Source: Polynucleobacter sp. MWH-HuK1
GTDB lineage: Bacteria; Pseudomonadota; Gammaproteobacteria; Burkholderiales; Burkholderiaceae
Direction of reading: 5' to 3'
Length of the DNA: 64,000 nt
Assembly: GCF_018881815.1 (NCBI RefSeq)
Contig: NZ_JACVPP010000001.1
Span: 431,352 to 495,351, forward strand
Shown one piece after another: positions 1 to 64,000 of this stretch. The translations under genes and the position numbers were made by a program. The notes under the pieces are model-generated. The model was not told the origin of the DNA. It saw nothing but the letters and a program-made list of their open reading frames with translations, and ran no database searches. Numbering within the stretch: position 1 is the stretch's first letter; every line of letters begins with the position of its first letter.

Positions 1-81
1 AAGCTGCGGCGTCTAAGTACTTCTGCGCCTGGCGTGCTGGAGGATGAGGTTTCGATGGTAATTTTGCGCCAGTTAATCTAA
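1..81 (+). CDS. C-terminal end of an unidentified protein (cut by window edge)
   Basis: Only the last 26 codons are present, in frame from base 1 to a TAA at 79-81. The peptide starts KLRRLSTSAPG and ends with VILRQLI. The LRRL...E-DEV-S pattern faintly recalls the C-terminal tail of TrmJ-type tRNA methyltransferases, but this is too weak to name the gene. It converges on the pseudouridine synthase gene next door, with about 30 bases between them and no clear terminator hairpin. Confidence 0.5.
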   Translation, partial: KLRRLSTSAPGVLEDEVSMVILRQLI

Positions 82-113
82 GTTTGGTCGCAATTATAAG
101 CGGGCGTGAGGCT

Positions 114-851
114 TCAGAATTGCTCTTCAGGCCTTAGGTAGCGCCATTGGCCTGGAGGTAGGGGGCCTAACGAGATGCGACCCATTCTGACGCGCTTGAG
201 ACCCAACACCTTAAGACCTACCATTTCACACATTCTGCGAATTTGACGCTTACGACCTTCACGCAAAACAAAGCGAAGCTGATCTTCGTTTTGCCAACTT
301 ACTTGTGCTGGCTTAAGTTCTACGCCATCTAGCGAGAGACCATGTCTTAGGCGGTCTAAATCTTCAAAAGAAAGGAGACCTTCAACGCGCACTAAATATT
401 CTTTTTCGATCGGACTATTTTCGCCGATCAATAATTTAGCAATACGGCCATCTTGAGTCAGAACCAACATGCCAGTAGAGTCGATGTCTAATCTTCCAGC
501 GGGCGCTAGCCCTTTTGTATTGAAGCGCGGACTTCTACCTTTATCGAATGGACTGGCAAAGTAATTTTCGGGAGTGATTAAAGAGGCTGCAGGTTGATAT
601 TCTTGTTCATCATCGTAATGAGAAATATATCCAACTGGCTTATTCAAAATTACTGTGATACGAGAAGCTTGTTGCGCCTTAGCGCCAGATTGCAGCTCAA
701 TTTTTTGATGACGAAAAGCGCGAACACCTAATTCATTAACCACTTCCCCATCTACTGTTACTAGACCCTGTTCAATATATGAGTCTGCTTCACGACGTGA
801 GCATAGGCCTAGCTCTGAGAGTAATTTTGAGACGCGTACTTTTTCTTCCAT
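114..851 (-). CDS. rRNA pseudouridine synthase, RsuA/RluB/RluF family
   Basis: Converts a specific uridine in ribosomal RNA to pseudouridine. An N-terminal S4 RNA-binding domain (about residues 5-55, VSKLLSELGLCSRREAD) is followed by the synthase domain. The catalytic aspartate is in GRLDIDSTG and the family signature is GRKRQIRRMCE near the C-terminus. That last motif and the ending LPPGQWRYL look more like RluF than RluB, so the target base is uncertain. The frame can be extended to a TTG at 869, but the ATG at 851 begins directly before the S4 domain and is preferred. It lies about 50 bases downstream of the kinase gene on the same strand. Confidence 0.85.
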   Translation of the reverse strand: MEEKVRVSKLLSELGLCSRREADSYIEQGLVTVDGEVVNELGVRAFRHQKIELQSGAKAQQASRITVILNKPVGYISHYDDEQEYQPAASLITPENYFASPFDKGRSPRFNTKGLAPAGRLDIDSTGMLVLTQDGRIAKLLIGENSPIEKEYLVRVEGLLSFEDLDRLRHGLSLDGVELKPAQVSWQNEDQLRFVLREGRKRQIRRMCEMVGLKVLGLKRVRMGRISLGPLPPGQWRYLRPEEQF

Positions 852-901
852 GCCTGCATTATCCGTCAATTACTGCCCATGGTGAGGCAATGGAAATCAT
901 C

Positions 902-2320
902 TTAAGTTCTGACAATATGAACGCTGCAGGGGGCCTCTTCGACAATCTTGGTCATCGATGTTCTCCAAGGGGTTACCTTGTTGGGAAGCTTATGTGATGC
1001 ACCAATCAGAATGAGGGATGCATCATTATCTTTGGCGAACTCAACAATCCGTGAGGCGGGATCAAGCGCCTCTAGCACGTGATAAGAGATTCTCTCTGGT
1101 GGCAGCTTCAGTGGTTTGGCCCAATCCATCAACTGTACTAAATGACCGCGCACAATTCCGCTGGCGGTTTCATTTTCTTGGTTGCCCTCAAATGTTGGGG
1201 TGCTGCTAATGGTGCTCAAGCAAACCAATCGGCTTTCGGGATAGGCATGCAGTAAGTTTTTCGCTGTAATTTGCATGCGCTCTCTTAAGTCTTCATCAGA
1301 TTGGCGTGTATCTATTGCAGCAATCATCAGAGGCGCATCAAAGTTGCCCATACTTGGACGTGGACTCGGTGAGGGTTCATAGCCGGCAGCTTTGAACATG
1401 CCTTTAAGGTTTTGCCAAAAACTAGGCGGCTCTACACGATCTGCCCGTTCGGTAAGTGTTACGCCCTCGGGATCACGCAATACTTGTCGTAAGCGAGAGG
1501 CGCTTTGGTAGCGATCAGCTGCACGAGGCTCTAGACATCTCAACACCACCTCTTGAAGCCAGCGCGGAATCTCTCTACGAATTGCGCGTGGTGGAAACGG
1601 CTCAGCCCACATTCGTCTCCGTAGGCCACTCATCGTTTGCGGGTTGCCAAATGGTAGTTCACCAGTCAGCAATTCATACATGATTGCGCCGATAGAAAAA
1701 ATATCACTACGCGAATCTGATCGAATTCCGGCTACTTGCTCGGGTGAGATATAAGGTGCAGACCCGACGCCTTTACGCATTTCTTCTGCAAGTAAATCTG
1801 GATAGCGAGCATGGTGCGATAAGCCAAAATCAATGAGCGTTAGCTTTCCTTTGTCATCAACCAAAATATTTTCAGGCTTGATATCTAGGTGAATTGCATC
1901 CTGAGAGTGAAGCGATTGAACTGCTTGCGCAAGATCCGCTCCAATGCGAACAACTTCATCGATCGTGAAAACTTTACCTTCTTTGATGTAGTCCTCGAGG
2001 GGTCGTCCTTCAACTCTTTCCATTGCGATATAAGGGCGTGTAGCCATATTACCGGACCCCAAATATTTAGGAACGTAGGGGCTTTTAAGCGAGCGCAGGA
2101 TTGTCAGTTCAGTTTCAAATCCGATCAAGCTCTCAACCGGCTGGTCTCTGCCAACACGTGGAATCTTTAGTAGAATGGGTACATCAACACCTTCTTTGGT
2201 TGCTGAAAAAAGGCTGGCCATTCCGCCGCGATGCACCTCTTTGCCCAGAGTAAATCCATCAACTACCTTGCCTTCTTGAAATATATCGTCTACTGCTTCA
2301 ATGTCGGTATTAATAGCCAT
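902..2320 (-). CDS. Serine/threonine protein kinase fused to a UspA domain
   Basis: A cytoplasmic, 472-residue two-domain protein. Residues about 22-290 are a Hanks-type kinase: glycine loop EVHRGGMASLF, ATP-binding K52 in LLKIP, catalytic D146 in HLDIKPEN, metal-binding DFG at 164-166, and an APE-like YISPEQ. The usual HRD arginine is leucine, making it a 'non-RD' kinase. A proline-rich linker leads to a universal-stress-protein domain (about 329-472) ending in SLILIGAS and a typical UspA C-terminus. There is no transmembrane segment or PASTA domain. The next gene upstream on this strand is a metallophosphoesterase only 5 bases away, so the pair is probably co-transcribed and may form a kinase/phosphatase pair (inference). 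Substrates cannot be predicted. Confidence 0.9.
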   Translation of the reverse strand: MAINTDIEAVDDIFQEGKVVDGFTLGKEVHRGGMASLFSATKEGVDVPILLKIPRVGRDQPVESLIGFETELTILRSLKSPYVPKYLGSGNMATRPYIAMERVEGRPLEDYIKEGKVFTIDEVVRIGADLAQAVQSLHSQDAIHLDIKPENILVDDKGKLTLIDFGLSHHARYPDLLAEEMRKGVGSAPYISPEQVAGIRSDSRSDIFSIGAIMYELLTGELPFGNPQTMSGLRRRMWAEPFPPRAIRREIPRWLQEVVLRCLEPRAADRYQSASRLRQVLRDPEGVTLTERADRVEPPSFWQNLKGMFKAAGYEPSPSPRPSMGNFDAPLMIAAIDTRQSDEDLRERMQITAKNLLHAYPESRLVCLSTISSTPTFEGNQENETASGIVRGHLVQLMDWAKPLKLPPERISYHVLEALDPASRIVEFAKDNDASLILIGASHKLPNKVTPWRTSMTKIVEEAPCSVHIVRT

Positions 2321-2325
2321 TAGAT

Positions 2326-3078
2326 TTACTTGCCTGTAATGAGGCGATTAGCCAGATCTTCTGGTAGTCCAGCGCGACGGACTTTGTCGGCAGCAGCAAA
2401 GTGATCGTAAGGGGTGCGGTGAAACGTGAGCATTTCTGCTTCGGGTTCAAAAACCGCAAAACATGCCTCTGGATTGCCATCCCTGGGTTGTCCTAACGAA
2501 CCTACAACTCCAACCCATTGGCGATGATGTAGTACAGGAATTTCATCGCCGGGATGCGGCGCAAAACGTATGAGTTTGCCAACGGCACTTTGATAAAACA
2601 AAGCTTGTTCGTGCGCATGACCAACAAAGGTGTAATTTTTCCCTGAATTTTGTACACAGCGCCAAGCGCTCATGCTGTCGGTGATGTAGTTCCAGTCGGC
2701 AGGATTATGTGCGGAGGCATGGACAAAACAAATCTGATCTTCTTGAGCCATGAGTGGAAGATTTTTCAGGAACTCTACATGGCCAGAATTAAGCTGAGAC
2801 TTAGTCCATTCAATAGCAGCATTTGCACTGGAGTTCATTTGACTGCGACTGTCCTTAAATACAGCTTCATCATGATTACCAAGAATGGCAATTGCTTTTT
2901 TGTTATCAACGAGATCGGCAATACGATCAACAAGCGCTACAGGGTCGGCGTTATAGCCCACGAGGTCACCCAAGAAAACCATCCGAGTTACCCCTAGCTC
3001 CTCGGCGCGAGCCATACAGGCTTCAAAAGCCTCTAAATTACTGTGGAGGTCGGCAAATAGCCCAATACGTTCAGTCAT
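2326..3078 (-). CDS. Calcineurin-like metallophosphoesterase
   Basis: A 250-residue phosphoesterase with the canonical two-metal motifs in order: DLH (residues 10-12), GDLVGYNADP, GNHDEA and FVGHAHEQ. The short, compact form resembles the YfcE/DUF2437-like group and the stand-alone PPP-type phosphatases, so it could act on phosphoproteins or on small phosphodiesters; the sequence does not decide. It lies directly before the kinase-UspA gene (5-base gap, same strand) and about 25 bases after the acyltransferase gene. Reversing the kinase's phosphorylation is the obvious hypothesis from context. Confidence 0.85.
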   Translation of the reverse strand: MTERIGLFADLHSNLEAFEACMARAEELGVTRMVFLGDLVGYNADPVALVDRIADLVDNKKAIAILGNHDEAVFKDSRSQMNSSANAAIEWTKSQLNSGHVEFLKNLPLMAQEDQICFVHASAHNPADWNYITDSMSAWRCVQNSGKNYTFVGHAHEQALFYQSAVGKLIRFAPHPGDEIPVLHHRQWVGVVGSLGQPRDGNPEACFAVFEPEAEMLTFHRTPYDHFAAADKVRRAGLPEDLANRLITGK

Positions 3079-3103
3079 CCCTTAATGATAGGACAAAAGG
3101 CCT

Positions 3104-4003
3104 CTAGATAGAAGGGTTATAGGGGCTTGGGCCGTTATCAGGACGGTTTTTGAAGCGCTTGTGAACCCAATAGTATTCCGCTGGGCGCAGTCGAATTTCA
3201 TCCTCAAAGTATTGGTTAAGACGAGCAGTATCTGATTTTGGATCTTCCCCGGGAAAATTTTCTAATGGTTTTCCAATTTCACATAGATATCCAGATTCAT
3301 CTGCTTTCAATGTGGTTGTCATTAGACACACCTCGGCGCCAGTAATTTTGGCTAAGCGAGAAATCGTGGTGATCGTATTGGTTTGAATTCCGAAAAATGG
3401 TACGAACTCAGAATCTTTGAGACCTAAATCAATATCCGGCGCAATAATGATGAAGTCACCATTGCGAATTTCTCGAATGATGGCTTTAATATTTCCCTGT
3501 CTATCAATAGAGTTGCCACCAAAACGATTGCGCCACCCAACAATTTTTTTATTAAAAAACGGATTTTTCATTCTTTGAAAAAACCCAGAGGTGCGGGGCC
3601 AGTGCTTTTCTTTGCTTAGCGCGCTCAAAATAATGCTACCTTCAATTCCGGTGAAGTGCATATTCACCAAGAGGCGAGGTTTATTGCTGGAGAGATCTAC
3701 GGCCGATTTCACCTCGATCATATTGCTCAATTGTTTTGAGCTGCCGCACCAAATAATGCTTTTTTCTACAAGGCTACGGCCGAGCAGACGCCAATGTTGT
3801 TTGCTTAAGCTATCAATTTCTGCCGAGCTTAATTGCGGAAAGCATAGTCGCAGATTGGTTTTAACCACTCGGTTTCTATCACCGGGAATGCGAGCGGCTA
3901 TAAAGCCAAGCCCATAACCAATCACAACCAACAATCTATAAGGTAGTAGCGCAAGAAGCTTGAGTAGTGCAACGCCTACATGGTTAGAAAAGGATTTGAG
4001 CAA
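3104..4003 (-). CDS. LpxL/HtrB-family lysophospholipid acyltransferase (copy 1)
   Basis: Belongs to the inner-membrane acyltransferases that add secondary acyl chains to lipid A or acylate related lipids. There is an N-terminal hydrophobic anchor (about 10-36) and the HX4E catalytic motif at H116-E121 (HFTGIE), followed by the conserved APDIDLG and FVPFFG blocks. It is strikingly similar to the gene at 26318-27217: the same length of 299 residues and a shared ending [12 protein letters not shown]. The only usable start is a TTG at 4003, one base after the carbonic anhydrase stop codon; the upstream frame closes at a TAG after four codons. No good ribosome-binding site is visible, so it may be translated by coupling to the carbonic anhydrase gene. 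Confidence 0.85.
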   Translation of the reverse strand: MLKSFSNHVGVALLKLLALLPYRLLVVIGYGLGFIAARIPGDRNRVVKTNLRLCFPQLSSAEIDSLSKQHWRLLGRSLVEKSIIWCGSSKQLSNMIEVKSAVDLSSNKPRLLVNMHFTGIEGSIILSALSKEKHWPRTSGFFQRMKNPFFNKKIVGWRNRFGGNSIDRQGNIKAIIREIRNGDFIIIAPDIDLGLKDSEFVPFFGIQTNTITTISRLAKITGAEVCLMTTTLKADESGYLCEIGKPLENFPGEDPKSDTARLNQYFEDEIRLRPAEYYWVHKRFKNRPDNGPSPYNPSI

Positions 4004-4004
4004 A

Positions 4005-4676
4005 TTAATTTTGCGCTAGTTCGTAACGCTTTACTGACTTCGCATAGCGCTCAGTCATTTCTTCGATGGAGCTGCTTGACATCCCTAGGTCATTGACAAG
4101 ACCAGTCTCAAGTCGATAAGCCCAGCCGTGAACCGTTAGATCTTGTCCCCGTGCCCATGCATCTTGCACGATGGTAGTTTCACAAACGTTCACCACCTGC
4201 TCAATTACGTTAAGCTCGCATAATCGATCTTGACGTTTTGGGGTTGGAATCATGTCACCTAGATAGCGCTCATGTTTTTGATGCACATCTTTAACGTGAC
4301 GCAACCAGTTATCGGCAAGACCAACCCTTCTATCTGTTAATGCTGCATGCACGCCAGAGCATCCGTAATGGCCCACTACCAATATGTGCTTCACCTTAAG
4401 TAAATCAATTGCGAATTGAATAACCGATAAGCAGTTTAAGTCTGTATGGACAACTACGTTTGCAACATTTCGATGCACAAATAATTCACCCGGCAATAAA
4501 TTGACAATGTCATTTGCCGGCACTCGACTATCAGAGCAGCCTATCCAAAGATACTCTGGAGCCTGTTGAGAAACTAAGCGCTTAAAGAAGTTGGCATCCT
4601 TGGCCACCATACTTTCGGCCCAGGTGCGATTGTTTGAAAATAGCTGCTCTAAAGCTTGAGAATTCTTTATCGTCAT
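4005..4676 (-). CDS. can: Beta-class carbonic anhydrase
   Basis: Interconverts CO2 and bicarbonate in the cytoplasm, supplying bicarbonate to carboxylases. The 223 residues match the Can family length. The zinc ligands C47, D49, H103 and C106 sit in CSDSRVPA and GHYGCSGV, and the D49-R51 dyad is present. The conserved RNVAN loop follows at about 69-73. The start codon is 22 bases from the divergent YggU gene, so the two promoters must overlap or extend into each other's genes. Downstream, the acyltransferase gene begins almost at its stop codon. Confidence 0.93.
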   Translation of the reverse strand: MTIKNSQALEQLFSNNRTWAESMVAKDANFFKRLVSQQAPEYLWIGCSDSRVPANDIVNLLPGELFVHRNVANVVVHTDLNCLSVIQFAIDLLKVKHILVVGHYGCSGVHAALTDRRVGLADNWLRHVKDVHQKHERYLGDMIPTPKRQDRLCELNVIEQVVNVCETTIVQDAWARGQDLTVHGWAYRLETGLVNDLGMSSSSIEEMTERYAKSVKRYELAQN

Positions 4677-4698
4677 GGTTTCAGTTTAAAGTACTTTG

Positions 4699-4995
4699 AT
4701 GACGCCTATTTGGTTAAAACAAACTCCCACTGGAATCATCCTAAATTTGCATTGCCAGCCAGGCGCAAAACAAACCAAGGTAGTGGGCCTGCATGATGGC
4801 TGTTTAAAAATTTCTCTACAGGCTCCTGCCCTTGAAAACAAGGCAAATGAACTTTTATTGGCCTGGCTTTCTAAGCAATTAAGAGTGCCTCAGAAGCAAA
4901 TTCAATTTGTCTCTGGTCAAAATAGCCGCAAGAAAAGAGTGGAAATTTGGGGGCCCATTAGTCCAGAGCAAATTGTTCAGCTATTAAGCCCCTAG
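4699..4995 (+). CDS. YggU/DUF167 family protein
   Basis: A 98-residue protein of a widespread family of unknown function. It shows the family core QPGAKQTKVVG, then LQAPALENKANELL, and FVSGQNSRKKRVEI, which is enough for a confident family call. An in-frame TTG lies directly before the ATG at 4699; the ATG is preferred. In many proteobacteria the gene follows yggT or proC, but here it stands alone, divergent from carbonic anhydrase and convergent with the LpxO-like gene (about 15 bases between stops). Confidence 0.85.
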   Translation: MTPIWLKQTPTGIILNLHCQPGAKQTKVVGLHDGCLKISLQAPALENKANELLLAWLSKQLRVPQKQIQFVSGQNSRKKRVEIWGPISPEQIVQLLSP

Positions 4996-5009
4996 CTCTA
5001 TGTCTCAGC

Positions 5010-5912
5010 CTACCAAAAAATAGCCCACAAAATTCCCAGAATGAGCACCCATTTACCTACGTAATAAACGGTGCGATGTTTTGCTTTTAGTTTTTTTGCT
5101 TGTGCGCGAAGTTGGTAAAAATAGGTAAATAAGACGTTTACAAACCCAACTTTTTCACCTTCTACGTTTTGAGAGGAGGCTGCGCTCATAACGTATTGCC
5201 CAAACCAGCGATTGAATAATTCAACAACTTTGGTGTAAACAGGGCGCTCAACATCGCAAAACAAAATGATCCTCTGCTGATCAGTTTCATTGGCGGCAAA
5301 GTGAATGTAAGTTTCATCAAACATCACCGCTTCACCATCTTTCCAGTGATAGCGCTCGCCGTCCACATCAATAAAGCACTTGGGGTTGTTGGGCGTGGAT
5401 AGACCAATGTGATAGCGCAAGGACCCGGCATAGGGGTCTCTGTGCCGCACCAAAGTTGCTCCGGGTGGTAGCGACGCGAACATGGCCGCTTTGACTGAGG
5501 GGATTGATTTCAGTAGGGCAACTGTTTTCGGGCATTTGGCTTGCGCTGACGGCACCTCTTTTCCGTACCAGCAAAGGTGAAAACGCTTCCAGCCGGTGCG
5601 AAAGAATGAATTAAAGCCAATGTCGTTATAACCAGTAGCCGCTGCAATAGACCCACCCTCCTGAAGAGAAAGCGCCTCCTGGCGTATGGTTTCCCAATTC
5701 TCTTGAATAGGCCTCATCTCGGGAAATTGGCTAACTGGAATAAAGGCGCTGGCCTTCACTTTTGAAAAAAGATACAGCAAGGTATTTACTGGCGCTAGAA
5801 GTACCTGGTAGTCCGTAAGGGATCTTACTACGCCAAAACGCACCTTTCCCCTGAAATAGACGTAAATAGCAGATGCTACAAAAATAAAAAAGATGATGTG
5901 GCGAATTTCCAT
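5010..5912 (-). CDS. Aspartyl/asparaginyl beta-hydroxylase family protein, LpxO-like
   Basis: Fe(II)/2-oxoglutarate-dependent hydroxylase domain in a 300-residue protein with hydrophobic segments at both ends (about 4-20 and 285-300), as in LpxO, which 2-hydroxylates a secondary acyl chain of lipid A. Likely metal and cosubstrate residues are in VRHRDPYAGSLRYH, followed by the conserved WKDGEAVMFDETYIH block and QQRIILFCDVERP. With three LpxL-type acyltransferases in the same window, a role in lipid A modification is reasonable. Other members of this family act on proteins, so LpxO identity is probable rather than certain. No strong ribosome-binding site precedes the ATG. Confidence 0.8.
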   Translation of the reverse strand: MEIRHIIFFIFVASAIYVYFRGKVRFGVVRSLTDYQVLLAPVNTLLYLFSKVKASAFIPVSQFPEMRPIQENWETIRQEALSLQEGGSIAAATGYNDIGFNSFFRTGWKRFHLCWYGKEVPSAQAKCPKTVALLKSIPSVKAAMFASLPPGATLVRHRDPYAGSLRYHIGLSTPNNPKCFIDVDGERYHWKDGEAVMFDETYIHFAANETDQQRIILFCDVERPVYTKVVELFNRWFGQYVMSAASSQNVEGEKVGFVNVLFTYFYQLRAQAKKLKAKHRTVYYVGKWVLILGILWAIFW

Positions 5913-6063
5913 ATGTTTTGTCTATTTAAGGTAGTGATGGACATTTTAATTTGGATCCTGGCCTCAAATAGAGTATTTCTCGCAACTAGATGCTCATATA
6001 CTTTCTATAGAAGATTTAAGTACCCGCTTAGGGTTTGTGTGGTGATTTACCAAGGAAATTCTG

Positions 6064-6429
6064 ATGAATAGCTTTATAAAATGGCTCTTAAGCCTTGTTT
6101 TAATTGGGTTAGCGGGCGTTTCAGTCTATACATGGGCGATGCTCAATTGGAGCTACGGAAGTGGCGAGCGAGCTGGATATGTGCAGAAATTCTCTAATCG
6201 CGGCTACGTATGCAAAACCTGGGAGGGTGAATTGGCCATGGTTTCTATGCCAGGCACCATGTCAGAAAAATTCCTCTTTACGGTGCGTGAAGATGCTGTA
6301 GCGCAAAAAATAAATGCTAATTTAGGAAAAAAAGTTGCCCTCAGGTATGAGCAACACATCGGCTTGCCGACAACCTGTTTTGGCGATACGGAGTATTTTG
6401 TTTCTGATGTCGTAGTTTTGGATGAGTAG
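6064..6429 (+). CDS. Small membrane-anchored protein of unknown function
   Basis: Function not recognised. The 121-residue protein starts with a hydrophobic segment (about 5-27), which is either a signal anchor or an uncleaved signal peptide, and the rest is predicted to be periplasmic. The block GERAGYVQKFSNRGYVCKT followed by WEGELAM is the kind of pattern that recurs in small uncharacterised proteins of several phyla, and two cysteines (about 50 and 106) could form a disulfide. The ATG is preceded by AAGGAA with good spacing. It lies alone between the LpxO-like gene (divergent) and the HU gene. Confidence 0.75.
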   Translation: MNSFIKWLLSLVLIGLAGVSVYTWAMLNWSYGSGERAGYVQKFSNRGYVCKTWEGELAMVSMPGTMSEKFLFTVREDAVAQKINANLGKKVALRYEQHIGLPTTCFGDTEYFVSDVVVLDE

Positions 6430-6530
6430 TTTGTAGTCGTATTAAAAAATTGCTGTAACGCAACTTTATTTTTGTAATTTTTTGTGGTTAAAATCATGTA
6501 AGCGTAATGTGCGCTGACATCAATATCTAT

Positions 6531-6536
6531 AAGGAG
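6531..6536 (+). promoter_or_regulatory. Ribosome-binding site fixing the TTG start of HU
   Basis: AAGGAG lies six bases before a TTG at 6543. This spacing, and the exact HU N-terminus that follows (M-NKAELI), fix the start at the TTG rather than at an upstream in-frame codon near 6507. Confidence 0.8.
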
Positions 6537-6542
6537 CTTCAC

Positions 6543-6827
6543 TTGAACAAAGCCGAACTAATCGCAGCTATTGCTGACGACGCGGAGATTTCTAAAGCCA
6601 AAGCTGAATTCGCATTGAATTCTGCTATCGACACAATCATCAAAGCTGTTACTAAAGGTGACTCAGTACAGCTTATCGGCTTTGGTACTTTCGCTTCTGG
6701 TAAGCGCGCTGCACGTATGGGCCGCAACCCAAAAACTGGCGAGCCGCTCAAAATCGCTGCCGCAAAAACTGTTAAGTTTTCTGCTGGCAAAGCATTTAAG
6801 GATTCAGTTAACAAGCGTAAGAAGTAA
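6543..6827 (+). CDS. hup: HU-family DNA-binding protein
   Basis: A nucleoid-associated protein of 94 residues, close to the usual 90. The family core is plain: [13 protein letters not shown] at the start, then [20 protein letters not shown], the beta-arm with the intercalating proline region ([14 protein letters not shown]), and [17 protein letters not shown] subunits differ in the arm and C-terminus, so HU is preferred. It starts with TTG behind a strong AAGGAG site. The upstream 110 bases are A/T-rich and could hold a promoter (TAAAAT at 6489-6494), and a perfect palindromic terminator follows the gene. Confidence 0.93.
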
Positions 6828-6834
6828 TTCTTCC

Positions 6835-6880
6835 TGTATTAACAAAAAAGCCCGGCATGCCGGGCTTTTTTGTTAATACA
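6835..6880. terminator. Bidirectional intrinsic terminator, 46-base perfect palindrome
   Basis: The segment reads identically on both strands: TGTATTAACAAAAAAGCCCG, then GCATGC at the centre, then its mirror. The GCCCGG/CCGGGC stem is flanked by A6 and T6 runs, so it ends in a U-tract on either strand. It serves the HU gene (plus) and can also stop transcription arriving from the convergent rodA gene (minus). Confidence 0.93.
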
Positions 6881-6917
6881 ATGTTCTGTGCAAAGGGGAG
6901 CGCAAAATATTATTGAG

Positions 6918-8069
6918 TTAACTTTGCACTAAGCGGCGGTGACGATGAATGCTCATTAATATGCCCGCACCAAACCCCAGGGTAACTAGTGCAGTACCAC
7001 CGTAGCTAATAAATGGTAACGGCACCCCTACGACGGGCAATAGACCGCTCACCATGCCGATGTTTACAAAAGCATAAGTAAAGAAAATCAATGTGACTGC
7101 AGCACCCAATAGTCGGGTAAATAAATTGGGCGCACTTGCAGAGATCGCAAGCCCTCTTCTAATGAGGGCAAAGAAAAGTGCAAGCAATACTAGATTGCCT
7201 AATAGGCCAAACTCTTCAGAGAAAACAGCAAACACAAAGTCGGTATGTTTTTCCGGAATAAATTCTAAATGTGCCTGAGTTCCCTGAAACCAGCCCTTAC
7301 CAAAGAATCCGCCTGAGCCGATCGCAATCATGGATTGAATGGTGTGAAAACCTTTGCCTAATGGATCGCTAGTTGGATCTAGCAAAGTGCAAACGCGATG
7401 CTTTTGATAATTATGTACAAGTGGCCAAACTACATCATGTGCACAGATGTTGTTGCCGAAAATAACAATTAGCAAAATGCCAATAACGCCTAAGGCAACA
7501 AAAGGCAGAATCCATTTCCAAGGCAGGCCACCCAAAATAATGACGTAAAGTCCTGCAGCAAAAACTAAGAGAGCAGTTCCTAGATCGGGCTGACGTGCAA
7601 TTAAAAAAACAGGGATTGCCAAAATAATGGCGGCAACCGCATAGTCCCAATTTTTTTGAATACCCTCACGCCTTTGAAAATACCAAGCAAGCATGAGTGG
7701 CATTGCAATTTTCATAATTTCAGATGGCTGAATCACAACCCCAATATTGAGCCAGCGACGCGCACCTTTTTTGATTAATCCAAATGCAGCTACTGCAATT
7801 AAAAGAGCAACTCCAAATCCATAAATCCAAACTGCACCCATCTCCAACCATTTTGGCGGTATGCGCGAAACGATCCACATCACCACAAATGAGAGCGCAA
7901 GATTGCGTAGCTCTTCTGCAATTTGTACGGGGGTATTTTGGCTTGCTGATAAAAAAGTAAAAAAGCCAACGGCCGCTAAGCCAAGTAGAATAAGGCCTAA
8001 CTGGCGATCTAATCCAGCAAAGATGCTAATGAAAAATCCTTTAACTTTAATTAAGGGGCTCTTTTCCAT
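6918..8069 (-). CDS. rodA: Rod-shape-determining protein RodA (SEDS glycosyltransferase)
   Basis: Polymerises peptidoglycan glycan strands during cell elongation together with PBP2. The 383 residues contain about ten hydrophobic segments and typical SEDS sequences: RRWLNIGVVIQPSE near residue 110, the long periplasmic loop GLLGNL/EEFGLLG around 285, and SYGGTALVT near the end. Last gene of the minus-strand operon mreB-mreC-mreD-mrdA-rodA; its start overlaps the end of mrdA by 19 bases, pointing to translational coupling. Terminated by the palindrome shared with HU. Confidence 0.95.
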   Translation of the reverse strand: MEKSPLIKVKGFFISIFAGLDRQLGLILLGLAAVGFFTFLSASQNTPVQIAEELRNLALSFVVMWIVSRIPPKWLEMGAVWIYGFGVALLIAVAAFGLIKKGARRWLNIGVVIQPSEIMKIAMPLMLAWYFQRREGIQKNWDYAVAAIILAIPVFLIARQPDLGTALLVFAAGLYVIILGGLPWKWILPFVALGVIGILLIVIFGNNICAHDVVWPLVHNYQKHRVCTLLDPTSDPLGKGFHTIQSMIAIGSGGFFGKGWFQGTQAHLEFIPEKHTDFVFAVFSEEFGLLGNLVLLALFFALIRRGLAISASAPNLFTRLLGAAVTLIFFTYAFVNIGMVSGLLPVVGVPLPFISYGGTALVTLGFGAGILMSIHRHRRLVQS

Positions 8070-9958
8070 TCAGGAATCTCCTTAGGCCACTTGCCCTCAA
8101 TATAGTAGTCCAGTGCTTTACGCGCAATTGGCGCTGCATACTGTGCGCCAAAGCCGGCGTTTTCCACAACCATCGCAATCACAATAGTTGGCTTGTCTAC
8201 AGGGGCAAAAGCTATGTATAAAGCATGGTCACGCAAGTATTCTGCAGTGGCACTATGTTTATATTCTTTCGAGTTCAAGCTAAAGACTTGTGCGGTCCCT
8301 GTTTTTCCACCAACTTGATAGCCGGTACCTTTAAATGCAGCAGCAGAGGTGCCTGATATATTTACCTCAAGCATTGCCTTCTTAATGACTTCAATATTTT
8401 CTGCGTTGAGATCTATGCGATAACTTTCTTTGGGTGTTGTGAGCACTCTGTTTCGTGTGAATGGATCTTCAATTGCTTTTACTAAGTGCGGCTTCATCAC
8501 AATGCCATTATTAGCAACGTTCGCCATGGCATGTGCTAACTGCAAAATAGTAAACGCGTTATAGCCCTGACCAATGCCGAGAGAAATGGTTTCGCCTTCG
8601 TACCATTTTTGCTGTTCCGGCTTTTTAAAAGTATTTTTCTTCCACTCGGTAGATGGTAGAACGCCTCTTGCTTCGCCTTGTAAATCAATGCCAGTAATTT
8701 GACCAAAGCCAAGTGGCTTCATAAAGTCATGCATCATGTTGACGCCCATATCACGAGCAAGCAAGTAGTAATAGGTATCGCAAGATTCAACAATTGACTT
8801 TTGCATATCCACAATGCCATGACCACCTTTTTTGTCATCGCGGAAAGTGTGATTGCCAAATTCAAAGTAACCAGGATCGGAGATGGTTTGTGATGGCGTA
8901 CGCTTTTTATTTTCTAGAGCCGCTAGTGCCATGAAAGGTTTGTAAGTTGAACCTGGTGGGTAGATGCCTTTCAGTGGACGGTTATAGAGCGGCTTTTGTG
9001 GTGAGTCATTGAGCTCTTTCCAGGTCACAGAATCAATGCCCTCAACAAAATCATTGGGATTGAAGTTGGGTTTGGAAACAAACGCCAATACATCACCTGT
9101 TTCTGGTTCAATGGCAACAAATGCACCACGGAAATTACCATAGAGTTGCTCCACTAAATATTGCAACTTGATATCTACCGAGAGCACTATATTTTTACCG
9201 GGAACGGATGGCGAGCTTGCAATGGTGCGCACCGGCTTGCCGCCCGCAGTAATTTCTACTTGATCGTATCCAGGAACGCCGCGTAATACGGTTTCATAGC
9301 TTTGCTCTAAACCGATCTTGCCTACATACTGAATGCCTGGCAGAAAAGAGGCTTGCAAAGCATCCGGATCATCGGCCTTGGCGCCCTCGATTTCGGCCTG
9401 CATGCGCTCTTTATCTTTCTGAGAAGCGCGGCCAATATAGCCAATCAAATGAGAGGCTAATTCGTTGTATGGGTACTCTCGAAAGCTCCTGGCGCGAATT
9501 TCTACTCCAGGGAAGCGGTAACGATTGGCCATAAAGCGCGCTGTTTCGGCTTCATTGAGCATCGAGCGTAGGGGAAAGGTGCCCATATTGCGCGAATCCT
9601 CCAGTGAGCGTTTGAAATTACGACGATCCCCCGGGGAAATATCGATAATTTCAGAAAGTTCATTGATGAGCTGATCTACATTGCCTTTGACTTCTTCGGC
9701 ATTCACGTCCAGAGTGAGAGCGGAGTAATTTCTGCCAATTACAATGCCATTGCGATCAATTAAAAGACCACGGTTTGCTGGCGCAGGCACTAAAGCAATG
9801 CGATTGCTTTCTGCTAGGAGTGCATATTTGCCATGACTAATGAGTTGCAACCATACAAGGCGAGTAATGAGTAGCAAAAAACAAAACGTGACAAATAGCG
9901 TCGCAATATGAATTCGCTCTTGGAATGAGTCGAGATCCGGTTTTTTAAAAGAAACCAT
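8051..9958 (-). CDS. mrdA: Penicillin-binding protein 2, elongation transpeptidase
   Basis: Cross-links peptidoglycan for lateral wall growth in the Rod complex. Of 635 residues, one N-terminal transmembrane anchor (about 20-42) precedes the PBP dimerisation domain and then the transpeptidase domain. The active-site motifs are S337-TY-K340 (GSTYKPF), S392-C-D394, and K552-T-G (GKTGTAQ). The length matches E. coli PBP2 (633). The start is 8 bases after the mreD stop, within the mre-rod operon. Confidence 0.95.
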   Translation of the reverse strand: MVSFKKPDLDSFQERIHIATLFVTFCFLLLITRLVWLQLISHGKYALLAESNRIALVPAPANRGLLIDRNGIVIGRNYSALTLDVNAEEVKGNVDQLINELSEIIDISPGDRRNFKRSLEDSRNMGTFPLRSMLNEAETARFMANRYRFPGVEIRARSFREYPYNELASHLIGYIGRASQKDKERMQAEIEGAKADDPDALQASFLPGIQYVGKIGLEQSYETVLRGVPGYDQVEITAGGKPVRTIASSPSVPGKNIVLSVDIKLQYLVEQLYGNFRGAFVAIEPETGDVLAFVSKPNFNPNDFVEGIDSVTWKELNDSPQKPLYNRPLKGIYPPGSTYKPFMALAALENKKRTPSQTISDPGYFEFGNHTFRDDKKGGHGIVDMQKSIVESCDTYYYLLARDMGVNMMHDFMKPLGFGQITGIDLQGEARGVLPSTEWKKNTFKKPEQQKWYEGETISLGIGQGYNAFTILQLAHAMANVANNGIVMKPHLVKAIEDPFTRNRVLTTPKESYRIDLNAENIEVIKKAMLEVNISGTSAAAFKGTGYQVGGKTGTAQVFSLNSKEYKHSATAEYLRDHALYIAFAPVDKPTIVIAMVVENAGFGAQYAAPIARKALDYYIEGKWPKEIPEWKRAP

Positions 9959-9966
9959 GCTGCCTC

Positions 9967-10491
9967 TTAGAGGGGTCGATTGTGATCAACGTCTATAGGG
10001 CGCCGCTGGGGCGCCAATAAGATGCGCGTGGCAATCGGCCAGAGCATTGTTTCAATTAGCGCCTGCATTACACCAGTCAGTGCCCACCAATACAGCTCTC
10101 CGCTTAGGAGCCAATGAGCGAATACGGGAAAAAGCGATACTAATAAGAAAATTGGCAGTAGATGCAAAGCTTGCGAGGATAATGTGAGCGCCACAATACG
10201 ACGGTGCCAGGAGATTGCCACATAAGCAACGAGCGAATAACTAAAGGCGTGTAAACCTAGTATGTCTGAGTTGTGAACATCCATTATTAGGCCGAGAACA
10301 AAAGCAGTAATTACATTGACGTACCGATGTTGATGAATATTCCAAAACACAATGCACAAAATCAACCAGTCGGGTACCCAGCCATAGTTGCCAATCGGCA
10401 ATAGATTTAACAGCAGCGCACAAAATAAGCTGAAATAAATGAAGACGGGGCTAACAGGGCGCAGAATGTAGCCGCTTTGAAAATCGATCAT
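9967..10491 (-). CDS. mreD: Rod-shape-determining protein MreD
   Basis: Integral inner-membrane component of the elongasome, linking MreC to RodA and PBP2. The 174 residues contain five or six hydrophobic segments and the moderately conserved PDWLILCIVFW and GLIMDVHNSDILGLHAF stretches (the G-L-x-x-D motif is typical of MreD). The start overlaps the end of mreC by four bases, so the two are probably translationally coupled. Confidence 0.9.
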   Translation of the reverse strand: MIDFQSGYILRPVSPVFIYFSLFCALLLNLLPIGNYGWVPDWLILCIVFWNIHQHRYVNVITAFVLGLIMDVHNSDILGLHAFSYSLVAYVAISWHRRIVALTLSSQALHLLPIFLLVSLFPVFAHWLLSGELYWWALTGVMQALIETMLWPIATRILLAPQRRPIDVDHNRPL

Positions 10492-11420
10492 TGCATTCCT
10501 CGCGCACGAGTTTGGCGTCTTCCAGGTGTATTGGTGAGTGGCGCACCATTCGCGGATTTGGTGTTCACTGGCGCATTTGCATCAAACTGTGGATCATACA
10601 AAAAGGCAAGCGCTTGTCGATAGCGATTGACTGCGGCAACTGGTACGCAAAATACGTTGGATGAATTTTTATCCACATTACGTTCAATTTTGCTAATTAC
10701 TGCCACCGCAAAACCTGGCGGATAAACCCCATCAATTCCCGAGGTTAGCAAAATATCACCCACTTCCAGATCGCTGGCTACCGGTAAATAACGAAGCTCC
10801 AATGGATTGCCGCGTCCCGCCCCAAAAACGGCAGCACGTAGGCCATTTCGAGCTACCTGGACAGGAACCGAAAAATCTCGGTCTTCCAGGAGGGAAACCT
10901 CGGCTGAGCGCTCATAAAGACGCACAACCTGACCTAATATCCCGGAATCATTGGCTATCGGGTTGCCAAGCTTGAGGCCATCGTTGATACCGCGATTAAT
11001 CACAATACGTTGGGAAATTGGATTGGGCGGATTAAATAGAATTTCTACCGGTAGTGTTTTGAACGATACTTGTTTTTGTAAGGTCATCAGCTCGCGTAGG
11101 TTTTGATTTTCCACCAGCAAAAATTCAGATTGGTTTGCTAGCAATGAAAGCTCAGCTTGTCGAGCTTTCATTGCATGGTTTTCTTGATCAAGAGTTGCTC
11201 TTGTCGTGAAATATTCTGAGGTTGCTTCAAAAGCATTGCGGGGTGCCATCATGACATATTCAAGTGGCCGCAAAATCCAATTCACATTATTACGAATGGG
11301 ATCGAGTGCTTTGAAACGAAAATCGATCAGCATCAGAGCGATGCTGATCGACAGACAGACAATCAGTTTAAGTAAGGCCGGAATGCCCTGTCTGAAAAGT
11401 GGTGGAGCGCTATGTTGCAA
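10488..11420 (-). CDS. mreC: Rod-shape-determining protein MreC
   Basis: Bitopic inner-membrane protein that organises the elongasome from the periplasm. One transmembrane helix (about 15-33) is followed by a coiled coil (about 65-110) and the MreC beta domain with INRGINDGLKLGNPI, LLEDRDFSVPVQ and LTSGIDGVYPPGF. The C-terminus from about 285 is a Pro/Thr/Arg-rich tail. The frame closes at a TAA eight codons upstream, and the only start codon available is a TTG at 11420, directly after AGGGAA; the spacing is short. It follows mreB by 24 bases. Confidence 0.92.
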   Translation of the reverse strand: MQHSAPPLFRQGIPALLKLIVCLSISIALMLIDFRFKALDPIRNNVNWILRPLEYVMMAPRNAFEATSEYFTTRATLDQENHAMKARQAELSLLANQSEFLLVENQNLRELMTLQKQVSFKTLPVEILFNPPNPISQRIVINRGINDGLKLGNPIANDSGILGQVVRLYERSAEVSLLEDRDFSVPVQVARNGLRAAVFGAGRGNPLELRYLPVASDLEVGDILLTSGIDGVYPPGFAVAVISKIERNVDKNSSNVFCVPVAAVNRYRQALAFLYDPQFDANAPVNTKSANGAPLTNTPGRRQTRARGMQ

Positions 11421-11444
11421 TTCCCTGGTCGACGTGTATGTCGC

Positions 11445-12512
<1,068 letters not shown>

Positions 12513-12549
12513 TTAATAAAAATATATTGGAATGATACTCTAGCACCCC

Positions 12550-12839
12550 ATGAAACTCGACGACGTCCAGCGCATTGCGCACCTTTCTAAGCTTGAATTA
12601 AATCAGGCAGAAGCCGAGGCAGTTTTGCCTCAATTGCAGGCTATTTTTTCTCTGGTTGAGGAGATGCAGGCCGTTGATACAACAGACCTTGAGCCCTTGG
12701 CCCACCCAATCCTATTTTTGCGTGATTTGGCTCAGCCACTGCGTGTAGACCAGATCACGGAATTAAATCATCGCGCTGAAAACATGCAATCAGCTCCAGC
12801 ACAGCATGATGGTTACTTCCTCGTACCAAAGGTGATCGA

Positions 12840-12843
<4 letters not shown>
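12550..12843 (+). CDS. gatC: Aspartyl/glutamyl-tRNA amidotransferase subunit C
   Basis: Small stabilising subunit of the GatCAB amidotransferase, which converts Glu-tRNA(Gln) and/or Asp-tRNA(Asn) into the correctly charged amide forms. 97 residues with the typical start ([17 protein letters not shown]) and the L-E-P-L-A-H-P motif. Its presence implies that the organism makes Gln-tRNA and/or Asn-tRNA indirectly. First of three tightly linked genes; its stop overlaps the gatA start by four bases. Confidence 0.95.
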
Positions 12844-14353
<1,510 letters not shown>

Positions 14354-14357
<4 letters not shown>

Positions 14358-15826
14358 TGCAATGGGAAGTCGTTATTGGTCTAGAGACCCACGCACAGCT
14401 ACAAACACAATCGAAAATTTTTAGTGGTGCAAGCACGCGCTTTGGTGCGCAGCCAAATACACAAGCATGTGCGGTTGATCTTGCGCTGCCTGGTGTTTTA
14501 CCAGTACTCAATCGTCAAGCTGTAGAGCACGCGATTCGTTTTGGTTTAGCAGTGAATGCAAAGATTTCACCGGCAAGCATCTTTGCTCGTAAAAACTATT
14601 TCTATCCTGACTTACCAAAGGGCTATCAAATTAGCCAGATGGAAATTCCGGTGGTGGTTGGTGGCCAAGTAGAAATTCTGGTTGGCGATGAGGTGAAAGT
14701 GGTGCAACTCACTCGTGCCCACATGGAAGAGGATGCTGGTAAATCGGTTCACGAAGAAGGTTTTACTGGTCCTCATGGCGAGCCTTCAAGCGGCATTGAT
14801 TTAAACCGTGCAGGTACGCCCCTATTGGAAATCGTGACCGAACCAGTGATGCGCAGCGCTGCTGAGGCTGTTGCCTATGCCAAAGCCCTGCATGGGCTGG
14901 TAGTTTGGCTTGGCGTTTGTGATGGCAATATGCAAGAAGGCTCATTCCGTTGTGACGCAAACGTATCTGTTCGTCCTATGGGACAAGCTGAGTTTGGCAC
15001 CCGTTGCGAAATCAAGAATCTGAACTCCTTCCGCTTCTTGGAAGAGGCAATTCAATACGAGGTGCGTCGTCAAATTGAGCTAATTGAGGACGGCGGTACT
15101 GTTGTTCAAGAAACCCGTTTGTACGATCCCGATCGTGGTGAAACACGTAGCATGCGCAGTAAAGAAGACGCCAATGACTATCGCTATTTCCCAGATCCTG
15201 ATTTATTGCCGGTAGTCATTGATGACGCATGGATTGCAGAAGTGCGCAGCAAGATGCCTGCATTGCCGGCCCAATTACGTGAACAGTGGCAAAACGAATT
15301 CGGTTTAAGTGCCTATGATGTGCAGTTGCTCACGCAAGATCGCGACACAGCAAAAGTATTTGAAGATCTATTGGCAATCGTTGGTAAGCAATTGGCAAAA
15401 GCTGCGGCAAATTTAATTGCTGGTGAATTTGCATCGTCATTAAATCGTGCTGGTATTGCAGCAGCAGATGCACCATTAAAAGCAGAGCATTTGGCGCCAT
15501 TGCTGACTCGCGTAGCGGATGGCACCATCTCCAACAAAATTGCTAAAGACATCTTTGCGATTCTTTGGGAAGAGGCTGTTGCAGGCAAAGCCATTAGCAC
15601 TGTGGATCAAGTGATTGACGTTAAGGGCTTGAAACAAATTAGCGATAGTGGCGCAATTGAGGCCATCATTGATCAAGTATTGGCGGCCAATCAGAAGTCC
15701 GTAGAAGAGTTCCGATCAGGCAAAGAGAAGGCATTTAATGCATTAGTGGGTCAGATCATGAAGGCCTCACAAGGCAAGGCTAATCCTGGTCAGGTAAATG
15801 AACTTTTGCGTAAGAAGCTCGGTTAA
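14354..15826 (+). CDS. gatB: Aspartyl/glutamyl-tRNA amidotransferase subunit B
   Basis: Kinase/tRNA-binding subunit of GatCAB: activates the misacylated tRNA with ATP and accepts ammonia from GatA. 490 residues starting (M)[15 protein letters not shown], with the conserved [25 protein letters not shown] and FRCDANVS stretches, and a C-terminal YqeY-like tail domain ending [15 protein letters not shown]. Two adjacent ATGs (14354 and 14357) overlap the gatA stop codon. Confidence 0.96.
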
Positions 15827-15861
15827 TAAAAAGTAAAAAGAACAAATTTAGAAAGCAATTG

Positions 15862-16536
15862 ATGAGTGCAATAGATCCAAAACAGGCTGAGCAGGAAGAG
15901 TTGGTTGCTGAGTGGTTGCGTGTAACCCCAGGCTTTTTTGAGCGCTATGCTGATCTCTTTAATGAGATCCGAATTAAGCACCCCCATGAAGACCGTGCGA
16001 TTTCTTTGCAAGAGCGCCAGATGACAGTGTTGCGTAAAGAGAACCAAGAGCTCAATCGCCGCTTAAGCGAGATGCTTCACTTTGGTAGCCGTAACGATAA
16101 AACTCAACAAAGCTTAGTTGCTTGGTTGTTGCGTCTAATGAAGGCAAACAATAAAGCTGATGTAGAGGCTGCGATTACTTCTGGTTTGGCAGAAGTGTTT
16201 GAGGTGGAATCTGCGCAATTACTCTCACCAAACTCTGCTTTTGGTCCATGGGTTGATACACCTTTGTGTGGCTCTGCAAAAGAACTGGCTGCTGCCAGCA
16301 TTGACTTATTGGCTAGTCAAACGACTATCGATCCTGAGTGGCAAAGCATGGTCGCTATTGGCCTGCCGCTGGGTAAAAGCGTTGGCGCCAATCAATCTCC
16401 CGCAGTGTTATTGCTGGCAAGTAAAGACGAATCACGCTTTACGGCTGATATGGGCGCGTTCTATTTACGTCAGATTGCCGAATTAACTGCCGCAGCTTTG
16501 GATCGCATCCAGGCTTATGAAATTAAAGGCGACTGA
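15862..16536 (+). CDS. DUF484 family protein
   Basis: A 224-residue protein of the DUF484 family, whose biochemical role is unknown. The N-terminal third holds EEVVAEWLRxxPxFFE-like sequence (VAEWLRVTPGFFERYADL) and a coiled-coil stretch (ERQMTVLRKENQELNRRL, about 50-70); the rest resembles a degenerate GAF-like domain. DUF484 genes commonly sit just before xerC, as here, where the two overlap by 20 bases. A TTG directly precedes the ATG at 15862; the ATG is preferred. Confidence 0.85.
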   Translation: MSAIDPKQAEQEELVAEWLRVTPGFFERYADLFNEIRIKHPHEDRAISLQERQMTVLRKENQELNRRLSEMLHFGSRNDKTQQSLVAWLLRLMKANNKADVEAAITSGLAEVFEVESAQLLSPNSAFGPWVDTPLCGSAKELAAASIDLLASQTTIDPEWQSMVAIGLPLGKSVGANQSPAVLLLASKDESRFTADMGAFYLRQIAELTAAALDRIQAYEIKGD

Positions 16537-17518
16537 TCTTCATTCCCTCATGCAAGAGTATTTGCATGAGTTGCATGTGTTGCGCCAACTCTCGCCACAT
16601 ACGCTCAAAGCGTATGGCATGGATTTGAGTGACCTCCAAAACTTTGCTCTTGAAGACAATATTCAATTATTAAAAGTAAGCAATGGCCATGTGCGTCGTT
16701 GGGCGGGCCGTTTACACTCCAAAGGCAAATCCTCAAGAAGCATAGCTAGAGCGCTATCTGCATGGCGTGGTTGGTATGACTGGCTGAGTGAAAAAGATGC
16801 GCGACGTGATGTGCGTGCAGGCAAGTTAACAAGCACGCTCATTGCCAATCCCGTCGATGATGTTAAGGCCCCAAAGCGCCTGAAGTCTTTGCCCAAAGCC
16901 TTATCAGTTGAACAGGCACTTGCCTTGGTAAATCAAGCAGTCAAAGAGGCAGAAGAAAAAAAGGACCTGGAATCGATTCGGGATGCGGCAATTATTGACT
17001 TGCTCTATTCGTCGGGCTTGCGTCTCTCAGAGCTCCTTGGAATTGATGTGATGCAAAGTAAAGATCGCCAACATGAGTCTGCTGGTTGGTTGGATTGGGA
17101 TGCTGCCGAAGTCACAGTTTTAGGTAAGGGAGGCAAAAGACGCTCTGTTCCCGTTGGTGCGCCTGCCATGAAATCTCTTATGGCGTGGCGTGAGCAGCGG
17201 TATGCTGGTAGTCACGCGGAAGATTCCATTGCCTTGTTTTTATCGGCAACGGGCAAGCGTTTATCGCCTCGTACAGTGCAGGCGCGCTTACGGTCTTTGG
17301 CTATGCGCGCTGGCTTACCAACGCATGTGCACCCCCATATGATGCGGCATAGTTTTGCAAGTCATGTGCTGCAATCATCCCAAGATTTGCGCGCAGTTCA
17401 GGAGATGTTAGGGCACGCCAGCATCGCCAGTACCCAGATTTATACCTCGCTAGATTTTCAACATCTTGCCCAGGCATACGATAAAGCGCATCCCCGCGCA
17501 AAGGCTGGCAAAGGTTAA
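16517..17518 (+). CDS. xerC: Tyrosine recombinase XerC
   Basis: Resolves chromosome dimers at dif with XerD. 333 residues: N-terminal SAM-like core-binding domain (about 10-100) and C-terminal catalytic domain. The active-site set is complete: R169 (SSGLRLSEL), K204 (VLGKGGKRR), H274-R277 (HPHMMRHSF), H300 (LGHAS) and the nucleophile Y309 (TQIYTSLD). The placement after a DUF484 gene supports XerC rather than XerD or a phage integrase; nothing nearby suggests an integrated element. Confidence 0.92.
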   Translation: MKLKATDLHSLMQEYLHELHVLRQLSPHTLKAYGMDLSDLQNFALEDNIQLLKVSNGHVRRWAGRLHSKGKSSRSIARALSAWRGWYDWLSEKDARRDVRAGKLTSTLIANPVDDVKAPKRLKSLPKALSVEQALALVNQAVKEAEEKKDLESIRDAAIIDLLYSSGLRLSELLGIDVMQSKDRQHESAGWLDWDAAEVTVLGKGGKRRSVPVGAPAMKSLMAWREQRYAGSHAEDSIALFLSATGKRLSPRTVQARLRSLAMRAGLPTHVHPHMMRHSFASHVLQSSQDLRAVQEMLGHASIASTQIYTSLDFQHLAQAYDKAHPRAKAGKG

Positions 17519-17587
17519 GGAACTCGGTAAGATAGAAGGTTTCCTGCTTTGGGAAACTTTGGCTTCTAGATTTTGATTGGATCATCC

Positions 17588-18649
17588 ATGGCATTAATTC
17601 CGGTAACTATTTTGACTGGCTTCTTGGGAAGCGGCAAAACCACTTTGCTTAAACACATTCTGACTGAAGAGCATGGCAAAAAAATTGCTGTGATCGAGAA
17701 CGAGTTCGGCGAAGAAAATATTGATAACGATATCTTGGTGCAAGACAACCAAGAGAATATTGTGCAAATGAGTAACGGCTGCATTTGCTGCACAATTCGT
17801 GGTGACCTTGTTGAAGCTCTAAATGAGCTTTGGGAGCAGCGCAAGAATAAGAAGATTAGTTTTGATCGTGTAGTCATTGAGACTACAGGCGTGGCCAATC
17901 CTGGCCCTGTAGCCCAGACTTTCTTTATGGATGATGATGTTGCTGATCACTATGTCTTAGATGCTGTGGTTACTCTGGTGGATGCTAAGCACGGCCAGCA
18001 GCAACTTAATGAACACGAAGAAGCTCAGCGCCAGGTTGGTTTTGCCGATCAAATCTTCATTACGAAGACAGATTTGGTTACTCCTGCAGAAGTAGACGCT
18101 TTGCGTAATCGTCTGATGCATATGAACCCAAGGGCGCCTATTGCAGGCATTTCTAAGGGTGTGGTGCCGCTGAATGCTGTTTTGGACCTTAAAGGCTTTA
18201 ATCTGAATGCCAAGCTGGATATTGATCCCCACTTCCTGGGGCAGGATGATCACGATCATGAGCATTGCGGCCATGATCATAGTCACGACCATGATCACAG
18301 CACCTGTGGCCACGATCATAGCCATGACCATCACCATGGTCATGAAGGCCATACGGACCGCATCCAATCCTTTGTTTTTCGTAGTGATAAACCCTTTGAT
18401 CACAAAAAGTTGGAGGACTTCCTTGGTGGCATCTTGGAGGTCTTTGGAGAGAAGATGCTGCGCTATAAAGGCGTCCTCTATGTAAAGGGAAGTGCCCGAA
18501 AAGTGGTGTTTCAGGGGGTTCATCAGATGATGGGCAGCGATTTAGCCGGTCTCTGGGGTGCAGAACCTAAGCAAACCCGTATGGTGTTTATTGGCATCGA
18601 TTTGCCTAAAGACACCCTATTGGCTGGGCTTGAGGGGTGTTTGGCCTAG
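17588..18649 (+). CDS. COG0523 (CobW/YjiA/ZigA-like) metal-chaperone GTPase with His-rich insert
   Basis: G3E-family GTPase thought to deliver or sense metal ions. Residues: Walker [11 protein letters not shown] (about 9-18), the CxCC metal motif in [11 protein letters not shown] (about 65), [14 protein letters not shown], and ITKTDLV for base recognition. At about 218-256 (bases 18241-18355) lies a dense His/Asp segment built from repeated D-H-x-H units with two cysteines, a likely zinc store. The CobW C-terminal domain follows ([12 protein letters not shown]). The ATG at 17588 is preferred over an in-frame TTG 15 bases upstream. Located 120 bases before a zinc-finger-less dksA, a pairing known from zinc-limitation loci; no Zur box is recognisable here. 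Confidence 0.88.
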
Positions 18650-18678
18650 GAAGATTCGGGTACAATCCGCCGCCACGG

Positions 18679-18707
18679 TCAATATTACGAATATTGAGAA
18701 ATATTGA
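18679..18707. promoter_or_regulatory. AATATTGA repeat array over the dksA promoter, possible operator
   Basis: Three copies of one 8-base word: TCAATATT at 18679-18686 (inverted), AATATTGA at 18690-18697 and AATATTGA at 18700-18707. The first two form a perfect palindrome with a 3-base spacer, and the two direct copies start exactly 10 bases apart, one helical turn, so a dimeric regulator could bind all three from one face. The array covers the -35 element and spacer of the promoter proposed for dksA. The binding protein is unknown. Confidence 0.5.
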
Positions 18708-18722
18708 TTCGAGGGTTATAAA
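18694..18722 (+). promoter_or_regulatory. Predicted sigma-70 promoter of dksA
   Basis: TTGAGA at 18694-18699 and TATAAA at 18717-18722 with a 17-base spacer, close to the sigma-70 consensus. Transcription would start near 18729, giving a leader of about 40 bases before the dksA ATG. Confidence 0.55.
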
Positions 18723-18769
18723 AGTTTGGCAGAATGGGGCAATAATGCTTCAAACCAAGGAAGAATGAG

Positions 18770-19258
18770 ATGACGGTAAAAACAGCAACAAAATCAGCAA
18801 CTGCTGCAAAAGCAAGCAGTAAAGCTGCGAGTACAAAGGCTCCAAAAGGCGCGCCTTTAACTGAAGCTGAATTGCTCAAGATGTCCGAAAAGGACTACAT
18901 GAGTGCTGCCCAGTTAGATTTTTTCCGTCAAAAATTACTTACGCTCAAAGATGACATTCTGAAGAATGCTTCTGAGACAACAGAACACCTGCGTGAAAAT
19001 ATTTTGGTTCCAGATCCTGCTGATCGTGCCACGATTGAGGAAGAGCATGCCTTGGAATTACGCACGCGTGATCGTGAGCGTAAGTTGCTCAAAAAAGTAG
19101 AGCAAGCATTGGCGCGCATTGAATCAGGTGACTATGGTTGGTGTGAGGAAACAGGTGAGCCAATCGGCTTAAACCGTTTAATCGCAAGGCCTACAGCCAA
19201 TTTATCTCTTGAAGCTCAAGAGCGTCGTGAACTCCGTCAAAAATTATTTGGCGAATAA
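18770..19258 (+). CDS. dksA: DksA-type RNA polymerase-binding transcription factor lacking the zinc cysteines
   Basis: Binds the RNA polymerase secondary channel and works with ppGpp in the stringent response. 162 residues: an Ala/Lys/Ser-rich N-terminal tail of about 30, the coiled coil (about 45-120), and the C-terminal globular part. The coiled-coil tip with DPADRATIEEE retains the two acidic residues of the DxxDxA motif. Canonical DksA has four zinc cysteines; here only one remains (YGWCEETGEPIG) and the second pair is replaced by LSLEAQERRE. Such C-x-x-T forms are common in alpha- and betaproteobacteria and fold without zinc. AAGGAAGA precedes the ATG. Confidence 0.92.
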   Translation: MTVKTATKSATAAKASSKAASTKAPKGAPLTEAELLKMSEKDYMSAAQLDFFRQKLLTLKDDILKNASETTEHLRENILVPDPADRATIEEEHALELRTRDRERKLLKKVEQALARIESGDYGWCEETGEPIGLNRLIARPTANLSLEAQERRELRQKLFGE

Positions 19259-19270
19259 ATTTAAGTAGCA

Positions 19271-20173
19271 ATGACTAAGCATTTACCAACTATTAGCGAT
19301 ATCTCTCCTTTGTTGAAGGCGGAGATTCTGGCTGAGGCTTTGCCTTACATCCGTTCGTATCACGGCAAAACGATCGTGATTAAGTACGGTGGAAACGCTA
19401 TGGTTGAAGAGCGCCTCAAAGAAAGTTTTGCGCGCGATGTTATTTTGCTCAAACTCGTTGGCATGAACCCTGTAGTAGTTCATGGCGGTGGACCACAAAT
19501 TGATGAAGCCCTTAAGAAAATCGGTAAGACCGGCACCTTCATTCAAGGTATGCGCGTGACCGATGAAGAAACCATGGAAGTGGTGGAGTGGGTTTTGGGT
19601 GGTGAAGTGCAGCAAGATATCGTGATGTTGATTAACCACTTTGGAGGACAGGCCGTAGGCTTGACTGGTAAAGACGGCGGACTCATCCGCGCCAAGAAAA
19701 TGTTGGTTGCTGATGAAAAGAACGCTGGCGGAACAATTGATTTGGGGTTTGTTGGAGAGATTGAAGCCATTAATCCTGCGGTTGTAAAAGCTTTGCAAGA
19801 CGATGCTTTTATCCCGGTAATTTCTCCAATTGGATTTAGCGAAGAAGGTCAGGCTTACAACATCAATGCAGACTTAGTTGCTGGCAAGATGGCTGAAATT
19901 TTGCACGCAGAGAAGTTGGTCATGATGACGAACATTCCAGGTGTAATGGACAAGAACGGCACCCTTTTAACTGACCTCACTGCTCGTGAAATCGATGGTT
20001 TGTTTGCTGACGGCACGATTTCTGGCGGTATGTTGCCAAAGATTTCTTCTGCATTAGATGCGGCAAAGAGCGGCGTTAATTCAGTGCACATTATTGATGG
20101 TCGTATTGAGCATTCTTTATTGTTAGAAATTCTGACCGAGCAAGCGTTCGGAACGATGATCCGTTCTAGGTAA
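19271..20173 (+). CDS. argB: Acetylglutamate kinase
   Basis: Phosphorylates N-acetylglutamate in arginine biosynthesis. 300 residues of the amino-acid kinase fold: [12 protein letters not shown] (phosphate-binding Lys), [21 protein letters not shown] and a C-terminal [18 protein letters not shown]. The N-terminal helix of about 25 residues is typical of the arginine-sensitive hexameric enzymes, so feedback inhibition is likely (inference). Directly follows dksA (12-base gap) and precedes slmA. Confidence 0.96.
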
Positions 20174-20183
20174 GTAAATAAGC

Positions 20184-20834
20184 ATGCGTGAATCTTTAGA
20201 GCCGGATGATATTAACGACAGCAGTGCTGATGTTGGTAAGACGCGCAAGCGCCCCAAGCCGGGCGAGCGCCGTCTGCAGATCCTGCAGGTTCTCGCAGAA
20301 ATGTTACAAAACCCGAAGGGTGAGCGCGTTACCACGGCTGCTTTAGCGGCCAAAATTCAAGTTTCAGAAGCGGCCTTGTATCGCCATTTTGCAAGTAAAG
20401 CACAGATGTTCGAAGGCCTCATATCGTTTATTGAACAAACGGTCTTTGGTTTGATCAATCAGATCAACCAAAAAGAAGAGTCCGGCCTTGCTCAAGCGCG
20501 CGGTATTTTGCAAATGCTGTTGTTCTTTGCAGAAAAGAATCCAGGTATGACTCGTGTTTTATTGGGCGATGCTTTGTTGCAGGAAGATGATCGTCTGCAA
20601 GAGCGCATTACTCAAGTGTTGGATCGCGTTGAAGCATCTCTCAAGCAGGCTTTGCGCATTGCCCAAACTCAAGGCGGCAATTGGGCTCAGCTTGGTCAAG
20701 AAGAGGTTAGCATCCGCGCTGCCATGTTGATGAGTTTTGTTTTGGGTCGTTGGCATCGCTTTGCCCGTAGCGGGTTTAAGAAGTTGCCCACCGAAGCATC
20801 TGATGTTAGTTTGCGCCTTCTCCTCTCAGAATGA
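20184..20834 (+). CDS. slmA: Nucleoid occlusion factor SlmA (TetR family)
   Basis: DNA-binding protein that blocks FtsZ ring assembly over the nucleoid. 216 residues with a variable N-terminal tail (about 1-25), the TetR helix-turn-helix (about 28-75, [22 protein letters not shown]) and a C-terminal domain whose [14 protein letters not shown] and [10 protein letters not shown]-type segments match SlmA rather than metabolic TetR repressors. Ten bases downstream of argB and overlapping metX by four bases, so it is in a mixed-function operon. Confidence 0.88.
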
Positions 20835-21970
20835 GCGAGCTAAACCTCTCTAGAAATACTATTCATTTTGCTGAGCCCCTGCCTTTGCAGAGTGGCGCCG
20901 TCTTGTCTGGCTACGATTTAGTCATTGAAACTTATGGCAAGCTCAATGCAGACAAAAGTAATGCTGTTCTAGTTTGCCATGCGCTCAATGCGTCACATCA
21001 TGTAGCTGGCCCAAGTCCAGAAGATCCGGCGGATATCGGCTGGTGGGACAACATGATTGGTCCAGGCAAGCCTGTTGATACCAATCACTTCTTCGTCATC
21101 GGTATAAATAATTTAGGCTCATGCTTTGGTTCAACAGGGCCTATGAGTATTAATCCTGCAACTGGCAAACCTTATGGGGCTGATTTTCCAGTAGTCACTG
21201 TTGAAGATTGGGTGAACACTCAGGCGCGCTTGGCTGACAAGTTGGGTATTCGAAAATTTGCCGCCGTGATGGGCGGTAGTTTGGGTGGCATGCAGGCGAT
21301 GGCTTGGGCTATTCAGTTCCCCAAGCGAATAGAGCATTGCGTTGTAGTTGCATCCACTCCAAAACTGAGTGCGCAGAATATTGCATTTAATGAAGTAGCG
21401 CGCAATGCGATTTTGTCTGACCCCGATTTTCATGGCGGTAACTATTATGAGCATGGAGTAGTGCCTAAGCGCGGGTTGCGTTTAGCGCGCATGGTTGGTC
21501 ACATCACCTATTTGTCTGATGATGACATGGCCGAAAAATTTGGGCGCGAATTGCAGCGGCCTAATGGCGAATCTAATGACTACCGCTTCAGCTTCGATGT
21601 TGAATTTGAGGTTGAGAGCTATCTACGCCATCAAGGCGATAAGTTTTCAACCTACTTTGATGCTAACACTTACCTGCTAATTACCCGGGCGCTCGATTAT
21701 TTTGACCCTGCTCGTCGTTACGATGGCAGTCTTAATCGCGCCCTAGCTGAAGTAAAAGCAAAGTTTTTGGTGGTGAGCTTTTCAACTGACTGGCGCTTCC
21801 CGCCTAATCGTAGTCGCGAAATTGTGGAATCTTTGCTGAGCAATAAGAGTGAAGTGACTTATGCGGAGATTGATGCGCCTCATGGGCATGATGCCTTTTT
21901 ATTGGATGATGCTCGATATCACAATCTTGTGCGAGCCTACTTCAAGCAAATGCGTGAGGCTCAAATATGA
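20831..21970 (+). CDS. metX: Homoserine O-acyltransferase MetX
   Basis: Acylates homoserine with an acyl-CoA (acetyl or succinyl; not decidable by eye) in methionine biosynthesis. 379 residues of the alpha/beta-hydrolase fold: early block [14 protein letters not shown], nucleophile serine in [10 protein letters not shown] (about 153), and the C-terminal Asp-His pair around [10 protein letters not shown] and [14 protein letters not shown]. Paired with metW downstream, as in most proteobacteria with MetX. The start overlaps the slmA stop; the metW start overlaps its stop. Confidence 0.95.
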
Positions 21971-22560
21971 GCAAGCTAAATAAACGCGCTGACTTTGCTG
22001 CTATTGCTAATTGGATAGCTCCGAATACTCAAGTTTTAGACCTTGGTTGCGGTGATGGTAGTTTCTTAGAGTTTTTGCAGAAACAAAAGCCTGTTCATTC
22101 TTATGGTGTTGAGATTGATGATTCACGTGTGTTGTCATGTGTACAAAAAGGGTTGAATGTCATCCAGCAGGACTTAGAAGGCGGCTTAGCTCTTTTTGAA
22201 GACAATAGTTTTGATACGGTAGTTTTGTCGCAAACTTTGCAAACCATTCATCAAACTGAAAAGATTTTGCGTGAAGTTGTGCGCGTGGGAAAAGAATCGG
22301 TAATTTCGTTTCCAAACTTTGGTCATTGGTCGCACCGCCTTTCTGTGGGGCTCGGCCGTATGCCGATCTCTAAGAGCTTGCCTTACCAGTGGTACAACAC
22401 GCCAAACGTCCGCGTACTGACTGTTGCTGACTTTGAGAAGCTAGCATCTAGTCTTGGCTTGAAGATTCTTGATCAATGCATTTTGCATGAAGGTCGCCAA
22501 GTCACTTTGATGCCCAACCTTTTTGGTAGTCTGGCCTTGTTCCGCATTCGTCGCGCCTAG
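21967..22560 (+). CDS. metW: MetW, methionine-biosynthesis-associated methyltransferase-fold protein
   Basis: A 197-residue SAM-methyltransferase-fold protein that accompanies and is thought to support MetX activity. It has motif [16 protein letters not shown] (about 25-39), the acidic loop [10 protein letters not shown], and the MetW-specific [10 protein letters not shown] and [12 protein letters not shown] blocks. Overlaps metX by four bases. Confidence 0.93.
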
Positions 22561-22575
22561 GATAAAAATACAAAG

Positions 22576-23895
22576 GTGTTAACTGCAGTCCAATCTTGGA
22601 TAAAAGATTTTCGGGTTTATCTCGAATGGCCCTGCTTGCGCATGCTATTCCTAGGTTTTTCCGCGGGCCTACCTTTACTGCTCATTTTGGGAACACTTAG
22701 TTTTTGGTTGCGTGAAGCCGGCATTGATCGAAGCACCATCGGCTACTTAACATGGGTTGGCTTGATCTATGCCTTTAAGTGGATGTGGGCACCATTAGTA
22801 GATCGCGTACAAATTCCCTTGCTAACGAGATTGTTTGGGCGTCGCCGCAGTTGGCTGCTCTTTGCACAAGCGTTCATCATTCTGGGTTTGGTTGGCATGT
22901 CGACCTTAGATCCGAAGCTCGCCCTTAATTCGATTGTGTGGTGCGCCTTGTTGGTGGCCTTTGGTTCCGCTACTCAAGACATTGCTTTAGATGCATTTCG
23001 GATTGAATCTGCCAATAGTGACCACCAAGCGGCTTTAGCTGCCACATATCAAACTGGATATAGGCTCGCCTTAATTTGGGCTGGTGCAGGTGTTCTTTGG
23101 CTTGCTGCTCGTGCTGAAACGGGTAGCGGATACGATGTGAGTGCATGGCAATTTGCCTATCTCTGCATGGCCGCCTCTATTGGCGTTGGCGTGATTACGA
23201 CCTTGCTAAGCAAAGAGCCAATCAAGTATGAGTTAGCAAAAGTGCGTACCGCCAAAGCATGGCTATATCAAACACTTGTAGAGCCTTTTGCAGAATTCAT
23301 CACCCGCTATCGTTGGCATGCAGTATTGATTTTGTCTTTGATTGCTGTTTATCGCATTAGTGATGTAGTAATGGGCATCATGGCTAACCCGTTTTATGTG
23401 GATATGGGCTACACCAAAGATGAGGTGGCAGCGGTCAGTAAAGTATTTGGCGTCGTCATGACTTTAGTGGGCGCATTTCTTGGTGGTGTGCTCACCTTGC
23501 GTTTTGGTGTTCTGAGAATTTTATTTGTAGGCGCTGTTCTCTCTGCAGTCAGCAACCTATTGTTTGCTTGGTTAGCAACACAAGGCCATGACTTGCATGG
23601 CTTGATTTGGGTAATTTCTGCAGATAACCTCAGTTCAGGTATTGCAAGTGCAGCCTTTATTGCCTTCTTATCCTCGCTAACTAACATTCGCTACTCGGCC
23701 ACTCAATACGCCTTGTTTAGTTCGATGATGCTTTTGCTGCCGAAATGGTTGGCGGGTTTCTCGGGAGTATTTGTCGATAACTTTGGCTACCAGGCATTCT
23801 TCTTTGGTACCGCCATTATTGGTGCTCCGGTGCTGCTCTTAATTTGGGTCACGATTCATTTCAAGATCGTGCAGATCAAAAAAGAAGGGGAGTAA
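22576..23895 (+). CDS. ampG: AmpG-like major-facilitator permease
   Basis: Probable inner-membrane importer of anhydro-muropeptides for cell-wall recycling. 439 residues with about 12 hydrophobic segments and the AmpG-typical LGFSAGLPLLLILGTLSFWL near the N-terminus, WAPLVDR, GRRRSWLL and DIALDAFRIE. The start is a GTG at 22576, 15 bases after metW, with only a weak ribosome-binding site. A lytic transglycosylase that would supply its substrate is encoded at 32732. Confidence 0.85.
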   Translation: MLTAVQSWIKDFRVYLEWPCLRMLFLGFSAGLPLLLILGTLSFWLREAGIDRSTIGYLTWVGLIYAFKWMWAPLVDRVQIPLLTRLFGRRRSWLLFAQAFIILGLVGMSTLDPKLALNSIVWCALLVAFGSATQDIALDAFRIESANSDHQAALAATYQTGYRLALIWAGAGVLWLAARAETGSGYDVSAWQFAYLCMAASIGVGVITTLLSKEPIKYELAKVRTAKAWLYQTLVEPFAEFITRYRWHAVLILSLIAVYRISDVVMGIMANPFYVDMGYTKDEVAAVSKVFGVVMTLVGAFLGGVLTLRFGVLRILFVGAVLSAVSNLLFAWLATQGHDLHGLIWVISADNLSSGIASAAFIAFLSSLTNIRYSATQYALFSSMMLLLPKWLAGFSGVFVDNFGYQAFFFGTAIIGAPVLLLIWVTIHFKIVQIKKEGE

Positions 23896-23931
23896 CTTCT
23901 CCCGCAGATTTTTACTGCAATTAACTACCGC

Positions 23932-24714
23932 TTAAATCTTCCAGTCGTAATCCACAGTGAGTGGTGCGTGGTCTGAAAATTTTTCATCTTTATATACGGC
24001 AGTTTTCTTGGCGGTTTGCGCAATACCCGGTGTGCTGATGTGATAGTCAATACGCCACCCCACGTTTTTTGCATAAGCTTGTCCGCGATTGCTCCACCAT
24101 GTGTAACAAGTCTCTGTCGCCTCAGGCTCGAGCTGGCGATAGACATCGACGTAACCCACTTTGCTAAATAGATTGGTTAGCCATGCACGCTCTTCAGGTA
24201 AGAACCCAGAATTTTTGAGATTACCTTTCCAGTTCTTCAGGTCAATTTCTTGATGAGCAATATTGACGTCTCCACAAAGCACAATCTCTCGACCTGATTT
24301 TTTGAGGGCTACGAGATGCGGGAGGAAGCTATCAAGATAGCGGTATTTAGCCTCTTGTCGCTCAGGCGAGCTGGAGCCTGAAGGCATATAGACTGAAATA
24401 ACAGAAAGCCCTTTAAAGCGTGCCTCTACATAACGGCCCTCGGCATCAAATTCTTCATTGCCATAGCCATATAGGACCTCGTCGGGCTTGTGAGGAGTAT
24501 AAATTCCGCAACCGCTGTAGCCCTTTTTCTCGGCATGGTGGAAATAGGCATGCATGCCGTCAGGATTGACAATGGCGTCTTCTAAATCATCGCGCTGGGC
24601 TTTAAGTTCCTGCATGCAAATGAAGTCAGCTTTCTGCTTTACGGCCCATGGCAGAAAGCCCTTTTTGACTGCGGAACGGATACCGTTGAGGTTCGCGGAA
24701 ATGATGCGTAACAT
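23932..24714 (-). CDS. xth: Exodeoxyribonuclease III / AP endonuclease
   Basis: Repairs abasic sites and trims 3' ends. 260 residues of the exonuclease-endonuclease-phosphatase fold: [11 protein letters not shown] at the start, CMQELKA (catalytic Glu), [25 protein letters not shown], and the final [10 protein letters not shown] with the catalytic His. Its ATG is only 8 bases from the divergent pyrE ATG. It converges on the AmpG-like gene. Confidence 0.94.
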
Positions 24715-24722
24715 GTAGGCCT

Positions 24723-25391
24723 ATGAGCTCAAATAATTCAAATCAAGATAACTTTATACGTTTTGCCTTAGAGGCAAAGGTTTTGTCCTTCGGGGAGTTT
24801 AAAACTAAAGCTGGCAGACTCTCGCCTTATTTCTTTAATGCCGGAGAATTCAATGACGGCGCTCGTTTGAGTGCGCTTGGTCGCTACTATTCCAAAGCGC
24901 TGCAAGAGTCGAAGCTGCAATTTGACATGCTATATGGACCAGCATACAAGGGAATCACGCTAGCAGCTGCTACAGCAATCGCTTTGGCTGATGATGGCAT
25001 CAACGTTCCTTACGCCTATAACCGCAAAGAAGCTAAAGATCATGGCGAAGGCGGAGTCTTAGTGGGCGCTCCTGTTAAGGGGCGAGTGGTGATTATTGAT
25101 GACGTGATTTCTGCTGGGACCTCTGTGAGAGAGTCGGTAGACTTGATTCGTAAAGCGGGCGCAGAACCTGCTGCAGTATTAATTGCTTTGGATCGTATGG
25201 AGCGTTCAGGCAATGCCGTTGATATTGGTGATAAATCTGCTGTGCAGGCATTAGAGCAAGAGTTTGGCTTGCCGGTGATTTCGATTGCGAATCTGGCTGG
25301 CTTGATGTCATTCTTGACTGCATCAAGCGATACCCAACTAACCAATTATTTACCTGCAGTAAAAGCGTATCGCGAGAAGTACGGCATCTAA
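24723..25391 (+). CDS. pyrE: Orotate phosphoribosyltransferase
   Basis: Forms orotidine 5'-phosphate from orotate and PRPP in pyrimidine synthesis. 222 residues: substrate loop [22 protein letters not shown], the mobile loop [13 protein letters not shown], and the PRPP-binding motif [16 protein letters not shown] (about 121-136). Starts 8 bases from divergent xth with a weak AGG site, so its promoter must lie inside xth. It ends within a palindrome shared with dapF. Confidence 0.96.
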
Positions 25392-25409
25392 GAGCGCTCG
25401 CTCTTAGAT
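25386..25409. terminator. Palindrome spanning both stop codons of pyrE and dapF
   Basis: A perfect inverted repeat with 11-base arms: ATCTAAGAGCG, 2-base spacer, CGCTCTTAGAT. The left arm contains the pyrE TAA and the right arm the dapF stop (TTA on this strand). A T-rich stretch follows on the plus strand, but there is no clean U-run, so bidirectional termination or mRNA 3'-end protection is only probable. Confidence 0.55.
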
Positions 25410-26306
25410 TTCTGTTTCACCTTCAAATACCGTGACTGCTGGACCAGTCATGATGACTGACTGAGTTACGCCATCAACGGTTCCAGCCCAACCAATTTGT
25501 AAGTCGCCGCCGCGTGTATGCACTTTTACCGGCGAATCTAACAAGCCTCTGCGAATGCCAGAAACAACCGCTGCACATGCGCCGGTGCCGCAGGCCAAGG
25601 TTTCACCTGCACCACGCTCATACACACGCAATTTAATTTCATTGCGATTGATAACTTGTAGGTAGCCTGCATTTACTTTTTTAGGGAACGCTGCAAACCC
25701 TTCAATCTCAGGACCTTCTTCAAGCACGGGCGCGCTATCAACATCGCCAACTACTTGCACTGCATGTGGATTGCCCATAGATAAAACACCAACTAAGCTA
25801 TCGTGCGTGGCGGGGTGGTTCAAAGGAAGTGCATATAGCGTTTCTTGAAACTCTTGCACGCTAGCCAAACCAGTTGCATTAAATGGAATCTGGTTATGTT
25901 CAAAAATAGGCGCACCCATATCCACCTCTACTTGACCATCAGGATGAGATTTGAGGGTGAGAACAGTGTGTGCTACTTCAACTCGCAAGGGATTCCTATC
26001 GGAAAGACCTTGATCTAATACAAAGCGTACAAAGCAACGAGAGCCATTGCCGCATTGCTCCACTTCGCCACCATCAGCATTAAAAATACGATACCGAAAA
26101 TCAGCATCTGGGCGCGTCGCTTTTTCAACCAGCAGAATTTGATCTGCGCCAATACCGAATTGACGGTGTGCCAACACTTGCCACTGTTCGCGCGTAATGG
26201 AGCTAAGGTCTTGATTGATGCCATTGAGCACAATGAAATCATTGCCAGCACCATGCATTTTGGTGAAGCGTAACTTGCGCACTGGATTGTTTGTATTGAT
26301 GCTCAA
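25404..26306 (-). CDS. dapF: Diaminopimelate epimerase
   Basis: Interconverts LL- and meso-diaminopimelate for lysine and peptidoglycan synthesis. 300 residues with the two catalytic cysteines in [10 protein letters not shown] and [10 protein letters not shown], the N-terminal [11 protein letters not shown] and the [11 protein letters not shown] anion-binding segment. The longest reading starts at a TTG (26306), 16 codons before the conserved [11 protein letters not shown]; an ATG at the methionine of that motif would be too short. Directly downstream of the acyltransferase gene on the same strand. Confidence 0.94.
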
Positions 26307-26317
26307 AATATTTCCAT

Positions 26318-27217
26318 TTAATCGTAAAGACTCGGCTCGCCAGCTGGCCGATGTTTAAAGCGTTTATGTACCCAATAGTACTCCGCTGGTCTTTCACGAA
26401 CAAGCTCTTCAATATATTGATTGAGGCGCGTAGTATCTTGTTCCACATCATCGCTTGGAAAGTTGGGTAAGGGCGCGCTGATGTGGCAGGTGTAGCCTTT
26501 CCGATCTTTATTTAACGTCGTCGTCATAAGGCACACTTCAGCCCCGCTGAGCCTTGCTAGGCGGGATACAGAGGTAATGGTATTGGTTTGGATGCCAAAG
26601 AAAGGAACAAAGACAGAATCCCGCGGACCCAAATCAATATCCGGAGCAATAAAAATAAAGTTGCCTGTTTGAATTTCGCGAATGAGATCTCGTAAGCGGC
26701 TCTGTCTTTCAATGGACTTGCCACCAAAACGATTGCGCCACTCAATCATTTTTTGATTGAAGAAAGGATTTTTCATATTTTGATAAAGGCCAGCGCCTCG
26801 TGGCCAGTCATGTTGATTGGCCAAAACAGAAAGTGCCATGAATCCACCTTCAAGGCCAACAAAGTGTGGATTAATGAGAAGGCGTGGTTTGCGATCTCCT
26901 AATGTGATCTCTGATTCAATGGTGACGATATCGGTAATTTGTTTGCCGCTACCAAGCCAGATGCGACTTCTCTCTAGTACGCTGCGACCAAATAATTTCC
27001 AGTGCTCAATTGCGAGCTTGTTTATTTTTTCTTCGCTAAGATTCGGAAAGCACAAACGCAAATTCGTTTTAACTACCTTGCTACGTGCATTGGGAATATG
27101 GGCTGCAAGCCAACCTAGGCCATAGCCTACATGGACTGTAATCGTATAGGGTAAAAAAGCAAAGAGGCGCAGAAGACTGAGCACCAAGAAATTGAAAAGG
27201 TTTTGTAACCAGGTCAT
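26318..27217 (-). CDS. LpxL/HtrB-family lysophospholipid acyltransferase (copy 2)
   Basis: Same family and length (299 residues) as copy 1 at 3104, with blocks shared nearly word for word: [30 protein letters not shown] and [12 protein letters not shown]. The catalytic HX4E is H118-E123 (HFVGLE), after an N-terminal hydrophobic anchor (about 8-38). It lies 23 bases downstream of copy 3 and 11 bases before dapF on the minus strand. A role in adding secondary acyl chains to lipid A is likely; which chain is not predictable. Confidence 0.87.
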
Positions 27218-27240
27218 TCCAGAAATGATAACGAATTTAT

Positions 27241-28158
27241 TTAATTACTTGGAGGCAATTCTGCACCAGCAGGATGCTTGTAGCGGTTGTAGGACCATAT
27301 GAATTGTTCTGGTGCGACTAGCACTGAATTTTCAATAGCAATGTTTAGTTCTGCAGCGGCAGTGTTGGCATCTTCAGATAACGGCGTAAGGCGAGTTGCC
27401 TGCATTAACCAGCCCTGACCGAGACCTTTGCGCTTTGCAGTAAACATTACTACTGGCGTGTTGTTACGGTTAGCAAGGCGAGCCGGTAATGGTGTTGTGT
27501 AAGCTGGGCGTCCAAAGAATGGAACCCACACACCTTCACCACCGCTAGGCACTTGATCTGGAAGAATGCCGATAGCCTCACCACGCGTGAGGGCTCGTGT
27601 CATTTGGCGTACGCCATTGAGATTGGTAGGAACAAAATGCATATTGGGATAAGCGCGACCTTCTTCCACCACTTCATTAAGCCATTCTTGGCGTGATGGG
27701 CGATACAAAATGGTTGCGGGGAAATGTTGCGCTAAGACACGGGGAATAATTTCAAAGCCACCTAAGTGAGGTGTAAGCATGACCAGGCCATGCCCTTCCC
27801 CAATCGCCGCCTCAACGACATCCCAGTTTTGCACTTCAACTAGCTTCAGTGCTTTTTTTGGGTTGCGCCAGATCCACAGGCTGTCTGAAAAAAGCATTCC
27901 AGAGGCTCTGATGGCCTCCCAAAGCTTCAATGGCAATTTTCGAGCTTGGACAACAGCCTCATATTGAGGGCGAAAGAGTGAGCGGTATTGCTTGGACCCA
28001 ACATAAGCGAGCATCCCTAAAAAAGCCCCAATTGCCTGGACTAAGGCAAGAGGAAGCGCGGCAATCGCATTCAGACAGAGCTTAAGCAGGAGTTTTCTCA
28101 CACCCCAATGATATTCAATGCCGCTCGCAGTGTGTGGATTTCGGCTAGCCTTGCTCAA
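27241..28158 (-). CDS. LpxL/HtrB-family lysophospholipid acyltransferase (copy 3)
   Basis: A 305-residue, more distant relative of copies 1 and 2. The catalytic HX4E motif is H131-E136 (HLGGFE); later blocks ILYRPSRQEW, GILPDQVPSGGEGVWVPFFG and EQFIWSYNRYK are closer to the main LpxL/HtrB lauroyl-transferase group. It starts with TTG at 28158 behind AGAGG (minus strand), and that start lies inside the promoter proposed for the divergent metK gene. Heads the run copy 3 - copy 2 - dapF. Confidence 0.87.
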   Translation of the reverse strand: MSKASRNPHTASGIEYHWGVRKLLLKLCLNAIAALPLALVQAIGAFLGMLAYVGSKQYRSLFRPQYEAVVQARKLPLKLWEAIRASGMLFSDSLWIWRNPKKALKLVEVQNWDVVEAAIGEGHGLVMLTPHLGGFEIIPRVLAQHFPATILYRPSRQEWLNEVVEEGRAYPNMHFVPTNLNGVRQMTRALTRGEAIGILPDQVPSGGEGVWVPFFGRPAYTTPLPARLANRNNTPVVMFTAKRKGLGQGWLMQATRLTPLSEDANTAAAELNIAIENSVLVAPEQFIWSYNRYKHPAGAELPPSN

Positions 28159-28180
28159 TTAACCTCTTTTCGGATAGAAT
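28151..28180 (+). promoter_or_regulatory. Predicted sigma-70 promoter of metK
   Basis: TTGCTC (28151-28156) and TAGAAT (28175-28180) with an 18-base spacer. Transcription would begin near 28187, just at the first stem of the SAM-II-like element, leaving a structured leader of about 115 bases before metK. Confidence 0.5.
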
Positions 28181-28184
28181 CCAC

Positions 28185-28242
28185 ACATCGCTGAGTTAAG
28201 ACAACTTGCAGGGCGATTCATAAATTCTGCTAAAGCGTCGCC
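28185..28242 (+). promoter_or_regulatory. Probable SAM-II-like riboswitch in the metK leader
   Basis: The leader follows the SAM-II (metA/SAM_alpha) aptamer core in order and spacing. Stem P1 pairs ATCGC (28187-28191) with GCGAT (28213-28217). The loop holds CTGAGTTAAG (28191-28200) and TTGCAG, then ATAAA (28220-28224) and TGCTAAAGC (28228-28236). The pseudoknot pairs GCAG (28208-28211) with CTGC (28227-28230). The alignment uses my memory of the family sequence; no covariance search was run. Downstream, TTCCT (28250-28254) can pair with the ribosome-binding AGGAA (28294-28298). GACAACT (28200-28206) can instead pair with AGTTGTC (28264-28270), so a competing fold exists. Confidence 0.6.
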
Positions 28243-28303
28243 GTTGTGGTTCCTGGCACGTCGAGTTGTCCCAATGATCGTGTTAATTACTAAAGGAATT
28301 GCA

Positions 28304-29470
28304 ATGGCAAATGATTACTTCTTTACCTCAGAATCTGTTTCTGAAGGTCACCCCGATAAAGTAGCAGACCAAATTTCTGATTCGATTCTTGATGCCATCT
28401 TGGCTCAAGACCCAACTGCACGTGTTGCAGCAGAAACATTGTGCAACACTGGCTTAGTAGTTTTGGCTGGTGAAATCACTACTAACGCAAACGTTGATTA
28501 CATTCAAGTTGCTCGCAATACTTTGCGTGAAATTGGTTACGACAATACTGATTACGGCATCGACTACAAGGGTTGTGCAGTATTAGTTGCTTACGACAAG
28601 CAAAGTCCTGATATCGCTCAGGGCGTTGATAAGGCTCATGATGATGGCTTGGATCAAGGCGCTGGTGACCAAGGCTTGATGTTTGGCTACGCTTGTGATG
28701 AGACTGCAGAGCTCATGCCTTTGCCAATTCATTTGTCACATCGTTTGGTTGAGCGTCAATCCCAATTGCGCCGTGATGGCCGTTTGAATTGGTTACGTCC
28801 TGATGCAAAGTCACAAGTGACATTGCGTTATGTAGACGGCAAACCTGACTCTATCGATACAGTTGTGTTATCTACTCAGCATGATGAAGATATTTCTCTC
28901 GAGAAATTGCGCGAAGCAGTGATCGAAGAAATCATCAAACCAGTCTTGCCTAAGCATTTGATCAAAGGCGCTATCAGCTTCTTGGTGAACCCAACTGGCC
29001 GTTTCGTTATCGGCGGTCCACAAGGCGATTGCGGTTTAACTGGGCGCAAAATTATTGTGGATACCTACGGCGGTGCAGCTCCTCACGGTGGCGGTGCATT
29101 CTCTGGTAAAGACCCATCTAAGGTTGACCGTTCTGCCGCATACGCTGGCCGTTATGTTGCAAAGAACGTGGTTGCTGCAGGTTTAGCAAGTAAGTGCTTG
29201 ATTCAGATTTCTTATGCGATTGGTGTTGCTAAGCCAACTTCAGTAATGGTGAGCACATTCGGCACAGGCAAGATTTCCGATGAGAAGATTGCTGAATTAG
29301 TTTCAGAGCATTTTGACTTGCGTCCAAAAGGCATTGTGAAGATGCTCAACCTCTTGCGCCCAATTTACAAGAAGACAGCTGCATACGGCCACTTTGGTCG
29401 TGAGGAGCCAGAATTTGCTTGGGAGCAAACAGACAAGGCAGCTGCATTACGTGCCGCAGCAGGTCTATAA
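28304..29470 (+). CDS. metK: S-adenosylmethionine synthase
   Basis: Makes SAM from methionine and ATP. 388 residues starting [20 protein letters not shown], with [12 protein letters not shown], the flexible loop [12 protein letters not shown], and [20 protein letters not shown] as the ATP/phosphate motif. The frame remains open 60 bases upstream, but the ATG at 28304 behind AAAGGAA matches the family start. It begins a methyl-cycle cluster: metK, ahcY, metF. Confidence 0.97.
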
Positions 29471-29508
29471 GTAGGAAATACGCAGTTTGTAGGTATATTG
29501 AGGCGAAA

Positions 29509-29538
29509 TATGCCGTAATTGTTTACAATTACGGCATA
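29509..29538 (+). terminator. 13-bp perfect hairpin after metK
   Basis: TATGCCGTAATTG, loop TTTA, CAATTACGGCATA. There is no U-run after it, so classic intrinsic termination is doubtful. It abuts the first stem of the SAH riboswitch and may separate metK transcripts from the ahcY leader or protect the mRNA end. Confidence 0.5.
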
Positions 29539-29637
29539 CCTTCAAGGAGCGTTGCAAGGAATGCTGAGACCCAGCACTTCCCCAGGCTTGAAGGGAGTGA
29601 ATTCCTAATCGGAATTTGCTAATTGCAACCGCGCTCG
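29539..29637 (+). promoter_or_regulatory. SAH riboswitch upstream of ahcY
   Basis: Matches the known S-adenosylhomocysteine aptamer of beta- and gammaproteobacteria. P1 pairs CCTTCAAG (29539-29546) with CTTGAAGG (29587-29594). The conserved GGAGCGTTGCAAGG follows, then a short inner hairpin (TGCTG/CAGCA) and CCCAGGCTTG. A variable hairpin (AATTCC/GGAATT) precedes the closing pseudoknot strand CGCTC (29632-29636), which pairs with GAGCG (29547-29551). The family senses SAH and turns on SAH hydrolase, exactly the gene that follows. Confidence 0.88.
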
Positions 29638-29698
29638 CTAACCCATGATTCAATGGCTAGCGAGTTTCTACTCCAGCATTGGATCTATTTAGCTGGAG
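29634..29698 (+). promoter_or_regulatory. Expression platform of the SAH riboswitch: competing hairpins at the ahcY ribosome-binding site
   Basis: CTCGCTA (29634-29640) can pair with TAGCGAG (29658-29664), extended by CCAT/ATGG, but its first bases are also the aptamer's pseudoknot strand. CTCCAGC (29671-29677) pairs with GCTGGAG (29692-29698), hiding the GGAG ribosome-binding site. GAGT (29661-29664 region) can pair with ACTC (29670-29673), which would break that hiding stem. SAH binding would therefore open the ribosome-binding site (inference). Confidence 0.6.
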
Positions 29699-29703
29699 CA
29701 TTA

Positions 29704-31149
29704 ATGAATACCGTTTCTGATTTAAATAACTTTGTAGCAACTCGTTGCGCAATTGCTGATATCACTTTGGCTGACTTTGGCCGTAAAGAAATTGCGATTG
29801 CTGAAACTGAGATGCCTGGCTTGATTGCTATTCGTGATGAGTTTGCCGCTCAACAACCATTACGCGGTGCACGCATCACTGGTTCATTGCATATGACCAT
29901 TCAAACTGCGGTGTTGATCGAGACGCTTGAGGCACTTGGTGCTGAAGTGCAATGGGCATCTTGCAATATTTTCTCTACACAAGATCACGCTGCTGCTGCA
30001 ATTGCTGCAAATGGCACTCCTGTATTTGCGATCAAGGGTGAAACCCTCGAGCAGTACTGGGACTTTACCCATCGTATTTTTGAATGGGCTGATGGCGGTT
30101 ACACCAATATGATTTTGGATGACGGTGGAGATGCTACTTTGTTGTTGCATCTTGGTGCTCGCGCTGAGAAAGATCAAGCCTGCTTGAGCCACCCAACAAG
30201 CGAAGAAGAAACCATTTTGTTCGCAGCCATTAAGAAGAAATTGGCACAAGATCCTACTTGGTACTCAACACGCTTGGAAAAAGTAAAGGGTGTTACAGAA
30301 GAAACTACTACAGGTGTACATCGCTTGTATCAAATGTTTGCCAAGGGTGATTTGAAGTTCCCGGCAATCAACGTAAATGACTCTGTTACTAAGAGTAAGT
30401 TCGACAACCTCTACGGTTGTCGCGAGTCTTTGGTTGATGCAATCAAACGCGCTACTGACGTGATGGTTGCCGGTAAGGTTGCGGTAGTTTGTGGCTACGG
30501 CGATGTGGGTAAGGGCTCTGCACAAGCGTTGCGTGCTTTATCTGCTCAAGTGTGGGTAACTGAAGTTGATCCAATTTGTGCATTGCAAGCTGCGATGGAA
30601 GGTTACCGTGTTGTAACTATGGACTACGCTGCTGACAAAGCAGATATTTTTGTTTCTGCAACCGGTAACTACCATGTGATTACACATGACCATATGGTAA
30701 AGATGAAAGATCAGGCGATCGTTTGTAACATCGGTCACTTTGATAATGAAATCGATGTAGCTGGTATTGAAAAATATAAGTGGGAAGAAATTAAGCCACA
30801 AGTAGATCACGTGATTTTCCCAGCAGCGAATGGCATGCCAGAAAAGCGCTTGATTATTTTGGCTAAGGGCCGTTTGGTGAACTTGGGTTGTGGTACAGGC
30901 CACCCTTCTTACGTAATGAGCTCTTCATTTGCAAATCAAGTGATTGCTCAGATCGAGTTATGGAATGCGGTTGGCACCAATAAATACCCAGTCGGTGTTT
31001 ACACGCTGCCCAAGCATTTAGATGAGAAAGTGGCTCGTTTGCAGTTGAAGAAACTCAATGCGCAGCTAACGGTATTGTCTGATCAGCAGGCCGCTTACAT
31101 TGGCGTAACCAAGGAAGGCCCATACAAGGCCGACCACTATCGCTATTAA
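29704..31149 (+). CDS. ahcY: Adenosylhomocysteinase (SAH hydrolase)
   Basis: Splits SAH into homocysteine and adenosine, removing the product inhibitor of SAM-dependent methylation. 481 residues: [17 protein letters not shown], the substrate segment [17 protein letters not shown]-binding [29 protein letters not shown], and the C-terminal ending in KADHYRY. The frame is open further upstream (ATGs at 29653 and earlier) but the conserved domain and the GGAG at 29695 support the ATG at 29704. Preceded by an SAH riboswitch and followed by metF. Confidence 0.97.
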
Positions 31150-31185
31150 TCCCACCCTGTTCAATAAATACCTAGGCCCAAAATC

Positions 31186-32016
31186 ATGGAATTAAGCGTC
31201 GAATTCTTTCCTCCAAAAACACCTGAAGGTGAGAGTAAGTTGCATCTTGTGCGCGAGCGTTTTTCTGAAACGCTTAAGCCCACGTTTTATTCCGTGACCT
31301 TTGGTGCCGGTGGCTCTACACAGTCTGGCACTTTAAAAGTGGTGAGTGACATTCATGCTGCTGGTGCAGCAGTTGCTCCTCACTTATCTTGTGTTGGTAG
31401 CTCACGTGAAAGCGTGCGCGAGATGCTCAAGCAATATCAAGCCTTGGGCGTTAAACGCATTGTGGCCTTGCGTGGCGATTTACCTTCAGGCATGGGTCAG
31501 TATGGTGAGTTTCATCATGCTAATGAATTGGTGGAATTTATTCGCGCAGAAACAGGCGATTGGTTTCATATTGATGTTGCTGCATATCCAGAGACGCATC
31601 CACAGGCAAAGTCACCGGCTAGCGATGTGGATTTCTTTGTGCAAAAAATGAAGGCGGGCGCGAACTCTGCGGTCACCCAGTACTTTTATAACAGTGACGC
31701 CTACTTCCGTTTTGTAGATGAGGCATATGATCAGGGTGTAACTCAGCCTATCATTGCAGGCATTATGCCGATTACTAATAGCAGCCAGTTATTACGATTC
31801 TCGGATGCATGCGGCGCAGAAATTCCACGCTGGATTCGTTTGCGTCTTCAATCATATGGTGATGACATTGCCTCTATTCGTGCATTTGGCGAAGAGGTAG
31901 TGACTGACTTGTGTGACCAGCTATTGACTGCTGGCGCACCTGGAATTCATTTCTATTCGCTAAATCAGGCTGATGCTGTTTTGGCTATTGCTGAAAACCT
32001 AGATTTAACAAAATAA
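31186..32016 (+). CDS. metF: 5,10-methylenetetrahydrofolate reductase
   Basis: FAD-dependent enzyme supplying methyl-THF to methionine synthase. 276 residues: ELSVEFFPPKTPEGE at the start, VTFGAGGST, CVGSSRESVREML, ALRGDLPSG, and GANSAVTQYFYN with PIIAGIMPIT. Thirty-six bases after ahcY, so very likely co-transcribed in the metK-ahcY-metF cluster, and convergent with the 5-formyl-THF cyclo-ligase gene. Confidence 0.96.
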   Translation: MELSVEFFPPKTPEGESKLHLVRERFSETLKPTFYSVTFGAGGSTQSGTLKVVSDIHAAGAAVAPHLSCVGSSRESVREMLKQYQALGVKRIVALRGDLPSGMGQYGEFHHANELVEFIRAETGDWFHIDVAAYPETHPQAKSPASDVDFFVQKMKAGANSAVTQYFYNSDAYFRFVDEAYDQGVTQPIIAGIMPITNSSQLLRFSDACGAEIPRWIRLRLQSYGDDIASIRAFGEEVVTDLCDQLLTAGAPGIHFYSLNQADAVLAIAENLDLTK

Positions 32017-32029
32017 GTTAAGGCCAGTG

Positions 32030-32656
32030 CTAACGAAGTAAGCCAGACTCCGTCAGGAGCATATCTAAGGGCTCGTCATGCGTTTGAGCAACCCATTGAG
32101 AATCATCTAATTTTTGCCAACCAAACCCAATCCCCATGCAAATGAGGTTTGGGTTATTTTTTCGTAGCTGTGCCAGAGTGCGATCGAAGTAACCACCCCC
32201 GTAACCCAGGCGCCAGTAATGTGTTTTGCCATCTACCAAAGCGCTAGACCAACCAACACAGGGAATGAGGATGCAATCTGGCGTCATTTGCGGGCGCGCA
32301 GGATTTTCTGGATTGGGCTCTGGTACGCCATGCTTGCTCAGAAGCAATTGATCTCCCTGGCGCCATTCATAAAAATCTAGGTGTTTATCGTGGCGCGCAA
32401 ATGGCAGTGAAAGAGCCCTATTGGGAGCATTTTTGACCCAAGCAAGCAAGGTAGAGCGCAAATCAATCTCATCCTGTATGGGCCAATATAGGGCGATACA
32501 CCGCCAGGAATCGCTTTGTTCTGATAGAAGTTGATTTAAGTGATCGATTAGGCGCGCTTGAATTTGAGCGTAATCGTGCTCGGCAGCAAACATAGTCCGT
32601 TGCTTCAATAAATTTTGACGAAGAGTTTTTGCTGAATTACCGTGCATACCTACCAT
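32030..32656 (-). CDS. 5-formyltetrahydrofolate cyclo-ligase
   Basis: Recycles 5-formyl-THF to methenyl-THF with ATP. 208 residues with the family motifs ALYWPIQDEIDLR, LPFARHDKHLDFYEW, ILIPCVGWS and the glycine-rich RLGYGGGYFDRTL. Two starts are possible (ATG at 32656 or 32647); the longer is listed. It continues the folate/methyl theme and diverges from the lytic transglycosylase gene with a 75-base gap. In gammaproteobacteria the homologue (ygfA) follows 6S RNA, but no room for 6S RNA exists here. Confidence 0.9.
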   Translation of the reverse strand: MVGMHGNSAKTLRQNLLKQRTMFAAEHDYAQIQARLIDHLNQLLSEQSDSWRCIALYWPIQDEIDLRSTLLAWVKNAPNRALSLPFARHDKHLDFYEWRQGDQLLLSKHGVPEPNPENPARPQMTPDCILIPCVGWSSALVDGKTHYWRLGYGGGYFDRTLAQLRKNNPNLICMGIGFGWQKLDDSQWVAQTHDEPLDMLLTESGLLR

Positions 32657-32731
32657 TATCAGGCGAAAATTAGAGGATATAGTAATCAGGATGTTGCCTG
32701 GCCAGAGTCAGGTAAATGGATATAGGGTTAG

Positions 32732-34699
32732 ATGACAAGAATGAAGTCCGCAATATTCAGTAGCAAGCACCTTTTGATGGCTAAGATTCTGTTCTTAGGC
32801 CTAGCGCTTGGCATGTCTAATAGCTTTGCAGAAAAAAATAAAAAGCCAAGCCTGCCTAAGTCATATGAGAGCAAAGCTGCTCCCGCAGAAATTACTGATA
32901 CCGATCGGATGTTTATTGATCTGCGTGAGGCTGCAAAAAAGAACGATGTATTTCGGACCCAACAACTCTCTTCAAATTTAACTAACTATCCATTTGATGA
33001 TTACGTAGCTTATTTCCGCATCAAACCCCAGTTATTTGATAGCGCTGGAGGCGTACGTAATGACTATGGTGCTGATTCTCAAGTTCTTGCATTCTTAAAT
33101 CAATATCATGGCACGGCCCTGGCGGATCGTATGCGCAACGATTGGCTTTTGGTTTTGGGTAAGCGTAGAGATTGGGCACGCTTTGATGCTGAATACGCTA
33201 AATTTGTGTTGGATGACGATATACAAGTGAAGTGCTACTCCTTGCTATCCAAGCTATCTCAGGGTGAAAACCCAACTAAGCTAGCAATTGATTCGCGTTC
33301 AGTCTTATTGGACCCAAGTTATTTTGGGCAGGCTTGCCAAGAGCTGGTGCCATCATTGGTTGCTGTAGGCGGTATGTCTCCAAGTGAAGCCAGGGCGATT
33401 GGCCGTGCTGCTAGCGAAAGGGGTTTTGACACCATGGCACGTCGCCTTGGTGGTGAAGATCCTATAGGGGATATTGTGAAATCTGCTAGAGCAGATCCAG
33501 CAAAAGCCTACCGTGACTTTTCTCAAAATGCTTCGCGTTACAGCAAAGAAAACCAAGCAGTTGCATGGGGTGTGATCGGACAGTTTTTAGCAAAAAAGTT
33601 AGATCCTAATGCGGATGATGCTTATCGTTTGCAGCAGGAGCTTGGTTACAACGAGCTCCTTTCAGTTGAATCGCAAGAGTGGAAAGTGCGTGCTGGCTTG
33701 CGCGCCAAGGATTGGGCCCTAGTAAAGAATGCTATTGATGGTATGAATCCAGCAGTACGTGCTAAAGATCCCGCATGGACCTATTGGTATGGCCGCGCAT
33801 TAAAAGCGGAAGGTCAGGACGCTAAGGCCAAAGAGAGTTTTGAGTTGATTGCTGATCAATACAACTTTTATGGTCAATTGGCACGTGAAGAGCTAGGTAA
33901 ATCGAATCATGCGCCTGCTAAGACTAAGGTAACTGAACAAGAGATTGATGCGATGGCAAGTCGTAAAGGATTTATTCGAGGCGAGCGCTTATACGCCATG
34001 AACTTGCGCTTTGAAGGTAATCGCGAGTGGAATTGGGAATTGCGCAACATGACAGATAAACAGTTGTTGGCTGCAGCCGAATATGCGAAGCGCATTCATC
34101 TCTATGATCGTGTTGTAAATACCGCTGATCGCACAAAGCAAGAGCATGACTTTACTTTGCGTTATCCAACACCATTTAAGGAAGAGCTATCCCCGATTGC
34201 TCGCCAAATTGATTTGAATCTTGCATGGGCTTACGGCTTGATTCGTCAGGAGTCACGCTTCATTATGAATGCTGCATCCTCTGTGGGTGCATCTGGCTTG
34301 ATGCAGGTGATGCCAAATACCGCCAAGTACGTAGCTAAAAAAATTGGTATGACGAATTACACCAATGACAAGCTGAGCGACACAAATACGAACCTGATAT
34401 TGGGTAGCAATTATTTAAACATGGTCCTCATTGATCTTGATGGTTCTTGGGTTTTGGCCTCAGCGGCCTATAACGCGGGGCCTTCTCGATCAAAGGCTTG
34501 GCGTGAAAAGTTGTCCGGACCTACCGAAGGCGCCATCTTTGCAGAAACCATTCCATTTACAGAAACACGAGTGTATGTAAAGAATGTCCTCTCCAATGCG
34601 AATTACTATTCATCTGTAATGAATGGTCAAACACAATCTTTAAAACAACGATTGGGTGTGATTGCGCCAAAGGCTGCAACCCAATCTGAGCTTCCTTAA
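32732..34699 (+). CDS. slt: Soluble lytic murein transglycosylase (Slt70-like)
   Basis: Cleaves peptidoglycan glycan strands to 1,6-anhydro products in the periplasm. 655 residues: signal peptide (about 1-33, ending near NSFAEK), a long alpha-superhelical U/L domain, and a C-terminal lysozyme-like domain (about 495-620). The catalytic Glu is in GLIRQESRF, followed by GASGLMQVMPNTAKY, NLILGSNYL and ASAAYNAGPSR. Length and layout match E. coli Slt70. Confidence 0.92.
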   Translation: MTRMKSAIFSSKHLLMAKILFLGLALGMSNSFAEKNKKPSLPKSYESKAAPAEITDTDRMFIDLREAAKKNDVFRTQQLSSNLTNYPFDDYVAYFRIKPQLFDSAGGVRNDYGADSQVLAFLNQYHGTALADRMRNDWLLVLGKRRDWARFDAEYAKFVLDDDIQVKCYSLLSKLSQGENPTKLAIDSRSVLLDPSYFGQACQELVPSLVAVGGMSPSEARAIGRAASERGFDTMARRLGGEDPIGDIVKSARADPAKAYRDFSQNASRYSKENQAVAWGVIGQFLAKKLDPNADDAYRLQQELGYNELLSVESQEWKVRAGLRAKDWALVKNAIDGMNPAVRAKDPAWTYWYGRALKAEGQDAKAKESFELIADQYNFYGQLAREELGKSNHAPAKTKVTEQEIDAMASRKGFIRGERLYAMNLRFEGNREWNWELRNMTDKQLLAAAEYAKRIHLYDRVVNTADRTKQEHDFTLRYPTPFKEELSPIARQIDLNLAWAYGLIRQESRFIMNAASSVGASGLMQVMPNTAKYVAKKIGMTNYTNDKLSDTNTNLILGSNYLNMVLIDLDGSWVLASAAYNAGPSRSKAWREKLSGPTEGAIFAETIPFTETRVYVKNVLSNANYYSSVMNGQTQSLKQRLGVIAPKAATQSELP

Positions 34700-34735
34700 A
34701 AAATTAATTGTTCCTCCAGGCAAAGAGATTCTCAT

Positions 34736-35644
34736 ATGAAATACGACATCCTTCTAATTGGTGGCAATGGATTTGTGGGGCGAGTTATTGCAGCGCAACT
34801 CCAGCTTGCAGGCTATTCTGTATTGATTCCAACAGGCCATTTGGCTGCCGCACGTGAATTACGAATGTTGCCCAAGGTGCACGTTGAAGATGTAGATATT
34901 CATGATTTTGATGTACTCCAAAATCTTTGCGGGCGCATTCATAAAAATGGAGCAGTAATAAATTTGGTTGGTGTCTTACATGACAAGACAGCTCAGCCCT
35001 ATGGAAAGATATTTAATGCGGCTCATGTGGATTTGCCAAAAAATATCATTACGGCGATGCAGCTACACGGCTTAAGGCGCTATTTACACATGAGTGCACT
35101 GGGTGCAGATTCCAATGGTCCTTCTATGTATCAGCGCAGCAAAGGGGATGGTGAGGCCGCAGTCAAGGCAAGCAATTTGGACTGGACTATCTTTAGGCCA
35201 TCAGTCATTTTTGGCGCACAAGATCAATTTATTAATTTGTTCTCTAAATTGACTAAGTTGTTACCTGCCATGCCTTTAGCGAACCATCAGGCTCAGTTTC
35301 AACCGGTGAGCGTGGATGATGTTGCGTTCGCTTTTGTGAAATCGTTATCAATGCCACAAACAATTCATCAATCTTATGACTTGGTGGGCCCAACTGTTTA
35401 TACGATGAAAGAAATCGTTGAGTTTTCTGCTCGTAGGGTAAAAACAAGTTGCGCCATTATTCCGGTACCAGCCTTTGTGGGTTATTTGCAGGCACTCGCC
35501 TTTGAGTTCTTGCCGGGTCCCACCTTAATGTCTCGCGACAATATTGCTTCGATGCAATTACCGAATGCTTTGCCTGCAAACGGTGTCGATGCGCTGACAG
35601 CGGTATTTAAAATAAGTCGTCGCAGTCTAGAGGGCATGCAGTAA
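34736..35644 (+). CDS. NAD(P)-binding atypical SDR, NDUFA9-like
   Basis: A 302-residue protein of the atypical short-chain dehydrogenase group. The N-terminal dinucleotide motif is [14 protein letters not shown] (about 8-21), followed by [10 protein letters not shown], the [12 protein letters not shown] block and [16 protein letters not shown]. This form is usually annotated as the complex I NDUFA9-subunit family, although bacteria lack a true NDUFA9 subunit, so function is uncertain. Its last base overlaps the first of cca. The RBS-like CCAGGCAAAG precedes the ATG at some distance. Confidence 0.8.
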
Positions 35645-36774
35645 TGAAGGTCTATGCAGTAGGTGGGGCCATACGGGATGCCTTAATGGGCTTGCCTGTG
35701 CACGATATTGATTATGTTGTGGTGGGTTCCAGCGCAGAAGAGATGATTGCCAAGGGTTACCGCCCTGTGGGTAAGGATTTTCCGGTCTTCTTACACCCAG
35801 ATACTCAAGCTGAATACGCGCTTGCTCGTACTGAGCGCAAGACGGGACAAGGTTATAAAGGCTTTCATTTTTATGCCGATCCTTCCGTTACTCTGGAGCA
35901 AGACTTAGAGCGTCGTGATTTAACAATTAATGCAATGGCGCAAGAAGTTGGCGCAGACGGAAAGCAATTTGGGCCAATTATTGATCCCTATAACGGGCAA
36001 GAAGATTTAGCCGCCAAAATATTTCGGCATGTGTCCGATGCATTTGCAGAAGATCCGCTACGTCTATTACGCATCGCTCGATTCTCTGCACGTTTTCCGG
36101 AATTTAGCGTAGCGGAAGAAACCCTCATAGCGTTAAAGGCAATTGTTCAGTCGGGTGAGTTAAGGGCTTTGTCAGCCGAGCGTATCTGGCAGGAGCTAGC
36201 TAGAGGTTTGGTTGCTGCGAATCCCATGCACTTGTTTCAGGTCTTATTGAATACGGGCGCCGCTAGTACGCTATTGCCATCGACATTGGTCGCTAAGTTA
36301 TCTGAAGAGTCTTTTCGTGAGGCATTAATTGCGCACTTCTCTTGCGCCAGCAATGGCTTAGATGAGCGATGCGCAATTACCTTGATGGATTTGACTGCAA
36401 GTGAAATTCGCTCTTGGGCTGATTGTGTTCGTATGCCAATCGAAGTGCGTGATTTCAGCGAAATATTTAGTGACTTGAGAGTTTTGGTAAATAATCATCT
36501 CAATCATCCTTACCAAGCTGTAGATATTTTGACTTGGTTCAATCGCGCGGATCTATGGCGCAAGCCAGATCGCATTCAAGCAATTTTCAATCTTGCTGAC
36601 AAGCTAGGCATGAACGTTTTACCTTTAATGAATGCAATGCGTAATGCCCAAGCAATCAATACTGCAGAAATTATTGCAAGCATTGCGGCAGAAGATCGCT
36701 CTAATGGCGAGCTTATTGGTAGTGCGTTTGAGTCTGCAAGATTGGCTGCAATTACTGCAGCGCTAAATTCTTAA
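35644..36774 (+). CDS. cca: CCA-adding tRNA nucleotidyltransferase, HD motif not seen
   Basis: Adds or repairs the 3' CCA of tRNA. 376 residues starting [21 protein letters not shown]; the catalytic DxD is in HDIDYVV, then [10 protein letters not shown], the [10 protein letters not shown] motif and [12 protein letters not shown]. The head and neck domains are complete. The C-terminal part, where the E. coli enzyme (412 residues) has the H...HD phosphohydrolase motif, shows no such motif, so the repair-type phosphatase activity is probably absent. Overlaps the SDR gene by one base. Confidence 0.9.
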
Positions 36775-36783
36775 TACTTCATA

Positions 36784-37971
36784 CTAAAGTCTATTTCTGC
36801 CGCGTAGGCCTGGCAGATCCTCAAGGACATGGCCTGGTAGCAAGCTTTCTAAGTTCTTAGAAAATGCAAAAGCCTTAAAGAGTTCACCCATCTCCGCCTC
36901 AGACAATAATTTTTGCAGGGAGTTGGAGATAGGAAGAAATGTTTCTGGATTACTAGGATCCCCAATGTCTAGAGCAATATCGCCAATCCCTGCATCCAGC
37001 AAGTAGGCAGCTTGATTGGTGAGATATACATCATCTACATTTTCTGTCAATGCGCTACGCGCAATTTGTGACCAATCAACGTGCGTTGTTAGGTCACAAA
37101 GACCTGGAAGATAAAAAGGGTCTTGAATCGCATGATGACGATGATGAGCCATCAGCGTGCCTTCAAGTCTTTGAGGATGATAGTACTCGCTCTCCGGAAA
37201 GCCATAATCGAATGTTAGAAACAGGCCAAATTCTAGATGCTCTGAGACTTGCTGCATCCAAGCATTTGCCGGTGTATGCAGTTCGGTGACATAGCCCTCT
37301 GAAAAATTGCCACTTAATAAACTTTCGGGAAGCAACTTTTGTTCAACGGGCAAACCTACTTTCCAAGTGAGAGTCTCATTCTCAAAAGCAACTCCATGCC
37401 AATACCAAAATCCATCTTTAAAAATGATGGCATCACACGGAATGGCATCGATCACTTCATTGGCAAGAATGATGCCTTTGAAATTTTTAGGCAATTCACT
37501 AAGCCAATTGCTTTGCGTTTTTAGAGTAAGTTGTTTGACAGTTGCATCAATTCTTTCCTGTTGACGCTGCGCTAAATCTGGCGAAATTTCAATAATGTCG
37601 TAACGGTCTAATTGAAATCCAAGATCATTCAGGCGTGTGAGTATGGATGTGGCTAACTTTCCGGTGCCTGCACCAAACTCTAAAATTTGTGTTGGTAAAC
37701 CTTTATTTTTGAAGCCCTCAAGTACTGGCAGGAGGGTCGAGCAAATAGCCGCGCCAAATAAGGGGCTTAACTCAGGGGCGGTGGTGAAGTCACCCCCAGC
37801 ACCCAGTTTGTGGGCCCCAGCGCTGTAATAACCCATACCGGGCTCATATAAAGCCATCTCCATATAGCGAGAAAAGGGCAGCCACCCGCCCTGGGAGGCA
37901 ATTTGAGAGGCTATTTTGGCCTTTAGAAGCGCACTATGCTCCGTTTCAAGGCTGGTCAAGGTAATATCCAT
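36784..37971 (-). CDS. MidA/NDUFAF7-family SAM-dependent methyltransferase
   Basis: Related to the mitochondrial arginine methyltransferase NDUFAF7 that helps assemble complex I. 395 residues: LALYEPGMGYYSAG near the start, FTTAPELSPLFG, SAM-binding LEFGAGTGKLA (about 92-102), ILANEVIDAIPCD and FDYGFPESEYYHP (the family signature DYGxPxxEYY). Its target in this organism is unknown; a complex I role is inferred by homology. Converges on cca (9 bases) and starts 25 bases from the divergent SDR gene. Confidence 0.88.
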   Translation of the reverse strand: MDITLTSLETEHSALLKAKIASQIASQGGWLPFSRYMEMALYEPGMGYYSAGAHKLGAGGDFTTAPELSPLFGAAICSTLLPVLEGFKNKGLPTQILEFGAGTGKLATSILTRLNDLGFQLDRYDIIEISPDLAQRQQERIDATVKQLTLKTQSNWLSELPKNFKGIILANEVIDAIPCDAIIFKDGFWYWHGVAFENETLTWKVGLPVEQKLLPESLLSGNFSEGYVTELHTPANAWMQQVSEHLEFGLFLTFDYGFPESEYYHPQRLEGTLMAHHRHHAIQDPFYLPGLCDLTTHVDWSQIARSALTENVDDVYLTNQAAYLLDAGIGDIALDIGDPSNPETFLPISNSLQKLLSEAEMGELFKAFAFSKNLESLLPGHVLEDLPGLRGRNRL

Positions 37972-37996
37972 AGCTCGCTAGTCTAAGAGAATTTAA

Positions 37997-38818
37997 TTGA
38001 ACCCTAGTTCAACATCCCCATCCCAGCAAACAAAGGCAGTTTTAGTGACTGGCGCCGCAAAGCGTCTCGGTCGAGAGATTGCCTTGCAGTTTGCCCGTCA
38101 GGGCTGGGATGTTGCTATTCATTATGGGCGATCAGGCCCAGAGGCCGCCCAAACGGTTGAAGATATTAAGGGGTTAGGAGTCAAAGCGAAGGCTTTTCAG
38201 GCGGATTTAGCCGATGAAGTCTCAACGAACAATCTTTTTAAAGCCGCTAGCAATGCCTTTCCGCATTTGAGCTGCCTAGTCAATAGCGCCTCTATCTTTG
38301 AATACGATCGCGCCAACTCAGATACCCCGTTAAGCGGAAAAAGCTTACAAGAGCATATGCAGGTTAATTTGACGACACCAATTTTGTTATCTCAACTGAT
38401 GTTTGATTATCAAAAAAACAAGTCAAGCAAATCCGATGTGATCCCTGCGGTGATTCCAGTTGTAATTCAATTGTTAGATCAAAAGTTGATTAACCTCAAT
38501 CCAGATTATTTGTCATATACGCTATCAAAAGCCGCACTACTGTCTTCCGTTGAACTATTAGCAATGGATTTTGCGCCGCATCTACGAGTAGTGGGATTGG
38601 CTCCTGGAATCTCGCTTCCGTCTGGCAATCAAACGAATGATGGTTTTTCAAAGGCGCATCAAATGACGCCATTAGGAAAATCTTCAACACCTGCAGATAT
38701 TGCAAAAGCAGCAGTATTTTTAGCAGAGTCTGGCGCCATAACTGGAACCACTTTATACGTGGATGGAGGGCAGCATTTATTGCCATCTACTCGCGATGTG
38801 ATGTTCAAAACTGATTAA
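37997..38818 (+). CDS. SDR oxidoreductase, pteridine/dihydromonapterin reductase-like
   Basis: A 273-residue classical SDR: NADP-binding VLVTGAAKRLGREIALQF (about 16-33), an arginine-rich cofactor loop (HYGRSGPEA), NSASIFEYD, and the active-site YTLSKAA (Tyr-x3-Lys). Together with folB 23 bases downstream this suggests a FolM/PTR1-type pterin reductase. The only suitable start is TTG at 37997; no ATG lies before the cofactor motif. Confidence 0.8.
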   Translation: MNPSSTSPSQQTKAVLVTGAAKRLGREIALQFARQGWDVAIHYGRSGPEAAQTVEDIKGLGVKAKAFQADLADEVSTNNLFKAASNAFPHLSCLVNSASIFEYDRANSDTPLSGKSLQEHMQVNLTTPILLSQLMFDYQKNKSSKSDVIPAVIPVVIQLLDQKLINLNPDYLSYTLSKAALLSSVELLAMDFAPHLRVVGLAPGISLPSGNQTNDGFSKAHQMTPLGKSSTPADIAKAAVFLAESGAITGTTLYVDGGQHLLPSTRDVMFKTD

Positions 38819-38841
38819 GTATTTTAAAAAAGTAAATATAA

Positions 38842-39237
38842 ATGCACGCCATTCTTTCTCACCCTGCTCTTGTTGACTGCCGTCGCTTATTTTTACGTGA
38901 CTACGAAATCTATATCAACATCGGTGTCCATGACTTTGAGAAAAAAGCAGAGCAGCGCGTCATTTTGAATGTAGACCTCTACATTCCTTTGGCGATGAAC
39001 ACGCCAACTCAGGATCAGTTAGACGAAGTGGTGGATTACGATTTTATGCGTGAAACCATCAAAGCTAGGGCCTCTCAGGGCCATATTCATTTGCAAGAGA
39101 CATTTTGCGACGATATCGTGGCGGCCATGTTGTCGCATCCCAAAGTATTGGCGGCACGTGTTAGTACAGCCAAGCCTGATGTGTATCCGGATTGCCACTC
39201 AGTGGGTGTTGAAGTATTTCGTATTAAGACGTCTTAG
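38842..39237 (+). CDS. folB: Dihydroneopterin aldolase
   Basis: Produces 6-hydroxymethyl-dihydropterin in folate synthesis. 131 residues: YEIYINIGVHDFEKKAEQR (the GVxxxEK motif), VDYDFMRETI and LQETFCDDIVAAML, then STAKPDVYPDCHSVGVEV. Slightly longer than usual at the N-terminus, but no better start is visible. Between the pterin-reductase-like gene and ttcA. Confidence 0.9.
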   Translation: MHAILSHPALVDCRRLFLRDYEIYINIGVHDFEKKAEQRVILNVDLYIPLAMNTPTQDQLDEVVDYDFMRETIKARASQGHIHLQETFCDDIVAAMLSHPKVLAARVSTAKPDVYPDCHSVGVEVFRIKTS

Positions 39238-39267
39238 AGTAATAGTGCAGAAAAGAACGTAATAGTT

Positions 39268-40176
39268 ATGGGCGATATTCGTAAAGTTATCTTCGAAGAA
39301 AATAAGTTAGAGAAAAAACTCTGTCGCTTGGTCGGCCAAGCTATTGGCGACTTTGGCATGATCGAAGATGGCGATAAGGTGATGGTGTGCGTATCTGGCG
39401 GCAAAGATAGTTATGCCATGCTCGATATATTGATGAAGTTGCGTGAGCGTGCTCCTATCAATTTTGAAATCGTCGCAGTGAATTTGGATCAAAAGCAACC
39501 CAACTTTCCTGCAGAAATATTGCCCAATTACTTAAAGGGCTTAGGTGTTCAATATCATATTGAAGAGCAAGATACTTACAGCATTGTGAAGCGCGTAATT
39601 CCTGAAGGTAAAACTACTTGTGGACTGTGCTCACGTTTACGTCGTGGCATTTTGTATCGCGTGGCAGATGAATTGGGTGCAACAAAGATTGCGCTGGGGC
39701 ATCATCGTGATGACATCTTAGAAACCTTGATGCTCAATATGTTTTATGCGGGCAAGCTCAAGGGTATGCCACCAAAACTGAGGTCTGATGATGGTAAGCA
39801 CATTGTGATTCGTCCATTAGCCTATGTTCCCGAGAAATTGCTAGGGCGTTACGCGGCAGACATGAACTTTCCCATCATTCCATGCGATCTATGCGGCAGT
39901 CAGCCCAATCTTCAGCGCCAAGTGATGAAAGAAATGTTGCGTGACTGGGAAAAAAAGCATCCAGGCCGAGTGGAAAACTTATTCCGATCTATGCACCACA
40001 TAGTCCCATCCCATTTGATGGATGGAGAGGCGTTTGATTTCAAAAACCTAGAGATTTCCACCGAGCTCTTTGGAATTGCCGCCAGGTCTACTGGCGATAA
40101 GGCAATTGATGAGGCTGAATTGGACGAATTAGCCTGTGGAACCATGATTCAGGGGACTTATAATCCCCTTCTATGA
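39268..40176 (+). CDS. ttcA: tRNA 2-thiocytidine biosynthesis protein TtcA
   Basis: Thiolates C32 of certain tRNAs; an Fe-S enzyme activating its substrate with ATP. 302 residues: PP-loop [13 protein letters not shown] (about 42-54), [10 protein letters not shown] and the downstream cysteine pair in [10 protein letters not shown] that together bind the iron-sulfur cluster, and ALGHHRDD. All expected cysteines are present. The stop overlaps the glmU start by four bases. Confidence 0.95.
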
Positions 40177-41687
40177 ATATCGTCATTTTGGCTGCTGGGC
40201 AAGGAAAGCGGATGAGATCCGCTCTGCCCAAAGTCCTGCAAAATCTAGCAGGCAAACCCCTCCTTCAGCATATTCTCAGTACCGCACTTTCGTTGCAGGA
40301 TAAGAAGGCAAAAAAAGGCCCTGTTGTCGTTGTTGGGCATGGAGCAGCAGACGTTAAATCATTTCTATTAAATGCCAGCAAAGAAAATCCAAGCTTTGGC
40401 AAAGTAGTGACTGCGCTTCAGGTTGAGCAAAAAGGCACTGGTCACGCTTTATTGCAGGCATTGCCCAAATTGGATGTTCAAGAGCCCACGCTGGTTTTGT
40501 ATGGCGATGTTCCGCTGACAACAAAAAGGACTCTCGCTAAATTGGCAAAGTTGGCGGATGGTGTGCGAGGTCAAGATAGTGCGCTTGCACTTCTGACACA
40601 AAACTTAAGCAATCCCACTGGTTATGGCCGTATCGTGCGCGATACTGATGGCTCAGTAAAAGAGATTGTTGAAGAGAAAGACGCAACCCCAGCGCAAAAA
40701 CAGATTCAAGAAATCAATACCGGCATCATGGTGTTACCAACGAACTCATTAAAAAAATGGTTAAAGGCTTTGCGTGCAAGTAATGCACAGGGCGAGTATT
40801 ACTTAACCGATGTGATCGCTATGGCGGTTAAAGATGGCGTACCTATTCGGACAACACAGGCAGATGATGAGTTTGAGACTGTTGGCGTCAATAGTCGCGA
40901 TCAACTGGCTGCGCTTGAGCGTGTACATCAACTTAATATTGCTAATCAATTAATGGATGCAGGTGTATCTCTTGCTGATCCGGCACGCATTGATGTGCGG
41001 GGTACTTTAGAGTGTGGCACAGATGTTTCGATTGATGTTGGATGTATATTTGAGGGCTGTGTTACTTTAGATGCTGGTACAAAGATTGGCCCTTACTGTG
41101 TGATTCGCAATAGCGTTATTGGTAAGGGTGTAGTGATTCATGCATACAGCCATGTAGATGGTGCAAAAGTAGGCAATCAATCTCTTATTGGTCCATATGC
41201 TCGCTTACGTCCAGGCGCAGATTTATCACACGACGTTCATATTGGTAACTTTGTTGAAGTCAAGAACAGCAAAATTGCTGCTAACAGCAAAGCTAACCAT
41301 TTAGCTTATGTTGGAGACTCTATTGTTGGGTCTAGAGTCAATATTGGCGCGGGCACCATTACTTGTAATTACGACGGCGTAAATAAGCATCAAACCATTA
41401 TCGAAGATGATGTTTTCATTGGCTCAGACACACAGCTCGTTGCGCCGGTGCGCGTAGGTCGTGGTGCCACATTGGGTGCCGGTACCACACTCACGAAAGA
41501 TGCTCCAGCAAATCAGTTGACCGTATCGAGAGCAAAGCAAATTTCATTGCAGTGGCAGCGCCCTGTAAAGCAAGAAAAAAAGAATGTCATTAAAAAGCCG
41601 GCCGCAAAAAAAGTAGTGGTTAAAAAAGTAACCGCAAAGAGGGCGGCAAAAAAAGCAGCGAAGAAAACTGTGAAAGGTAAAAAATAA
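40173..41687 (+). CDS. glmU: Bifunctional UDP-GlcNAc pyrophosphorylase/GlcN-1-P acetyltransferase with Lys-rich tail
   Basis: Makes UDP-GlcNAc for peptidoglycan and LPS. 504 residues, about 50 longer than E. coli GlmU. N-terminal uridyltransferase domain: [34 protein letters not shown]-terminal left-handed beta-helix acetyltransferase from about 265: [31 protein letters not shown]. The extra tail (about 464-504, bases 41563-41684) is almost only Lys, Ala and Val, like histone H1/AlgP-type sequence. Overlaps ttcA by 4 bases and glmS by one. Confidence 0.95.
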
Positions 41688-43519
41688 TGTGCGGTATTGT
41701 TGGCGCAGCCTCTCATAAAAATATTGTTGATGTTTTGGTTGAGGGTTTACGCCGCCTAGAGTACCGCGGTTACGACTCTTGTGGTTTTGCGGTCATCAAT
41801 GGCAATGACGCTAAACACCCAATTGAGCGGGCACGTACTACGGCGCGTGTTTCTGAGTTAGCCGATCAAGGTAAGGATTTTGTTGGCACCCTTGGTATTG
41901 CTCATACCCGCTGGGCAACCCATGGCAAGCCAGATACACAAAATGCCCACCCACATATCTCTAATAGCTTAATTGCAGTTGTACATAACGGGATTATTGA
42001 GAATTACGAATCACTTCGCACTGAATTAAAAGCTGCTGGGTATATGTTTACTTCCGAAACTGATACGGAGGTGATTGCTCATTTAGTTCATCAGCAATAT
42101 GTTGCTAGCGGACAAAAAGATATTGCACAGTCGGTTAGAGTGGTGCTGCCAAAATTACACGGCGCCTATGCTATCGGCGTAATTGCCCAAGACAACCCAA
42201 ACACGCTAATCGGCGCGCGTGTTGGTTCGCCTCTAGTGGTAGCAATAGGGGATCATGAGCGCTTTTTGGCATCCGATGCGCTGGCTTTGGCTGGGCGCGC
42301 TCATTCCATGTTGTATTTGGAAGAGGGTGATGTTGCAGTTCTCAAGGCGGATAGTGTTGAGGTGATTGATCAAGCAGGCAAGCCTGCCCAAAGAGAGCTA
42401 AAGTCTATGCCGGCGCAGGCTGACTCGGTTGATTTGGGGCCGTATCAGCACTACATGCAAAAAGAAATTTTTGAGCAACCCCGTGCAATTGGCGATACGC
42501 TGGCTAATATTGCTGAATTTGGTCCTGGATTATTTAATGCAAATCCTAAAGACTGGAAAGCCTTCGATCAAATTTTGATTTTGGCTTGTGGCACAAGCTA
42601 CTACTCAGCTTGTGTTGCTAAATATTGGTTAGAAGACATTGCTAGCATTCCAACGCAAGTTGAAATAGCAAGTGAGTACCGCTATCGCACTACCGTTCCC
42701 AATCCAAAAACGTTGATTGTTGTTGTTTCACAATCTGGCGAGACGGCTGATACCCTGGCTGCTTTACGTCATGCCAAGAGCTTAGGGCATAAATTCACTT
42801 TAGCAATTTGTAATGTGGCTAGTAGTGCTATGGTTCGCGAAACTGACTGGCATTTCTTGACCAAGGCTGGCGCTGAAATTGGCGTTGCTTCAACAAAAGC
42901 ATTCACTACACAACTCTTGGCTTTGTATCTCTTGGCAGTCTCATTAGCGAAACGTACCGGTAGAATTTCTGCTGAAAAAGAGAAAGAATTGCTTCGTGAT
43001 TTACGTCACCTACCTAAAGCCTTGCATGCGGTTTTGGCGCTGGAGCCGCAAATAATTGCCTGGAGCGATGCTTTTGCTAAATGTGAGAATGCGCTCTTCT
43101 TAGGTCGTGGCTTGCATTACCCAATCGCACTAGAGGGCGCCTTAAAGCTGAAAGAAATTTCATACATTCATGCAGAGGCATACCCCGCTGGAGAGTTAAA
43201 GCATGGGCCTCTTGCTCTAGTAACTGAAAAGATGCCCGTAGTAACGGTTGCACCAAATGACATTCTTTTGGAAAAGCTAAAATCCAATATGCAAGAAGTA
43301 AAAGCACGTGGCGGCAAGCTTTACGTATTTGCTGATCAAGATACCCACATCTCTAGTAGCGAGGGTATCAATGTAATTAAGTTACCAGAGCACTACGGAA
43401 GCCTTTCACCTATCCTGCACGTAGTACCCCTACAGTTGTTGGCGTATCACACAGCTTGCGCACGCGGCACCGATGTAGATAAGCCTAGAAATTTGGCTAA
43501 GAGTGTCACGGTTGAATAA
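41687..43519 (+). CDS. glmS: Glutamine-fructose-6-phosphate aminotransferase
   Basis: First committed step to UDP-GlcNAc. 610 residues: Cys2 nucleophile (MCGIVGA), the glutaminase [16 protein letters not shown] block, then two SIS sugar-binding domains with [26 protein letters not shown] and [17 protein letters not shown]. Its A start overlaps the glmU stop, so the pair should be translated together; no ribozyme or sRNA target could be identified. Followed by a strong terminator. Confidence 0.97.
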
Positions 43520-43573
43520 CTTTTTTGGCTCGTTTGACATTCGCCTAAAGTTGTGAACAAAATTCAGTAGATA

Positions 43574-43607
43574 AATCAGGACTTTACGAAGTCCTGATTG
43601 CATTTTT
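43574..43607 (+). terminator. Intrinsic terminator after glmS
   Basis: AATCAGGACTT (43574-43584), loop TACG, AAGTCCTGATT (43589-43599), then GCATTTTTG. An 11-bp perfect stem with a UNCG-like tetraloop and a short U-run separates glmS from the efflux operon. Confidence 0.9.
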
Positions 43608-43650
43608 GTGTTCAAATAACTCTTGTAAAAGAGGATATTTGTTGCAACCC

Positions 43651-45189
43651 ATGTTTTTGTCGATGCCCCGGTTCTCACGTTTGAACTTTCTTTCGCTTAT
43701 TTGTGCGGGGACTCTCTCTGCGTGCGCGGTTGGCCCAGACTTTAAGCAACCAGAAGCACCCAAGACTTCTTCGTATACTGAAACCCCTCTATCTAAAAAA
43801 CTCACACCCGCTCCCGGTGTACCTGGTGGTAGTGATCAAGAGTTTGTTGAAGGCGCTGATATTGAGGCGCAATGGTGGGAGCTTTATAAATCTCCAGAGC
43901 TTGATGCCCTTATTAAAAAAGCGCTAGAGCAAAATCCAAATTTGGGTGCGGCAGATGCAGCACTTCGTGCGGCTCAAGAAAACGTCAATGCACAAATTGG
44001 TGGGCAGTACTTTCCGGCAATCGGCGTTGGCGCAAACGCATTAAGACAGAAGCAACCCTCTGCTGTTTATGGTTTGAATTATGGTACCGATACCTACAAC
44101 CTCTACAACACTAGCGTCAATGTTACTTATAAGCTAGATGTTTTTGGTGGGGCACGTCGAGCGGTAGAAGGTGCGCGTGCGCAAGCAGAGGTTGCACAGT
44201 TTCAGCTTGAGGGCGCCTATCTTTCTTTAACGGCCAATGTAGTTACTGGAGCAGTTAGAGAGGCAGCTCTTCGTGCTCAGATGCAGGCCACAGAAGAAAT
44301 TTTGAAAGCTCAAACGAATCTTGCTGAAGTAACTGAAAAACAGTTACTTATTGGTACAGTTTCTAAAGTAGACGTCACCTCTCAACGCACATTAGTTTCA
44401 AGTTCTCAAGTGGATCTATTCAACTACGAAAGAAACTTAGCGTTTGCTCGTAACCAGTTGGCAGTACTTGTGGGCGAGATTCCAAGTAATGCCAATATTG
44501 CTAAGTTTGATTTGGCAAATTTAAAATTGCCAGAGAAGTTGCCTCTCTCTGTGCCATCTAGCTTGGTACGTCAACGTCCTGACGTGCGTGCTGCAGAGGC
44601 ACAATTAAAAGCGCAGAATGCCTTTGTGGGCGTTGCAACGGCTAACTTATTGCCGCAATTTAATATCACTGGATCCATTGGTGCCGCCGCACTCACTTCA
44701 AGTAATTTATTTGGGCCGAACTCATCACTATGGACTTTAGGCGGCGGTATTTTGCAACCACTCTTCCAGGGTGGTCAGTTGTTGGCACAACGTCGTGGCG
44801 CAATTGCCAATTACGAGCAAGCAGCTTTTCAATATCAAGCAACCGTCTTAAATGCATTTCAAGAAGTTGCTAATGCGTTACGTGCTCTAGAGACTGGTGC
44901 CCAAGCCTTAAAGTCGGCATCAGACGCTGAGCGTTATGCCTATGAAACTTTAGATCTAGTACAGCAGCAATACAAGTTGGGCACAGCAAGTTACTTGGCA
45001 GTGCTTTATTACCAAAATCAGTATCAACAAGCAAAAGTGAAATCAGTTTCTGCACAAGCAACTCGTTTCTCAGATACGGCAGCATTATTTGCAGCACTGG
45101 GTGGTGGCTGGTGGAATCGTGATGGCCCTGCTTTTAAACCAAAAGACATAGCGAACAAAGATCAAAATGAAACTTCTGGAAAAAATTAA
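43651..45189 (+). CDS. Outer-membrane efflux lipoprotein, NodT/OprM family
   Basis: TolC-like channel of a tripartite RND pump. About 512 residues: signal peptide with a lipobox LSAC (cysteine at about residue 25), AQWWELYKSPELDALI, and two repeated alpha-barrel/beta-barrel halves including RQRPDVRAAEAQLKAQNA and the closing NAFQEVANALRAL. The ATG at 43651 is listed, but the ribosome-binding GAGG at 43631 is better placed for an in-frame TTG at 43642. The gene overlaps the adaptor gene by 23 bases. Confidence 0.9.
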   Translation: MFLSMPRFSRLNFLSLICAGTLSACAVGPDFKQPEAPKTSSYTETPLSKKLTPAPGVPGGSDQEFVEGADIEAQWWELYKSPELDALIKKALEQNPNLGAADAALRAAQENVNAQIGGQYFPAIGVGANALRQKQPSAVYGLNYGTDTYNLYNTSVNVTYKLDVFGGARRAVEGARAQAEVAQFQLEGAYLSLTANVVTGAVREAALRAQMQATEEILKAQTNLAEVTEKQLLIGTVSKVDVTSQRTLVSSSQVDLFNYERNLAFARNQLAVLVGEIPSNANIAKFDLANLKLPEKLPLSVPSSLVRQRPDVRAAEAQLKAQNAFVGVATANLLPQFNITGSIGAAALTSSNLFGPNSSLWTLGGGILQPLFQGGQLLAQRRGAIANYEQAAFQYQATVLNAFQEVANALRALETGAQALKSASDAERYAYETLDLVQQQYKLGTASYLAVLYYQNQYQQAKVKSVSAQATRFSDTAALFAALGGGWWNRDGPAFKPKDIANKDQNETSGKN

Positions 45190-46498
45190 GAACAAGCTCA
45201 TTGCTTTGGTTCTTGCCCTATGGGTATGGACCAAACGCAAGGCAATTGAGTGGAAATTGCGTGAAAGAGCCATCGCCCTTTGGGAAAAAGCAAAAGCTTT
45301 TTGGGCTCGTATGGGGCAAAAATGGCGCGGCACTAAAGCGCATGAAAAATTAATGGCTATGGAGCCGCTACCTCGCCGTATGACCATCATGCTTTGTGGC
45401 GTGTTTCTATTGCTAGGTTTAATTTTTGCTTTTAATCAGCTAAAGACTTTTTTAATTAAAAATTTCATTGCTGGCATGGGCTTGCCTCCAGCAACTGTTT
45501 CCACCATGGTAATTGAACCTTCAGAGTGGCAGCCTAAATTAACTAGCGTAGGCAATGTGCGTGCATTCAGGGGCGTTGAGCTCAGCACTGAATTGGGTGG
45601 CCTTGTGCAAATGGTGCCCATTAAGTCTGGGCAAGATGTCAAAGAAGGTGATTTACTGATTAAATTAAATGATGCTTCTGATGTTGCGCAGTTAAATTCA
45701 TTAAAGGCCATGGCTGATTTAGCCAAGGTAATTAATGAGCGCGATAGGCAGCAATTAGAAATTCAAGCAATTAGCAAAAACGTTTTTGATACAAGTGCTG
45801 CAGATGCCAAATCTAAGCAAGCTCAGGTAGAGCAGCAGACTGCATTAGTAGCCAAGAAGAATCTTAAAGCGCCATTTAGTGGGCGCATCGGTATTGTGGC
45901 TATCAATCCAGGTCAGTATGTGAACCCGGGAGACAAGTTACTAACGCTGCAAACCTTAGATCCTATCTTTGTGGATTTCAATTTGCCACAAAATAATGCA
46001 GAACAAATTCAGGTTGGCCAAGAGGTGGTGGTGACAACCGATGCATTTAAGGATGCCAGCTTCACGGGGAAAATTACAGCAGTTAGCCCAAAGGTAGATA
46101 CCAATACCCGCAATATTCAGGTTGAGGCTCAATTAGCTAACCCAGATAAGAAAATTCTGCCGGGCATGTTTGCTAACGTCAATATCAAGCTTGGCGATCA
46201 GGTGAAGTACTTAACGCTCCCGCAAACGGCGGTTACTTACAATCCTTATGGTTCAACAGTCTTTATCGCTAAGCCGACTGGCAAGAAGGATAAGAAAGGC
46301 AATCCCGCTCTTGAGGCGCAACAAGTATTTGTAACAACTGGATTAACACGTGGCGATCAAGTGGCTATTCTCAAAGGTGTTGATGAGGGGGCAACCGTTG
46401 TTACTAGTGGTCAGTTGAAGTTAAAGAATGGCACGCCACTGATTATTAACAACAAGGTGCTACCAGCAAACTCACCTGATCCAAAGCCTCAGGAATAA
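45167..46498 (+). CDS. RND efflux periplasmic adaptor (membrane fusion protein) with long N-terminal extension
   Basis: Bridges the inner-membrane pump and the outer channel. 443 residues. The adaptor core starts near 100 (PSEWQPKLTSVGNVRA), followed by the biotinyl-lipoyl half-motifs (GGLVQMVPIKSGQDVKEGD and KAPFSGRIGIVAINPGQYV), barrel and proximal domains. A transmembrane anchor lies at about 73-92. Residues 1-65 are an unusual Lys/Arg/Trp-rich, helix-like segment with its own hydrophobic patch; if a later start is used (ATG at 45353 or 45359), most of it vanishes, but no good ribosome-binding site is seen there. Confidence 0.88.
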   Translation: MKLLEKIKNKLIALVLALWVWTKRKAIEWKLRERAIALWEKAKAFWARMGQKWRGTKAHEKLMAMEPLPRRMTIMLCGVFLLLGLIFAFNQLKTFLIKNFIAGMGLPPATVSTMVIEPSEWQPKLTSVGNVRAFRGVELSTELGGLVQMVPIKSGQDVKEGDLLIKLNDASDVAQLNSLKAMADLAKVINERDRQQLEIQAISKNVFDTSAADAKSKQAQVEQQTALVAKKNLKAPFSGRIGIVAINPGQYVNPGDKLLTLQTLDPIFVDFNLPQNNAEQIQVGQEVVVTTDAFKDASFTGKITAVSPKVDTNTRNIQVEAQLANPDKKILPGMFANVNIKLGDQVKYLTLPQTAVTYNPYGSTVFIAKPTGKKDKKGNPALEAQQVFVTTGLTRGDQVAILKGVDEGATVVTSGQLKLKNGTPLIINNKVLPANSPDPKPQE

Positions 46499-46505
46499 AT
46501 AGCAG

Positions 46506-49500
46506 ATGAATTGGACTGACATATTCATCCGCAGGCCAGTGCTCTCCATGGTGGTGAGTGCTCTTGTATTGATCTTTGGTTTGAAGGCAATTGGTTCCTT
46601 GCCAGTAAATCAGTATCCGCAAACACAAAATGCGATTGTGACCATTACAACCGCTTACTTCGGCGCAGACCCAGAGACTATTGCGGGCTTTATTACTCAG
46701 CCACTAGAGGCCTCCATAGCGCAGGCGCAAGGTATTGATTATCTCTCTTCAACGAGTGTAAGCGGTGTCTCTACCATTATTGCAACCTTGAAGTTGAATT
46801 ACGATTCAAACGCAGCGTTGACGCAGATACAAACGCAAATTAGTGCAGTCAAGAATCAGCTGCCACCCCAAGCACAGCAACCAATTTTGACGGTACAGGT
46901 TGGTCAATCTACTGCTGCCATGTACATGGGTTTCTATAGCGATGAAATTCCCAACAACGCAATTACTGATTACTTATTACGTGTTGTAAAGCCGAAGTTA
47001 GATTCTGTAGAGGGCGTTCAAAACGCAGAAATTACTGGTGGTCGTAAGTTTGCTTTGCGTGCTTGGCTTGATCGCGAAAAGATGGCAGGTTTGGGTGTTG
47101 GTGCAGATGATGTCTATAACGCTTTGGCAGCAAATAACTACTTGTCAGCCGTTGGTAGCACCAAAGGCGATATGGTGGCGGTGGATTTGGTTGCTGGCAC
47201 CGATTTACATACGCTGGAAGAGTTTCGTAGGTTGGTCATTAAACGAGATGGCATAAATATTGTTTATTTGGAGCAGGTAGCTAATGTCACTTTAGGTTCT
47301 GAGGACTACAACACCAACGTAGCCTTTAGCGGCAAGCGCTCTGTCTTTATTGCGATTAAGGTGGCGCCACAGGCTAATCTATTAGATGTTGCGCAACGTG
47401 TTCGAGATGTAGTTCCTGATATTCAGAAGCAATTGCCAATTGGCATGACTGGCAAGATTGTTTACGACTCAACCAAATTTATTACTAGCTCTATTGATGA
47501 AGTGATTTCCACTTTGTTAGAGGCTTTGATTATTGTGACAGCAGTGATTTACCTTTTCTTGGGCAGTGCTCGTGCAGTTGCAGTCCCAGTTATTGCAATG
47601 CCTTTATCTCTCATCGGCACATTCTTCCTAATGCAGATTTTGGGTTATTCCATTAATTTGCTCACTCTCTTAGCGTTGGTTCTGGCTATTGGGCTCGTGG
47701 TTGATGACGCCATCATCGTTGTTGAAAACGTTGACCGTCATATGAAAGAGGGTAAATCGCCCTTGGAGGCTTCATTAATTGCTGCGCGTGAATTAGGTGG
47801 CCCAATTTTGGCAATGACAGTTGTGTTGATTGCGGTGTATATCCCAATTGGCTTCCAGGGTGGCTTAACCGGCGCTTTATTTACTGAATTTGCATTTACC
47901 CTGGCTAGTGCAGTAGCGGTTTCTGGATTGATTGCGTTAACGCTATCCCCGATGATGTGTTCTCGTATCTTCACCGAAGAACAAGAAGCTTCATCATTTG
48001 TGCAAAAGATTGATCACATCTTTGATAAGGTCCATCACAGCTATCAAAACACTTTGCGTGAATTATTAAGTACGTGGCAAGTCATCATTGTGATGGGTGT
48101 CATTTTGCTTGGTGGCGTTACCTATCTTTATGCAACTGCGCGTTCTGAATTAGCGCCAACAGAAGATCAAGGCATTGTTTTGATGCAAGCATCAGGACCG
48201 CCTAATAGTACAGTTAATCAAATGCAGACTTATGCCGATCAAATTTACGCAATCGCTGCTGCAGAACCAGAGTATGAGCAGGCTTTTCAGATCACAAGCC
48301 CAACCTCTAGCTTTGGCGGTATTTTGCTCAAAGACTGGGGTGAGCGTAACCGTAACGCCACCAAGTTCCAAGAAGATATGCAGCAGAAATGGAATTCCAT
48401 CGCAGGCGCACGTGTAGCGGCTTTCCAATTCCCGGCATTGCCTGGTGCGCAGGGTTTACCTGTTCAGGTGGTGATCAATACTACAGAATCGTATGCACAG
48501 CTCAATGAAGTCTCCCAAGCGGTTCTGGACAAAGCACGTAGAAGCGGTAACTTCTTCTTCGTCGATTCGGATTTGAAGATTGATAAACCGCAGGATGTCT
48601 TGGAAATCGATCGTGAAAAAGTGGCTGCTTTGGGAATGACACAACAACAAGTGGGTGCATCGCTTTCCGCGGCTTTAGGTGGTGGCTTTGTCAATTATTT
48701 CTCGGTATCTGGACGCTCTTATCGAGTGATTCCACAAGTGAAACAAGTTGATCGTTTAAATCCAGATCAAATCTTGGATTACTATATCCGCACTCCAAGT
48801 GGTGCCATGGTTCAGGCGCGTACTATTGCATCCATTAAGCAAAGAGTGGTGCCGCAATCAATTAATCACTTCCAACAATTAAACTCAGCGACGATCTCAG
48901 GTGTAAGCACGCCATTTATCTCGCAGGCAGATTTACTGGAGTTCATGCGTCAGACCTTGAAAGAAGTTGCGCCTAATGGTTACAGCATGGATTACGCTGG
49001 CCCATCACGTCAATTTATGTCTGAGTCTGGGGGCTTCTTAGTCACTATGTTCTTCGCAATCTTGATTGTGTTTTTGGTGCTTGCGGCTCAGTTTGAAAGC
49101 TTCCGGGATCCGATTGTGATTTTGGTTTCTGTGCCTTTGGCTTTGTTTGGTGCCCTGATCTTTATTAATCTAGGATTCACCACCTTAAATGTGTATACCC
49201 AGGTGGGATTAGTTACGCTGATGGGATTGATTAGTAAGCACGGTATTTTGATCGTGGAATTTGCTAACGAATTACAAGAAGCTGGGCGCAGCAAGCTCGA
49301 TGCCATCGTAGAGGCCAGCAGCGTTCGTTTGCGCCCTATTTTGATGACGACTGCTGCGATGGTCTTAGGGGTATTACCGTTGGTGATTGCCTCTGGTGCT
49401 GGTGCTGCGGGTAGACAGTCGATGGGTATTGTGATCTTTACTGGTTTATCGATTGGGACTCTCTTCACACTCTTTGTGGTGCCGGCAATGTATTTATTTA

Positions 49501-49541
49501 TTGGCGCCGATCACCACGCTAAGAAATTTAAGCAGCAGTAA
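46506..49541 (+). CDS. RND efflux transporter permease, HAE1 (AcrB/MexB-like) family
   Basis: Proton-driven inner-membrane pump. 1011 residues, somewhat shorter than AcrB (1049). Starts NWTDIFIRRPVLSMVV, with 12 transmembrane segments in two halves and two large periplasmic loops. TM4 carries the proton-relay pair in GLVVDDAIIVVENVDRH, and the second half has FAILIVFLVLAAQFESFRDP and GLISKHGILIVEFANE. Its nearest types are single-locus MexF/AcrB-like multidrug pumps; substrate unknown. Gene order is channel, adaptor, pump; no local regulator gene is adjacent. Confidence 0.93.
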   Translation: MNWTDIFIRRPVLSMVVSALVLIFGLKAIGSLPVNQYPQTQNAIVTITTAYFGADPETIAGFITQPLEASIAQAQGIDYLSSTSVSGVSTIIATLKLNYDSNAALTQIQTQISAVKNQLPPQAQQPILTVQVGQSTAAMYMGFYSDEIPNNAITDYLLRVVKPKLDSVEGVQNAEITGGRKFALRAWLDREKMAGLGVGADDVYNALAANNYLSAVGSTKGDMVAVDLVAGTDLHTLEEFRRLVIKRDGINIVYLEQVANVTLGSEDYNTNVAFSGKRSVFIAIKVAPQANLLDVAQRVRDVVPDIQKQLPIGMTGKIVYDSTKFITSSIDEVISTLLEALIIVTAVIYLFLGSARAVAVPVIAMPLSLIGTFFLMQILGYSINLLTLLALVLAIGLVVDDAIIVVENVDRHMKEGKSPLEASLIAARELGGPILAMTVVLIAVYIPIGFQGGLTGALFTEFAFTLASAVAVSGLIALTLSPMMCSRIFTEEQEASSFVQKIDHIFDKVHHSYQNTLRELLSTWQVIIVMGVILLGGVTYLYATARSELAPTEDQGIVLMQASGPPNSTVNQMQTYADQIYAIAAAEPEYEQAFQITSPTSSFGGILLKDWGERNRNATKFQEDMQQKWNSIAGARVAAFQFPALPGAQGLPVQVVINTTESYAQLNEVSQAVLDKARRSGNFFFVDSDLKIDKPQDVLEIDREKVAALGMTQQQVGASLSAALGGGFVNYFSVSGRSYRVIPQVKQVDRLNPDQILDYYIRTPSGAMVQARTIASIKQRVVPQSINHFQQLNSATISGVSTPFISQADLLEFMRQTLKEVAPNGYSMDYAGPSRQFMSESGGFLVTMFFAILIVFLVLAAQFESFRDPIVILVSVPLALFGALIFINLGFTTLNVYTQVGLVTLMGLISKHGILIVEFANELQEAGRSKLDAIVEASSVRLRPILMTTAAMVLGVLPLVIASGAGAAGRQSMGIVIFTGLSIGTLFTLFVVPAMYLFIGADHHAKKFKQQ

Positions 49542-49559
49542 AAACACAAATTAAAAAAA

Positions 49560-50222
49560 CTACTTAACGATATTGAGTTCTTTCTCGGCAATATCGTTAA
49601 GGCAAGTTTCTTCTTCGAGGCGTTTTAGCCATACTTCAATATTCTTGAGATCTGCACGTTCTCCAGTTTGCTGCGGGAAGGTTTTGTTTAGCAGAATCCA
49701 GCGGCTGACACAGAGGGCGAGAACAATATCACCGATCTGAAATTGATTGCCTGAGCAGTAACTTTGATTTGCGAGTACTTGATCCAACGTGCCAAGAAGT
49801 CGGTTAGTTTCTTGGTAGCCCTTCAAAATTGCCTCGTGATTGCGTTCGGCTTCTGGGGTTCGTGTGAGACCTAAAAATGCAATACGTAGCGCTGGCCACA
49901 TTGTGCCCAATTGCCAATCCATCCATTTCTCAGATTCGTATTGGATCTTGACGTCTGCAGTAAAGCGTCCAGCCTTGTCATGCTGGCGTGCCAAATAACG
50001 CATGATGGTATTGGACTCCCAGAGTACAACGTCACCATCTTCTAGGGTAGGAACTAAGCCGTTTGGATTGAGTTTTAAAAACTCAGGCGTGTTGTTGACC
50101 CCAAAGTGCAGGCCAGCATCGATACGCTCAAAATCTTTTCCTTCTTTGAGGCCAAGCTCTGCCAGGCACCACAATACTTTTTGTACGTTAATAGAACTTT
50201 TACGACCCCATAAACGCATCAT
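49560..50222 (-). CDS. Glutathione S-transferase family protein
   Basis: A 220-residue GST: thioredoxin-fold N-domain (LWGRKSSINVQKVLWCLAELG, with PTLEDGDVVLWESNTIMRYL as the glutathione-binding block) and an all-helical C-domain. The start at 50222 is chosen because AAGGA lies six bases upstream on the minus strand; the frame stays open to 50300 and would overlap the flavin reductase gene. Substrate not predictable. Confidence 0.88.
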   Translation of the reverse strand: MMRLWGRKSSINVQKVLWCLAELGLKEGKDFERIDAGLHFGVNNTPEFLKLNPNGLVPTLEDGDVVLWESNTIMRYLARQHDKAGRFTADVKIQYESEKWMDWQLGTMWPALRIAFLGLTRTPEAERNHEAILKGYQETNRLLGTLDQVLANQSYCSGNQFQIGDIVLALCVSRWILLNKTFPQQTGERADLKNIEVWLKRLEEETCLNDIAEKELNIVK

Positions 50223-50247
50223 GGCATTTCCTTGGAAGGTAGCTGTT

Positions 50248-50748
50248 TTAGCTAGATTTGATTTCTGTGAAATCGAGTCCAACAAATTTACTGCGCGCAA
50301 AAATGAGAGGCTCTCGTTCCGGATGATTTTTTAAGTTAATGACTTTGGCAACAATAATATTGTGATCGCCACCAATGTGAACGCAAACAGTTTCGCATTC
50401 GTAATAGGCTACACAATGATCAATTTGAGTAAGTCCACTGGCTGCAAGTTTATGGTCGATGCCATTAAATTGATCTACTTTCACCGTAGCAAAATGCATT
50501 GCTAGATTTTCTTGTGAGCGCTCAAGTACATGAATCAAATGCTTTTTCCCGAGCTCAACCCAAGGCATGAGGCGAGAATGTTTCTTCAGGCTCCATAGGA
50601 TCAGTGGCGGCTCTAGTGAGACCGTATTAAATGAGCTAATCGTAATGCCGTGGGAATTATTTTCTTCATCCAGGCAAGTGATGACAGTGACCCCGGTTGC
50701 AAACGATGAAAAACCTTTGCGCAGCTCTTGTGAGGTAAACGGGGTCAT
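50248..50748 (-). CDS. Flavin reductase family protein
   Basis: A 166-residue FMN-binding split-barrel protein of the flavin-reductase (HpaC/DIM6-NTAB) group. Conserved blocks: RKGFSSFATGVTVITC, GITISSFNTVSLEPPLILW and HVLERSQENLAMHF. Such proteins pass reduced flavin to a partner monooxygenase, but no monooxygenase is encoded nearby. Lies directly before the GST gene (25 bases) and after the small lipoprotein gene. Confidence 0.88.
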   Translation of the reverse strand: MTPFTSQELRKGFSSFATGVTVITCLDEENNSHGITISSFNTVSLEPPLILWSLKKHSRLMPWVELGKKHLIHVLERSQENLAMHFATVKVDQFNGIDHKLAASGLTQIDHCVAYYECETVCVHIGGDHNIIVAKVINLKNHPEREPLIFARSKFVGLDFTEIKSS

Positions 50749-50757
50749 CAGTCTTAT

Positions 50758-51054
50758 TTACTTTGCTTCAGTTTTTGCAGAAGCTGCAATGGTTGTGCCA
50801 GGAATAGGAATCAATATTTCGTTTTCTTCGGCTTTTACACACTTAAAGCGATATTCTTTGCCTGCTTTAGATAAAAAGCTGGCGCCTTCATAGAAATCAT
50901 CTCTACAGGTTTTAGTAGCGAAGTCCATTACATCCTGCGGGGCTGCGCTAGAGCTAATGAGGCGCATGTTGCCCATCGACATATTGACCTGGGTTGAATA
51001 GCACCCAGATAGTAGCGAGCTAGAAATCGCAGTTAATAGTAGAATTTTTTTCAT
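50758..51054 (-). CDS. Small lipoprotein of unknown function
   Basis: A 98-residue predicted lipoprotein: short signal MKKILLLTAISSSLLSG and lipobox cysteine at 18 (LLSGC). The mature part (YSTQVNMSMGNMRLISSS...) has no motif I recognise; it has two further cysteines and ends KTEAK. The ATG at 51054 is chosen because GGAGG precedes it by seven bases; an in-frame upstream codon at 51075 is less likely. Family not recognised. Confidence 0.75.
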   Translation of the reverse strand: MKKILLLTAISSSLLSGCYSTQVNMSMGNMRLISSSAAPQDVMDFATKTCRDDFYEGASFLSKAGKEYRFKCVKAEENEILIPIPGTTIAASAKTEAK

Positions 51055-51141
51055 GGAAACCTCCATAATCAGCAATGCTCGTTAGGATAAACCTATTAAG
51101 CAATTGCTGCGGGGAAATACCTCGCTCTTAAAGGATGAGAC

Positions 51142-52125
51142 ATGTTTAAAGCAATATTGGTAACTAAAAATGATCAAGGCTATCGCGCAGAATTGGCCCA
51201 GGTAGATGAGGCTAGCCTCCCAGAGGGCGATGTTCGTGTAAAGGTGCTGTATTCCACGCTTAACTATAAGGATGGCCTAGCCATTACCGGCAAAGGTCCA
51301 GTGGTGCGTAGTTTTCCAATGGTTCCCGGTATTGATTTTGCTGGCGAGGTGATAGAAAGCTCTAGCCCCGACTTCAAGGCTGGTGATATGGTGCTTCTGA
51401 ATGGCTGGGGGGTTGGCGAAGGACATTGGGGTGGTCTAGGGCAGCAAGCTCGTGTAAAGAGCGATTGGTTGATTCCATTACCAAAGGGATTTACCGCTAA
51501 ACAAGCTTTGGCAATTGGTACGGCGGGTTATACCGCGATGCTCTGTGTCATGGCGCTACAAAAGCATGGACTCAAGCCAAGTGTTGGTGAAGTTTTGGTA
51601 ACAGGAGCTGCAGGAGGCGTGGGCAGCTTTGCAATTACGCTGCTTAGTAAGTTAGGTTTCACTGTTGTGGCCAGCACTGGTCGCATGGCCGAAGCGGACT
51701 ACCTTAAAAAATTAGGAGCAGCTGAAGTCATTGATCGTGCCACTTTTTCTGCACCCGGTAAGCCATTAGCAAAAGAGCGTTGGGCTGCTGTTGTCGATAG
51801 CGTTGGTAGTCATACTTTGGCAAATGCTTGTGCACAAACCAAGAGTGATGGTGCTGTAGCGGCCTGTGGATTAGCGCAAGGCATGGATTTTCCATCTACT
51901 GTTGCACCATTTATTTTGCGAGGCGTTACCCTTTATGGCATCAATAGTGTGACCGTGCCACGCGCAAAAAGAATTGCTGCATATGAGCAACTAAGCAAAT
52001 TGGTGGATTTGAATACTTTGGATGAAATTTCACATGAAATTTCGCTTGAAGAATCCATTAAATATGCACAAGAATTAATGGCGGGTAATGTACGTGGACG
52101 CTTGATTGTCGACGTCAATAAATAA
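51142..52125 (+). CDS. Zinc-free MDR oxidoreductase, AcuI/YhdH-like (acrylyl-CoA reductase family)
   Basis: A 327-residue quinone-oxidoreductase-type MDR. KVLYSTLNYKDGLAITGKG and PGIDFAGEV are the YhdH/AcuI landmark, followed by NADP-binding VTGAAGGVGSFAITLL (about 153-168) and ASTGR. The zinc-binding cysteines of alcohol dehydrogenases are absent. E. coli YhdH and Rhodobacter AcuI reduce acryloyl-CoA; that substrate is likely but not proven. Ribosome-binding AAAGGA precedes the ATG. Confidence 0.88.
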   Translation: MFKAILVTKNDQGYRAELAQVDEASLPEGDVRVKVLYSTLNYKDGLAITGKGPVVRSFPMVPGIDFAGEVIESSSPDFKAGDMVLLNGWGVGEGHWGGLGQQARVKSDWLIPLPKGFTAKQALAIGTAGYTAMLCVMALQKHGLKPSVGEVLVTGAAGGVGSFAITLLSKLGFTVVASTGRMAEADYLKKLGAAEVIDRATFSAPGKPLAKERWAAVVDSVGSHTLANACAQTKSDGAVAACGLAQGMDFPSTVAPFILRGVTLYGINSVTVPRAKRIAAYEQLSKLVDLNTLDEISHEISLEESIKYAQELMAGNVRGRLIVDVNK

Positions 52126-52148
52126 AGAAATGGAAATATAAAAAAGTT

Positions 52149-52325
52149 TTATTGCGGTGCTTGGGGTTTGCGAATAGATAGTTGTGCCCAAACCTCAAGC
52201 TTCTCTGAATTTGTCATATCTGACCAATCAGCAATCTCATTCAGGGTACGATAGCAGCCACGACAGTAACCATTTTCAGGATTAATGTCACACCAATTAA
52301 TGCAAGGTGATGGAGCTGTTGTCAA
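52149..52325 (-). CDS. Small DUF1289-family protein (58 residues)
   Basis: A very short gene in the gap between two others. The translation MTTAPSPCINWCDINPEN contains the family pattern C-x3-C, followed by GYCRGCYRTLNEIADW and MTNSEK. Four cysteines at about 8, 12, 21 and 24 could bind a metal or Fe-S cluster, as assumed for DUF1289. It starts with a TTG (52325) and ends with TAA (52149-52151). The function is unknown. The family motif is complete, so the call does not rest on length. Confidence 0.85.
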   Translation of the reverse strand: MTTAPSPCINWCDINPENGYCRGCYRTLNEIADWSDMTNSEKLEVWAQLSIRKPQAPQ

Positions 52326-52367
52326 GGCAAACCTAGAAGTAAAAGATAAAAGAAATTATGCTAAATC

Positions 52368-53453
52368 ATGAACACTCAAAACAAAGCAAGCGCTGAATCT
52401 GAGATCCATTATCCATTAGGAGATGCGCTTCCGGAAGTGGGTAGCAGTCTTGAGGTTGCGCCAGGTGTTCGCTGGATTCGTATGCGTCTACCATTTGCCT
52501 TAGACCACATCAATCTATGGCTACTGCGTGATGAAATAAACGGTGTTTCAGGTTGGACGATGGTGGATTGCGGTATTGCCAACGACGAGACAAAAGCATC
52601 ATGGGAGCAGGTCTTTGATACTCAGCTTGAAGGCTTGCCAGTCTTGCGTGTCATCGTGACTCATATGCATCCTGATCATGTGGGCTTATCGCAATGGTTG
52701 TGCGAAAAATGGAATGCACCTTTATGGATCTCGATGACAGATTACTTGACCGCTCAATGGTTAAGTTGTAAAGAGGGTGGTGCTACAGTGGGCGCACGCG
52801 CTGGTAGCGGAGGTTCTGCAGACCATTTCCAAAGACATGGATTAACGGCTCCAGAAGATTTAGAAAAAATTCGAGCGCGTTCAAATTACTACAGCAATAT
52901 GGTTCCCGGCGTGCCGCGTCAATATCGCCGCATTATTGATGGTGAAAGTATTTTTATTGGCGGGCATGCATGGCAAGTGATTATGGGGTATGGGCATGCG
53001 CCTGAACATGCCTCTCTGTTTTGCAAAGAGCTTGGTGTACTCATCTCTGGAGATATGTTGTTACCCCGAATATCTACTAATGTAAGTGTCTATGATGCCG
53101 ATCCAGATGCAGATCCATTGGGCCTGTACTTAGACTCCATTGAAAAATATTTAGCTTTGCCTGAAGATACTTTGGTGTTGCCTTCTCACGGAAAGCCATT
53201 TATAGGAATCAGACCGCGCATTGTGCAATTGAAAGCGCATCACGATGAACGCTTAGCAGATACTTTGGGCGCATGTAAAAAACCGGCACATGCGCGTGAG
53301 ATTGTGCCGGTTTTGTTTAAGCGCGAATTAGATATTCATCAGCTTACTTTTGCAATGGGTGAGGCTATTGCCCATCTGAATTACCTACTTCGTCGAGGTA
53401 AGTTGCGTCGCCAGCTTTGCGACGACGGCGTGTTGCGGTTTTCCGCGGTTTAG
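52368..53453 (+). CDS. MBL-fold metallohydrolase
   Basis: A 361-residue metallo-beta-lactamase-fold protein. Metal motif HMHPDHVGL (HxHxDH), then GYGHAPEHASLFC, LISGDMLLPRIS and LPSHGKPFIG with the final histidine. The N-terminal half also has VDCGIAND, the usual Asp of the fold. The C-terminal 90 residues resemble the helical tail of broad hydrolases (thiolesterase/glyoxalase II-like); the substrate is unknown. Its 3' end overlaps phaM (opposite strand) by 89 bases. Confidence 0.88.
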   Translation: MNTQNKASAESEIHYPLGDALPEVGSSLEVAPGVRWIRMRLPFALDHINLWLLRDEINGVSGWTMVDCGIANDETKASWEQVFDTQLEGLPVLRVIVTHMHPDHVGLSQWLCEKWNAPLWISMTDYLTAQWLSCKEGGATVGARAGSGGSADHFQRHGLTAPEDLEKIRARSNYYSNMVPGVPRQYRRIIDGESIFIGGHAWQVIMGYGHAPEHASLFCKELGVLISGDMLLPRISTNVSVYDADPDADPLGLYLDSIEKYLALPEDTLVLPSHGKPFIGIRPRIVQLKAHHDERLADTLGACKKPAHAREIVPVLFKRELDIHQLTFAMGEAIAHLNYLLRRGKLRRQLCDDGVLRFSAV

Positions 53454-53814
53454 CGCTAGTCGTTTTTGTCTCGGACTCTTCCTTGGGTGCTGTAGCCGCT
53501 GCTCCTGCTGCAGAGACGGCATCGCCAAAGGATTTGAGGGCCATCATGGTGGCGTGCTGAACTTCTAAGCCCTGAATAGTAGACTTGAGGATGTTGAGGT
53601 TCAAATTGAGCCAGTTTTCAACGCTTTTAAGGTCCTTAATGCGCTTTTCTAGCTCATCTACATCTAGCCCAGGGAAAGCGGCTCCAAAGCCGCCAGCAGC
53701 CTTAGATGCGTCTGCAGTGAATGGGAATTGCCCAGCCTGAGCCGCCGCACCTTGTCCCCACATGGTTTTAAACATATCTAGGCTTTGATTAAATTCTGGA
53801 ATGGTTCCAAACAT
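53365..53814 (-). CDS. phaM: PhaM-family polyhydroxyalkanoate granule protein
   Basis: Links PHA granules to the nucleoid and activates the synthase in Ralstonia. 149 residues: FGTIPEFNQSLDMFKTMW, then LDVDELEKRIKDLKSVENW and the hydrophobic NLNILKSTIQGLEVQ, ending in a basic Ala/Lys/Arg tail (KPRKTATRRRRK) suited to DNA binding. PHA synthase genes are not in this window. GGAG precedes the ATG by six bases. Its 3' end lies within the neighbouring MBL gene. Confidence 0.88.
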   Translation of the reverse strand: MFGTIPEFNQSLDMFKTMWGQGAAAQAGQFPFTADASKAAGGFGAAFPGLDVDELEKRIKDLKSVENWLNLNLNILKSTIQGLEVQHATMMALKSFGDAVSAAGAAATAPKEESETKTTSAKPRKTATRRRRKAGDATYLDEVGNSDGQ

Positions 53815-53889
53815 AGCGGGCTCCGGGGTAAATGAAAAGTGTCTTTTCCAATAGAATAAGGGATTCTAGAGATTAATCCCGGTTTAGCA

Positions 53890-54954
53890 ATGCAATCTAA
53901 TGGTTTGTCCCAGCCCTACACCCGCGGTCAAAAGCTTCCTGAGCTTTTAAAGCAGCGCATCCTGATTTTGGATGGCGCTATGGGCACCATGATTCAGCAG
54001 TACAAGTTAACCGAAGCTGACTATCGTGGTTTGCCTAGTAACACCCGTTTTGCAGACCATCCTGGTGATATCAAAGGCAATAATGAATTGCTCGTACTGA
54101 CTCAACCGCAAATTATTAGCAAGATTCATGAGCAGTATTTAGATGCTGGCGCAGACATTATTGAGACCAATACATTTGGTGCAACTTCAGTCGCGCAAGA
54201 AGATTACAAAATGGCTGGCCTGGCACGTGAGATGAATGAAGTCTCCGCTAGATTGGCTCGCGCCGCTTGTGAAAAATACAGTACGCCAGATAGGCCACGT
54301 TTTGCTGCGGGCGCGATTGGGCCTACGCCGAAGACAGCAAGCATTTCGCCTGATGTGAATGATCCAGGCGCACGCAATGTGACCTTTGATGCTTTGCGCG
54401 CTTCGTATCGTGAACAGATTGAAGGTTTATTTGCTGGTGGCGTGGATTTATTTTTAGTTGAAACCATTTTCGATACGCTCAATGCTAAAGCGGCTCTCTT
54501 TGCGCTTGATGAATTTTTTGAAGAGACTGGAGAGCGTTTGCCGGTGATGATTTCGGGAACGGTGACTGATGCTTCAGGACGTATTCTTTCTGGCCAAACT
54601 GTTGAAGCCTTCTGGAACAGCTTGCGTCATATTAAGCCGCTCACGTTTGGTTTGAACTGTGCGCTCGGTGCTGCACTGATGCGTCCTTACATTGCAGAGT
54701 TAGCTCGCATATGTGATGCTGCTGTATCTTGCTACCCCAACGCTGGCCTGCCTAACCCAATGAGCGATACCGGCTTTGATGAGACGCCTGAAATCACTTC
54801 AAGCCTGGTAGATGGGTTTGCTAAAGATGGTCTAGTTAATTTGGTTGGTGGTTGTTGCGGGACTACACCAGATCACATCCGCGCGATTGCCAATGCGGTT
54901 GCTAAGCGTAAGCCCCGTGCTTTCTATAAAGAGAATACTGAGGCGGTAGCATGA
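53890..54954 (+). CDS. metH1: Methionine synthase, homocysteine-binding module (split MetH, N part)
   Basis: Corresponds to the first quarter of the cobalamin-dependent MetH. 354 residues of the homocysteine S-methyltransferase domain: [32 protein letters not shown], and the zinc-binding Cys in GLNCALGA and [11 protein letters not shown] near the C-terminus. The rest of MetH is encoded by the next gene (4-base overlap, ATGA). The divergent phaM start is 75 bases away; a GGGATT/AATCCC hairpin lies just before the start. Confidence 0.95.
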
Positions 54955-57701
54955 GCAAGATCGAGAAAAAAGCCATGCCAGCAATGAAGCTTTCTGGTCT
55001 TGAGCCATTTAATGTTACAGCCGATGTTGGCTTTGTAAATATTGGTGAGCGCACCAACGTCACTGGTTCAAAAGCCTTTGCTCGCATGATTTTGAATAAC
55101 GAATTTGATGAAGCGCTCGCAGTGGCGCGTCAGCAAGTTGAAAATGGCGCTCAAGTTATTGACATCAACATGGATGAGGCAATGTTGGATTCTGAGGCGG
55201 CAATGACTCGCTTCTTAAACCTAATTGCATCTGAGCCTGATATTGCTCGTGTGCCCATCATGATTGACTCCTCCAAGTGGAGTGTGATCGAGGCGGGATT
55301 GAAATGCATTCAGGGTAAGCCAATTGTTAATTCGATTTCCTTAAAAGAAGGCGAAGAGCCATTTAGAAAGCAGGCGCGCTTAATTCGTCGCTATGGCGCT
55401 GCTTCAGTGGTCATGGCTTTTGATGAAGTCGGTCAAGCGGATACATTTAAGCGCAAGACTGAAATTTGTCAGCGATGCTATGAGATCTTAGTAAATGAAA
55501 TTGGCTTTCCAGCTGAAGACATCATTTTTGATCCAAATATTTTTGCAATTGCTACCGGTATTGAAGAGCATGACAACTATGCTGTTGACTTTATTGATGC
55601 CACCCGTTGGATTAAAGAAAATCTTCCTGGCGCCAAGGTAAGTGGTGGTGTTTCTAATGTGAGCTTTTCTTTCCGCGGCAATGACCGTGTACGTGAAGCA
55701 ATCCATACAGTGTTTCTGTACCACGCCATTCAGGCGGGTATGGATATGGGCATTGTGAATGCTGGTCAATTAGGCGTATACGCCGATTTAGATCCCGAAC
55801 TGCGCGAGCGCGTCGAGGACGTGGTGCTCAATCGCTTTAAAGAGAAAGATGGCAAAACCCCAACAGAGCGTTTGCTTGATATTGCTGATCAATTTAAAGG
55901 TGGTGGCGCGAAGCAAGTTGAAAACTTGGTGTGGCGCGAAGCCCCAGTGCGTGAGCGCTTAACGCATGCCCTAGTGCATGGCATTACGACATTTATTGAA
56001 GAAGATACAGAAGAGTTGCGTGCAGAAATTATGGGCGCTGGTGGCAGGCCTATTGAAGTGATTGAAGGTCCGCTGATGGACGGCATGAATGTGGTTGGCG
56101 ACCTATTTGGTGCCGGAAAGATGTTCTTGCCTCAAGTTGTTAAGAGTGCACGCGTGATGAAACAAGCCGTTGCCATTTTGATTCCATATATTGAAGAAGA
56201 GAAGCGTCAACATATTGCTGCTGGTGGTGAGGCTAAAGCCAAAGGCAAGATTGTGATGGCCACTGTGAAGGGTGACGTGCACGATATTGGTAAAAATATT
56301 GTTACCGTTGTTCTGCAATGCAATAACTTTGAAGTTGCTAATATGGGTGTGATGGTTCCTTGCGCTGAAATTCTGAAGCGTGCCAAGGAAGAGAATGCGG
56401 ATATTGTTGGTTTATCTGGCTTGATTACCCCATCGCTCGAAGAGATGACTTATGTTGCACAAGAGATGCAGCGTGATGATTATTTCCGTGAGCGTCAAAT
56501 TCCACTCATGATTGGTGGCGCTACTACTTCTCGTGTACATACTGCGGTGAAAATTGCTCCGCATTACGATGGCCCAGTAGTCTACGTGCCAGATGCATCT
56601 CGCTCGGTATCTGTGGCCTCTAGCTTGTTGTCTGATGAGAGTGCTAAGAAATTCATCCAAGAATTGCGCGATGACTATGTACGTATTCGTGAGCAACATG
56701 CAAACAAGAAAGCTGTACCAACAATTTCTTTAGAGGCAGCTCGCAAGAATCGTGAGATGATTGATTGGGCTTCATATGTTCCTGAGAAGCCTAAATTTAT
56801 TGGCCGTCGTGTATTTAAAAACTTTGCACTAAGCGAGATTGCAAAATACATCGACTGGACACCGTTCTTTCAGACTTGGGACTTGGCAGGTAAGTTTCCT
56901 GCCATTCTTGATGATGAGGTTGTAGGGGTTGAGGCTCGTAAGGTGTATGCCGATGCCCAAGCTTTGCTCGATAAACTCATTAAAGGTCAATGGCTACAAG
57001 CCGATGCTGTAGTTGCCTTCTATCCTGCCAATGCGATTGGTGATGACATTGTTCTCTATAGCGATGAAGCTCGCGAGCACCCATTGTTTGTTTGGCATAA
57101 CTTGCGTCAACAATCTGAGCGTCCAGTGGTAGATGGCGTGCGTAGACCGAATCGTTGTTTGGCTGATTACGTTGCGCCAAAAGATTCTGGCGTTGCGGAC
57201 TATCTTGGTTGTTTTGCAGTCACCACTGGTCATGGCGTTGAAAAGAAAGTGGCTGAGTTTCAGGCGAAGAATGATGACTACAGTGCCATTATGTTAAAGG
57301 CCTTGGCGGATCGTCTTGCAGAAGCATTTGCGGAGTTAATGCACCATCGTGTGCGTACAGATCTTTGGGGTTATGTAAGCGATGAGATTTTGACGAACGA
57401 TCAAATGATTAACGAAGAGTACCGCGGTATTCGTCCAGCACCTGGCTATCCAGCTTGCCCTGCTCATGAGGTCAAAGAGGATTTGTTACGTGTCATTGGT
57501 TCAGAAGATATTGGCATGACCCTGACTGAGTCTATGGCAATGAATCCTGCGTCTAGTGTGAGTGGTTTTTATCTAGCTCACCCAGACGCGCGCTATTTCA
57601 ATGTCGGCAGACTTTCTGATGATCAGGTTGAGGATTTGGCAAAACGTCGTGGCCAAAGCGTTGAAGACACCCGCCGCCAGCTAGCAAGTCTGTTGGACTA
57701 A
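54951..57701 (+). CDS. metH2: Methionine synthase, folate/cobalamin/activation modules (split MetH, C part)
   Basis: Contains the remaining MetH domains in 916 residues. Pterin-binding TIM barrel (about 10-310: [29 protein letters not shown]), cobalamin cap and Rossmann domains with the axial-ligand motif [11 protein letters not shown] (about 440) and [18 protein letters not shown], then the SAM-dependent reactivation domain ending [19 protein letters not shown]. The two halves together equal normal MetH (about 1,270 residues), and both keep their active residues, so the split should be functional rather than a broken gene. Confidence 0.95.
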
Positions 57702-58015
57702 ACGCCCCACATGACAGGTTCATCTTTGGACTTTGCTTGCTTCATGAGCTCTAGAAATGGGTAGGCTCGTTGTCCAAGGCGATCAGCCAACTTAGGCTTC
57801 TCGGTACCATTTTCGGAGTCTTCATTCACTTTTGCGCGCTCTTCAAGATCTTTGAGAATGGCGGTTTCTAGAGCAGTGATCAGGTCAGGAAGTTGCTCAA
57901 CCGTTAGGATTCCGCGAGGTTCTAGGGGGCGCCCCAAAATATCAAAAATTCGTTTGGTCAGATCCGCCAGCATGATGACGTCTGGACCAGCTTTTGAGCG
58001 AAATTGATAGATCAT
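57698..58015 (-). CDS. DUF1840 family protein
   Basis: A 105-residue cytoplasmic protein recognised by its pattern: [38 protein letters not shown] and [17 protein letters not shown]. Function unknown; the family is restricted to betaproteobacteria and some gammaproteobacteria as far as I know. Its 3' end overlaps the convergent metH2 stop by four bases, and its start is 35 bases from the divergent argS. Confidence 0.85.
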
Positions 58016-58050
58016 TTCGATAGCTTACCACCTGATAAACTCACTTATCT

Positions 58051-59778
58051 ATGTTGTCTATTAATAAAAATCGCTTAATTGAAATGCTGAGTACTGCGCT
58101 GGCAGGCTTGGCTCAGGAGCGCGGCCTAGAGGCGCCTCCTAAACCCCGTTTAGAGCGTCCTAAGGCTGTTGATCATGGGGATGTCGCATGCAATATCGCC
58201 CTCCAGCTTTCGAAGGCCTGGAAGCTCAATCCACGCGAGCTCGCTCAAGCCTTGGTTGAGCGTTTACAGCAAGAGAATGGCTTTAATGAGTTGCTTTCAT
58301 CCTATGAAATCGCTGGTCCTGGCTTTATCAATTTCCGCCTGAGTAATGCTGCTAAAACTGCTGTAGTACAAGAGATACTCTCCTCCGGTACGCATTTTGG
58401 TGAATCTACTTTAGATGCTGGGTCTGCACCAAGCGCCATGATTGAGTTTGTCTCTGCCAATCCAACCGGCCCCTTACATGTCGGTCATGGACGTCAGGCG
58501 GCACTTGGTGACGCTTTGGCAAACTTATTAGCAACCCAAGGTATCAAAGTTCATCGAGAGTTTTATTACAACGATGCCGGTGTGCAGATTGCAAATTTAG
58601 CGTTATCAGTTCAGGCTCGTTTACAAGGCTTAAAGCCAGGTGATGCGAATTGGCCTGAGCAAGCTTATAACGGCGAATATATTGCAGAGATTGCGACAGC
58701 TTTTAAAGCCTCACCAGAATATAAAGACGACATTGAGGCGATTCGTCAGTTTGCAGTTGCCTATCTGCGCAATGAGCAAGATATTGATTTAAAAACCTTC
58801 GGCGTTAAATTTGATTGCTATTACCTTGAGTCCTCTTTGTACACCGACGGAAGCGTTGCTCAAATTGTTGGTGATCTACAAAACATAGGCAAGACCTATG
58901 AGGCTGAAGGCGCGCTATGGTTAAAAACTACAGATGATGGTGATGATAAAGATCGTGTGATGCGTAAGTCAGATGGCAGCTTTACCTATTTTGTTCCGGA
59001 TGTTGCGTACCACACCAGCAAGTGGAGTCGTGGCTTTCAGAAGGTGATTAATGTGCAAGGTAGCGATCATCACGGGACAATTGCGCGCGTACGCTCTGGC
59101 TTGCAGGGTGTAGCGCAGAAGCGTGGTTGGGATATCCCTAAAACCTACCCAGATTATGTCTTGCATAAGATGGTGACTGTGATGCGTCATGGTGAAGAAG
59201 TAAAAATTTCTAAGCGTGCTGGCTCATATGTAACGGTCCGAGATTTGATTGAGTGGTCTGGTGGCGTCACTCCAGAGATGACTCCAGAAGAAAGAGAAGC
59301 AGCATTGCAGCGCGGTCGTGATGCTGTACGCTTTTTCTTGATATCGCGTAAAGCAGATACCGAATTTGTTTTTGATATTGATTTAGCCTTGCAGCAAAAT
59401 GATGAGAATCCAGTGTTCTATGTGCAGTATGCACATGCACGCATCAGTTCAATCTTGCAGCAATGGGGCGGGCAAACAGCGGATTTAGTTGGGGCGGATT
59501 TATCCCTTTTACAAAGTAAAGCATCGGATCATTTACTACGTCGTTTGGCGGAATATCCAGAAATGCTGACAACTGCTGCTGAAGAGTTGGCCCCTCATGC
59601 ATTAGCGTTTTACCTGCGTGATTTAGCGGGGGATTTCCACACTTTCTACAATGCCGATCGCGTATTGGTGGATGATCAGAATTTAAAGTTAGCACGTCTT
59701 GCGCTGTTGTCTGCAACACGTCAGGTGTTGCAAAATGGCTTAAAAGTACTCGGAGTATCCGCGCCAGCAAAGATGTAA
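58051..59778 (+). CDS. argS: Arginyl-tRNA synthetase
   Basis: Charges tRNA(Arg). 575 residues, class I synthetase: N-terminal Add-1 domain (about 1-110), the HIGH-type signature [17 protein letters not shown] (about 135-151), and the KMSK-like [10 protein letters not shown] (about 387). The C-terminal anticodon-binding domain carries [11 protein letters not shown] and ends [14 protein letters not shown]. Followed by a SPOR-domain gene 27 bases away. Confidence 0.96.
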
Positions 59779-59805
59779 TGGCGAGGTGCGGGGTGTAGAT
59801 GTAAG

Positions 59806-60441
59806 ATGGGGGAAATGATGAAAACACCGAATCAGAAAACTGGCTTCGAAAAGCGCATTGGCAGTATTGATGGCAAAAACACCCAATATGGCGGCACTAT
59901 CCTTGGCTTTATTTTGGGTTTGGGTGCTGGTCTTGGGATTGCGTTTGTAATCGCCTTTTACCTCTCCAAAAATACACCTCAAGAAAGACCGGGCATGCGT
60001 GCCCCCAGTCTTCCATTGACTATCAAACCTTCTCCTGCGCCTACTGAAGGCGAAGTAGCTACTCCTGCCGAGCCTGTAGATCTAAATAAGCCACTTCATG
60101 GCAAATCACCAGCGCCAACATCAGCAGATCCGATTGGCGATTTGGTGAACGACAAGAAATCTGCTGACAAGCCTGCCGAAGTAGCTCCGACAGCAAAATC
60201 TGACTCTATTTATTTCTTGCAAGTAGGCGCATTTAATAAGCGCGCCGATGCAGATGTGCAAAAAGCCAATTTAGCTATTCAGGGAATTCAGGCGCAGTTA
60301 AGTGAGGTGACGGCTGATGGCAATACCCTCTGGCGTGTTCGTGTAGGTCCATATAACAGCGTGGAAGATAGTAATCCTGTTCGCGATAAATTGAATGGCA
60401 TGGGCATCAAACCAACCTTAATCAAATCTAGTAAATCATGA
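59806..60441 (+). CDS. SPOR-domain membrane protein
   Basis: A 211-residue bitopic protein: cytoplasmic start, one transmembrane helix (about 26-50, glycine-rich), a Pro/Ala-rich periplasmic linker, and a SPOR domain at about 135-211 (YFLQVGAFNKRADADVQKANL, WRVRVGPYNSVEDSN). SPOR domains bind denuded peptidoglycan at division sites, so a FtsN-like or other septal role is likely. The ATG at 59806 is listed, though ATGs at 59815 or 59818 are better placed behind GGGGGAA. Overlaps dsbA by four bases. Confidence 0.87.
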   Translation: MGEMMKTPNQKTGFEKRIGSIDGKNTQYGGTILGFILGLGAGLGIAFVIAFYLSKNTPQERPGMRAPSLPLTIKPSPAPTEGEVATPAEPVDLNKPLHGKSPAPTSADPIGDLVNDKKSADKPAEVAPTAKSDSIYFLQVGAFNKRADADVQKANLAIQGIQAQLSEVTADGNTLWRVRVGPYNSVEDSNPVRDKLNGMGIKPTLIKSSKS

Positions 60442-61085
60442 TTTCATTTAGCAAAAGATTAATTACAGTATTTGCACTTCTTTCTTTGAGTGGCTTTGTA
60501 AGTGCTCAAGGGCAAAAAATTGAAGAAGGTTTTGATTACCGCATATTGCCTATTGCCCAGCCGGTAGAGACCAAAGGGAAAGTAGAGGTTATCGAATTCT
60601 TTTGGTACGGTTGCCCACATTGTTATGACTTTGAGCCTGAGCTTAGTAGCTGGGTAAAGCGTCAGCCTAAAGATGTTGTTTTCAAAAGAGTTCCCGTAGC
60701 TTTTCGTGATGACTTCATGCCGCATAGCCAGTTGTTTTATGCCCTTGAGGCGATGGGCAAAGGCGATGCTCTCAATGAAAAAGTTATGTACGCAATGCAT
60801 AAAGAAAACAAACGTCTTTTAACTGAGCCAGAGATTGCCGATTGGGTTGCATCCCAGGGAATAGACCGCAATACGTTCTTGGCAACTTACCGTTCATTTG
60901 CGGTGATTTCTAAAGCACGTGCTGCCAAGCAAATGGCTGAGTCCTATCGAATTGATGGCGTACCTACTATTGTGATGCAGGGCAAGTATGTGACATCACC
61001 ATCCATTGCTGGCACGAAAGCTAAGGCAATCTTAGTTATGGATTACTTGGAAGAAAAAATTCGTAAAAATAAGTACAAGCAATAG
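60438..61085 (+). CDS. dsbA: Thiol:disulfide interchange protein DsbA
   Basis: Periplasmic oxidase introducing disulfides. 215 residues: signal peptide (about 1-23, SGFVSAQ), thioredoxin fold with active-site CPHC in FFWYGCPHCYDFEPE (about 54-57), and the cis-proline loop DGVPTIVMQG. In betaproteobacteria dsbA commonly follows argS and a SPOR gene, as here. A DsbB partner is not in the window. Confidence 0.93.
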   Translation: MISFSKRLITVFALLSLSGFVSAQGQKIEEGFDYRILPIAQPVETKGKVEVIEFFWYGCPHCYDFEPELSSWVKRQPKDVVFKRVPVAFRDDFMPHSQLFYALEAMGKGDALNEKVMYAMHKENKRLLTEPEIADWVASQGIDRNTFLATYRSFAVISKARAAKQMAESYRIDGVPTIVMQGKYVTSPSIAGTKAKAILVMDYLEEKIRKNKYKQ

Positions 61086-61113
61086 CTTTAAATAAGTATT
61101 GCTCTGCCATTCC

Positions 61114-61890
61114 TTAGATTTTTACGAAGCGACGCACAATCCAAAAGTAGATTGGGTACGGCAAGATTCGGAGAAACTTTAAAAATCTCGAGAATCGTTT
61201 TGGGAAGTGAATATCAAATTCTCCCCTATGAATACCATCCAAAATTTCGTTGACTGCTACTTCGGCACTAATTAAGGCAGGCATTTCAAAGTCATTCTGT
61301 GCCGTAGCTTCTGTGGCAACAAAGCCTGGGGAGATCATATGTACGCTGACACCCGTAGGTAGTAAGTCGTAATATAAATTTTCACAAAAATTGATGATCG
61401 CTGCTTTGCTTGGACCATAAGCCAGGGCTTTTGGTAGGCCGCTATATCCTGCCACACTGCCAACGATAGCAATGTGACCTGAGCGGGCTTTAAGCATATC
61501 GGGGGTGACCAATGCAACGGCCCTCATTGGTCCTAAAAGGTTGGCATTAATCGTCTTCTCGGCAATCTGAATATCAAAGCTATCCGCACGAAGGGGTACA
61601 TACATGCCAGATACGAAAAGCAGGAGGTCAATGCCGCCCCAGGCATTGAGGATGGTTTTATACCCCTCCTGTAGTTGTTCATCATTAGTAACGTCAAGTG
61701 GAATAACGAGCGTTTGATTTGTATCCCCATTAAGAGCAATTTGATTTAAGCGCTCTGCTCTGCGACTGGAGAGGGCAACCTTAGCGCCTTGAAGTAACAA
61801 AGCCTTCGCACAGGCTTCGCCGATCCCACTAGATGCGCCAATGACCCAGACTCTTTTCCCTGAGAAATTATCTATTCCGGATTGTTTCAT
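61114..61890 (-). CDS. SDR-family oxidoreductase
   Basis: A 258-residue classical short-chain dehydrogenase: cofactor motif VIGASSGIGEACAKAL (about 16-31), NANLLGPMRAV, active-site GPSKAAIINF (Tyr-x3-Lys from AYGPSKA), and a hydrophobic C-terminus (FLRILPYPIYFWIV) that could be membrane-associated. Its start overlaps the cyclopropane synthase stop by four bases, so it belongs to the lipid cluster cfa - DUF1365; a lipid-related substrate is inferred from that context. Confidence 0.87.
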   Translation of the reverse strand: MKQSGIDNFSGKRVWVIGASSGIGEACAKALLLQGAKVALSSRRAERLNQIALNGDTNQTLVIPLDVTNDEQLQEGYKTILNAWGGIDLLLFVSGMYVPLRADSFDIQIAEKTINANLLGPMRAVALVTPDMLKARSGHIAIVGSVAGYSGLPKALAYGPSKAAIINFCENLYYDLLPTGVSVHMISPGFVATEATAQNDFEMPALISAEVAVNEILDGIHRGEFDIHFPKRFSRFLKFLRILPYPIYFWIVRRFVKI

Positions 61891-63182
61891 GCGCTTAGCG
61901 CATCAGAGGATGCTCTTGATGGTTGATGACTGAGGGTAAATTGCACTACATCAATGTTGCGCTCTGTAAAGCCGGCTGCACAGTACATTAAGTAAAAGTT
62001 CCAGAGACGAATAAAGGCTTCGTCAAAGCCTAGCTGGCGTATTTCCTGAAGTTTGTGATTAAAACTATCTCTCCATAAGCAAAGTGTTTTTGCATAGTCA
62101 GAGCCAAAAGCAAATTCTTGCTCGATTCGTAAACCGGCTTTTGCGGCGCTCGCCTTAAAGCTCTCCCGAGATGGCAACATTCCACCTGGAAAGACATATT
62201 GCTGAATGAAGTCAGTATTGCGTCGATAGCGCTCGAAAAGATCTTCAGCAATAACAATAGTCTGAACGCAAGCTTTGCCACCAGCTTTTAAGCATTGGGC
62301 AATCGTTTTAAAGTATTCTGGCCAATGCTTTTCACCAACCGCTTCAAACATTTCTACTGAGGCGATACCATCAAATTTTTCTTGGCAGTCCCGATAGTCT
62401 TGGAGCCGCACCTCAAATGACGGCGCACTTACCATTGCATTTTGTATCGCCAGAAGACGTTTCTCAGCAAAAGCTTTTTGTTCTGTAGATAAAGTGAGGC
62501 CAGTTATTGCTCTGTTGGTGCGCAGTGACTCTTCCATTACCCCACCCCAACCACAGCCAATCTCTAAGATATGATCTCCAGGTTTTGTTTCAAGAGATTC
62601 CAGAATGCGTCTAATTTTTGCGCGTTGAGCATCGGCCAATCCTTGCTTATCTCCCTCTGAGAACCAGGCGCTGGAGTAGCTCATGGTTGGGTCGAGCCAC
62701 AGGGTGTAGAAGGCGTTGCCTAGGTCGTAGTGAGCGTGAATGTTTTTGCGACTACCTGTTTTACTGTTATCCCTTAACCAATGTTTAAGACGATAAAAAG
62801 TAGATCCATACCAATTGCCATAGATGGCTTTTTCTAAGATAGTTCGATTGCGAATGGCTAACTCAAGCAATGCCTTGAGATCTGGAGTATTCCATTTGCC
62901 TTGAATGTAGCTCTCTGCAAAACCAATGTCTCCATGAGACATGATTTCTTTAAATACCGACCATTCCTGAATATGAATTTCAGCATGCAATTGATCGCTG
63001 CGGTTACCGAATTCTTTTTTATCCCCATCCGGCAGAGTCATCTTCAAGTAGCCGCTGCTAAGCTGGGTCAAGAGCGTTAAAAGTGCCTTTGCGCTAATTT
63101 GGTGCTTATGTGAAGAGCTAGCTTGCTCTTGGGGGCGAGAAAAATTTAGTCTCGAGAGAAGGGATTGTCCTGGGCGATTCAT
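61887..63182 (-). CDS. Cyclopropane-fatty-acyl-phospholipid synthase family protein
   Basis: Transfers a methyl/methylene group from SAM to unsaturated phospholipid acyl chains. 431 residues: an N-terminal domain (about 25-140, EWSVFKEIMSHGDIGFAESYIQG), then the Cfa methyltransferase domain with NIHAHYDLGNAFYTLWLDPTM, SAM motif HILEIGCGWGGVMEE (about 198-212), and SVEMFEAVGEKHWPEYF. It could make cyclopropane or methyl-branched fatty acids; family members in similar clusters methylate fatty acids for furan fatty acids. Overlaps the DUF1365 gene by four bases. Confidence 0.92.
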   Translation of the reverse strand: MNRPGQSLLSRLNFSRPQEQASSSHKHQISAKALLTLLTQLSSGYLKMTLPDGDKKEFGNRSDQLHAEIHIQEWSVFKEIMSHGDIGFAESYIQGKWNTPDLKALLELAIRNRTILEKAIYGNWYGSTFYRLKHWLRDNSKTGSRKNIHAHYDLGNAFYTLWLDPTMSYSSAWFSEGDKQGLADAQRAKIRRILESLETKPGDHILEIGCGWGGVMEESLRTNRAITGLTLSTEQKAFAEKRLLAIQNAMVSAPSFEVRLQDYRDCQEKFDGIASVEMFEAVGEKHWPEYFKTIAQCLKAGGKACVQTIVIAEDLFERYRRNTDFIQQYVFPGGMLPSRESFKASAAKAGLRIEQEFAFGSDYAKTLCLWRDSFNHKLQEIRQLGFDEAFIRLWNFYLMYCAAGFTERNIDVVQFTLSHQPSRASSDALSA

Positions 63183-63964
63183 CTGCTAACTTCAAGTTCT
63201 GGTGGTTTGGGCTTTGAATGAAAGGGTACACCTTTTATCCATAATTTCAATGCTTGCCAATGAATGCGGAAAATTACGCCCAAACTCATCAAAGGGTAGC
63301 GGAGCATTGCCACAATGATATTAGTTCGACTTAGTGAGCGGCTAGTGCCGCTAATGCTCGTATTGATGAGGGGTAGACCGTCTTCATGGAGTTCAATGCG
63401 ATAAACACTGTTTTTCCCGCTACTACTGTCTTGGGGAAACAAGAAGCGGAAATGGTATTCGCCCCTTACTTCGCAAAATGGAGAAACATGAAATACTTTC
63501 TTGCTAGTAAGCGTTTCGCCGGAGTGCAACTCTTCGCCTGAATCTTTGTGGAGTAAGTAGCAATGACGTTCGCCAAAAGTATTATTTACTTCGGCAAGCA
63601 CCGCTTGCACTTTGCCATCGGCTCGAGAGCATATCCAGAAACTCACTGGATTGAAGACATACCCCAGGACCCTTGGAAAGGTTTGTAACCAGATTTCACC
63701 GTTTATATGGGAGACTTGGTTATCAGCAAGAATTTTTTCGATCCAGGCAAGGCTATTCGCATCTCCTAGGCCATGATCCTTATCAAAAAATGTACATAAC
63801 CCCCAGCGGTTATCACTTAGGCCGCAATCCTTAAGTAGATTTGGATTGGCCTTACGAGCACGCATTGGAATCGATACAGTGAACACCCCATAGCCAAAAG
63901 CATTCCTAGCAGGCCGAATGCGCTGGTGCTTTACTACCCCAAAGTTGATCTTTGCTTGCGCCAT
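63179..63964 (-). CDS. DUF1365 family protein
   Basis: A 261-residue protein of the DUF1365 family. Typical blocks: RIRPARNAFGYGVFTVSIPM near the start, RVLGYVFNPVSFWICS, EVNNTFGERHCYLL and KVFHVSPFCEVRGEYHF. The biochemical role is unknown, but the gene usually sits between a FAD-dependent amine-oxidase-like gene and a Cfa-type gene, which fits the layout here (the partial upstream gene could be that oxidase). Its start overlaps that gene's stop by one base. Confidence 0.88.
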   Translation of the reverse strand: MAQAKINFGVVKHQRIRPARNAFGYGVFTVSIPMRARKANPNLLKDCGLSDNRWGLCTFFDKDHGLGDANSLAWIEKILADNQVSHINGEIWLQTFPRVLGYVFNPVSFWICSRADGKVQAVLAEVNNTFGERHCYLLHKDSGEELHSGETLTSKKVFHVSPFCEVRGEYHFRFLFPQDSSSGKNSVYRIELHEDGLPLINTSISGTSRSLSRTNIIVAMLRYPLMSLGVIFRIHWQALKLWIKGVPFHSKPKPPELEVSR

Positions 63965-64000
63965 TAACTATCTTGTTTGACCTTAATAGGCTGACGAATG
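63964..64000 (-). CDS. C-terminal end of an upstream gene (cut by window edge)
   Basis: Eleven codons (IRQPIKVKQDS) and a TAA that overlaps the DUF1365 start codon as TAATG, so the genes are translationally coupled. The position fits the FAD-dependent amine-oxidase-like gene that commonly heads DUF1365-cfa clusters, but the fragment is too short for a family call. Confidence 0.4.
   Translation of the reverse strand, partial: IRQPIKVKQDS

Follow-up and report, generated by a model that had tools for sequence, protein, structure and literature searches.

A SAM-II-like element before metK and an ordinary SAH riboswitch before ahcY at one locus in Polynucleobacter

Introduction

How is metK regulated in betaproteobacteria? 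A 2014 survey of about 200 proteobacterial genomes (PMC4239095) placed SAH riboswitches on ahcY in these bacteria and left metK under no known regulator, a directed search for one being described there as 'unsuccessful'. The same survey assigned SAM_alpha, that is SAM-II, to the Rhizobiales and Rhodobacterales only. SAM-II had been reported from betaproteobacteria in 2007 (PMC2258182) and is listed for the Alpha-, Beta- and Gammaproteobacteria in PMC2704228. Since both SAM-II and SAH riboswitches are already known in betaproteobacteria, what is new below is a variant found before metK, the two classes as such being on record.

The question is raised here by a stretch of 64,000 nucleotides from Polynucleobacter sp. 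MWH-HuK1 (Burkholderiales), referred to below as the window. A first-pass annotation, made from the letters of the window, proposed a SAM-II-like aptamer in the metK leader and an SAH riboswitch in the leader of the neighbouring gene ahcY, with SAM expected to repress the gene that makes it and SAH to induce the gene that removes it.

Gene order and the SAH riboswitch

Profile matches in the window give the order metK, SAH riboswitch, ahcY and metF on the forward strand (Table 1). The ahcY leader is a standard SAH riboswitch of the kind expected in a betaproteobacterium, as it exceeds the gathering score of RF01057 and lies upstream of ahcY; it is a normal member of its family, about which nothing is notable. 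This half of the first-pass proposal, including the Rfam check that came with it, was thus confirmed. RF01057 is found above its cut-off in 58 of the 61 genus genomes, and in all 56 that carry both features on one contig the switch follows the end of the MetK match by 12–95 nt on the same strand, so that the proposed neighbourhood of the two leaders holds across the genus genomes sampled; the other two genomes are one without a MetK match (G021) and one in which metK and the switch fall on different contigs (G052). Outside the genus, the SAH riboswitch is also present in 24 of 25 other Burkholderiales genomes with the metK element described below, and it lies 15–108 nt behind metK in G092, G075, G081 and G089. 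MetK itself was found in 118 of the 121 genomes searched.

Table 1. Features of the metK, ahcY and metF locus, in window coordinates
Feature	Position	Strand	Basis or remark
Predicted -10 element, TAGAAT	28175..28180	+	read from the sequence; the start would be near 28187, the first P1 base
SAM-II-like aptamer, metK leader	28185..28242	+	R1, 78.3 bits (the window is itself in the R1 training set, A1); RF00521, 14.2 bits; covariation
P1 5' strand	28187..28192	+	pairs with 28212-28217
Position 10 (SAM-II numbering)	28195	+	G in place of the SAM-II U
P2 pseudoknot 5' strand, lower part	28200..28202	+	pairs with 28237-28239
P2 pseudoknot 5' strand, ligand part	28206..28211	+	pairs with 28227-28230 and 28232-28233
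P1 3' strand	28212..28217	+	pairs with 28187-28192; covariation
P2 3' strand	28227..28239	+	28231 unpaired; GCUAAA ligand motif at 28229-28234; contacts U44, A45 and A47 (PMC3764141)
Anti-ribosome-site strand	28240..28260	+	28240-28254 with 28294-28308 (15 bp); 28255-28260 with 28279-28284 (6 bp)
Anti-aptamer segment CGAGUUGUC	28262..28270	+	complementary to 28200-28208
Sequestering helix 3' strand	28294..28308	+	covers most of the AAGGA ribosome site (28293-28297) and the metK start codon (28304)
metK, methionine adenosyltransferase	28304..29470	+	TIGR01034, 612 bits (cut-off 309.4)
SAH riboswitch, ahcY leader	29538..29643	+	RF01057, 48.5 bits (gathering score 37), E 6.7e-6 (whole window)
ahcY, adenosylhomocysteinase	29704..31149	+	TIGR00936, 580 bits (cut-off 497.6)
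metF, methylenetetrahydrofolate reductase	31186..32016	+	TIGR00676, 313.3 bits (cut-off 293.7)

The metK leader and the Rfam models

The metK leader is a different matter. The Rfam SAM-II model (RF00521) aligns to it in the same register, at 28178-28253, with 14.2 bits against a gathering score of 36 (E 0.56), so that the site is not significant by Rfam; taken by the refutation test that the first-pass annotation had set for itself, namely the lack of a significant covariance-model hit, the SAM-II part of its claim would fail. The site is absent among the 16 RF00521 matches listed in the organism's own genome at E ≤10 (150 of 421 first-look candidates scored), none of which exceeds the cut-off. 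A scan of 20 relatives at E ≤1, one of which (L089) carries no core, gave a single match; it coincides with the L048 metK aptamer in position and strand and lies below the cut-off (20.8 bits, E 0.26). Other Rfam families, SAM-V and RF01727 among them, have no match listed on the metK leader at E ≤10, and a likeness between GGUUCCUGGCACG and the core of the SAM/SAH riboswitch was considered and set aside as RF01727 did not match. Rfam by itself does not settle the nature of the metK element, which is taken up by comparison below.

Conservation of the core among relatives

For this comparison the regions upstream of 100 metK genes were collected, 60 from the same genus and 40 from other Burkholderiales families, the window making up 61 genus leaders. 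A core expression, G-N-[GU]-UUA ... UUGC ... GCUAAA, matches all 61 genus leaders and 11 of the 40 leaders from other families, being absent from the remaining 29, and occurs in 13 of 5050 dinucleotide-shuffled leaders. L162 and L170 have no core by the expression used.

A model built from 17 metK elements, R1, extends the range. It gives one match in the organism's own genome and at least one in 302 of 399 Burkholderiales genomes, in 133 of 158 genera (E ≤0.01), the matches lying before metK and other targets; in the wider class it matches 154 of 369 genomes at E ≤0.001, three of these belonging to the organism's own order and not all matches being at metK. R1 also provides a bridge to SAM-II proper, to which the weak RF00521 match at L048 adds. 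In G120, known from matches only, the same element is matched by R1 and by RF00521 above its cut-off (36.2 bits), this being the one Burkholderiales RF00521 match above cut-off among the matches listed. Conversely, of 18 RF00521 loci given to R1 out of 30 fetched, 10 are matched at their known site with E values of 0.001 to 0.1; six further loci in this test were chosen by pattern and are not independent.

Some of the elements found by R1 stand before genes of other kinds. One genome (G711) has 10 R1 matches, many of them paired about 100 nt apart, and at the one of its loci that was retrieved (L179) the element is followed by the gene of a small protein containing a RelA/SpoT-like stretch. 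At L137, L138, L168 and L172, elements of the superfamily precede related proteins of 477-494 amino acids, of which that of L137 has no NCBIfam match at E ≤1e-5; L167 has a similar-looking protein fragment with, by eye, a P-loop-like GRSGTGKT.

A covarying pseudoknot

The metK element forms, by comparison, the H-type pseudoknot of SAM-II with its two helices P1 and P2. When 55 metK elements are aligned with R1 (alignment A2), 95.3% of the cells in P1 and P2 are paired, 9 of the 15 pairs show changes on both sides, and 75 double-change cells are observed against 25.2 in shuffles; sliding the partner strand by 1-3 columns leaves 34.6-48.6% paired. In P1 a double change occurs at each of the six pairs (at three of them in one sequence only) and 90.9% of cells are paired, a count that keeps at least four rows standing one base off register in this helix (L090, L095, L096 and L134) and three whose 3' strand looks misplaced (L254, L085 and L083). 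Lower P2 is paired in 98.8% of cells, and one of its three pairs swaps between GC and AU (47 GC, 5 AU, 1 GU). The ligand part of P2 is paired in 98.1%; its two outer pairs, beside GCUAAA, covary (AG/CU, GG/CC, GA/UC), and its four ligand-layer pairs are invariant and for that reason uninformative. As R1 holds P1 only, the support for P2 is not a product of fitting. The idea that the SAM-II likeness arose by chance could draw on the Rfam score, which lies within the noise of the organism's own genome, but it is refuted by the covariation of P1 and P2 and by the frequency of the core in real leaders as against shuffled ones, and its probability is negligible. The SAM-II-like aptamer that had been suggested for metK is therefore borne out by the core, the covariation and the ligand contacts described next, and the claim as a whole comes out divided: the pseudoknot, the SAH switch and, as an expectation from sequence, the opposite logic of the pair all stand, with the Rfam SAM-II test and an invariant base of the class on the other side.

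Several aptamers carry additions to this fold. Those of L077, L244, L146, L269 and L281 appear by eye to have additional hairpins, placed either within the P2 loop or in the stretch from P1 to GCUAAA, reminiscent of the long-loop variants of SAM-II and SAM-V, and the loop of a genus-mate (L021) contains a short tandem duplication, GUUAAGACAA.

Ligand contacts and position 10

In SAM-II the ligand is contacted by U11, U21 and A45, which form a triple at the sulfonium, by U44 at the adenine, by A47 at the methionine end and by G22; U10-U12, U20-C23 and G42-A47 are completely conserved (PMC3764141). All six contacts (U11, U21, G22, U44, A45 and A47) are kept in the window and throughout the 61 genus leaders. 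As MetK homology was the basis on which these leaders were collected, the contact letters were not forced by selection there; in the sets from outside the genus these letters are partly forced, being part of the search expression. A G-G or A-A pair in the SAM-II loop had been predicted from mutual information (PMC2258182), and if this is equated with positions 13 and 18, a mapping of our own, it is retained in 209 of 218 distinct elements (A/A in 114, G/G in 95 and other combinations in 9), the window having A/A.

The window departs from the fully conserved bases only at position 10, where SAM-II has an invariant U and the window a G. G10 is found in 71/72, 24/24 and 21/21 metK elements in three partly overlapping sets, as against U10 in 29 of 29 parsed RF00521 members (top-scoring sequences from other classes of the phylum, presumably alphaproteobacteria, many near-identical; the unparsed L203 was left out). 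The element is accordingly called SAM-II-like, and not a member of SAM-II, because its Rfam score lies below the gathering score and U10 is replaced.

The base at position 10 goes with the downstream gene. A pattern scan of named genomes gave at least 120 stretches, resolved into at least 80 loci and at least 82 elements, with genes assigned by BLAST to reference proteins. Among the matches listed, the 21 elements that precede metK are all G10, and the 61 that do not comprise 57 U10 and four G10 elements (L230, L274, L286 and L287b, L286 having almost no downstream sequence); the association gives Fisher p < 1e-15, a statistic that ignores common descent. Three apparent A10 elements (L144, L150 and L161) are parse artefacts and were left out of the contrast. 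U10 elements precede metZ, a metH fragment and MetX-like genes, among others, and are matched by R1 even though that model was trained on metK elements only. A further 20 R1 matches include 16 before metK, of which 11 are G10 and five U10. An obligatory G10 at metK was considered and dropped, since one genus has U10 metK elements; G10 marks metK strongly, yet is not required. These U10 metK elements (L343-L347 and L070) belong to one Burkholderiales genus and vary in the bases where the GUC partner of lower P2 normally stands, so that their switch may be built differently. Nor is the G10 form confined to Burkholderiales, because a G10/A13-type element occurs in one Pelagibacteraceae genome (L230), where the gene behind it shares 34% identity with the metZ reference.

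At the place of position 10, SAM-V has a base that forms a hydrogen bond with the U paired to the SAM adenine (PMC6061858), and the replacement of U10, which touches the adenine-reading U44, is the ground for supposing that the fold is SAM-II-like and that the metK subclass has a shifted ligand preference or a strongly altered affinity. The tracking of the gene by G10 (21 of 25 G10 elements precede metK, as against none of 57 U10 elements, among the matches listed in the named sample) and the tandem occurrence of G10 and U10 elements before one transporter operon argue in its favour. However, the named contacts to the adenine, the sulfonium and the aminoacyl group are kept, one genus uses U10 at metK, some named loci end soon downstream, and the metK elements may share a single ancestor, in which case the association would not represent many independent events; on this balance such a shift seems quite unlikely. 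A broader form of the idea, in which the metK elements (G10, A13/A18) would be a functionally distinct subclass of a SAM-II superfamily with retuned affinity or specificity and the G10/U10 tandems a two-input sensor, is likewise doubtful. The favoured reading remains that the metK element responds to SAM as SAM-II does.

The tandems stand before a MATE efflux transporter at L158/L126 (G187), L148/L140 (G410) and L149/L144 (G125), with a U10-type element first and then either a G10 element with GAGUUAA (L126 and L140) or one with the related CAAUUAA (L144). The transporter behind L144 matches TIGR00797, and a small open reading frame starting MYDC or MFDC often lies in between, as also at L354, L355 and L357. 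It is possible that these tandems act as a metabolite logic gate.

The expression platform of the metK leader

In 42 of 61 genus leaders P1 is preceded, at a distance of exactly 6 nt, by a TANNNT motif, compared with 110 of 3050 shuffled 24-mers, and the element reads TAGAAT or TAAAAT in 45 of the 61. A consensus promoter scan lists no promoter at the metK leader, and the -10 element thus stays a prediction. Two terminator-like sites were found in the window, neither in a leader, and control of translation is therefore preferred to control of transcription.

The sequence past the aptamer is predicted to fold into a helix that covers the ribosome site. In the window this region has a fold z of -4.37 and a ribosome-site pairing probability of 0.95; the whole leader including the aptamer is mildly unusual (z -1.83), so that the signal sits past the aptamer. 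Across 41 non-redundant metK leaders, drawn from 116 (L272 was left out as its start was not found), the mean z past the aptamer is -2.25, with 40 below 0, and the ribosome site is paired with a probability above 0.5 in 36, by way of quite different sequences. In contrast, 29 metK leaders without the aptamer give a mean z of 0.06 with the site covered in 15 when cut to the same 70 nt length, and -0.30 with 17 covered at 85 nt. A helix that is this strong by itself resembles protein-bound leaders and thermometers, and the leader might conceivably be a structured element controlling translation whose signal is a protein, temperature or the ribosome in place of a small molecule. The helix sequences vary, though, whilst the most conserved bases include the SAM contacts of SAM-II, and this makes an element of that sort very unlikely.

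A second conserved segment could connect the aptamer to the helix. GUUGUC, behind GGCACG or a close form, lies past the aptamer in all 61 genus leaders, where it complements the loop sequence GACAAC, and is found in one of 47 leaders outside the genus; nine of 55 leaders first classed as 'other' have it, eight of these being genus loci and the ninth L256. In leaders of other families the complementarity is instead to the aptamer's 3' strand, through a segment of the kind GGUAACG or CUGCGAC, a signal that is modest against shuffles (mean z -0.95, 21 of 41 below -1, the window at -0.69, with the segment of L261 off register).

Predicted folds of the nascent RNA contain the anti-aptamer pairing when the transcript ends at 28270, 28280, 28290 or 28300, not when it ends at 28262, and become the OFF hairpin at 28310. 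The minimum-energy fold at full length is this OFF hairpin even without ligand (-37.4 kcal/mol), as compared with -25.8 for the best anti-aptamer fold at transcript end 28300 and -13.4 for a hand-drawn ON form. An equilibrium switch was for this reason dropped, and a kinetic switch is proposed because the full-length fold is OFF by itself.

Proposed mechanism

In the likeliest account, which we hold with good confidence, a SAM-II family variant in the metK leader represses metK translation at high SAM, and the ahcY leader is an ordinary SAH ON switch. SAM would stabilise the P1/P2 pseudoknot, locking 28200-28211 and 28227-28239, so that 28240-28260 would be available for pairing with the metK ribosome site and start codon and the gene would be OFF. 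Without SAM, the loop strand 28200-28208 would pair with CGAGUUGUC as the RNA is being made; this would disrupt the aptamer and enclose the anti-ribosome-site strand during ribosome loading, so that metK would be ON. As SAH accumulates, ahcY would be turned on and, behind it, probably metF as well.

Comparative sequence evidence supports the fold with its covariation, the retained ligand contacts, the ribosome-site helix, the anti-aptamer segment of the genus and the synteny; from these we infer the identity of the ligand as SAM, the direction in which control runs, the kinetic order of events and any joint control of the SAM/SAH ratio. On the same evidence, the metK element, next to an ordinary SAH switch, is a SAM-II family variant that is real and widespread, and there is good support for the view that it probably works in the manner of SAM-II.

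Relation to known systems

With SAM-II (SAM_alpha, RF00521) the metK element shares the H-type pseudoknot, the GA.UU / UUGC / GCUAAA core, the SAM contacts, the homopurine pair at 13/18 and the link to methionine-cycle genes. It differs from it in scoring below the Rfam cut-off, in G10, in preceding metK and in a P2 that is longer by the two covarying pairs beside GCUAAA. Its predicted platform is translational, with a ribosome-site helix of its own, unlike most SAM-II riboswitches, which are transcriptional (PMC6061858, PMC2258182); translational control by a SAM-II switch has been described (PMC9373788). SAM-V, a translational OFF switch, has the pseudoknot and pocket of SAM-II (PMC6061858), and these it has in common with the metK element, on which, as noted above, its Rfam model has no listed match. 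The SAM/SAH riboswitch (RF01727) on metK of Rhodobacterales and SAM-Chlorobi on metK-ahcY operons (PMC2864571) occupy comparable positions, but they are other sequence families, again with no match listed on the metK leader at E ≤10.

A further case is the 'metXZ' element of the 2014 survey (Leyn 2014, PMC4239095). It is a pseudoknot leader with six conserved regions, pairing 1-4 and 2-6, and a terminator before metX or metZ, and the U10 elements that precede metZ and MetX-like genes fit this description, by which the two were compared; U10 elements also precede metH. Like the metK element it is a conserved pseudoknot leader of the same bacteria, but in the parts of the survey available it is described before metX and metZ only, with terminators, is not recognised as SAM-II and is not reported at metK. 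If the U10 elements are metXZ, as their fit to the description may suggest, metXZ would be a relative of SAM-II. A search for structured RNAs in Polynucleobacter necessarius (PMC8632094) does not mention metK in its main text. In the literature examined, which takes in few subscription papers, no report was found of a SAM-II-type leader on a betaproteobacterial metK, nor of its pairing with an SAH switch on ahcY, in agreement with the first-pass annotation, which was aware of no such description in a betaproteobacterium.

Implications

R1 matches many Burkholderiales genomes in which the Rfam model seldom reaches its cut-off (among the matches listed), and this suggests that relatives of SAM-II in beta- and gammaproteobacteria have been under-counted. 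The locus brings together, within a short distance, a predicted OFF switch for SAM and a predicted ON switch for SAH, which could be studied jointly. For the regulation of metK in betaproteobacteria, unexplained in the survey (PMC4239095), it provides a concrete candidate element.
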